From the NCBI GenBank assembly GCA_937858935.1, contig CALLZX010000278.1, forward strand, positions 1-36,716: a DNA stretch of 36,716 nucleotides, written 5' to 3'. The notes under the pieces were generated by a model, which saw only the letters and a program-made list of their open reading frames with translations, was not told the DNA's origin and did no database searches. Position numbers and translations under genes: made by a program. Source of the stretch: an uncultured Ignavibacteriales bacterium. Lineage in GTDB: Bacteria; Bacteroidota; Ignavibacteria; Ignavibacteriales; Ignavibacteriaceae. This document shows positions 1-36,716 of this stretch, in pieces. The stretch's first letter is position 1. Each line of letters starts with the position of its first letter.

Positions 1-468
1 ATTGCTAAACAAAAAGTTGTAATCTTTAAACCAAATATCGATACAAGATATTCTACAAATTCAATTGTATCTCACAGCGAACAATCCCTTCCCTCAATTC
101 TCATTAAAGATGTAAAAGAGATTTTAGATTTGGTTGAAGATGCACAAGTAATTGGGATTGATGAAGCACAATTTTTCTCAAGCGATCTGGTAAATGTTTG
201 CAACCAGCTTGCAGATGATGGTAAACGGGTTATTGTTGCGGGATTGGATATGGATTATCGCGGTGTTCCTTTTGAACCAATCCCGCAAATACTTTCTGTT
301 GCAGAGTATATTACAAAACCACTCGCTATTTGTGTTGAATGCGGAAATCCGGCAGACAGGACACAGCGAAAAACTGCTTCTGCAGAAAGAGTTGTTGTTG
401 GTGCAGCCGATGTTTATGAAGCACGCTGCCGCAAATGCCATTACATTCCAACTGAAGAGAACCATTAA
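1..468 (+). CDS. tdk: Thymidine kinase (5' end cut off by the window edge)
   Basis: Phosphorylates thymidine with ATP in the cytoplasm as part of pyrimidine salvage. The reading frame is open from base 1, leaving 155 C-terminal residues. Type II thymidine kinases are usually about 190-200 residues, so roughly 35-45 residues including the P-loop lie outside the window. Visible motifs are IDEAQFF, which carries the catalytic glutamate, the lasso-region segment AGLDMDYRG, and two zinc-binding cysteine pairs (CVEC and, near the C-terminus, CRKC). The TTG at 130 lies inside the conserved fold and is not a plausible start. The stop codon overlaps the next gene's ATG by one base (TAATG), so it is very likely co-transcribed and translationally coupled with the nucleoside transporter. 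The family is clear despite the truncation. Confidence 0.93.
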
Positions 469-1826
469 TGAATTTTGAATCATTCATACGTGGTATTTTT
501 GGTTTAGCATTACTAATCGGCATTGCATTTCTTATATCAAACAATAAGAAAAAAATTAATTGGAGGTTAGTTGGTTCAGGCTTCGTGCTTCAAATAATTT
601 TTGCAATTCTTATTCTCCGGGGTGATTCACTTCGTTCGTTCTTCGTTCCTTTCGGATGGCCAAAAGATTTTTTTAATTCAGTTAGTTATGTTTTTGTTTT
701 GATATTAAACTTTACAACCGAAGGTGCAAAATTTGTTTTCGGAAATCTTGCTCTCGCTCCCGGCAATGAAGGGAATCTCGGTTTCTTTTTTGCATTCCAG
801 GTGCTTCCTACGATAATTTTCTTTGCAAGCCTGATGTCGGTTTTTTATTACCTTGGTATAATGCAAAAGATTGTTCAAGGCATGGCTTGGGTTATGGCAA
901 AAGTTATGGGTACAAGCGGTGCTGAATCACTTTCCTGCACAGCAAATATTTTTGTTGGACAAACTGAAGCGCCATTAATGATAAAACCATTTATAAAAGG
1001 AATGACACAAAGTGAACTTCTTACGATTATGATTGGCGGAATGGCTACAATTGCGGGCGGAGTTATGGCAGCTTATATTCAGATGCTTGGTAGTGCGTAC
1101 GCAACTGCTCATGGTATTCCTCTTATTGAAGCACAACAAATGTTTGCAACACAATTACTAGGCGCAAGTGTAATGGCATCCCCCGGTGCAATGATGATTG
1201 GAAAAATTTTAATTCCGGAAATTTCTGAATCAGAAACTAAGGGCACAGTAAAAGTTTCAATCGAAAAAAATTCAAGCAACGTTATTGAGGCAGCAGCAAA
1301 TGGTGCAAGTGATGGATTGCAGTTAGCTTTAAATGTTGGTGCAATGTTACTTGCTTTTATTGCGCTTATAGCATTAATAAATTTTTTGCTAAATGGATTT
1401 GGAGATCTTGTTGGATTAAATTCCTATTTGATAACAAATTTTGGTCAGCCGCTAAGTTTTCAACTTATGATTGGATTGGTATTACAGTTTGTTGCTTACG
1501 GAATTGGTGTGCCCTGGCACGATGCACTTACTTTCGGAAGTTTACTAGGAACTAAAGTAGTGTTAAATGAATTTGTTGCTTATTCCGATATGGGTAATCT
1601 TGTACATACAGGTAAACTTGTTAATGAAAAATCTATTCTCATGGCTACGTATGCATTATGTGGATTTGCAAACTTTTCCTCTATCGCAATTCAAATTGGT
1701 GGACTTGGACCGCTTGCACCAAACAGAAAATCGGATATTGCCGCACTTGGAATTAAAGCGGTTATTGGCGGCGTGCTTACAACATTATTAACTGCAACTT
1801 TAGCCGGATTATTTTTTGCTTTCTAA
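468..1826 (+). CDS. Concentrative nucleoside transporter, NupC/CNT family
   Basis: A 452-residue, highly hydrophobic inner-membrane protein that should import nucleosides with protons or sodium. The family core is visible: GAESLSCTANIFVGQTEAPL at residues 151-170, where the QTEAPL segment lines the nucleoside site, followed by an MTQSEL segment at about 180-184 and GGMATIAGGVMAAYI. A later helix carries NVGAMLLAFIALIALIN. The length slightly exceeds the roughly 400-420 residues of NupC-type proteins. The ATG overlaps the thymidine kinase stop by one base, and its own stop overlaps the next ATG by one base. The position between a nucleoside kinase and a nucleoside phosphorylase supports nucleosides as the substrate. 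Ion coupling and base preference cannot be read from the sequence. Confidence 0.93.
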   Translation: MNFESFIRGIFGLALLIGIAFLISNNKKKINWRLVGSGFVLQIIFAILILRGDSLRSFFVPFGWPKDFFNSVSYVFVLILNFTTEGAKFVFGNLALAPGNEGNLGFFFAFQVLPTIIFFASLMSVFYYLGIMQKIVQGMAWVMAKVMGTSGAESLSCTANIFVGQTEAPLMIKPFIKGMTQSELLTIMIGGMATIAGGVMAAYIQMLGSAYATAHGIPLIEAQQMFATQLLGASVMASPGAMMIGKILIPEISESETKGTVKVSIEKNSSNVIEAAANGASDGLQLALNVGAMLLAFIALIALINFLLNGFGDLVGLNSYLITNFGQPLSFQLMIGLVLQFVAYGIGVPWHDALTFGSLLGTKVVLNEFVAYSDMGNLVHTGKLVNEKSILMATYALCGFANFSSIAIQIGGLGPLAPNRKSDIAALGIKAVIGGVLTTLLTATLAGLFFAF

Positions 1827-2647
1827 TGGTTGATTTAAATTTTAAATACAAAGCACTTATTGAGTTTCTAAAATCTCAGGCTCCTTTTGAACCAGAAATA
1901 TCAATTATTCTTGGCAGCGGCCTTGGAGATTTTGCTGAGCAGCTTCAAATACATAAATCAATTTCTACTACTGATATTCCTGGTTATCCTGCGTCAACTG
2001 TGGTTGGGCATAAAGGTAAAATACATTTTGCTGAGTACGAAAGTAAAAAACTAATTCTGTTCCAGGGAAGAGTACATTATTATGAAGGATACAACATTAA
2101 TGAATGCATAATTCCTGTTTTTATATCACATAAACTTGGCACTAAAAATCTATTACTTACAAATGCAGCAGGCGGAATAAATAAAAATTTTACTCCCGGC
2201 GATTTAATGTTAGCAACTTCATTAAATGGAATATTAATTAAGAAAGAACTTACAGAGCTGATTGGTTTAACAAATCTTGGAGGTAAAAATAATTTTATAA
2301 ATTTGTCTGGAACTAAATTTAATAATCTTATCATAACAGCAGCTAAATCAGAAAACATAAATCTTAAGCAAGGTGTTTACTGGTTTACAAAAGGACCAAC
2401 CTACGAAACTCCCGCGGAGATTAGATTTTTTGCAAAGTATGGTGCAGATGCAGTTGGAATGTCCACCGTTCACGAAGCAGTTTATTCATCCTATCTTGGA
2501 ATGAAAACAGCAGCAATTTCCTGTATTACCAATTTTGCTTCCGGTATTTCAGATCAAAAACTTTCACACAGCGAAGTAACAGAAACAGCAGATAGAGTTA
2601 AAAATACTTTTTCAAGATTGGTTAAAGCAATAATAAATCTGATATAA
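1826..2647 (+). CDS. punA: Purine nucleoside phosphorylase (trimeric PNP/MTAP family)
   Basis: Cleaves purine (deoxy)nucleosides with phosphate to the free base and (deoxy)ribose-1-phosphate. The 273 residues match the family's usual length. Motifs in order: ILGSGLG (28-34, phosphate-binding serine 31), GHKGK (61-65), FQGRVHYYEGY (79-89, with R82 and H84 as in mammalian PNP), TNAAGG (112-117), GPTYETPAEIR (190-200, purine-site glutamate 194), VGMSTVHE (210-217) and CITNFASG (233-240). Asparagine 236 corresponds to the asparagine that favours 6-oxopurines, so inosine and guanosine are the likely substrates. It is the last gene of the salvage operon and overlaps the transporter by one base. No classic terminator follows, only the inverted repeats at 2666-2771. 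Confidence 0.93.
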   Translation: MVDLNFKYKALIEFLKSQAPFEPEISIILGSGLGDFAEQLQIHKSISTTDIPGYPASTVVGHKGKIHFAEYESKKLILFQGRVHYYEGYNINECIIPVFISHKLGTKNLLLTNAAGGINKNFTPGDLMLATSLNGILIKKELTELIGLTNLGGKNNFINLSGTKFNNLIITAAKSENINLKQGVYWFTKGPTYETPAEIRFFAKYGADAVGMSTVHEAVYSSYLGMKTAAISCITNFASGISDQKLSHSEVTETADRVKNTFSRLVKAIINLI

Positions 2648-2665
2648 ATATTTTAAAGTTTTTTA

Positions 2666-2771
2666 GTTGAAAAAATAAAAGATTCATTTTGATAAATAAT
2701 TAATAAATCATTCGAAAAAGGAATTATTTATCATCAATAATTTCCAAGAATTAAAAAGCTGTTTTTTCAAC
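2666..2771. repeat. Two nested inverted repeats between punA and secD
   Basis: The outer arms are GTTGAAAAAA (2666-2675) and TTTTTTCAAC (2762-2771), extendable inward by a T-G wobble and one A-T pair. The inner arms are TGATAAATAATT (2690-2701) and AATTATTTATCA (2722-2733), a perfect 12-base match around a 20-base loop. They could form a two-stem RNA at the 3' end of the salvage transcript or bind a protein. The region is very A+T-rich, so chance pairing is a real possibility. No U-tract follows either stem, so this is not a standard terminator. Confidence 0.4.
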
Positions 2772-2820
2772 AAATCATTACTTTTTTACTCCACGATCAA
2801 TCCCAAATCCTTAATTTTTA

Positions 2821-2851
2821 TTGACTTTCTTAGCCTTTACCCGTAAGTTTG
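2821..2851 (+). promoter_or_regulatory. Candidate secD promoter (TTGACT-N17-TAAGTTTG)
   Basis: TTGACT lies at 2821-2826 and TAAGTTTG at 2844-2851, separated by 17 bases. The upstream box resembles a sigma-70 -35 element, and the downstream box fits the Bacteroidota TAnnTTTG -7 element. It ends 48 bases before the secD ATG, a sensible leader length, and lies in the only non-coding stretch before secD. A similar layout precedes the crp-like gene. Confidence 0.45.
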
Positions 2852-2899
2852 ACAGCTATTTTTTTAAAGACCCTTTTAGTCACTAAAATTTATTAAAGC

Positions 2900-4849
2900 A
2901 TGAAAGAATACAGATTTAAGATCATTCTCATCCTAGCATTTACTGCATTAAGCATTTATTTGCTATATCCTACTTTTCAGGATTATCAGAACAACAAATC
3001 ATTAACTGCAACTCTTGAAGCTACCAGAGACAAGGTACAAAAGCTAAACCCGGATTTATCAAAAGATCAGGTAGAAAAGCTGGTTACTCTCGTTGAAGAC
3101 AGCATCAAAATTGCTGATCCTTCAATCCTTGATGCTAGAAAAAAACGAGTTAAACTCGGCTTGGATCTTCAGGGCGGTATGAGGGTTGTTCTGGAAGTTA
3201 ATACCGGCAAATTATTAGAGAAAATTGCTAACAATCCAGATGATGTTTTCAAAAAGGTATTAGCAGAAGCTCAAAAAGAAGCTTTAAAAACTGATGAATC
3301 AGTTGTTGATATACTTGGCAGAAAATTTCTGGAAAGGAATATAAGATTAAGCAGATATTACGGAACTATTAGACAAGATGATGCTGAAATTATGGATGAA
3401 TTAACAAAATCATCCGAAGATGCTGTTAATCGCGCAATGGAAATTATTAGAAACAGAGTTGATCAGTACGGTGTTTCTGAACCTTCTATTTCAAGACAAG
3501 GAAGCAGAAGAATTATTGTTGAACTTCCTGGTGTTGCAAAAGAAGAAGAGGCTAAACAGCTTTTACAGGGCACTGCTTTATTGGAATTCAGGTTGGTTAA
3601 AGATGCTGAGTTAACTTATCCAATTATGCAAAGAATTGATGATGTTCTTGCAAAGAGAACTGAATCAGGTGTTAAAGATTCATTAGGTAATGATGTTGCT
3701 TCATTGGATACTACGACAAAGAAAACTGATACTACTTCTCTTACGGATTCAACTTCGCAGCTTTCAGAGGATGAACAAAGAGCGAAATTTCAAGTTGAGC
3801 ATCCGTTCTTTACTGCAGCAGTTTTAAATCCTCAAAGTCCTTTCGCTGACGCTTATGTTAGCAAAGATGATAGAAACAAAATTGAATATTGGTTAGGCTT
3901 ACCTGAAGTACAAAAAGTAATACCCGATAACGTTGAATTTGTATTTTCAGCAAAACCATTTACCTCCGAAGATGGCAAACAAATTTTTGTTATGTACATG
4001 GTTAACAAAACACCTGAACTAACAGGTGGTGTTGTTACAGATGCCCAAGCTAACATAGATCCAAGTACATCAACGCCTGTTGTAAATATGGAAATGAATT
4101 CCGAAGGTGCAACTGATTGGGCTAGAATAACAGGAGCAAACGTTGGAAAAAGAATTGCGATTATGCTTGATGGTGTTGTTTTTACTGCCCCAAATGTAAA
4201 AGGCAAAATTCCTGGCGGTCGCTCACAGATTGAAGGCTCTGAAAGTATGGAAGAAGCCAAACTGCTTGAGATTGTACTTAAAGCCGGTGCCCTTCCCGCC
4301 CCTGTTGATGTAATTGAAGAAAGAATTGTTGGACCATCTTTAGGTCAGGATTCTATATCAAGCGGATTTAGTTCTGCTATGATAGGTTACATAGCTGTAG
4401 GATTATTCATGATTTTTTACTATCGACAAGCTGGAACAGTTGCTGCGCTTACTCTGGTACTTGTCATACTTTTTATAATGGGTATTCTAGCAGGATTTAG
4501 TGCAACACTTACACTGCCTGGCATTGCAGGTATCGTACTTACAATTGGTATGGCTGTGGATGCAAATGTGCTTATCTTTGAAAGAATAAGAGAGGAAATG
4601 GGAACTGGTAAAACAATGAAAGCTTCTATTGATAGCGGTTTTTCAAGAGCTTATTCAGCTATTATCGATTCAAACATTACTACTTTTTTTACAGGAATTA
4701 TTCTTTATCAATTTGGTACCGGCCCTGTTCAGGGATTTGCGTTAACCTTAATGATTGGTATTGCTGCCTCATTATTCGGTGCCCTTGTTATTTCAAGACT
4801 TGTGTTAGATGTCCTCGTTTCAAGAGGCCTTAAAATCAGCGTAGGTTAA
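2900..4849 (+). CDS. secD: Protein translocase subunit SecD
   Basis: Inner-membrane subunit that, with SecF and the proton gradient, helps SecYEG release proteins on the periplasmic side. The 649 residues show one N-terminal membrane helix (about 7-23), the diagnostic LGLDLQGGM motif (86-94), a large periplasmic P1 region, and then a C-terminal block of five membrane helices from about residue 485. That block contains VDANVLIFERIREE, with the charged residues needed for proton coupling, and GTGPVQGFALTLMIG. It is slightly longer than E. coli SecD (615). Part of the excess is a Ser/Thr/Asp-rich, probably flexible insert within P1 (about residues 270-295). secF follows after a 27-base gap, so this is a two-gene secDF operon rather than a fusion. 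Confidence 0.96.
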   Translation: MKEYRFKIILILAFTALSIYLLYPTFQDYQNNKSLTATLEATRDKVQKLNPDLSKDQVEKLVTLVEDSIKIADPSILDARKKRVKLGLDLQGGMRVVLEVNTGKLLEKIANNPDDVFKKVLAEAQKEALKTDESVVDILGRKFLERNIRLSRYYGTIRQDDAEIMDELTKSSEDAVNRAMEIIRNRVDQYGVSEPSISRQGSRRIIVELPGVAKEEEAKQLLQGTALLEFRLVKDAELTYPIMQRIDDVLAKRTESGVKDSLGNDVASLDTTTKKTDTTSLTDSTSQLSEDEQRAKFQVEHPFFTAAVLNPQSPFADAYVSKDDRNKIEYWLGLPEVQKVIPDNVEFVFSAKPFTSEDGKQIFVMYMVNKTPELTGGVVTDAQANIDPSTSTPVVNMEMNSEGATDWARITGANVGKRIAIMLDGVVFTAPNVKGKIPGGRSQIEGSESMEEAKLLEIVLKAGALPAPVDVIEERIVGPSLGQDSISSGFSSAMIGYIAVGLFMIFYYRQAGTVAALTLVLVILFIMGILAGFSATLTLPGIAGIVLTIGMAVDANVLIFERIREEMGTGKTMKASIDSGFSRAYSAIIDSNITTFFTGIILYQFGTGPVQGFALTLMIGIAASLFGALVISRLVLDVLVSRGLKISVG

Positions 4850-4876
4850 AATTTTTATTAAGGAGTTAATTTATAA

Positions 4877-6019
4877 ATGCGAGTATTTCATAATTTAAAT
4901 GTAGATTTTTTAAGTAAGAGAAAGTTTTTCTATATGTTTTCTCTTGCTTTATTCTTAATCGGATTACTAAGTGTTCTTTTTAAAGGGTTAAGCTTTGGTA
5001 TTGATTTTAAGGGTGGATCCGAGATTGTTCTTCAATTTGATAAACAAATTGATATAGCAGAAGTAAGAAAAGATATTGAAAATATCGGACTTGGAAATGT
5101 TGAGGTTAGAACATTTGGTGGGGAAACTGGTGCTCTTATCAGAACTGAACTTCAGCAGCTGCCTGATGACGTTTACCCTACTGTTGTAAAGAGTATTGAA
5201 GATGAAATAAAAAGCATTGTCCCAAATGTTGTTTATAATGTTGTTGAAAAAACACCTACTTCAATCACATACTCCTTTCCAAATCCTGATACTACTAACC
5301 TGATTTCGGAAAAACTTTTTGCAGCTGGATTTCAATCAGGTAAAGTTTCTGAAGAACCTGATAACACTCAAATTGACGTGAGTGTTGGTATCTCTGAATG
5401 GATTAAAGAAAATCTTAGAGAAAAAATTAAGAACAATTCTTTTAAAGTTATTAAAGAAGATCGAGTAGGACCCAAAGTTGGTGACGAGTTAAAAAGAGAT
5501 GCAGTGATTGCTGTTTTCTTATCTTTGCTTGTAATTCTTATTTACTTAGGTTTTAGATTTAAGTTCGTTTTTGCTGTTGGTGCAGTAGCTGCGCTTTTCC
5601 ATGATGTCTTGATTACTCTTGGACTTTACGCTGCATTGTATGGAGTTATACCTGGCTTAAACTTAGATATTGATCTTTCTGTGGTTGCTGCGTTCCTTAC
5701 ACTTGTTGGTTACTCAATTAATGATACAGTAATCGTGTTTGATCGTGTAAGAGAAAATATGAAAATCCATAAAACTCTACCTTTGGTGGAAGTTATAAAT
5801 AAAAGTATTAATCAGACGATGAGCAGGACTATTATTACTGCTTTTACAACTTTAATAACTGTATTTATTCTTATGCTTTTAGGCGGAGACGTTTTAAGAG
5901 CATTTGCTTTTACTCTTTTCTTCGGTATAATAATCGGAACTTACTCTTCAATTTTCGTAGCAAGTGCGTTTGTACTTGAGTATGCTGAAAAGACAAAGAA
6001 GAAAGTTCAATTTTCTTAA
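4877..6019 (+). CDS. secF: Protein translocase subunit SecF
   Basis: Partner of SecD in the inner membrane. One N-terminal helix (about 18-37) precedes GIDFKGGSEI (41-50), the SecF counterpart of the SecD LDLQGG motif. A periplasmic region follows, then the membrane block with VGYSINDTVIVFDRVREN, the hallmark of the fourth helix. At 380 residues it is longer than E. coli SecF (323), mainly through a longer periplasmic region between helix 1 and helix 2 (about 60-205). An AGGAG at 4861-4865 lies 11 bases before the ATG, a usable ribosome binding site. A strong hairpin terminator follows 22 bases after the stop. Confidence 0.96.
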   Translation: MRVFHNLNVDFLSKRKFFYMFSLALFLIGLLSVLFKGLSFGIDFKGGSEIVLQFDKQIDIAEVRKDIENIGLGNVEVRTFGGETGALIRTELQQLPDDVYPTVVKSIEDEIKSIVPNVVYNVVEKTPTSITYSFPNPDTTNLISEKLFAAGFQSGKVSEEPDNTQIDVSVGISEWIKENLREKIKNNSFKVIKEDRVGPKVGDELKRDAVIAVFLSLLVILIYLGFRFKFVFAVGAVAALFHDVLITLGLYAALYGVIPGLNLDIDLSVVAAFLTLVGYSINDTVIVFDRVRENMKIHKTLPLVEVINKSINQTMSRTIITAFTTLITVFILMLLGGDVLRAFAFTLFFGIIIGTYSSIFVASAFVLEYAEKTKKKVQFS

Positions 6020-6041
6020 GAATTAAATTATCATTAAAAAA

Positions 6042-6070
6042 AAGCCGATGATTGTTCATCGGCTTTTTTT
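6042..6070. terminator. Bidirectional intrinsic terminator between secF and the opposing operon
   Basis: A perfect 10-base stem, AAGCCGATGA (6042-6051) with TCATCGGCTT (6056-6065) around a TTGT loop, is followed by a T run to 6070 and preceded by an A run from 6036. It can therefore stop secF transcripts on the plus strand and, by symmetry, the minus-strand operon ending at 6095. Confidence 0.9.
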
Positions 6071-6094
6071 ATGATTCAAGATTATAAGTTTAAT

Positions 6095-7258
6095 TTATCT
6101 ATACTCTTCTCTAATTAAGACCAGGCAATTTCCAACTGCTCTTTCCCCTGTAATATCAGATGGACTATTAACCACTTTATTATTTATAACCATGGCAGTT
6201 GATCCGCCACCATCTAAATTTAGTCCTTGATATATTCCTTCATCAATCATTAAGTCAGCAAACTCCAAGAGACTCATTCCACGACTCATTTGTTGTCTTC
6301 CATCAACGGTGATAAAGTAAACGGTTGTGCTGTCTTTAGAAAAACCAACTCCTGTTCTTGGATGTCTGTTTTCAGAAAATCTCTGAATTACACCTTCAAT
6401 ATTTAGATTAGATTTAATAAGACTTTTCCCATCTTTAACAAGTTGAGGCCAACCGCCAGTAAGACTTCGAATATTTGTAAAGTTTGGATTTAACTTAAGA
6501 AGAAGTTTAATCGTATCACCAATTGCAAATTCTCTCGAGAGATAGTATGCATATTTATTATTTGCTGAAATTATAAGTCCATCGTTAGGAATCTGTGTAT
6601 GCCCTGCCTGCTTAATAGAATCACCAATTGTAAAAAAAGTGGTATCAGCTGATTGTCCGGCTGGAATTAATAAAACTTCGCTTACTGCCCATTTTTCGGG
6701 AACAACCGGGGTATAATTTCCTTGAAATGAATTATAAATTGTAATTGAATTGCTATCCGCTTTAGAATTGATTCGTCTGATTTCTTCAATTGTTCCATCG
6801 GGGAAAAATACGTTTCCTGAGAAGACGAATTGTTCTAGTAATAGTCTATTATCGTAAGTTATGGCAAACTGAGAATTTACAAATGTATTAAATGGCGAGT
6901 CTGTGAATTTAACAGCTTTAACAAACTTACCTTCAGAAATCATATTGTTAATTACTTCACCATCCTGTTCGAAAAAATCCGCGTTTAATGCCGCTATAAC
7001 TTGATATCCTGAATCTGAAAGTGCTTTTGATATATCACTTGTCTTTTCTCTTTCATTCAAAAGGTTTTTAGCCTTAACAGAACTTAAATAATAACGGCCC
7101 TGCGATAAATTAACTTTCAATACATTAATCATAAGAGTATCTGTGGAGTTGATTATTGTTTTATGAACAACTCCCGGAAATACAATTTTCTCATCAATCT
7201 TTTTTTGGGCATTTGATATGGTAAAAAGTAGGCAGAGTAAAATGATAAGATTTTTCAT
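6095..7258 (-). CDS. Exported phosphodiester glycosidase (NAGPA-domain family)
   Basis: A 387-residue protein with a cleavable signal peptide (hydrophobic core about 3-14, likely cut after ISNA at about 17). The C-terminal half matches the phosphodiester glycosidase/NAGPA family (DUF2233), whose human member removes GlcNAc from phosphodiester caps. Visible family features are GGWPQLVKDG, HPRTGVGFS, VYFITVDGRQ and GLNLDGGGSTAMV, with a terminal RAVGNCLVL segment. Bacterial members are often linked to exopolysaccharide or wall-polymer metabolism, so a role in trimming an envelope glycan is plausible but not shown here. It lies 36 bases after the third phosphatase on the same strand and is probably the last gene of that operon, which would make it a candidate output of the signalling system. 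The ATG directly precedes the signal peptide. Confidence 0.8.
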   Translation of the reverse strand: MKNLIILLCLLFTISNAQKKIDEKIVFPGVVHKTIINSTDTLMINVLKVNLSQGRYYLSSVKAKNLLNEREKTSDISKALSDSGYQVIAALNADFFEQDGEVINNMISEGKFVKAVKFTDSPFNTFVNSQFAITYDNRLLLEQFVFSGNVFFPDGTIEEIRRINSKADSNSITIYNSFQGNYTPVVPEKWAVSEVLLIPAGQSADTTFFTIGDSIKQAGHTQIPNDGLIISANNKYAYYLSREFAIGDTIKLLLKLNPNFTNIRSLTGGWPQLVKDGKSLIKSNLNIEGVIQRFSENRHPRTGVGFSKDSTTVYFITVDGRQQMSRGMSLLEFADLMIDEGIYQGLNLDGGGSTAMVINNKVVNSPSDITGERAVGNCLVLIREEYR

Positions 7259-7294
7259 GAATATAAATTCCCACTAATTCTGAAGTAAAATTTT

Positions 7295-9856
7295 TCAGTT
7301 AACTTTTACAATAACCATAGTCATATCATCATTAGGCAGAGCTGAACCTCTAAAGTATTTTACTTCACTCCATACTTTATTCATTACCTCTGTTGAGCGA
7401 GTGTTTGCTTTACCTTTTAAAATTTCGGTAAGTTTTTCTTCACCAAACATTTCATCCTTTTCATTCATTGCTTCAGTAATTCCATCTGAAAAGAATGCAA
7501 ATATCTGATTTGATTTTGTTTTTATTTCAACTTCCTGTAAAGTTCTATCAAACACTTCGCCTTTTTCTAGTCCTAAACCAATGCCTTCGGTTTTAATCGA
7601 TTCAACAGTTCCATTATTAGCAGTGAGTAGCGGCATATGACCGGCACGGCAGAATCTAACGGTTTTATTCTCAGTATCAAATAAAGCAAGTGTCATAGTT
7701 ATAAACCAGCTTCTCTCAATAGATTCATATAACCGTTTATTAATTTCTATCAATATTTCTTTTGGACTTGTACTTATTTTTGTTGCTATCTGAACCATCG
7801 TTTGTAGTTTTGTCATATATAATGATGCAGATAATCCTTTACCGGAAACATCTCCAACAGCAACAAATAATTTAGTATCTGAAAGTTGAATAAGATCATA
7901 ATAATCACCACCTACTTGCATTGCAGGAATCATTTCACCACATATATCTAAGCCATTAAGATTAGGAACACATTTGGGTAATAATCCTTGCTGTATTTTT
8001 CTTGCAAGATCAAGATCCCTTTCAATTTTTATTTTCTCAGATTCAGATTGATAGAGTCTTGCATTTTCCAATGAAATAGCTATTTGATTTGCAGCGGCAT
8101 TTAAAAGCTCAAGATCTTTACCGCCAAATTTAGATCCCGAATACTTTAGACCAAACAAAAGTGCACCAACAACTTTCGATTTTACAATCATCGGTATTAT
8201 TGAATAAACACCTTCTTCAATTAATCTGTCGGCTTTATCGGGAAAAACTCTAATGAAGTCTTGTTGTTCGATTACAGGAGTATTTGATACTAACGCTTTT
8301 TCATTAAAGACGGCAATGAGATTAGATTTTTCAATTGTACAGTTTGGATTTGAAAATCCTATGCCACGGGATAATGTTAATATATCTTTTGAATAATCTC
8401 GTAATAGAATTCCAAACTTATTAATTTTAAGTGCATCAATAAAAGTTGCACATGTAAGATCGAGTATCTTATCAGTTCCCACTACGGTTGATACATCATT
8501 GCTAAATTGAATAAGTACTTTTTGATAGGCAAACTGTTCCGGATAAAATTTTCTTGTAAGGAAATCCTGAAATCGATCTTTAGTTGATTGAAAAACAAAT
8601 GCAAAAATCAGAAAGAAAATACCAGCAACAAATCCCTGATTATCTGCACCGACAAAACTACCTATACCTTGCCCTAACAAATAAATAACTACAAAATATA
8701 TTCCAGCAACAGTAGCCATTGCGGCGCCATAAATAATCGAATTTCTAATAACAATACTAACATCAAGTAGATGATATTTTAATATTGCATATGCGTATGC
8801 AACCGGAACAATTGCAATCAATACAATAGGCATATAATATTCCGGAGAGTTAAATATTGTATCAGAGATTGCAGGAGCAATTGTTCCAACATAAAATTGT
8901 ATTATTAATCCAAATGAAAAGGCTAGCACAAAAATTAACACTGGTTTTTTATTCTCAGTATTCTTTGCTTTAAAGTATTGAACAATTAAGGAAACCGCAC
9001 AGGAAATGTAAAGGATAATTAAAAATAAGTTAAATATTTTCTGATACGTGTTAAAGTATTTTTGAGTAGCAAAATCGGTTACACCAAGAGAAATCGCCAG
9101 AGAAATTCCAAGCAGACTAAGAATTAAAACGGATGTTATAATTACTATTTTAGTAATTTTTTTCTTTGAGAATTGAAACTGGTTTGGAAATGACCAGGTA
9201 AAATAAAGCGATATAAAAGGGATCGCAGTTTGACTTGCGATTATAATAATTGCAGCAAAAACTGCTACCACTGAATGATCTGTTATGAACGATTTGAAAT
9301 AAATATCATTTAATGGAAAGAAAACATGAATTGCGGACAGCACACCTAAAACGCCAATTGCAAAGAATAATTTCTGAGCCAGGCCATCAGGTTTAGCAGT
9401 GTAAACTAAAAAACCAATCAACAGATACAACAAGCCACTGATAGCTGCTGCGAGTGAACCAAATTGAATTAGTTTTTTAACGTAAACTTTTGTATGAACA
9501 ATTTTACCATCAGGTTTTTGGATCGCATAATCAGCATATTCACCAGATTTGAATTCATTAAGAATTCTTTGCGCCTCAAAAGTAGTTTTAAGGTTTTTAT
9601 TATCAATCTGTAGAAGTAAATCTCCGTCTCTTATTCCAGCATTATATGTGACCCCTTCAATCTTAACATTTTTAAATACCATCTTCATAGAATCTTGAGT
9701 TACCTTTATTGGGTCCCAGATACATTCATCATTTGAAGTGACTCTTATTTCAAGTGAAAAATAAATAGAGAGCACGGCAATAAAAGCAAGGATTAAAGTT
9801 AATCCTGAGGCTATGTTTAACCTGTACTTAATAAAAAATCTTTTAAGATTATTCAT
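7295..9856 (-). CDS. Membrane PP2C/SpoIIE-type phosphatase with PDZ-like, multi-TM and GAF sensor regions
   Basis: An 853-residue signalling phosphatase expected to dephosphorylate a phospho-STAS antagonist. In order: a first membrane helix (about 14-33); a PDZ-like extracytoplasmic domain (about 55-125, with AGIRDGDLLLQIDNK); seven or more helices (about 131-425); then YHLLDVSIVIRNSIIYG (361-377), resembling the 'DIDVIIRRTLVYG' segment of 7TM sensor kinases. These are followed by a GAF domain (about 440-600), a short helical linker (IERDLDLARKIQQGLLP, 611-627) and a PP2C domain (about 635-853). Metal-ligand aspartates are present: D651 in GGDYYD, D669 in GDVSGKG, D791 in SDG, and D843/D844 in NDDMT. 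It starts 31 bases after the preceding phosphatase gene in the same operon. The phosphatase call is firm; the stimulus is unknown. Confidence 0.88.
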   Translation of the reverse strand: MNNLKRFFIKYRLNIASGLTLILAFIAVLSIYFSLEIRVTSNDECIWDPIKVTQDSMKMVFKNVKIEGVTYNAGIRDGDLLLQIDNKNLKTTFEAQRILNEFKSGEYADYAIQKPDGKIVHTKVYVKKLIQFGSLAAAISGLLYLLIGFLVYTAKPDGLAQKLFFAIGVLGVLSAIHVFFPLNDIYFKSFITDHSVVAVFAAIIIIASQTAIPFISLYFTWSFPNQFQFSKKKITKIVIITSVLILSLLGISLAISLGVTDFATQKYFNTYQKIFNLFLIILYISCAVSLIVQYFKAKNTENKKPVLIFVLAFSFGLIIQFYVGTIAPAISDTIFNSPEYYMPIVLIAIVPVAYAYAILKYHLLDVSIVIRNSIIYGAAMATVAGIYFVVIYLLGQGIGSFVGADNQGFVAGIFFLIFAFVFQSTKDRFQDFLTRKFYPEQFAYQKVLIQFSNDVSTVVGTDKILDLTCATFIDALKINKFGILLRDYSKDILTLSRGIGFSNPNCTIEKSNLIAVFNEKALVSNTPVIEQQDFIRVFPDKADRLIEEGVYSIIPMIVKSKVVGALLFGLKYSGSKFGGKDLELLNAAANQIAISLENARLYQSESEKIKIERDLDLARKIQQGLLPKCVPNLNGLDICGEMIPAMQVGGDYYDLIQLSDTKLFVAVGDVSGKGLSASLYMTKLQTMVQIATKISTSPKEILIEINKRLYESIERSWFITMTLALFDTENKTVRFCRAGHMPLLTANNGTVESIKTEGIGLGLEKGEVFDRTLQEVEIKTKSNQIFAFFSDGITEAMNEKDEMFGEEKLTEILKGKANTRSTEVMNKVWSEVKYFRGSALPNDDMTMVIVKVN

Positions 9857-9887
9857 CGTTTTCTAATATTGATTTAATTTCATATTT

Positions 9888-11567
9888 CTATTTTACTTTT
9901 ATAACAACTAAAGTTATATCGTCTGATTGATTAGCACCATCCGTAAATCTTTGCACTTCACTTTGTATTTCTTTTAATATAGTTTCAGCTGAAGCGCTTG
10001 CCATTTCTAAGGATAATTTTTCTAAAGCTTCATCAGAAAATTCCTCACTTTTTTTATTCATAGCTTCAGAAATTCCATCTGTAAACATTACAAGTACATC
10101 ATCTTTCATTAATTGTATCTTTTCTGATCGATAAGGCAAAATGGTTTTCATCACGCCAAGAATCATTCCACCAATTTCAAGTTTTATGATTTTCCCGTCT
10201 CTTATAAGCAAAGGTGGATTATGACCAGCATTTACATACTTAAAAGTCATATCGATATTATTAAGTATTCCCCAGAAAAATGTAATGAATTTTCCATCAG
10301 CAGTATTTTTTGAGATAAGATCATTTATTAATCCGGTTGCTTCATCCAAAGGAACATTCTGTCTGCATATAACTTGCAAAAATGCCTGCATATTAGCCAT
10401 AAGCAATGATGCGGGAACGCCTTTGCCCGATACATCCGCAATTGCAACAACACAACCATCATTATCAAGTTCAATTATGTCATAATAATCACCACCAACT
10501 TGTTTTGAGGATACATTTACAGCAGCTATATCAAAATTTTTGTATACAGGAATTTTTTGTGGAAGTAGATTTCTTTGGATCTCCCTTGCAAGATCTAACT
10601 CTTCTTCCATCTTTTGTTTTTCTAATGCTTCCCTAAAGAGTCTTCTGTTTTCCATTGAAATGATTGCCAGACTTCCGACAGAAAAAATAAATTCTATATC
10701 AGCATCAGTGTAATCAACATTATTTATTCTTCTACCTAAAATAATCAGTCCTTTTGTCCTCCCCTGTATCTGCATCGGAACAATTACTTCTATTCCCATA
10801 CTATATAATGAAGGAAATAACAAAGCAACTTGTTCTTTATTTAAAGAAGCATCTATTCTGTGGTAATCAATTTTCCTAAGGTTGCTTAAAAGCTCCTCAA
10901 CAGGCAGTTTCGGTTCAATAACCTCAATATCATTTCCTTCAAATCGTAACAGAGCATATTTCTGAACTAGAAACTGTCCTATCAAAGAAAATATTAAGAG
11001 TCTTGTAACTTTTGTGGATTCAGAAAATAACCCGAATTCCTTACTGAGTTCAAATAGTGAGCTTAGTCGTTGTATTCTTGAATCAAGCTCCCGATTAACT
11101 AATTTTAATTCTTCAACTATTAGTGAGTTCTGAATAGCTGAAGCAGCGATATTTAAAATTGTTTTTAGAAAATCTAAGTCATCCTTGGAATAATCCTGCT
11201 TGTTAAGTTTTTCACCAAGACATACTATTCCAACACATTCATTTGATGAACTTATCTTTTCAGACGCTAAAAGATTATTATCAGTAAAAAAATTTTTTAA
11301 TTCATCATTTTCAGTACAATCTTCACTCGCATCAATATTCGGGAAAAGGGAAATACTTTCTTCGCTAATTCCTTTATAAGATTTAATCTGAAGTTTTCCA
11401 CTTATATTTAAGGCAATAACTCCTCTAGTGGCTAAAAATTTACCAAGGCAGGTTAAAAGAACATTGTTCAGAATAAAATTAAGATCAAGGCTGGAATTAA
11501 TTACTCTACTGAATTCAACCAGCGCCGTAAGATTACGTTTAGCTTTTAAATTATCATTATCCTGCAT
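9888..11567 (-). CDS. Cytoplasmic GAF-GAF-PP2C phosphatase (RsbU-like)
   Basis: A 559-residue soluble phosphatase with no membrane helix. Two GAF-like sensor domains (about 10-150 and 165-310) lead through a helical linker (EEELDLAREIQRNLLP, 321-336) into a PP2C/SpoIIE domain (about 345-559). Metal-site residues are present: D360 in GGDYYD, D378 in ADVSGKG, the FTDGISEA segment and the terminal SDDITLVVIK. The family removes phosphate from STAS antagonists so that they can sequester an RsbW-like kinase. Its ATG overlaps the end of the kinase gene by 11 bases, so the two products are probably made in a coupled ratio. The GAF ligands cannot be predicted from sequence. Confidence 0.9.
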   Translation of the reverse strand: MQDNDNLKAKRNLTALVEFSRVINSSLDLNFILNNVLLTCLGKFLATRGVIALNISGKLQIKSYKGISEESISLFPNIDASEDCTENDELKNFFTDNNLLASEKISSSNECVGIVCLGEKLNKQDYSKDDLDFLKTILNIAASAIQNSLIVEELKLVNRELDSRIQRLSSLFELSKEFGLFSESTKVTRLLIFSLIGQFLVQKYALLRFEGNDIEVIEPKLPVEELLSNLRKIDYHRIDASLNKEQVALLFPSLYSMGIEVIVPMQIQGRTKGLIILGRRINNVDYTDADIEFIFSVGSLAIISMENRRLFREALEKQKMEEELDLAREIQRNLLPQKIPVYKNFDIAAVNVSSKQVGGDYYDIIELDNDGCVVAIADVSGKGVPASLLMANMQAFLQVICRQNVPLDEATGLINDLISKNTADGKFITFFWGILNNIDMTFKYVNAGHNPPLLIRDGKIIKLEIGGMILGVMKTILPYRSEKIQLMKDDVLVMFTDGISEAMNKKSEEFSDEALEKLSLEMASASAETILKEIQSEVQRFTDGANQSDDITLVVIKVK

Positions 11568-11994
11568 TGCTCTGCGCTACTTTTATGTTTTTTGATAGCA
11601 GCACTTCATTATACTTTCCGGGAACGGAAACATATTTAACATCATCCATAAGTGTTTTCATTAAGTACATTCCTAAACCACCGACTCTTCTTTGCCTATA
11701 ATATTTTTGTAAATCAGGCTCTGGAATCATTTCTGGTTCAAAAGATTTTCCGTAGTCAGTAATACTAACTTCAAAACGAGAAAGTGTAGATTTTGTTTTG
11801 ATAATCAGTTCCCCGTCAGGAAAAGATTTATAAGCGTGCTTTATAATATTAGTGCAAGCTTCATCCACAGCAAGAATGATATTTTCCACAGCATCAGCCG
11901 CCACCCCCGCATCAGCAGCAGAAGAGCTTATAAAATCTCTGATAGTAGAAAGATTTTCAGTTTTGCTTTTTACTTTAAGTTTTTTTGTCTTCAC
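11557..11994 (-). CDS. RsbW/SpoIIAB-like serine kinase and anti-sigma factor
   Basis: A 145-residue GHKL-fold ATPase of the HATPase_c_2 type. In partner switching, such kinases bind either a sigma factor (or another target) or an unphosphorylated STAS antagonist, which they phosphorylate and release. The N-box VDEACTNIIKHAY (43-55, metal-binding N49), the G1 motif ITDYGKSF (78-85) and the G2 motif GGLGMYLMK (105-113) are intact, so ATP binding is expected. It sits between a STAS gene (one base upstream) and the GAF-GAF phosphatase (11-base overlap). It is the only kinase of this type in the window, against three phosphatases and two STAS proteins. Its target is not visible: no SigB/SigF-type sigma factor is nearby. 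Confidence 0.9.
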   Translation of the reverse strand: MKTKKLKVKSKTENLSTIRDFISSSAADAGVAADAVENIILAVDEACTNIIKHAYKSFPDGELIIKTKSTLSRFEVSITDYGKSFEPEMIPEPDLQKYYRQRRVGGLGMYLMKTLMDDVKYVSVPGKYNEVLLSKNIKVAQSNAG

Positions 11995-11995
11995 T

Positions 11996-12349
11996 TTATT
12001 TTATCTCTGTAAATTTCTTTACTGCTTCGTCTTCCGATTTGAAAATTTCATAAAGCAAAGGAAATCCTAACAGATCAAAAATGTTATAAACTTTATCACT
12101 CATTCCGGAAAGTTTAATGTCTCCCTTGCTGTCTCTAATTTTTTCTATGTATGCCATAAATACACCTAAACCTGCACTGCTTATGTAGGCCAAATCTTTA
12201 AAGTCAACTACAATCTGGTAACAACTCTTTTCAATAAGATCTACAAAATTATTCTCAAGGATTGGTGCAGTATGTGCATCAAGATATCCTTTAAGGTTTA
12301 TTATACTTACAGCACCTTGGTTTTTAATTGAGGTGTTGAATTCTGCCAT
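11996..12349 (-). CDS. STAS-domain anti-sigma factor antagonist (RsbV/SpoIIAA-like)
   Basis: A 117-residue single STAS domain. The phosphorylation loop reads VVDFKDLAYISSAGLG (47-62) with serines 57-58 at the position modified by RsbW-type kinases, followed by the usual SDKVYNIFDLLGF segment. When unphosphorylated it should bind the neighbouring kinase and free that kinase's target. The ATG at 12349 is supported by GGAG at 12357-12360, seven bases upstream. This start lies inside the 3' end of the phosphatase gene, giving a 43-base overlap in a different frame. The kinase gene follows after one base, so phosphatase, antagonist and kinase are tightly coupled. Confidence 0.92.
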   Translation of the reverse strand: MAEFNTSIKNQGAVSIINLKGYLDAHTAPILENNFVDLIEKSCYQIVVDFKDLAYISSAGLGVFMAYIEKIRDSKGDIKLSGMSDKVYNIFDLLGFPLLYEIFKSEDEAVKKFTEIK

Positions 12350-14424
12350 TCTTTAACTCCATCTATGTTATTTTTTTTATGCCACTTTAATATAACTAAA
12401 GTTATATCATCATACTGAGAGTGGTTTCTGGAAAATAATGTAACATCTTTTATTACTTCATTAGCAATTTTGTTTACTGATTCGTTCGAATATTCAATTA
12501 AAATTTCGGCAAATCTTTGCTCACCAAAATCTTCGAATTCTTTGTTTTTAGCTTCGGTAATTCCATCGGTATAAAAAACTAAAGTGTCATTTTGCTTAAG
12601 ATCAATTTTAATTTCTTCCAGATGATTACTAAACAAATCCTGATTGGTCAATCCAAGTCCAATACCTGACGGTTTAAATGTTTCTACTGAGCTGCCTCTG
12701 ACTAAAAGAGCGGGACAGTGACCTGCACGCGCAAAGCGAATAACTTCATCATTAAAATCGATAATTCCGTAAAGGGCACTAACAAAACTCTTTTTATTTA
12801 AAGTATTTTGTAAAATCTCGTTAGCCTTTATTAAGATATCTTTGGGACTTTCAATCATTCTTGAGAGTGAACTGAATATTCCTTTTACTTCAGCCATAAT
12901 AAATGCGGCTGAAATTCCTTTACCTGAAACATCAGCAATTATAAAACCAAACTTACTTTTTGATATCTCAAAAAAGTCATAGTAATCACCGCCAACTTCA
13001 AATGCGGGAATAAATACAGAAGTAACTGAAAGATCTTTAAACTTTGGGTCGCTGGCTGGTAATATTTTTTTCTGGATTTCTCTTGCAACATCCAATTCTT
13101 TTTCAAGCCGTTCTTTTTCAATTGATTGCTCAAGTAACAAAGAATTTTCCATTGCAACAGATGCGTAATCTGAAAAAGTATTTATTGCAGCTTTATCTTC
13201 TTCATAAAATATCAGCTCGTTTTTTCTTGCTGCAAATAAATAACCTTTTATTTCATTATAACTTCTTAGCGGAGAAATAGCTATGCTTCCGAATTTTTCT
13301 GAAAGCTGAGATTTGTTACCAAACTTTTGCAGACTGCAAATTTTAGTTTCGGTTATATTCTCACAAATTCCGCTTTCAAGTAAAAACCGATTTATTAAAT
13401 CAGCATCAACTAATGCAATATTTCTATTTGCAAGAATTTTTTTATCGCCATTTTCTTTGATGACTATCCAGGCTGCATCTGCGCTGCTAACTTTTGTTGT
13501 AATATCTGTGATTGTTTCTGCCAGCTCTTCAATATCTAAAACTCGTGTAATTAGTTTACTGAAATACTGTAATGATGATACTTCATTAGCTTTTCTATCA
13601 TAAGCTTCTGCTGTTGGAATATGGAATAGCGTGGTAAAAAACAGAACTACAAAATATATCCCACCATAAATCAGAATAAGATTAAAGAACTGATAAATTG
13701 TTGGAGAATAGTTCATCAAAATAGTACCGTTAAAATCTGTTTTACCATTGTTGATAAGATTTAATATGAAAAGTGCGGATATAATAATAGAAAGAATAAG
13801 TAATGAGATTTTTTCTTTTTTTGATATAAATGCTATCCAGGAAATCTTAATCGAATTGAAGGATATGAGGATTATTGAGATAATAAAAAAGGTATTGTGG
13901 ATGAATTCATATTCTTCGCCTTTAAAAAGTAAATTCGAAATTGAAGATAACGCGATGAATATAGACATAGTAATAAAGTATGTATTCTTTCTACGATATT
14001 GTTTATAAAAATATAATTCCTTTAATGCTGCAAACCAGTAACTTGAAATTCCTAAGAACATTAATCCATAAAAAGAATTAATTAGGTTTTCAAACATTCC
14101 CTGGTTGACTAATCTGTCACCAATACTTTGAATTTGAACTTTCAAGATATTTTCCGCAAACAATATCACCAGAAAAATCAAGGCACAGATAATTCCAATG
14201 TTTAGAACAAGTGCTGAAGGATGAGGTTTTTTTTGCCCAAAAACTTTGACGAGATATAATGTTAAAAATGTAAGGAGTAGTATTGATAACAAATCGTTAA
14301 TTAAAAAGAACGCATAAGAATCGCTGGGAAAGAAAAGCAACCGATATATAAATATGGCGCCGACTAATGATGCAATTACCCAGAGAATAAGATTAGCGCT
14401 TATTTTAATGCTGATTAGGTTCAA
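12307..14424 (-). CDS. Membrane GAF-PP2C/SpoIIE-type phosphatase, first gene of the partner-switch operon
   Basis: A 705-residue protein with about eight membrane helices in residues 10-265, a GAF-like domain (about 285-430), a helical linker (EKELDVAREIQKKILP, 441-456) and a PP2C domain (about 465-680). Metal-site residues are D480 in GGDYYD, D498 in ADVSGKG, the FYTDGITEA segment and YDDITLVILKW. The last 20 or so residues lie past the PP2C fold and are encoded by the 43-base overlap with the STAS gene. They look like read-through sequence, not a domain. The start is a TTG at 14424 with only a weak GGA upstream; the next in-frame start candidates would cut into the first helix. It should sense a membrane-linked signal and dephosphorylate a STAS protein. 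Confidence 0.88.
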   Translation of the reverse strand: MNLISIKISANLILWVIASLVGAIFIYRLLFFPSDSYAFFLINDLLSILLLTFLTLYLVKVFGQKKPHPSALVLNIGIICALIFLVILFAENILKVQIQSIGDRLVNQGMFENLINSFYGLMFLGISSYWFAALKELYFYKQYRRKNTYFITMSIFIALSSISNLLFKGEEYEFIHNTFFIISIILISFNSIKISWIAFISKKEKISLLILSIIISALFILNLINNGKTDFNGTILMNYSPTIYQFFNLILIYGGIYFVVLFFTTLFHIPTAEAYDRKANEVSSLQYFSKLITRVLDIEELAETITDITTKVSSADAAWIVIKENGDKKILANRNIALVDADLINRFLLESGICENITETKICSLQKFGNKSQLSEKFGSIAISPLRSYNEIKGYLFAARKNELIFYEEDKAAINTFSDYASVAMENSLLLEQSIEKERLEKELDVAREIQKKILPASDPKFKDLSVTSVFIPAFEVGGDYYDFFEISKSKFGFIIADVSGKGISAAFIMAEVKGIFSSLSRMIESPKDILIKANEILQNTLNKKSFVSALYGIIDFNDEVIRFARAGHCPALLVRGSSVETFKPSGIGLGLTNQDLFSNHLEEIKIDLKQNDTLVFYTDGITEAKNKEFEDFGEQRFAEILIEYSNESVNKIANEVIKDVTLFSRNHSQYDDITLVILKWHKKNNIDGVKEWQNSTPQLKTKVL
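12357..12360 (-). promoter_or_regulatory. Ribosome binding site inside the upstream phosphatase gene
   Basis: GGAG on the minus strand lies seven bases before the ATG at 12349. It fixes the STAS start within the coding region of the preceding phosphatase and shows the overlap is used rather than an annotation artefact. Confidence 0.7.
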
Positions 14425-14601
14425 GTTAATCCGATTTATGTTAAATGTACTACTTCTACATAGTAAAATAAATCAAATTTTACATCATTTAAAGAAAAGA
14501 ATTATGAGTGGAAAATGGTTTGAATTGTGGTAAAATGAATGGATTAGCGGTATCGAATATTTGCAGATATCCGAAGTCGCAACTGAATGTCCTAAATAAT
14601 T
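14425..14601. other. Gap between two minus-strand operons
   Basis: This 177-base gap must hold the end of the sigma/anti-sigma transcript and the promoter of the six-gene partner-switch operon, both on the minus strand. No convincing -35/-10 pair, sigma-E-like box or terminator hairpin could be picked out by eye. Confidence 0.4.
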
Positions 14602-16173
14602 TTAAATTTCAATCTCGTCAAGATCAACTGGTTTTACTTGTTGTTTATTTTTTTTACTTTGTCCCGAATCTATTTCACCAGGTTTTGTTAATTCATTTCT
14701 AAATTGCTGCAGTTCTCTTCTTAATTTATCCATCTCATTTTTAAGTTCTTGATTCTGCATAAGTATTAAACTATCATTATAAAAAAACTGAATGCTGTTT
14801 TCCTGAGAATCATTTTTCATTCTTTCTTTTTGTTCGATACGATTTTTATCATTCTGCATATTTTTTATATGCATTAAAGAATCAAGATTAACATCTGTCC
14901 TGCCCTTTTTATTAGGAGTAACAGTATTGTATTCATAATTATAACTCTTATTTCCAACAGTCATTGGTGGTGCTGGTGGGCGAACGGATCTAACGTTTTG
15001 TGTGGCTTCGTGAATTACAATTGCGATGCTATCAAAATTAGGTAAGTCTATTTCCGGAATATCAATTGTAACATTTTGAACACTTACTTTAATAAGATCT
15101 GAATCAACAAATACCTTAAATTGTTTTGTCCAATCAGAATTGTTTTTTTGTTTACTAATGGATGAATCAACTTTAAAATGGTATTCTCGTAAAACTGCTT
15201 TTTGCTCACTTAATTCAGCCAAATCCTCAGTCATTTTTTCCATATTTTTTTCGAATTCAGTCATATCAAAAACAAAATCTTCTTTAAAAATGGAATCTGG
15301 AGTACAGAAGATGTATTGATCATCTTTCAGAGACTTAGCCTCATTAACCCATTTGGCAATGGAATGATTATCAAACTGCATTACCTGCTCGGGGATCATT
15401 TTATTAAAATTGGAGGTGGCATGCTTTTCCGCAAATGCAAGTATGTCAGCTAATATAAGTTTTCTTGTATTCCAGATATTAGGATTTATTGCCACAGCAT
15501 TCTGATTATTCACTAAAACTAAAGCTGATATCTGCTCAGAGTAAGATCCGATAATAGAATCGATCTTTTTGATCTCTTCATCATCAAAATCTAGAGCAGT
15601 AACAAATTTCTGCAAATTATTATTCTGAGAAATATCATCAGATTTTTTGATTTCAAAATACTCAGTACCTTTAACGTCATAACCCAGTTTTAGTATTTGA
15701 TTATTTGTATTGTCTAAAGGAAGTTCCTGATATACAGCAAAGTTAAAAATGTCTTCGTTGGTAAGATTAGCAGCGTAAAGTAATGGTTGTAAATTTTCTT
15801 TGTAGAATCCTATAATATTGGATTCCTGCTGCTTGATAATGTCATCTAAAAGATTAGGATTAAACTTTAACACAGCCATTAGTGCTAATGTAAACATAGT
15901 AAGTGCCGAAATTGGGATCCATTTTTTAATATTAAACTTAGAAGAATTTTGTTCATTTATACTTGCGTATAATCTTGTTTCAAAAAATGGTGATTCAGAA
16001 ATCCGATCAACAGATGTAGAAGTGAGTTCCTTAAGTTTCTTTAAATCAGATAATTCTTTTTGTAATTCTAAAGAAGATTTAATCTTCTCTTCAATATATT
16101 TTTTTTCTGTGGTGGATAGTTCTCCATCCACATAAGCAGAAAGTAATTCGATATCTGTATTATTTTTCTTCAT
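14602..16173 (-). CDS. Membrane anti-sigma factor of the ECF sigma gene, with a large extracytoplasmic domain
   Basis: A 523-residue protein encoded directly after the ECF sigma gene with an ATGA overlap, the standard arrangement of a sigma/anti-sigma pair. Residues 8-50 (ELLSAYVDGELSTTEKKYIE and following) match the N-terminal helices of anti-sigma domains, but the HxxxCxxC zinc motif is missing, so it would be a zinc-free variant. One membrane helix lies at about 85-103. The remaining roughly 420 residues should be outside the cytoplasmic membrane. A segment at 193-215 (ALDFDDEEIKKIDSIIGSY and on) faintly recalls CpxP/Spy-type helices. The C-terminus (about 432-500) is charged and probably coiled coil. 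The extracytoplasmic part matches no domain I recognise. Anti-sigma function is inferred from position and the N-terminus. Confidence 0.75.
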   Translation of the reverse strand: MKKNNTDIELLSAYVDGELSTTEKKYIEEKIKSSLELQKELSDLKKLKELTSTSVDRISESPFFETRLYASINEQNSSKFNIKKWIPISALTMFTLALMAVLKFNPNLLDDIIKQQESNIIGFYKENLQPLLYAANLTNEDIFNFAVYQELPLDNTNNQILKLGYDVKGTEYFEIKKSDDISQNNNLQKFVTALDFDDEEIKKIDSIIGSYSEQISALVLVNNQNAVAINPNIWNTRKLILADILAFAEKHATSNFNKMIPEQVMQFDNHSIAKWVNEAKSLKDDQYIFCTPDSIFKEDFVFDMTEFEKNMEKMTEDLAELSEQKAVLREYHFKVDSSISKQKNNSDWTKQFKVFVDSDLIKVSVQNVTIDIPEIDLPNFDSIAIVIHEATQNVRSVRPPAPPMTVGNKSYNYEYNTVTPNKKGRTDVNLDSLMHIKNMQNDKNRIEQKERMKNDSQENSIQFFYNDSLILMQNQELKNEMDKLRRELQQFRNELTKPGEIDSGQSKKNKQQVKPVDLDEIEI

Positions 16174-16757
16174 AACATTAGCTCTTTTTCAAGAGGTTTA
16201 AGTATTTTTTTTAGAGCCTCTCTTGCTCTGAATATTCTTGATTTAATAGTTCCAATTTCACATTCCATAGTATCAGCAATTTCCTGATAACTAAATCCTT
16301 CAAGATCTTTTAGGACAAGAGGAATTCTCAATTTATCCGGCAAAGTTGCAATAGCATTACGAACAATATGCTTAATATCTGTGTCTTCATTTATGGATTC
16401 AAAAACTGGTTCTTCATCCTTCAAAGGTAAAAATATGCTTCTAATATTCTTTTTTCTTAAATGGTCCTTACATTTATTAATTGTAATTCTGTAAAGCCAG
16501 GTTGTAAACTGAGATTCAAACCTAAAACTCTTTAAGTGCCTGTAGACCGTAATAAATACTTCCTGGGCAATATCATCAACTCCATCACTATTTGATAAAG
16601 TCAGATAAATAATATTTCTAACTTTTTCTTTATGACGCTTAAGTAGTTCACTAAAAACTGATTCGTCACCTTCAATAAATTGCTTAATCAGTGAAAAATC
16701 ATCATCAAGATTTAAGATTTTTGGTTGCTGCATATTCTCGTTTTGTTCGTAATCCAT
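16170..16757 (-). CDS. ECF (RpoE-type) RNA polymerase sigma factor
   Basis: A 195-residue sigma factor with region 2 at about 22-102 (DDIAQEVFITVYRHL, then FTTWLYRITINKCKDHLRKK) and region 4 at about 139-186 (LPDKLRIPLVLKDLEGFSYQEIA, then GTIKSRIFRAREALKK). There is no region 1 or 3, as expected for group 4 sigma factors. It should be held inactive by the downstream membrane anti-sigma factor. A sigma-E-like promoter at 16788-16760 ends only two bases before the ATG at 16757, so a transcript from it would begin at about that codon. The ATG at 16733 (Met 9), preceded by GAG, may then be the real start. The first eight residues look dispensable, since region 2 begins after residue 20. Confidence 0.92.
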   Translation of the reverse strand: MDYEQNENMQQPKILNLDDDFSLIKQFIEGDESVFSELLKRHKEKVRNIIYLTLSNSDGVDDIAQEVFITVYRHLKSFRFESQFTTWLYRITINKCKDHLRKKNIRSIFLPLKDEEPVFESINEDTDIKHIVRNAIATLPDKLRIPLVLKDLEGFSYQEIADTMECEIGTIKSRIFRAREALKKILKPLEKELML

Positions 16758-16759
16758 TG

Positions 16760-16788
16760 TTTAGACGCCATTCTCTAGTTTTGGTTCC
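16760..16788 (-). promoter_or_regulatory. Sigma-E-like promoter of the ECF sigma gene (likely autoregulatory)
   Basis: On the minus strand GGAACC (16788-16783) and GTCTAAA (16766-16760) are separated by 16 bases. This agrees closely with the ECF/sigma-E pattern GGAAC-N16-GTCTRA. Such promoters commonly drive the sigma factor's own operon. It is the only such pair noticed in a gene-upstream region of the window. The -10 box ends two bases before the annotated ATG. Confidence 0.6.
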
Positions 16789-16825
16789 TAAAATAATTAA
16801 TAATTTATTAGTCCAAACCCCAAAA

Positions 16826-16853
16826 TTGATAACCGGTAAAAAGAGATTATATC
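16826..16853 (+). promoter_or_regulatory. Weak candidate promoter for the second STAS gene
   Basis: TTGATA (16826-16831) and TATATC (16848-16853) are separated by 16 bases, 70 bases upstream of the STAS ATG. The match to a sigma-70 pattern is moderate, and the region is A+T-rich, so this is tentative. Confidence 0.25.
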
Positions 16854-16923
16854 GTGTAAAATCATGCTTGCATGAGTAATTAAGCTTACTTAAATTGACC
16901 GAGAAAATTTTTGGAGATTTTTA

Positions 16924-17262
16924 ATGAAAACAAAACTATTAGAAAAGTACAATGCCGTAATTGTTGAGCTCAAAGGCAATGTAATGGGTGGTGAAGATAC
17001 TAAAGAGTTTAATGAACTTTTGCATAAACTTATTGATGAAGGAAAGAAAAACGTAATTGTGGATCTTTCTGAAGTTAAATTTATGAATAGTTCCGGCCTC
17101 GGTATGTTGATCAGTGGTTTGACCACAATGAAAAGAGAAAACGGAAGTCTGAAGCTTGCACATGTAACTGAAAAAATTGAAAGTTTGCTCATAATTACCA
17201 AACTTATTACAATTTTTGAATCTTATGATACTGTAGATGAAGCTGTAAAAAGTTTCGATTAA
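16924..17262 (+). CDS. Second STAS-domain anti-sigma factor antagonist
   Basis: A 112-residue single STAS domain. The loop VDLSEVKFMNSSGLG (46-60) carries serines 56-57 at the phosphorylation position and matches the SpoIIAA signature more closely than the first STAS protein does (SSGLG versus SSAGLG). It ends with the usual TKLITIFESYDTVDEAV segment. GGAG at 16913-16916, seven bases before the ATG, supports the start. The gene stands alone between a divergent ECF operon and purA and is closed by its own terminator, so it is expressed separately from the partner-switch operon. It may compete for the same kinase or serve another one elsewhere in the genome. Confidence 0.9.
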   Translation: MKTKLLEKYNAVIVELKGNVMGGEDTKEFNELLHKLIDEGKKNVIVDLSEVKFMNSSGLGMLISGLTTMKRENGSLKLAHVTEKIESLLIITKLITIFESYDTVDEAVKSFD

Positions 17263-17287
17263 TAAATATTTTAAACTTGCATTTTTT

Positions 17288-17324
17288 AACTCCGTATTAT
17301 TTTATAATGCGGAGTTTTATTTTG
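17288..17324 (+). terminator. Intrinsic terminator after the second STAS gene
   Basis: A 12-base stem, AACTCCGTATTA (17288-17299) with TAATGCGGAGTT (17305-17316), contains one T-G wobble and a short loop. It is followed by TTATTTTG. It separates the STAS gene from purA. Confidence 0.8.
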
Positions 17325-17343
17325 CTTAATTTATAACAATTAA

Positions 17344-18630
<1,287 letters not shown>

Positions 18631-18717
18631 TTAACAAATAAGAGATTTATTTTAAGCTGGATTTTGCTTCCCGATAATGCCATTTTTGCTTATCAATAAC
18701 ATTTAATTGATTAGAAT

Positions 18718-19926
18718 ATGAAAATGTCCGGTGGTCCTGCTTCTGTTAATTTTAAAATTCTGCTGCTGTTGATTGCATTAGTAATCGCCGGCGGAACCCT
18801 ATTCTATACTCAAAATCTCGTTAAGAAATTACAAGAACGAGAGCGCAACATTGTAGAACTTTATGCAAAGGGTATCGAATATGTTGCTAATTCTAGTTCT
18901 GCAGATGCGGATCTTACATTCCTTTTTGACAATATCATTAAACCTATCGACTTTCCAATTATTCTTACTGATATAGATGATAATGTTAGTTTGGAAAGTA
19001 AATCAGATATAAAAAATGTGAAATTTGATTCGACTCTCTCAAAAAGTGAATTAAAATCATTTTTACAAAATTTTGTTAAAGAAATTGATCAAATCCATCA
19101 ACCAATTAATGTTACTTATGCTGATACAATTATTCTGCAAAGAATTCATTACGGTGACTCTGAATTAATAAAACAGTTAAAATTTTATCCTTATCTGCAA
19201 ATCATAATTGCCGCACTTTTTATAATTATAGGATATATCGGATTTAGCCAGATAAAAAGAAGTGAGCAAAGTAATATTTGGGTTGGAATGGCCAAAGAAA
19301 CAGCGCATCAATTCGGAACTCCAATTTCCAGCTTAATGGGCTGGATTGAAATGATGAAAATGAATTATCAAAAACCTGATGCTGTTCTTGATATAACCGA
19401 GGAAATATCGAGCGATGTTGATAAGCTTAACAAGATTACATATAGATTTTCCAAAATTGGCTCTAAACCAGAGATAAAAAATCGAATTGTGTTTGAAGAA
19501 GTAAAAAAGGTTACCGAGTATTTTAATCGCAGACTTCCTCAAACCGGAAAAACTGTTGAGCTTACTGTTAGCGGCAACCAAACCTCCTGCGCACAAATGA
19601 ATGGTGAATTGTTTGAATGGGTTTTAGAAAATCTTATTAAAAATGCTTTAGATGCTATGGAAAGCAAAAATGGAAAGATAAATATTGATATACTGGAAAG
19701 TAAAAAGAATATTGAGATTGAAGTTTCTGATAACGGTAAAGGAATTGATTTACGAAGACGTAAAGATGTTTTTAGACCCGGATACAGTACTAAAAAACGA
19801 GGCTGGGGTTTGGGTTTAAGTCTTTCTAAGAGAATAGTCGAAGGTTATCATGGTGGAAAAATATTTGTAAAGAGTTCGGCTCCTGGAGAAGGTACTACTT
19901 TTAAAATACTCTTAAAAAAATGCTAG
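18718..19926 (+). CDS. Orphan membrane sensor histidine kinase without HAMP domain
   Basis: A 402-residue kinase with two membrane helices (about 12-31 and 157-177) flanking an extracytoplasmic region of about 125 residues. The dimerisation/H-box follows the second helix almost at once ([19 protein letters not shown], 191-209, phosphorylated H197), leaving no room for a HAMP domain. The ATPase domain shows the N-box ([12 protein letters not shown]), DNGKGI and [19 protein letters not shown]. This [10 protein letters not shown] form is typical of a Bacteroidota kinase group often found without a linked response regulator, and none is present here. Starts at 18718 and 18724 (both ATG) are equally possible. 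It converges on nadA with a 4-base overlap. Confidence 0.9.
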
Positions 19927-20882
19927 CTCATTGCTAACATTCTTTCTATTGACAACAATGCTTTTTTTCTGGTTTCTTCTTCCAAAGAGATTTCAGGATA
20001 TTTATTTTTCATACACAAATACAATTTCTCTAAAGTATTCAATCTCATGTACGGACATTCATTGCAAGAACAAGAATCATCCTGTGGTGGAGCCGGAATG
20101 TATTCTTTTTGCGGTGCTGCTTTTTTCATCTGATGAATGATTCCGGTTTCTGTTGCCACAATATATTGTGTTGAAAAATCCTCCTGTATAAAACTTAACA
20201 ATCTGCTCGTCGATCCAATAAAATCAGAATGCATTAAAATTGGCTCTTCGCATTCAGGATGTGAAATTAATTTAGCTTCAGGATATTTTATTTTAAGATC
20301 GATTATTTTTCTTTCGCTAAAAGTCTCATGAACTATGCAGCTTCCGTCCCACAACAACATTTTTCTGCCGGTCTTTTTTATAAGATATTTCCCAAGATTT
20401 CTATCGGGAGAAAAAAGAATTGGTTGGTCTAGTGGTATCTGACTGATAATTTTTTCGGCACTACTCGAAGTACAAATAATATCACTTAACGCTTTAACAT
20501 CAGCAGAACAATTAATATAAGTAATGGCTATATGATCAGGATGTTTTTCACGAAATATTTTAAACTCATTTACTGGGCATCCTTCTGCCAGTGAGCAACT
20601 TGCCTCTAAATCAGGAAGTAATACTAATTTTTCAGGATTCAAAATTTTAGCCGTTTCTGCCATAAAATGCACTCCAGCAAACACGATGACATCTGCTGAA
20701 GTTGACTTAGCCTTTTTAGCTAACTCCAGACTGTCCCCAACAAAATCTGCAATATCTTGTATTTCGGGTTCCTGATAATAATGAGCTAATATTATTGCAT
20801 TTAATTCTCTTTTAAGTCTCTGGATCTCTGCTTTTAAATCAAGTTGGTTACTAATATTATTACTTTGCACAATATTCTCCAT
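19923..20882 (-). CDS. nadA: Quinolinate synthase A
   Basis: A [4Fe-4S] enzyme that condenses iminoaspartate with dihydroxyacetone phosphate to quinolinate in de novo NAD synthesis. The 319 residues show [11 protein letters not shown] (33-43), [10 protein letters not shown] (68-77) and the three expected cluster cysteines: C96 in [12 protein letters not shown]182 in [11 protein letters not shown], and C276 in CNECPYM. C271 and C273 in the same cysteine-rich segment resemble the extra cysteines of the E. coli enzyme. nadB and nadC are not in the window. The gene stands alone, with a 13-base palindrome just upstream. Its stop shares a CTAG palindrome with the stop of the converging kinase gene. 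Confidence 0.96.
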
Positions 20883-20902
20883 CTATAAAAAATATTACCG
20901 AA

Positions 20903-20915
20903 TGTAATTATTACA
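20903..20915. promoter_or_regulatory. Perfect palindrome upstream of nadA, candidate operator
   Basis: TGTAATTATTACA is a 13-base palindrome (6-base arms, one central base) lying 21-33 bases before the nadA ATG, where a repressor could block transcription. NAD biosynthesis genes are often repressor-controlled (NadR, NiaR or NrtR families), but the site was not matched to any of those consensus sequences. Confidence 0.35.
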
Positions 20916-21042
20916 AAACTGCATTTTTTACCGACAAAAATGTAGTCAATGATGTCTTTTTATTAAAAAACTAAATGGCACCGTAATTGTTAAGTGTTAT
21001 CCGAAATAGTTTAAGCATAGCATCCCTCCAAAAATGACACAC

Positions 21043-21078
21043 AAACTGTCAGGTTTCGCCCTCAAAACCTGACAGTTT
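21043..21078. repeat. 14-base perfect hairpin downstream of aroB
   Basis: AAACTGTCAGGTTT (21043-21056) and AAACCTGACAGTTT (21065-21078) form a perfect stem around an 8-base loop, eight bases past the aroB stop. On the aroB strand the T run (ATTTTTGG) comes about eight bases after the stem, so it is an imperfect terminator. It could instead be one copy of a dispersed intergenic repeat. Only this copy was found in the window. Confidence 0.6.
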
Positions 21079-21085
21079 TCCTCTT

Positions 21086-22195
21086 TTAAACCGTTTTTGA
21101 ATTCCAAATCAGGTTGTTCATTTTTTCGATGGATCTTAGAATCATTGATTTCTCAGAAACAACATCAACGACAATTTTGCCAATATCTTCAACTAAAACA
21201 AATCTTTTTTTACCATTAGAATTTTTTTTATCGCTCCCCATTGAATTAAAAATATTATCCATATTTAAAGACGCCAATTTTTTATTTGGTCGGATAAATT
21301 TATAATCATTAAGAATGCTATTCAGTTTGTCAGAAGTTATATATTCTAAAATTTCAGAAAGAAACAAAGCACAATAAATACCACCAATAACTGCTTCACC
21401 ATGTTTTAGCTTGTAGTTTGATTCTACTTCAAAAGCATGAGCAAAAGTATGACCGAAATTGAGAATTTTCCGAAGCCCTGTAATTTCCTTTTCATCATTC
21501 TCTACAATGCTTGACTTTATTACTAAACAAGCGTTAATTGTTTTCTCGATAGCAAATGATTGAGAACTAAATAATTTTAATAGATTATTCTTCAATAAAT
21601 TATAGTTTCTATAATCAGCTAAAAAAGTATACTTAAATATTTCACCGGCACCAGATAGTAATTCCCTTCTAGAAAGTGTTGCGAGAAATTCCGGATATAT
21701 TGAAACAAATTCCGGTTGATAAAAAGTACCAATCATATTCTTTTGATCATTAAAATTCACTCCTGTTTTACCTCCAACAGAACTATCCACCATAGAAAGT
21801 AAAGTTGTTGGTATCTGAATAACCCTTATTCCACGCATATAAGTACTTGCAACATAACCCGCAATATCACCAGTAACTCCACCGCCTAAAGCAACTATTA
21901 TAGAATTTCTATCGAATGAATTATCACTTAAGAATTTATAAATCTTTTCCGTCTGGGTTAGACTTTTATTTTTCTCAATTGCAATGAGAGGAAAACTATA
22001 AACTTTGCAATTAAGCAGTGCAAATGTTTTTCTTATCAGCAAAGAATGATATTTTATTAAGTTTTGATCAACTATTAGCAGACATTTTGAAACTGATAAG
22101 TCATTTATTTTCTGAACAGTCTTTGATAAAGAATCATTACCAATTATTATTGGATAACATTTATCTGATAGGTTAACGTTTATTACTTTCGCCAT
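21086..22195 (-). CDS. aroB: 3-dehydroquinate synthase
   Basis: Second enzyme of the shikimate pathway, converting DAHP to 3-dehydroquinate with NAD and a metal ion. The 369 residues match the usual length. Motifs are ALGGGVTGDIAGYVAS (102-117, NAD-binding) and IPTTLLSMVDSSVGGKTGVN (128-147). The metal ligands lie in GAGEIFKY (Glu), NFGHTFAHAFE (His) and LKHGEAV (His). The ATG at 22195 lies inside the end of aroK, a 23-base overlap in another frame. No clear ribosome binding site precedes it, so translation is probably coupled to aroK. Confidence 0.96.
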   Translation of the reverse strand: MAKVINVNLSDKCYPIIIGNDSLSKTVQKINDLSVSKCLLIVDQNLIKYHSLLIRKTFALLNCKVYSFPLIAIEKNKSLTQTEKIYKFLSDNSFDRNSIIVALGGGVTGDIAGYVASTYMRGIRVIQIPTTLLSMVDSSVGGKTGVNFNDQKNMIGTFYQPEFVSIYPEFLATLSRRELLSGAGEIFKYTFLADYRNYNLLKNNLLKLFSSQSFAIEKTINACLVIKSSIVENDEKEITGLRKILNFGHTFAHAFEVESNYKLKHGEAVIGGIYCALFLSEILEYITSDKLNSILNDYKFIRPNKKLASLNMDNIFNSMGSDKKNSNGKKRFVLVEDIGKIVVDVVSEKSMILRSIEKMNNLIWNSKTV

Positions 22196-22733
22196 AAAAT
22201 TCTTTTTTTATTATGTGAGATAATTTATCAACCGTTCTTCCAACCTGACAATTATCTGTATTTATTTTAAGATCTGCCTGATTATAATATTTAATTCTTT
22301 TTTGTAAAAGAGCATTAATTTTTTCCATAAATTCTGTTTTACTAGGCTCCTCATCTCCATCAAAAAGCAAAGCCGGTCTATCTCTTTTAAATCTTAATCT
22401 TTTATATGTTTCTTCGGGGGATGATTCAAGATAGATAAGAAATCCAGATGATTTAATTATTTCAAGATTTGTTTGATTTGCGACAGTACCACCGCCCAAT
22501 GCAATAATATAATTTTCTAATCCACTAGTTTTTTTAAGAGTTTCTGTTTCTAACTCTCTAAAATAATCTTCTCCATTTTCTTCAAAAATCATTCTAACAG
22601 ATAAACCAGCCGCTTCCTCAATTAATCGATCGAGATCAAAAAAATTCCAGCCCAAAGTATTGGCAAGGATAGGCCCAATAGTACTTTTACCCGATGCCAT
22701 AAAACCTGTTAAGTACACTAATTTTTTATTCAT
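22173..22733 (-). CDS. aroK: Shikimate kinase
   Basis: Phosphorylates shikimate at the 3-hydroxyl with ATP. The 186 residues are typical. The P-loop is GFMASGKST (10-18); the shikimate-binding aspartate lies in DLDRLIEE (33-40), an arginine in DYFRELE (56-62), and GGGT at 80-83. The lid carries RFKRDRPAL. It is paired with aroB downstream by a 23-base overlap, a common aroK-aroB arrangement. A modest inverted repeat (TTTAAGAA with TTCTTAAA, 22765-22786) lies upstream and could belong to its promoter region. Confidence 0.95.
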   Translation of the reverse strand: MNKKLVYLTGFMASGKSTIGPILANTLGWNFFDLDRLIEEAAGLSVRMIFEENGEDYFRELETETLKKTSGLENYIIALGGGTVANQTNLEIIKSSGFLIYLESSPEETYKRLRFKRDRPALLFDGDEEPSKTEFMEKINALLQKRIKYYNQADLKINTDNCQVGRTVDKLSHIIKKEFYGESNKR

Positions 22734-22807
22734 GCTAAAGACTAAATAAATAGATATAGGTTAATTTAAGAAATTGACTTCTTAAAAAAAGAAATGTATG
22801 TCGTTAA

Positions 22808-22850
22808 ATAAAAAACCCCCAAATACGATCATAAAAACGTAAATGGGGGT
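22808..22850 (-). terminator. Intrinsic terminator after the PpiD-like gene
   Basis: On the minus strand ACCCCC (22850-22845) pairs with GGGGGT (22820-22815), with further pairing inside the stem apart from two mismatches. A run of T residues with an adjacent ATTTA follows. It lies 23 bases past the stop at 22873 and separates that gene from aroK. Confidence 0.85.
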
Positions 22851-22872
22851 GTGAAATTATCTATTAAAAGAC

Positions 22873-24966
22873 TTACTGACCAAAAAACAAATGTCTATTA
22901 TCTACAATTTCAGCGCTTTCTTTTATCTCAGTTACCCACTGATTTAAGAATCGGCTTCTTTTTTCCTGAAGCATTGTACTGCGCAAAGTTGAACTTTGAG
23001 TAGAATAGAGTTTCTGATCAAATGGAGTTCTTTTTGTTACTTTAATGAGGTAGTAACCTCTTAATCCCTTTACCGGGGCTGATACTTTATTAAGTTCTGA
23101 TTTCATTGCTGAATTAAGGAAGCCATAATCTTTACCAATATTAGGTATTGAGCCTTGCGGAACAAAACTTCCTGTTTGTTTAACAGTAAAATTAGTATCG
23201 ATTGAATATGCTTTACTTAAATTTCCATTAATATTTTTGTAAAGATTTTCTGCAATCGATTTTATTTTTTCAAATTTCTTTTCTCTAATAACAGCTGGTT
23301 TCAGTTGTTCTTTCAGTTCCTCAAACGGTCTGAACTTTTCGGTAGCTGCTTCTGTAATCTTAACTACCACATAACCGGATGGAACTTTAAAGGGATCACT
23401 AACTGTATTAACACTATTCTCAAAAGAAAATTTTACTAATCTTTTGTTTTGCCCTATAGAAGGAACTGAACCCGCCAACTCAGAGAACTGAGGTGTTTCC
23501 TGAACATTATAGTTCCCTAATTTTGCTTCTGAATCAAAATCATTTTTCTTTGCAAGGAATGAAAAATCACTAGCTGCAGTAAAATTTCTATCTCTACTTG
23601 AGGCTGATTGTTTAACCTGGTTTACGATTTTTTCTACAATATATTTTTTGTCTGATCTATCTGTAACTTTAATTATATGGTAACCATAATTAGTTTTTAC
23701 AGGTTTCTGGATTTCTCCAACTTTTCCATTAAAGCAAGCATCCTCAAATTCTTTAACCATCATTCCTTTTCCAAAATATCCAAGATCGCCGCCTTTACTG
23801 CCACTGCCTGGGTCCTTAGAAAACTCTTTTGCTAATGTTGCAAAATCTGCACCTGCAACTAACCTATCATAAAGTTTATTTGCTTCAGCTAAATTCTTTT
23901 CATCATTTCCATACTGATTAATTAAGATATGTGAAGCTTTTGAAAACACTTCAGTGGATTGTACCGAACCACTAAATCTAAAAAGTGTATACCCTTGCTG
24001 AGTAGCAAAAGGACCAACAACATCTCCAACAGAAGCTTTATTCAAAGCAGATACAACTTCACCGGTTAACGTGGATACTGTAACTGTATCTTTTGAGTAT
24101 GGTGTTTCAGAATAAATCCCAACAAGTTGCGTAAAACCTAATGTATCACTAGATAAAGTTTTCTTAACATTCATCAAATTGTTATAAACCATTTGTGAAT
24201 CTTCTGCAGAAGCAACATTTGAGAACATTACGAATTTAAGTTTTCTTTGTGGTGGAATTTTATAAGTATTAATGTTCTTATCATAAAAAGCTTTTAAATC
24301 GTCATCAGTTACTTTTATATCTTCATCTTTTACAAGATTAATATCCACTAAAGTATAGTCTGCTTCAATATTCATATTCTGTTCGATAAATTTTCTCTTA
24401 ACTTCATCTTCACCCACATTAACAGAAGCTAAAATCATACTCTGAAGTTTTTGTGTTAGTCTTGATTGTCTCACAAGATCTTCAGCTTGAATTAAAGCGG
24501 CTTTATTCTGAGGATCAAAGATCGCCTGCTCGTAAAGCTGCTTATTAAAGTTTCCAAGTGAATCAATGAAATTCTGTTTTAGAAAATCAGGAGGATTATC
24601 ACCAAGGATAACGTCCTTAACTTCCTGGTCTGTAACTGAAATTCCATATTTTTTTATCAACTGTGCAAATATTTTTTGAGTTACAACTGCATCCCAAACT
24701 TGCTCTCTTATCTGATCAATTTGGGTTTCTTCAGGATCTTTGCCGGTTTGTCTTTTTTGATTTTCAATTTGCTGATCCAAAGCAGTTTGAAATTCCTGGT
24801 AAGTAATATCCTCGCCATTAACAGATCCAACATTGTTTGATCTACCACCTCCACCGAGGGCTTCCAAAACATTTGAATCAGAAATTACCATAAACAGGAC
24901 GAATAATCCGCCAACTGTTAGAATAAAAGCAGGAGCTAAACTCCTCATTTTGGCCATCATAGCCAT
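22873..24966 (-). CDS. Membrane-anchored peptidyl-prolyl cis-trans isomerase, PpiD/SurA-like
   Basis: A 697-residue periplasmic folding helper anchored by one N-terminal helix (about 12-28). The N-terminal chaperone region (about 45-185; [17 protein letters not shown] and following) is of the SurA_N type. One clear parvulin domain lies at 343-437 ([40 protein letters not shown]). A second, weaker parvulin-like or linker region occupies about 445-565 and ends in [11 protein letters not shown]. The architecture is that of PpiD (E. coli 623 residues), which sits at the Sec exit, so a link to SecDF function is plausible. The ATG at 24966 is preceded by GGAG 11 bases upstream. No -35/-10 pair was evident. 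Confidence 0.87.
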
Positions 24967-25124
24967 AATATCTATATCTCCGTATTATTTAACTTTGAAA
25001 ATTTAAGCCGCTTAAAATAGAGACATCACTTCTAAAAAACAATTAAAAAACTGCGTATTAATCATCAAACAAAGGCTTTAAAGTTATTTATGGAGAATGT
25101 CCGAAAACAATACAATCAATAAAG

Positions 25125-25156
25125 TTGACTTTGAGACGCATCAAGGGTATTTTTTG
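25125..25156 (+). promoter_or_regulatory. Candidate promoter of the Crp/Fnr-family gene (TTGACT-N17-TATTTT)
   Basis: TTGACT (25125-25130) and TATTTT (25148-25153) are spaced by 17 bases, and the second box runs into TTTG, recalling the Bacteroidota TAnnTTTG element. It lies about 30 bases before the TTG start and repeats the layout found upstream of secD. Confidence 0.5.
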
Positions 25157-25173
25157 ATGATTTTATTTTAAAA

Positions 25174-25179
25174 GAGAGG
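25174..25179 (+). promoter_or_regulatory. Ribosome binding site fixing a TTG start
   Basis: GAGAGG ends seven bases before the TTG at 25187. No in-frame ATG exists at the start of the conserved protein, so this site supports TTG as the true initiator of the Crp/Fnr-family gene. Confidence 0.7.
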
Positions 25180-25186
25180 TAATATT

Positions 25187-25870
25187 TTGTTTAACAATAC
25201 AGAGTTTCTTTCAAACGTTCCAATTTTTTCTGAATTGGACGCAGAAACATTACAAAAAATAGCTAAGTCAGGTGTACTTCAATCATATAAAAAGAACAGT
25301 GTAATATTATCTGAAGAAGATACGGGTTCTGCACTATTTGTAATTGCTGAAGGTAAAGTAAAAATATCCAGATCCAGCAATGATGAAAAAGAAGTTATAC
25401 TTGCAATTTTAAATGAGTCTGATTTTTTTGGTGAGATGTCTTTACTTGATGGAATGGCACGATCCGCAACGGTAACAGCTGTTGAGGATTCAAAATTATT
25501 TATCATTCAGAGAGCAGAATTTTTAGATCTGCTAACGAAATTCCCTGATGTTTCTGTTGCACTACTTACTGAGTTAACAAAAAGACTTAGAAGCGCTACA
25601 ATGAAAATTAAAGCTCTATCACTTAAAGATGCTGAAGGCAAGGTTGCAACTGTTTTACTTCAACTTGCCGATGATGTTGGAAAGATTAGGCAGGGTGTGG
25701 TTGAAATAGATCATCTGCCATTTCAACAGGAATTGGCAAATATGGCTGGTACTTCAAGAGAAACAATATCAAGAACTCTGCATTCGTTTGCAAAAAAGGG
25801 TTTAGTTGAGCTTGATGGTTCTAAACTTAGAATAATTGATTACGAAAAATTCAAAGAAATGTTTAATTAA
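25187..25870 (+). CDS. Crp/Fnr-family transcriptional regulator
   Basis: A 227-residue DNA-binding regulator. A cyclic-nucleotide-binding-type beta-barrel domain (about 14-125; GSALFVIAEGKVKI, then DFFGEMSLLDGMARSATVTA) is followed by the dimer helix and a Crp-type helix-turn-helix (about 170-215; LANMAGTSRETISRTLHSF). FGEMSLLDGMARSATV is close to the cAMP-binding signature of CRP. There is no FNR-type N-terminal cysteine cluster, so oxygen sensing through Fe-S is unlikely. The ligand is not certain. It starts with TTG and has a good ribosome binding site. The PHP phosphoesterase gene begins three bases after its stop. Confidence 0.92.
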   Translation: MFNNTEFLSNVPIFSELDAETLQKIAKSGVLQSYKKNSVILSEEDTGSALFVIAEGKVKISRSSNDEKEVILAILNESDFFGEMSLLDGMARSATVTAVEDSKLFIIQRAEFLDLLTKFPDVSVALLTELTKRLRSATMKIKALSLKDAEGKVATVLLQLADDVGKIRQGVVEIDHLPFQQELANMAGTSRETISRTLHSFAKKGLVELDGSKLRIIDYEKFKEMFN

Positions 25871-25873
25871 TTT

Positions 25874-26704
25874 ATGGGTGGAAAAATTGATCTACATACG
25901 CATACATATTTTTCGGACGGGCAACACTCACCTGAAGAACTTGTTATAAAAGCTAAGGAATCCGGGATTGACATTATTGCCATTTCTGATCACGATACAG
26001 TGGATGGAATTGCTGAAGCTGTAGAAGCCGGTAAAAAATATGGAGTTGAGGTAATACCAGGCTTGGAGATAAGTTCTGACATCAGAGATCGGGAAGTACA
26101 TTTACTAGCATATTTTTTTAACCCTGTTAATAAAGAATTAGAAGAATATTTAAAGTTTTTTAGAGCAGAAAGAATTAAGCGAGCTATAATTATAATTGAA
26201 AAACTTAAGGAGTTAGGATTAGTTATTCAATTAGATGATGTTATGGAGATTGCTAGAAATTCAGCAGTTGGAAGGCCGCACATCGCCAAAGCTTTAGTAA
26301 GAAAAGGATTAGTTTCAAATTACTTTGAAGCATTTAGTAAGTATATTGGAAATGGATGTCCTGCTTATGAAAGGAAAGTGCATGTATCTCCAAGAAGTGC
26401 ATTTAAAATAATTAGTGATGCTGGCGGATTATCATTTATTGCACATCCTGGAAATTTACCAGACGTAATTATGGTAGAATTGATTGAATCCGGATTAGAT
26501 GGAATTGAGGTTGTGCATCCTTCACATTTACCGCATCAGGTAAAACACTACAGGGGAATTGTAAATGAATATTTTCTTCTGGAAAGCGGTGGATCTGATT
26601 TTCATGGAGGTGAAAGAAATGATTATTCTAACTTAGGTAAGTATTCAATATCATATTCTAAAATTGAAGCAATGAGAAAACAAATTTTAAGGAATACAGC
26701 ATAA
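25874..26704 (+). CDS. PHP-domain metal-dependent phosphoesterase (RNase AM / nucleotide phosphatase type)
   Basis: A 276-residue hydrolase with the PHP fold. Metal-binding motifs appear in order: DLHTHTYFSDG (6-16), ISDHDTVDG (38-46), GLEISSD (63-69), VHLLAYFF (75-82), GRPHIAKAL, FIAHPGN and GGSDFHG near the C-terminus. This pattern matches the YciV family (3',5'-nucleotide bisphosphate phosphatase, 5'-3' exonuclease RNase AM). A nucleotide or RNA substrate is therefore more likely than histidinol phosphate. It is transcribed with the Crp-like gene upstream (3-base gap) and ribH downstream (2-base gap). Confidence 0.88.
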   Translation: MGGKIDLHTHTYFSDGQHSPEELVIKAKESGIDIIAISDHDTVDGIAEAVEAGKKYGVEVIPGLEISSDIRDREVHLLAYFFNPVNKELEEYLKFFRAERIKRAIIIIEKLKELGLVIQLDDVMEIARNSAVGRPHIAKALVRKGLVSNYFEAFSKYIGNGCPAYERKVHVSPRSAFKIISDAGGLSFIAHPGNLPDVIMVELIESGLDGIEVVHPSHLPHQVKHYRGIVNEYFLLESGGSDFHGGERNDYSNLGKYSISYSKIEAMRKQILRNTA

Positions 26705-26706
26705 CT

Positions 26707-27168
26707 ATGAAAGTGATCGAAGGAAAACTTATTGGGAGCGGAAAGAAATTTGCTATCATACAAAGCAGATTTAATGAATTTATTGGTGATGGTTTATTTA
26801 AAGCTGCATATGATTGTTTACTTAAACATGGTGTTAATGAAAATAGTATCGATATAATTAAAGTTCCTGGCGCATTTGAAATTCCTGTAACTGCCGATAG
26901 GTTAGCCTCCAAGAAAAAATATGATTCAATAATCTGTCTTGGTGTAATCATCAGAGGTGCAACACCGCATTTTGAATATGTCTCATCAGTTGTCAGCAGC
27001 GGTATATCACAAGTTTCTCAAAAATATTCATTACCGGTTATTTTTGGGGTACTTACAACTGATACGATTGAGCAGGCAATTGAAAGAGCCGGAACTAAAG
27101 CAGGAAATAAAGGCTGGGACTCTGCATTAGCGGCGCTTGAAATGGCAGATTTATTCAAATTGGTTTAG
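26707..27168 (+). CDS. ribH: 6,7-dimethyl-8-ribityllumazine synthase
   Basis: Penultimate step of riboflavin synthesis. The 153 residues are the standard length. Motifs are QSRFNEFI (19-26), VPGAFEIPV (53-61), CLGVIIRGATPHFEYV (77-92, with the catalytic histidine 88 at the same number as in B. subtilis) and GVLTTDTIEQAIERAG. The C-terminal NKGWDSALAALEMA is also conserved. No other rib genes are adjacent and no FMN riboswitch was seen upstream, since the PHP gene ends two bases before its start. It appears to be expressed with the Crp-PHP cluster. Confidence 0.96.
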   Translation: MKVIEGKLIGSGKKFAIIQSRFNEFIGDGLFKAAYDCLLKHGVNENSIDIIKVPGAFEIPVTADRLASKKKYDSIICLGVIIRGATPHFEYVSSVVSSGISQVSQKYSLPVIFGVLTTDTIEQAIERAGTKAGNKGWDSALAALEMADLFKLV

Positions 27169-27274
27169 GCAAATTTTTTCTACTTTTTATATTAATAAAT
27201 TATTCTAATTTTATCCCAACAATTGAGAAGATATCGATATAACATTTACCGCTATTAATTATTTAGGATTTCAA

Positions 27275-29497
27275 ATGAAAAATATCATATCACTCAGTGT
27301 TGCATTAATTATTTCTGTATCCACATTTCCACAGCAACAATCCAATTGGCAAAATTATGCTGATATGAAATCAGTAAAAGATATTGCTGCAACGGCAACC
27401 GGTATCTGGTCTGCTGCTCAAGGCGGTGCATATTTTTATAATACCTCGGATAGCATATTTAATACTTATAGTAAATCTGACGGATTAAATGGCACTGAAC
27501 TTACTGCAATTGGAATTGATAATTATAATAAGATTTGGTTTGGAAGTGCAAGTGGTCTTATAGATGTTTACGATCCCCAAGCTAACTCATTTCGATCAAT
27601 TCTTGATATATATAATTCAGATAAAACAAGTAAAAAAATAAATGATATTTCCATATCCGGAGATACTATTTATGTTGCAACAGATTTTGGCATTTCTTTA
27701 ATCGATTCTAAAAGTTATCTGTTTTATGACACTTACTTTAAATTCGGAAGTTTTACATCTAACATAAAAGTAAATAATATTTTGTTTGCAAATTTAATTT
27801 ATGCATCTACAGAATCTGGTATTGTAATACAAAAGGCTGAAGCAACAAATTTATCTGCTCCCGAATCTTGGAATGTCTTTGATCAAGCTAGCGGGTTGCC
27901 AACAGGTGGCAGTAATGTTATTGGTTTTTATGGTAGCACATTAATTGCCGGTACAAATTCCGGGTTATATAGTTTTAATGGCAGCACCTGGCAGCAATAT
28001 TTAAATTTATCAGGTATTAAGATTATAGATCTATTATCAATCGGGAACACTTTATATATTCTATCGCCAAGTAAAATCTATTCTTATGATGGCACTAATT
28101 TAATTGAGGTTTGGACAACTAGTTCACAACCTGCTAAACTTAGTTATCATCAAAGTGCCGGATTGATTGTTGCAACAAAGTTAGGAATTTATGTTAATGA
28201 TAATTTTATATATCCAAATGGTCCGGCTGCAAATCAGTTTCCGAATATGACTGTTGATAGAGAAGGTAACTTATGGTCTGCCAGTGGTAAAGATGTTACC
28301 GGTGTAGGAGTTTATAAATACAATAGATCTGATTGGGAAATTTATGATGTTCAACATTATCCTGAACTATTTACTAATGCCTATTACTCCATTTTTTCAA
28401 GTTCAGATAATTCCATCTACGCAGGAAGTTGGGGACAGGGATTTTCAAAAATAACTAATAATGGAATTACAAGATTTCATTCCGGAAATACTGGTATGAT
28501 AGGAATTCCGAACAACCTTGATTTTATTGTCATAACAGGCTTTGCAGAAGATTCAAAAGGTAATATATGGGTATTGAATTTAAATGCAGCCGATAGCAAA
28601 TCCTTATATGTTTTTACCTCCGATAGTATGTATTCATTTAGAAATCCACTCGAACAGCATTCCGGATTCACTGAGGTTGAGAATTTGGTTATTGATCAGT
28701 ATGGCACCAAATGGTATACAATGGGTAATGAAGGCAGTTTGGGACTGTTTTACTTTAATGAAAAAGGCACGTACGAAGATCCAACCGATGATGTATATGG
28801 ATACATCACAACAACCAAAGGTCTAACGAGTAATGCGATATATAGTTTAGCAATTGATCGCAGAGGTGATTTATGGGTGGGAACAAGTTTAGGCGTAAAT
28901 ATTATAACCAATCTTAATACAGTTTTAACTTCTTCAAATCCACCAATAAAAATAACATCTGCATTTTCTGTACGACAACAAACTATCAATGCACTTGTTG
29001 TTGATCCTCTTAATCAGAAATGGCTTGGCACAAATCAGGGGTTGTTTTTATTAAGCACTGATGGAACTCAATTGCTTGCAACGCTTGATACTAAAAATAG
29101 TCCACTGCTTTCAGATCAGATAGAAAGTTTAGCAATTGATGAAGAGACTGGAACAGTATATGTCGGTACTGCGTCAGGCTTAACATCTTTCGATACACCA
29201 TCAATACTTCCTGTTGAAACATTTAACGGATTAAATATCTACCCAAATCCGCTTGTTATATCTGACGGAAACAAACTTGTAACAATAGATGGACTTATTA
29301 GAAATACAGATATTAAAATTGTAACTGTTTCCGGTAAGTTAATTCGAGAATTTTCTTCTCCCGGCGGACGAACAGCATTTTGGGATGGACGTGATGACGA
29401 TGGTAATTTAGTAAGCAGCGGGGTATATATAATTATTGCATTTGATCAAGAAGGTAACAGTGTTGAAACAGGTAAAATTGCCGTATTGAGAGAATAG
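27275..29497 (+). CDS. Secreted two-component-regulator-type beta-propeller protein with C-terminal sorting-like domain (PorZ-like)
   Basis: A 740-residue exported protein with a signal peptide (about 1-19). The body is built of propeller repeats of the Reg_prop type. Repeated W-containing strands such as NKIWFGSASGL, GNLWSAS, GNIWVLN, GTKWYTMG, GDLWVGTSLGV, QKWLGTNQGL and VYVGTASGL suggest two or more propellers. The last 90 or so residues (LNIYPNPL through VSSGVYIIIAF to the end) form an Ig-like FlgD/type IX sorting-type domain. The size and order match PorZ of Porphyromonas (776 residues), a type IX secretion surface component, so PorZ is the best single guess. A generic secreted propeller protein is the alternative. 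AGGA precedes the ATG. No other type IX genes are in the window. Confidence 0.75.
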   Translation: MKNIISLSVALIISVSTFPQQQSNWQNYADMKSVKDIAATATGIWSAAQGGAYFYNTSDSIFNTYSKSDGLNGTELTAIGIDNYNKIWFGSASGLIDVYDPQANSFRSILDIYNSDKTSKKINDISISGDTIYVATDFGISLIDSKSYLFYDTYFKFGSFTSNIKVNNILFANLIYASTESGIVIQKAEATNLSAPESWNVFDQASGLPTGGSNVIGFYGSTLIAGTNSGLYSFNGSTWQQYLNLSGIKIIDLLSIGNTLYILSPSKIYSYDGTNLIEVWTTSSQPAKLSYHQSAGLIVATKLGIYVNDNFIYPNGPAANQFPNMTVDREGNLWSASGKDVTGVGVYKYNRSDWEIYDVQHYPELFTNAYYSIFSSSDNSIYAGSWGQGFSKITNNGITRFHSGNTGMIGIPNNLDFIVITGFAEDSKGNIWVLNLNAADSKSLYVFTSDSMYSFRNPLEQHSGFTEVENLVIDQYGTKWYTMGNEGSLGLFYFNEKGTYEDPTDDVYGYITTTKGLTSNAIYSLAIDRRGDLWVGTSLGVNIITNLNTVLTSSNPPIKITSAFSVRQQTINALVVDPLNQKWLGTNQGLFLLSTDGTQLLATLDTKNSPLLSDQIESLAIDEETGTVYVGTASGLTSFDTPSILPVETFNGLNIYPNPLVISDGNKLVTIDGLIRNTDIKIVTVSGKLIREFSSPGGRTAFWDGRDDDGNLVSSGVYIIIAFDQEGNSVETGKIAVLRE

Positions 29498-29503
29498 TTT
29501 TTT

Positions 29504-31456
29504 ATGATAGATCTTTCGAATATTTCACTTCAGTTTGGTGGTAAATATCTTTTTAAGGATGTTAACTATAAAATTTCTTCCGGTGATAAAATTTCTTTAG
29601 TTGGAGCGAATGGTACCGGGAAATCTTCCATTCTCAAAATTATTGCTGGATTACTTCAACCTGAATCTGGCGAAGTATTAAAACAAAAACGTATTACAAT
29701 TGGCTATCTTCCTCAGGATCATGTTACGCATATTGGCAAAACATTATTAGAGGAAGCATCATCTGCATTAACAGATATTATTGAACTTCAGAATAAAGAA
29801 ATATCATTATCAGAAGCTTTAGCAAACCCAAATCTAACTGAAGAAGAACAAATGGATCTCGCACATCAGTTGGGTGAAGTTCATCATAAACTAGATGGAT
29901 TGGACTCTTATTCAGCTGAATCTAAAGTTGAAAAAATTTTAATAGGACTTGGATTCGCAGAGGAAGATTTTTCAAGACTTACGGATCAGTTTTCAGGCGG
30001 ATGGCAAATGCGTATTGCACTTGCAAAAATTCTTATCTCACAAAACGATATTTTGCTTTTGGATGAACCTACAAACCATCTTGATATTGATTCACTAGAA
30101 TGGCTCATTGATTTTCTAAAAGCTTACAGCGGTGGTTTATTGATTGTATCGCACGATATAAATTTTATTAACCAGGTCACAAATCGCACACTCGAAATTT
30201 TTCTCGGTAAGTTTTTTACATTTAAAGGTGATTATGATTCTTATATTAAATATAAAACTGAACGTGATGAACTAACTGTTCATCAGTTTGAGCAACAGCA
30301 GAAAAAGATAAAGGAAACACAAAAATTTATAGAGCGTTTTAGATATAAAGCGACAAAGTCAAGACAAGTTCAAAGCAGAATAAAACAGCTTGATAAGGTT
30401 GACATCATTGAATTACCAGAAGACAAAAGCGAAATTAATATCAAATTTAGTGAACCCCCTCAAAGCGGAAGAACACCGATAAAACTTACATCAATTTTCA
30501 AATCTTATGGACACAAGAAAGTTTTTGAAGGAATTGATTTTGAAATAGAAAAAGGTGAAAAGATTGCCTTTGTTGGCCCAAATGGAGCTGGTAAATCTAC
30601 ACTTGCTAAAATTATTGCCGGAGTAGTTGATTTTAATGCCGGTAATAGAATTTTAGGATATAACACCATAGTTTCTTACTACGCTCAGGATGTTGCCGAT
30701 AATCTTAATCCTTCTTTAGATATAATTGAAACTGTTGACGGCATTGCAGAAGATAAAACTGTTGGGCAATTACGTTCTTTACTTGGTTCGTTTCTTTTTT
30801 CCGGTGATGATGTATTTAAAAAAGTTGGAATACTTTCGGGTGGAGAAAAAAGCAGGATTGCGCTTTGTAAAATATTACTTACAAAAGCTAATTTTATAAT
30901 TCTTGATGAACCTACTAACCATCTTGATTATACTTCAAAATTAATATTACAAAAGGCATTGGTTGATTTTAACGGCTCCCTTATTCTTGTTTCTCATGAT
31001 GTTGACTTCTTACGACCGATCGCTTCAAAAATAATTGATATAAGAAAAGGAAAATTAAAAACATATCTTGGTGATATTGATTATTTTCTCTCAAAACGTG
31101 ATCTATCATCACTGGAAAGAGACACTACGGTAGTCGAAAAAAAAGAAAAAGTAGAAACTATTAATCGTAAAGATCAAAAAAGACTTGAAGCAGAATTACG
31201 TCAGCAAAGACATAACGCCACAAAAAACTTAGTAAAAGAAATTTCAAGTTGGGAAATAAAAGTAAGCTCGTATGAAAATCTTATTAAAGATCTTGAACGT
31301 AAATTAGCGGATCCAAGCATATACAGTGATGGAGAAGCCGCAAAGGATATAACAAACAGGTTTAACAAAACTAAATCTGAACTTGAATTAGCAAATAAAA
31401 AATGGGAAGAACTGACTGAAAAACTTTTAGAAATCGAATCACAGTTTAATTTATAA
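29504..31456 (+). CDS. ABC-F family ATPase (YheS/Uup type)
   Basis: A 650-residue soluble protein with two ATP-binding cassettes and no membrane segment, typical of ABC-F translation factors that act on the ribosome. Cassette 1 has Walker A GANGTGKSS (34-42), signature FSGGWQMRIALAKIL (163-177) and Walker B LLLDEPTNHLD (184-194). Cassette 2 has GPNGAGKST (358-366), LSGGEKSRIALCKIL (444-458) and IILDEPTNHLD (465-475). The linker (about 245-300) is the charged helical pair that reaches tRNA in the family. A C-terminal coiled coil (about 545-648) places it with Uup/YheS-type members. It begins six bases after the propeller gene. A 7-base hairpin (31470-31489) after the stop lacks a clear T run. 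Confidence 0.93.
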   Translation: MIDLSNISLQFGGKYLFKDVNYKISSGDKISLVGANGTGKSSILKIIAGLLQPESGEVLKQKRITIGYLPQDHVTHIGKTLLEEASSALTDIIELQNKEISLSEALANPNLTEEEQMDLAHQLGEVHHKLDGLDSYSAESKVEKILIGLGFAEEDFSRLTDQFSGGWQMRIALAKILISQNDILLLDEPTNHLDIDSLEWLIDFLKAYSGGLLIVSHDINFINQVTNRTLEIFLGKFFTFKGDYDSYIKYKTERDELTVHQFEQQQKKIKETQKFIERFRYKATKSRQVQSRIKQLDKVDIIELPEDKSEINIKFSEPPQSGRTPIKLTSIFKSYGHKKVFEGIDFEIEKGEKIAFVGPNGAGKSTLAKIIAGVVDFNAGNRILGYNTIVSYYAQDVADNLNPSLDIIETVDGIAEDKTVGQLRSLLGSFLFSGDDVFKKVGILSGGEKSRIALCKILLTKANFIILDEPTNHLDYTSKLILQKALVDFNGSLILVSHDVDFLRPIASKIIDIRKGKLKTYLGDIDYFLSKRDLSSLERDTTVVEKKEKVETINRKDQKRLEAELRQQRHNATKNLVKEISSWEIKVSSYENLIKDLERKLADPSIYSDGEAAKDITNRFNKTKSELELANKKWEELTEKLLEIESQFNL

Positions 31457-31555
31457 TGTTTTTTGCTGAATGAGTTTTATTCAACTCATGTGATAAGAGC
31501 CAATATATTTACATAAACTTTGAAATAGTCCGGGATGATTTATTTGGAAACTCTT

Positions 31556-32533
31556 CTAAATCTTAACACCCAAAAACTCTTCTGCTAAAGCCAAACCGCC
31601 ATAAATAGCAGCATCATCTCCGAGTTTTGATGCAACAATTTTCACTCCTTTTTCCGCAGCATCAAAAACATGATTATGGAATTCTTCTTTAATAATTGGC
31701 ATTATAAAATCACCCAGCGCTTCAATCACTCCGCCACCAAGTACAATCATATCAAAATTCATCAGGTTGCAGACACTTCCAAGAACATCGCCAATGGTTT
31801 CACAAGCCTCTGTAATTCTGCTAATTACCACTTTGTCTTTTTTATCAATTGCGTTTTTTAATGAACCACTTTTTATTCTCTGATTAGATTTTATTAAATC
31901 AGCAAGAACACTTTTTTTCTTTAACTTCTTCACATCATAAATAATGTTATTTACTATTGCAGTTCTACTTGCAAGTGCTTCAAAACAACCCTTTTTTCCG
32001 CATCCGCATTTAGGTCCATTTTTTTGTACAAGCATATGCCCAATTTCACCGGCAACAAAATTAAATCCGCGATATATTTTCCCGTTTATAATTATTCCGC
32101 CACCAATTCCGGTACCTACAAAAACTGCAAGCATATTTACTGATTTTTTACCAACGCCATAACTCTTAACTCCAAGTGCACCTAGATTAACATCATTTTC
32201 TAAAAGCACAGGATAAGGAATTAATTTTTCAAGCTCTGATTTCATTTTATAATTCCTGATTCCGAGATTTGGTGCATGTCCAATTATTCCTGTAACAGGA
32301 TTAACTGAACCTGGAACGCCAAGGCAGACGGCAGCTATATTTTCCCTTTTAAGCTTTGATGCAGCAACAACTTTCTTAACAATTTCAGCTATGTCTTTAA
32401 CATAAATTTTTGTTCCGCTTGTTATATTAGTTGGTTTTTTTTGCCGAGCAATTATTCCTCTTTTTGAATTGAGTACAGAGGCAAGGATTTTTGTTCCACC
32501 CATATCAACACTAACAATATATTTTTCTTGCAC
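31556..32533 (-). CDS. ROK-family sugar kinase (probable glucokinase)
   Basis: A 325-residue kinase. The N-terminal phosphate loop is DMGGTK (10-15). The catalytic aspartate is D114 in ENDVN. GTGIGGGIIINGKIYRG (140-156) and EIGHM (163-167) follow. The ROK zinc site is intact: H166 plus C176, C178 and C183 in CGCGKKGCFE. No N-terminal helix-turn-helix is present, so it is an enzyme, not a ROK repressor. Glucose is the commonest substrate for this form, though N-acetylmannosamine or fructose kinases look similar. The start is GTG at 32533 with a strong AAGGAG six bases upstream. Confidence 0.9.
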   Translation of the reverse strand: MQEKYIVSVDMGGTKILASVLNSKRGIIARQKKPTNITSGTKIYVKDIAEIVKKVVAASKLKRENIAAVCLGVPGSVNPVTGIIGHAPNLGIRNYKMKSELEKLIPYPVLLENDVNLGALGVKSYGVGKKSVNMLAVFVGTGIGGGIIINGKIYRGFNFVAGEIGHMLVQKNGPKCGCGKKGCFEALASRTAIVNNIIYDVKKLKKKSVLADLIKSNQRIKSGSLKNAIDKKDKVVISRITEACETIGDVLGSVCNLMNFDMIVLGGGVIEALGDFIMPIIKEEFHNHVFDAAEKGVKIVASKLGDDAAIYGGLALAEEFLGVKI

Positions 32534-32539
32534 TGTTTT

Positions 32540-32545
32540 CTCCTT
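32540..32545 (-). promoter_or_regulatory. Ribosome binding site fixing the GTG start of the ROK kinase
   Basis: AAGGAG on the minus strand ends six bases before the GTG at 32533. It is among the best Shine-Dalgarno matches in the window and settles this non-ATG start. Confidence 0.8.
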
Positions 32546-32661
32546 GGATTTTGGATTGGAAGTTTACATTGGAAAACTATGAGATATTTTTTTCTTATAC
32601 AAATTGAATTAAAATTTTACCGTAGAAAATTGCTATCTTGTTGCAGTTTTTGCAAAGTATT

Positions 32662-33471
32662 ATGAATAAAATTTTACCTTTAAAAAGATTTGGGCAGAAT
32701 TTTCTGCAGGATCAGAATATAATCAGAAAGATAATTTCTGAAATTGAGCCTAAAGAAAATGAAATTGTAATTGAAATTGGACCCGGACAAGGTGCAATTA
32801 CTGCATTACTTCTCCAAAGTAAAGCAAATCTAACAGCAATTGAAATTGATAAACGAGTTATTGATGATCTGCAGGGTCGGTATACTAATTTAAAGTTATT
32901 GCAATCCGATTTTCTTAAATTAGACTTAAATAGGTTTACTAGCTCACCAGAACATAAATTAAGAGTTGTTGGAAACATCCCTTATAACATCACTTCCCCA
33001 ATTTTATTTAAGCTTTTTGAAAATAATACGATTGTTCAAGATGCAGTTTTTATGGTTCAATACGAAGTTGCAAAACGAATGACTGCAAAAATGGGATCGA
33101 AAGATTATGGAATATTATCTGTTTTACTTGAATATTTTGGAAATACTAAACTAGCTTTTAAAGTTTCACCGAATGTTTTCTATCCAAAACCAAATGTCCA
33201 TTCAGCCGTTGTACATATTAATTTTAATGATACGAGAAATAATTCCGAATTCAATTTAATGTTAAGGTCAATCGTTAAATCTTCATTTGGAAATCGTAGA
33301 AAGACGCTGAAAAATTCACTGAGCAATGGTATATTTGCCGATGTAAATTTTGGCGATTGCGATATTGATCTTTCTTTACGCGCTGAACAGCTTAATGTTG
33401 ATGACTTCATTAAACTCGCTCAATTTGCTATCACTAAACTGAATCCGATTGTTTCATTTAAATCTGATTAA
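32662..33471 (+). CDS. rsmA: 16S rRNA (adenine1518/1519-N6) dimethyltransferase
   Basis: KsgA-type enzyme that dimethylates two adenines in the 3' hairpin of 16S rRNA late in 30S assembly. From the ATG at 32662 it is 269 residues, the usual length. A TTG at 32638 would add eight residues, but the family normally begins just before the KRFGQNFL motif, so the ATG is chosen. Motifs are GQNFLQD (11-17), the SAM loop IEIGPGQGAIT (37-47), EIDK (61-64) and the catalytic NIPYNITSP (105-113), followed by the C-terminal helical domain with SFGNRRKTLKN. It overlaps the next gene by one base. Confidence 0.95.
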   Translation: MNKILPLKRFGQNFLQDQNIIRKIISEIEPKENEIVIEIGPGQGAITALLLQSKANLTAIEIDKRVIDDLQGRYTNLKLLQSDFLKLDLNRFTSSPEHKLRVVGNIPYNITSPILFKLFENNTIVQDAVFMVQYEVAKRMTAKMGSKDYGILSVLLEYFGNTKLAFKVSPNVFYPKPNVHSAVVHINFNDTRNNSEFNLMLRSIVKSSFGNRRKTLKNSLSNGIFADVNFGDCDIDLSLRAEQLNVDDFIKLAQFAITKLNPIVSFKSD

Positions 33472-34421
33472 TGAAAAGAATAAAAACTCTAATAAAAAAA
33501 TTAAAAGCTTTTGATGTTGTTGTCATTAGTTTTTCAATCTTTTTAATATTGCTTCACATAATTTTCCATAGTAAGATTGAAAATTCACTTACCTGGATTT
33601 TCATTAATCTTGTTGTGATAGGCATGGCATTTGGCATCTCGTATTTAGAAGCATTAAATGATCAGAAAGTCTGGCGCATTATTCATTATTGGTATATTGC
33701 TCCAATAATCTTACTAACGTTTAGACAACTATTTTTTATGGTTAAACCAATTCGTGTTTATGATTATGATGATTGGTTTATTGCGATTGACCGCTGGATG
33801 TTTGGAACTGATCCCACACATTTTCTTTATCAGTTTTCTAATCCAGTTTTAACAGAAATACTACAAGTAGTATATGGAATGTTCTATTTGCTGCCGATTA
33901 TTCTATGTTTGTCGCTATTAAAGAAAAATAGATTTATTGCTTTAGATTTCGCTCTTTTCTCAGTTATTTATGGATTTTTTCTTTCTTACCTGGGATATTT
34001 TTCCCTGCCAGGAATTGGTCCTAGATTTACATTACATGATTTTAATACAATCAATGAAATGCTGCCCGGTTTGTATCTTACAAATCATTTAAGAGAAATG
34101 ACAAATACTGGAGAAGGAATTCCATTTGGAACTTTAAATCCGGCCGATATTGTGCAGCGGGATGTTTTTCCGAGCGGTCACACGATGATAACATTAATCG
34201 TAATGTACCTATCTGTAAAATTAAGAAGTCGCAGCAGGTATTTTTTCATTCCGATTGGATCGTTATTGATTTTCTCAACAGTTTATCTATGGTATCATTA
34301 TGTTATCGATTTATTAGGCGGATTATTATTTATGATCTTTTCTATGTGGAGCGGAAAATTATTTTTTAACTGGTGGAGAAAAAAAATCGGTAAAGAACTT
34401 TTTGAATATGAAAAACATTGA
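33471..34421 (+). CDS. PAP2-superfamily membrane phosphatase/phosphotransferase (Aur1/IPCS-like)
   Basis: A 316-residue polytopic membrane protein. Catalytic PAP2 motifs are GIGPRF (181-186), FPSGHTM (233-239, H237) and YLWYHYVIDLLGG (272-284, with H276 and D280). The spacing and the YHYxxD-type third motif resemble the PAP2_3 group that includes inositol phosphorylceramide synthase Aur1, more than short diacylglycerol-pyrophosphate phosphatases. It may therefore act on a lipid phosphate or move a lipid head group at the outer face of the membrane; the substrate is not known. It is coupled to rsmA by a one-base overlap, and menG follows after five bases. Confidence 0.82.
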   Translation: MKRIKTLIKKLKAFDVVVISFSIFLILLHIIFHSKIENSLTWIFINLVVIGMAFGISYLEALNDQKVWRIIHYWYIAPIILLTFRQLFFMVKPIRVYDYDDWFIAIDRWMFGTDPTHFLYQFSNPVLTEILQVVYGMFYLLPIILCLSLLKKNRFIALDFALFSVIYGFFLSYLGYFSLPGIGPRFTLHDFNTINEMLPGLYLTNHLREMTNTGEGIPFGTLNPADIVQRDVFPSGHTMITLIVMYLSVKLRSRSRYFFIPIGSLLIFSTVYLWYHYVIDLLGGLLFMIFSMWSGKLFFNWWRKKIGKELFEYEKH

Positions 34422-34426
34422 TTGAT

Positions 34427-35110
34427 ATGAGTGAGAAGAAAAGACAAGTAAAATTAATGTTTGATAACATTGCCGGTAGATATGATTTTTTAAATCACTT
34501 TTTAAGTTTTGGTTTGGATTTTTATTGGAGAAAGAAAGCCCTTAAACTTACTGAATTAAATTCACACTCAATTTTACTTGATGTTGCTTGCGGCACTGGA
34601 GATGTTGCAATTCAGGCAAGGAGAATGGGAGTTCAAAGAATCTATGGTGCTGATTTTTCACACAACATGCTAAAGTTGTTTGATAAAAAATCTAAATGGG
34701 TTGATGGAAAACTTGTACAAATGGTTGCTGAGAAAATTCCGTTCAAAAATGACTCTGTTACCAACATAACAGTAGCTTTTGGCGTCAGAAATTTTTATGA
34801 TATTCAGGAAGGATTTAACTCATTCTATCGGATCCTAAAACCAAATGGAAAAGCAACAGTCATTGAATTTAGAATGCCTTCAAATAAAATTATCAAAAGC
34901 ATCTACAAATTTTATTTTAAAAACATCTTACCTGTTTTAGGAGGAATAATTTCCGGAGATAAAGCAGCTTATACTTACCTACCGGATTCTGTTCAAGAGT
35001 TTGATGCGAAAGTTAACTTAGAAAAACTTTTAACCAATTCAGGATTTAAAGAAATAAAAAAATACAATTTTACTTTTCAAACGGTTCAGGTTGTAATTGC
35101 AACAAAATGA
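34427..35110 (+). CDS. menG: Demethylmenaquinone methyltransferase
   Basis: SAM-dependent C-methylation that finishes menaquinone synthesis (MenG/UbiE family). From the ATG at 34427 it is 227 residues. A TTG at 34418 would add three residues and overlap the upstream stop, but the ATG is preferred. Motifs are FDNIAGRYDFLNHFLSFG (12-29), the SAM loop LDVACGTGDVA (51-61), GADFSHNML, the FGVRNF segment and FYRILKPNGKATVIEF. A menaquinone rather than ubiquinone role is inferred from the likely lineage. The stop abuts the stop of the converging lipoprotein gene with no base between, so no terminator can lie between them. Confidence 0.94.
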   Translation: MSEKKRQVKLMFDNIAGRYDFLNHFLSFGLDFYWRKKALKLTELNSHSILLDVACGTGDVAIQARRMGVQRIYGADFSHNMLKLFDKKSKWVDGKLVQMVAEKIPFKNDSVTNITVAFGVRNFYDIQEGFNSFYRILKPNGKATVIEFRMPSNKIIKSIYKFYFKNILPVLGGIISGDKAAYTYLPDSVQEFDAKVNLEKLLTNSGFKEIKKYNFTFQTVQVVIATK

Positions 35111-35881
35111 TTAAGGGATACTATACTGAGTTAATTCCATTTTAACATTTGTTTCTGGCGGAAAAATATTTTCATTAAATAAAAAATTAAATACTTCCGA
35201 ATCGCCATCCCATTTTACAAAACCTAAGTCTTTAACCACCCAACCATAAGCTTCATATTGGAATTCAACAGTTGAACTTAATCTTACAACGAAAACATAT
35301 TTTATTTTGAACGCTTGTTTTTGGACCGGAACATTATTTAATGTCAGATTTAAAACTTCATCAGCTACAACACTTGCATCAATATCAAGCACATTAATAC
35401 CAATAATTGTAGCACTTAAACTTAATGTATATACGGGAAATATTTGATTCACAGCCAATGGATAAAATAAAACTCGCGCTTCCCTATCTACTGTTACGTA
35501 TTGCCGCAATGAATCTGGTAGAAAACTAGTAAAGCCAGTCGTATCAGCATAAGAAAATACGCCGGTATTACTATTTCTTATATATGAAATCGAAGTTGTT
35601 GTTAATGTATCGAATGGAATAAATGTTTCAAAAGAATCGATTTGAATTTTATATTTTGTTCCGCCAATTGTTGTACTGTCATCAAAAAGCATAAAACGAT
35701 TACCATTAACTGAAAATCCGGTTGTGTCTGTAATCGTTAAATTGTAGTTAAATGAGGCACCGTCATTAATCACAAAGTACTGATCATTTATGGTTTCAAC
35801 CTGAGGTTCTGTTGTTGATTCTTTACAAGCAGTTGCTAACAAAATTGCAGAAATAATCAGGACAAATATTTTCTTTTTCAT
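35111..35881 (-). CDS. Lipoprotein of unknown function
   Basis: A 256-residue protein with a lipoprotein signal peptide: basic N-terminus, hydrophobic core and an LATAC lipobox with the lipidated cysteine at about residue 19, followed by an acidic, Ser/Thr-rich tether. The remainder is predicted beta-rich by eye, with many alternating hydrophobic and Thr/Ser residues, and contains no catalytic motif I recognise. It is probably attached to the outer or inner membrane facing the periplasm. The gene begins one base after the rdgB stop on the same strand and should be co-transcribed with it. The family is not recognised. Confidence 0.8.
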   Translation of the reverse strand: MKKKIFVLIISAILLATACKESTTEPQVETINDQYFVINDGASFNYNLTITDTTGFSVNGNRFMLFDDSTTIGGTKYKIQIDSFETFIPFDTLTTTSISYIRNSNTGVFSYADTTGFTSFLPDSLRQYVTVDREARVLFYPLAVNQIFPVYTLSLSATIIGINVLDIDASVVADEVLNLTLNNVPVQKQAFKIKYVFVVRLSSTVEFQYEAYGWVVKDLGFVKWDGDSEVFNFLFNENIFPPETNVKMELTQYSIP

Positions 35882-36463
35882 TTATACCAAAAACTTTTTT
35901 AATTCTTTAAATGCATTTAATCTATGGCTGATTTTATTTTTTTCTTCATGAGAAAGTTCCGCCATTGTATTATCGTATCCAATTGGAATAAATAAAGGGT
36001 CATAACCAAATCCATTTTTGCCGCGTGGATTTTTAATGATATTACCTAATATTTCACCAATCGCTGATTTGAAAACATTTCCATCAAAATACACTGCTGC
36101 ACAAACAAATCTTCCTGAATGCGGTTCAGGGAGTTTAGAAAGCTTGGCTATAAGTTTCAAATTATTTGATTCATCATCAGCATTTTCTCCAGCATATCTT
36201 GCGGAATAAATTCCAGGTTCACCATTCAACTGGAAAGCTTCCAAACCAGAATCATCACCAAAACTTGGAATGCCATATTTTTCAAATGCAGCTTGGCATT
36301 TTAGTTCAGCATTTTCTAAAAATGTCGATCCTGTTTCTTCAACATTAGGATAGTCATCAAAATCCAGAAAGGACAAAATTTCTACATCTAAATCCTTCAG
36401 GATTTCTTTAACATCGTTAAGCTTGCCTTTATTTGTAGTCGCGAGAAGGATTTGCCTTTTCAA
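35882..36463 (-). CDS. rdgB: XTP/dITP diphosphatase (non-canonical purine NTP pyrophosphatase)
   Basis: Hydrolyses dITP, ITP and XTP to monophosphates, keeping deaminated purines out of DNA and RNA. The 193 residues are standard for RdgB/HAM1. Motifs are LLATTNKGK (6-14), PSFGDDSGLEAF (66-77, catalytic D70 and metal-binding region), GIYSARYAG (84-92), GKNGFGYDPLF and MAELSHEEKNKISHR. The start is a TTG at 36463; AAGAAGAG lies upstream as a possible ribosome binding site. The TTG overlaps the TGA stop of a short upstream ORF (TTGA), suggesting translational coupling. Confidence 0.94.
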   Translation of the reverse strand: MKRQILLATTNKGKLNDVKEILKDLDVEILSFLDFDDYPNVEETGSTFLENAELKCQAAFEKYGIPSFGDDSGLEAFQLNGEPGIYSARYAGENADDESNNLKLIAKLSKLPEPHSGRFVCAAVYFDGNVFKSAIGEILGNIIKNPRGKNGFGYDPLFIPIGYDNTMAELSHEEKNKISHRLNAFKELKKFLV

Positions 36464-36588
36464 TTTTGTGCTCTTCTTAAAAGTTTTTTAAGTTCTTCTT
36501 TAGATCTCTGATTTAATTCCAGCTGATCATACAAAAGTGATTTTTTATTTAATATCTTCCACTCCCCTGCTGACAACTTCACTAACAT
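36460..36588 (-). CDS. Possible small ORF (42 residues) upstream of rdgB
   Basis: An ATG at 36588 opens a 42-residue frame ending in TGA at 36462-36460, overlapping the rdgB TTG start. The product is highly charged and probably helical (LLYDQLELNQRSKEELKKLL, then basic residues). A stop codon lies directly before the ATG, so the ORF cannot extend upstream. No clear ribosome binding site precedes it. It may be a real small protein, a leader peptide that couples translation into rdgB, or chance. No family is recognised. Confidence 0.35.
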   Translation of the reverse strand: MLVKLSAGEWKILNKKSLLYDQLELNQRSKEELKKLLRRAQN

Positions 36589-36716
36589 TCACAATCTATA
36601 ATTTTAACTGTTCCAATTGGGGTTCATAGCTAAACATTCTCCATAGCCTGGTTAACTCTCTTGTGATATTTAAATATTATGATTTATTAACAGTATAGCA
36701 AAAATAACATAAACTC
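36589..36716. other. Non-coding end of the window
   Basis: These 128 bases should include the promoter of the rdgB-lipoprotein transcript on the minus strand. They show no clear promoter, hairpin or coding frame, and the upstream neighbour lies outside the window. Confidence 0.4.

What the first reader, a model, noticed from the sequence alone, without database searches (positions are those of the whole stretch)
27275..29497. PorZ-like propeller protein without other type IX genes
Size, Reg_prop-like repeats and the C-terminal FlgD/sorting-like domain match PorZ. In Porphyromonas PorZ helps attach cargo to surface lipopolysaccharide. Finding it here, outside the classical Bacteroidetes, would extend that mechanism, or it may be a distinct secreted sensor.
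Basis: partly seen in the sequence, partly recalled or inferred. Interest (0 to 1): 0.5.

Follow-up and report, generated by a model that had tools for sequence, protein, structure and literature searches.

The report
Genuine PorZ with its partner genes
The gene is a true PorZ, a surface protein that in gum-disease bacteria hands a sugar-lipid anchor to the enzyme tethering secreted proteins; its bacterium also carries the partner genes, so the protein is ordinary, although the usual motor of this export system was not found.

Summary
ORF 27275-29497 (+, 740 aa) is a full-length PorZ: 394.7 bits against NCBIfam NF052228 (cut-off 260). P. gingivalis PorZ 5m11 ranks first by sequence and by fold: propellers Z 36.5 over 608 residues, CTD Z 13.4. 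'Without other type IX genes' holds for the 29 window proteins scanned but fails for the genome: PorU 950 bits, 12 PorV-family proteins, SprA in pieces, 145 type A tails over cut-off, PorZ's and PorU's own included. Nearest named relatives are Ignavibacterium and Ignavibacteriales. PorZ matches in 149 of 149 class genomes, 127 over cut-off. New member of a known kind. The less ordinary point lies outside the window: in a panel of 30 class genomes SprA and PorU are over cut-off in 30 of 30, GldK, GldL and GldN in 0 of 30 (6 of 6 controls, chosen for having GldM). A 2024 paper gives Ignavibacterium SprA, PorV and Plug but no other T9SS protein (PMC11705866); these data agree on the motor and add PorU and PorZ.

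The parts
27275..29497 (+). porZ gene, 740 aa, type IX secretion surface component
   Evidence: NF052228 394.7 bits, cut-off 260; 5m11 E 2.1e-53; Foldseek rank 1, TM 0.68
27275..27331 (+). signal peptide (about residues 1-19), ending before a Gln run; cleavage position inferred, no signal-peptide predictor was run
   Evidence: hydropathy; several relatives read AQQQ or FPQQQ at the junction
27362..28204 (+). first beta-propeller (about residues 30-310); blades not counted
   Evidence: PF21544 at residues 44-200; model strands; single-propeller VIA rows cover about residues 30-310
28235..29200 (+). second beta-propeller (about residues 321-642); blades not counted
   Evidence: Reg_prop at residues 516-538; 5m11 alignment over residues 23-651. 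Closure by the N-terminal strand, as in 5m11, fits this range, but pLDDT at residues 21-30 is only about 41
29231..29494 (+). C-terminal T9SS signal domain (about residues 653-740), beta-sandwich; closest to the CTD of P. gingivalis PorZ
   Evidence: domain model pLDDT 89.7; Foldseek 5m11 rank 1, E 3.9e-7; VIA 5m11 Z 13.4; TIGR04183 26.8 bits in the genome scan

Best explanation
This is the PorZ of an Ignavibacterium-like bacterium. It is made with a signal peptide, crosses the inner membrane by Sec, is exported through SprA by means of its own C-terminal domain, and stays on the surface with that domain in place. There it works with PorU and PorV-type barrels as the attachment complex. Its propellers hold a surface glycolipid and present it to PorU, which cuts the sorting tail off a cargo protein and joins the cargo to the glycolipid. 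Shown here: gene, family membership, fold, PorU with C25-type His and Cys motifs, SprA, PorV-family proteins and some 140 other tailed proteins in the genome. Inferred from P. gingivalis: export route, retention of the tail, complex formation, glycolipid delivery. The ligand is probably a lineage-specific polysaccharide rather than P. gingivalis A-LPS.
For: Equivalog match end to end, 394.7 bits, cut-off 260. PDB rank 1 is 5m11 by sequence (profile E 2.1e-71 over residues 25-740) and by fold. The CTD alone also finds 5m11 first (Foldseek E 3.9e-7; Z 13.4, rmsd 2.6, 93 residues). PorU 949-950 bits, cut-off 420, reading NYIGHG...FLCAATC, with a PorV-family start directly downstream, cut by the contig end (that these motifs are the catalytic ones is recalled). 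PorV family 12 over cut-off; SprA 200.7 bits, cut-off 200; 145 tails over cut-off of 146 matches, this protein's and PorU's included. PorZ in 149 of 149 class genomes, 127 over cut-off.
Against: No ligand or interaction could be tested. The genome is 84.8% complete in 472 contigs and its SprA lies in pieces. The whole-protein model has mean pLDDT 71 from 8 sequences and is unreliable over residues 642-740. Identity to 5m11 is 23-25%. Double propellers of unrelated proteins also reach TM 0.5-0.58 or rmsd 6.4 over 562 residues (5m2n), so the fold alone is not the proof. That the tail is of the uncleaved kind is not settled: PorU's CTD is second by VIA (Z 10.8) but tied with complement domains (Z 10.2), and by Foldseek it ranks 19, below two cargo CTDs (ranks 3 and 4). 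Six of the 149 class genomes have only weak PorZ matches, E from 7.1e-15 to 4.3e-10. Some models used are not wholly specific: TIGR04183 rings in 2 of 14 control genomes, one over cut-off; PorU, PorV and PorZ ring below cut-off in 2, 1 and 1 of 14. GldK, GldL, GldM and GldN, the energy chain known from the studied species, were not recognised.
Confidence: 0.85

Rival explanations
1. A periplasmic or surface sensor of the two-component-regulator propeller type (BT4663-like), unrelated to secretion.
For: Reg_prop repeats match; BT4663 and BT3049 are the next matches by sequence and the next rows by Foldseek E-value.
Against: No kinase or Y_Y_Y part was matched; a T9SS tail is present; the PorZ equivalog is passed by about 135 bits; the interdomain arrangement fits 5m11 at rmsd 3.9 but the sensors at rmsd 17-18.
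Confidence: 0.04
2. An ordinary T9SS cargo with a propeller passenger, whose tail is cut off by PorU.
For: The genome has 145 type A tails over cut-off and this protein's is one of them. By Foldseek two cargo CTDs (RemA, RemZ complexes) rank above the CTD of PorU.
Against: The tail's best match by both aligners is the CTD of PorZ itself; PorZ is kept across the class, 149 of 149 genomes with a match; the order CRP, PHP, porZ, ABC-F is kept in seven near-relatives and in the closed same-genus genome, unlike an accessory cargo.
Confidence: 0.05
3. A PorZ that still binds PorU but has lost glycolipid delivery, in a system that releases cargo instead of anchoring it.
For: T. forsythia PorZ does not bind P. 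gingivalis A-LPS and PorU-PorZ pairing is species specific (PMC8545088 section 10); GldK, GldL and GldN are not recognised in the class panel.
Against: PorU keeps its C25-type His and Cys motifs in the own genome, and both PorZ and PorU are kept across the class samples.
Confidence: 0.06

Closest known systems
PorZ of Porphyromonas gingivalis (PDB 5m11)
   Same: Full-length homology, two beta-propellers in the same relative arrangement, C-terminal T9SS domain, PorU and PorV-family proteins in the same genome.
   Different: 23-25% identity; lineage in its own phylum in NCBI taxonomy; ligand untested; no GldK, GldL or GldN over cut-off in 30 class genomes.
BT4663/BT3049 sensor propellers of Bacteroides thetaiotaomicron
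   Different: Different interdomain arrangement (rmsd 17-18 over 540-547 residues); they belong to kinases, no kinase match here.
T9SS translocon set of Ignavibacterium and Melioribacter (PMC11705866: section 8 and passages)
   Same: SprA and PorV present; Gld motor proteins not found.
   Different: That paper states that no other T9SS protein is present, and the held main text has no mention of PorU or PorZ; here PorU, PorZ and, in two genomes, a PorX-like protein are found.

Membership tests
PorZ (NCBIfam NF052228) | Full-length match over the curated equivalog cut-off | tested here: met
   394.7 bits, cut-off 260, profile 1-757
PorZ (NCBIfam NF052228) | Two propellers in PorZ's arrangement | tested here: met
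   5m11 Z 36.5, rmsd 3.9, 608 residues; blades were not counted
PorZ (NCBIfam NF052228) | C-terminal T9SS beta-sandwich domain | tested here: met
   domain model: 5m11 first by Foldseek and VIA (E 3.9e-7, Z 13.4); TIGR04183 26.8 bits in the genome scan but 22.2, under the cut-off of 23, in the protein scan
PorZ (NCBIfam NF052228) | Tail retained, not cleaved by PorU | tested here: inconclusive
   closest CTD is PorZ's own, but PorU's CTD (Z 10.8) is tied with unrelated domains (Z 10.2) and two cargo CTDs precede it by Foldseek
PorZ (NCBIfam NF052228) | Genome encodes PorU, PorV and Sov/SprA | tested here: met
   class panel: PorU 30 of 30 and SprA 30 of 30 over cut-off; PorV run on the own genome only
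PorZ (NCBIfam NF052228) | Binds anionic lipopolysaccharide and PorU on the cell surface | not testable with these tools
   binding is experimental; known for P. gingivalis (PMC8545088)
Canonical type IX secretion system with GldKLMN/PorKLMN energy chain | GldL and GldM motor with GldK and GldN ring | tested here: inconclusive
   GldK, GldL, GldN over cut-off in 0 of 30 class genomes and 6 of 6 controls each (controls chosen for having GldM); GldM none in the own genome and none in the 20 class-or-closer genomes listed in a 148-genome phylum sample; a strongly diverged motor would be missed
BT4663-like sensor | Propellers attached to a kinase | tested here: not met
   no kinase or Y_Y_Y match in the ORF at E 0.001; the ORF ends in a T9SS tail

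The most novel reading that the evidence does not exclude
The whole class to which this genome belongs runs a type IX system with translocon (SprA), carrier (PorV), sortase (PorU) and anchor-delivery protein (PorZ), but without the GldKLMN energy chain that extracts cargo from the translocon in Flavobacterium. Cargo release would then be powered some other way, for instance by PorU/PorZ-coupled tail cleavage and anchoring on the surface, or by an unrelated motor.
Probability: 0.35. Interest if true: 0.72.

Novelty: new member of a known kind. Interest (0 to 1): 0.33.

Why it matters
As a protein it is an expected PorZ, so the finding itself is modest. It matters as a correction: the one paper found here that states which T9SS parts Ignavibacterium has lists SprA, PorV and Plug and no other (PMC11705866 section 8), whereas PorU is over cut-off in 30 of 30 and PorZ matched in 149 of 149 genomes of the class. 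In Flavobacterium, substrates stay on the translocon when the motor is removed, and the authors infer that energy is needed to extract them (PMC10994853, passages). A class that keeps the translocon and attachment proteins while the Gld motor proteins are unrecognisable therefore makes the question of what powers type IX secretion testable in a natural case.

Tried and rejected
Sensor reading: tested by fold arrangement and rejected. Isolated PorZ: rejected. I looked for a motor beside sprA in two closed genomes, one of the same genus and one of the same order (L049, L051). The five genes after sprA (523/522, 141, 223/218, 238/242 and 279 aa) had sizes that made me expect ExbD/TolQ-like parts; they match a response regulator with PglZ domain (PorX-like; that PorX has this make-up is recalled), TsaE, TsaD-family, DUF1573 and an acetyl-CoA carboxylase subunit, so no motor lies there. 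The GldK search gave sub-cut-off matches at E 1e-20 or better in 5 of 30 class genomes (G145, G032, G006, G007, G043), read as the sulfatase-modifying family to which GldK is related (PMC11705866, passage); the GldL search gave one weak match (G002, E 9.6e-4), read as chance.

Limits of the panel: I chose its 30 class genomes from the 149 for completeness and family spread. It holds none of the six genomes whose PorZ match is only weak (G035, G054, G075, G094, G101, G144). One member (G027) has PorZ under cut-off (245 bits); the other 29 are over. The six controls were chosen because they carry GldM over cut-off, so their 6 of 6 for GldK, GldL and GldN is partly selection. GldM was not run on the panel. 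PorV was run only on the own genome. PorT, PorW, PorG and Plug were not searched. The PorU and GldK panel searches listed only matches at E 1e-60 and 1e-20 or better. The 145 tails may be a lower bound: 150 of 168 candidates were scored. Whether the organism makes LPS or a glycan suited to PorZ was not tested. Blades were not counted.

Among the rows shown, PMC11285876 names both PorZ and Ignavibacteriota, but not together in the passages I saw; PMC9916696, on asparaginases, holds the string 'porz' once and was not opened. I saw no paper on PorZ in Ignavibacteria. Two papers that might bear on motor distribution were not held, and only openly licensed papers are held, so this is no proof of absence from print. 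For the papers cited I saw named sections or passages, not whole texts.

Full report
Observation. The ORF at 27275-29497 on the + strand is real and complete: ATG start, 740 aa, stop at 29497, with a coding-like GC pattern by codon position (0.40/0.41/0.22). It starts 106 bases after the end of the lumazine synthase gene and is followed six bases later by an ABC-F ATPase gene. Pfam finds PorZ_N_b_propeller (63.6 bits, cut-off 27) and Reg_prop (52.4, cut-off 20.4). NCBIfam finds the PorZ equivalog over its full length at 394.7 bits, cut-off 260. The sorting tail TIGR04183 is borderline in the protein scan (22.2, cut-off 23) and over cut-off in the genome scan (26.8).

Fold. By sequence the best solved structure is 5m11, P. 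gingivalis PorZ: E 2.1e-53 for the single sequence, and E 2.1e-71 over residues 25-740 for the profile of eight relatives. The AlphaFold2 model has mean pLDDT 71.3 and pTM 0.63, with residues 642-740 unreliable. Foldseek ranks 5m11 first, TM 0.68 on both lengths; the next 15 rows, all sensor chains of the BT4663, BT3049 and BT4673 kind, have TM 0.32-0.35, and unrelated double WD propellers further down reach TM 0.5-0.58. VIA-align gives 5m11 Z 36.5, rmsd 3.9 over 608 residues; the sensors reach Z 26.5-27.6 only with rmsd 17-18, so the propellers are set against each other as in PorZ and not as in the sensors; an unrelated double propeller, 5m2n, aligns over 562 residues at rmsd 6.4. I modelled the C-terminal 99 residues apart, with 15 sequences: pLDDT 89.7. 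Its best match by both aligners is the CTD of PorZ (Foldseek E 3.9e-7; Z 13.4, rmsd 2.6, 93 residues). The CTD of PorU comes second by VIA (Z 10.8), but complement domains (Z 10.2) are tied with it, and by Foldseek it is only 19th, below CTDs of two cargo complexes. PorA, PorU and PorZ are named in print as having CTDs that are not removed upon secretion (PMC11285876, passages); whether this tail is retained is thus likely from its kinship with PorZ but not shown by the fold.

Relatives and neighbourhood. A scan of named genomes returned 18 loci: eight near-relatives aligning over 620-740 residues at 48-78% identity, titled Ignavibacterium, Ignavibacteriales, Ignavibacteriota or unspecified Bacteroidetes; two Marinimicrobia at 32-33% over the C-terminal half; and eight that share only a C-terminal stretch. 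The Marinimicrobia protein of L031 matches the PorZ model end to end but below its cut-off (228 bits, cut-off 260). I compared gene order in 11 loci. CRP, PHP, porZ and ABC-F keep their order in seven of the eight near-relatives (L023-L026, L028-L030) and in the closed same-genus genome (L050); in L028 and L029 about 1.6 kb lies between ribH and porZ. L027 ends inside porZ. Of the two Marinimicrobia loci, L031 has ribH directly before its porZ-like frame and none of the other genes; L032, only 3.4 kb, shows none. ribH is missing at this place in L025, L026 and L050.

Other type IX genes. The window holds none besides porZ among the 29 proteins scanned with NCBIfam. The genome (3.46 Mb, 472 contigs, 84.8% complete) does: PorU at 950 bits, cut-off 420; twelve of 19 PorV-family matches over cut-off; SprA in pieces on separate contigs, one over cut-off at 200.7 bits; and 145 of 146 matched type A tails over cut-off, those of PorZ and PorU among them. 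The controls show that the tail model is not wholly specific: it rings in 2 of 14 well-known genomes, one over cut-off; PorU, PorV and PorZ ring only below cut-off (2, 1 and 1 of 14), SprA in none. The PorU gene reads through 1329 aa with the motifs NYIGHG and FLCAATC, and a PorV-family start lies just downstream, cut by the contig end.

Distribution. PorZ was sought in 149 genomes of the same class: 149 have a match, 127 over cut-off; six of the 149 have only weak matches (E from 7.1e-15 to 4.3e-10), which may be other propellers. I then fixed a panel of 36 genomes: 30 of the class (own genome included, chosen for completeness and spread over families) and six from elsewhere in the phylum, chosen as positive controls because they carry GldM over cut-off. 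SprA is over cut-off in 30 of 30 and 5 of 6. PorU is over cut-off in 30 of 30 and 4 of 6. GldN is matched in 0 of 30 and 6 of 6. GldL is over cut-off in 0 of 30 and 6 of 6, with one weak class match. GldK is over cut-off in 0 of 30 and 6 of 6, with sub-cut-off matches in 5 of 30. GldM was not run on the panel; it is absent from the own genome, and in a phylum sample of 148 it is over cut-off in 36, all 39 matched genomes lie outside the class, and the 20 class-or-closer genomes listed have none (89 further unmatched genomes were not listed). In two closed genomes sprA is followed by a PorX-like gene (response regulator plus PglZ) and housekeeping genes, not by motor genes.

Literature. P. gingivalis PorZ binds the phosphorylated branched mannan of A-LPS and binds PorU more tightly when A-LPS is present; T. 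forsythia PorZ does not bind P. gingivalis A-LPS (PMC8545088: abstract and sections 10 and 11). The crystal structure paper describes two seven-bladed propellers, closure of the second by the N-terminal strand, and the CTD (PMC5121618: abstract and sections 7 and 8). T9SS presence in Ignavibacteriota is mentioned as possible (PMC11285876, passage; PMC5837995, passage, which also gives Ignavibacterium album a high glutamine value after signal peptides). A 2016 survey that used the Gld proteins among its markers found T9SS only in Bacteroidetes (PMC4793230, passages). A 2020 survey lists for its Incertae sedis group Sov, PorU, PorV and PorZ among eleven components, without PorK, PorL, PorM or PorN (PMC7323717, section 16). 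A 2024 survey says Melioribacter and Ignavibacterium have PorV, SprA and Plug and no other T9SS protein; its held main text has no mention of PorU or PorZ (PMC11705866, section 8 and passages). So the missing motor is already in print for these genera. The presence of PorU and PorZ is what these data add, as far as my ten searches of an open library, with capped listings, can tell.

Reading. The protein is PorZ, and it most likely serves PorU as it does in P. gingivalis, with a different glycolipid. Shown: homology, fold, partners in the genome, class-wide conservation. Inferred: surface export through SprA, retention of the tail, complex with PorU and PorV, glycolipid delivery. The unusual part is the combination of a conserved translocon and attachment proteins with no recognisable GldKLMN. 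In Flavobacterium, substrates stay on the translocon when the motor is removed, and the authors infer that energy is needed to extract them (PMC10994853, passages). Either the motor has diverged beyond these profiles or it is replaced; I give the replaced or absent reading 0.35.

Noticed in passing
window 7295-14424 (-) and 14602-16757 (-): Three SpoIIE-type phosphatases, an RsbW-type kinase and an anti-sigma antagonist, beside an ECF sigma factor and a 523-aa protein with a weak zinc-finger match (17.8 bits, cut-off 22.2): a partner-switching cluster. A STAS protein lies at 16924-17262 (+).
   Followed up: partly
window 29504-31456 (+): An ABC-F ATPase six bases after porZ scores over the cut-off of NCBIfam's ribosomal protection-like model (428 bits, cut-off 380); the porZ-ABCF pair is kept in the eight compared loci that show both genes.
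   Followed up: partly
L025, L026, L050: Lumazine synthase (ribH), upstream of porZ in the window, is missing at that place in three relatives while the flanking genes stay; in the Marinimicrobia locus L031 it lies directly before the porZ-like frame.
   Followed up: no
G150 (unnamed control genome, one contig, 100% complete): The mirror image: GldK, GldL, GldM and GldN are over cut-off, but no SprA match at E 0.001 and no PorU match at E 1e-60 was found.
   Followed up: no
L049:7140-8711 and L051:14022-15590: A PorX-like gene (response regulator plus PglZ) directly downstream of sprA in two closed genomes, one of the same genus and one of the same order.
   Followed up: partly
L031, L032: Marinimicrobia proteins resemble PorZ; that of L031 matches the model end to end at 228 bits, below the cut-off of 260. 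A possible PorZ beyond this phylum.
   Followed up: partly
L033: An Ignavibacteria protein of 1642 aa matches the PorU2 model (351 bits, cut-off 450) and carries a tail 33% identical to this PorZ's; PorU-like paralogues below cut-off also occur in the own genome on C185 and C349.
   Followed up: no
window 35111-35881 (-): A 256-aa ORF without a Pfam or NCBIfam match at the thresholds used.
   Followed up: no
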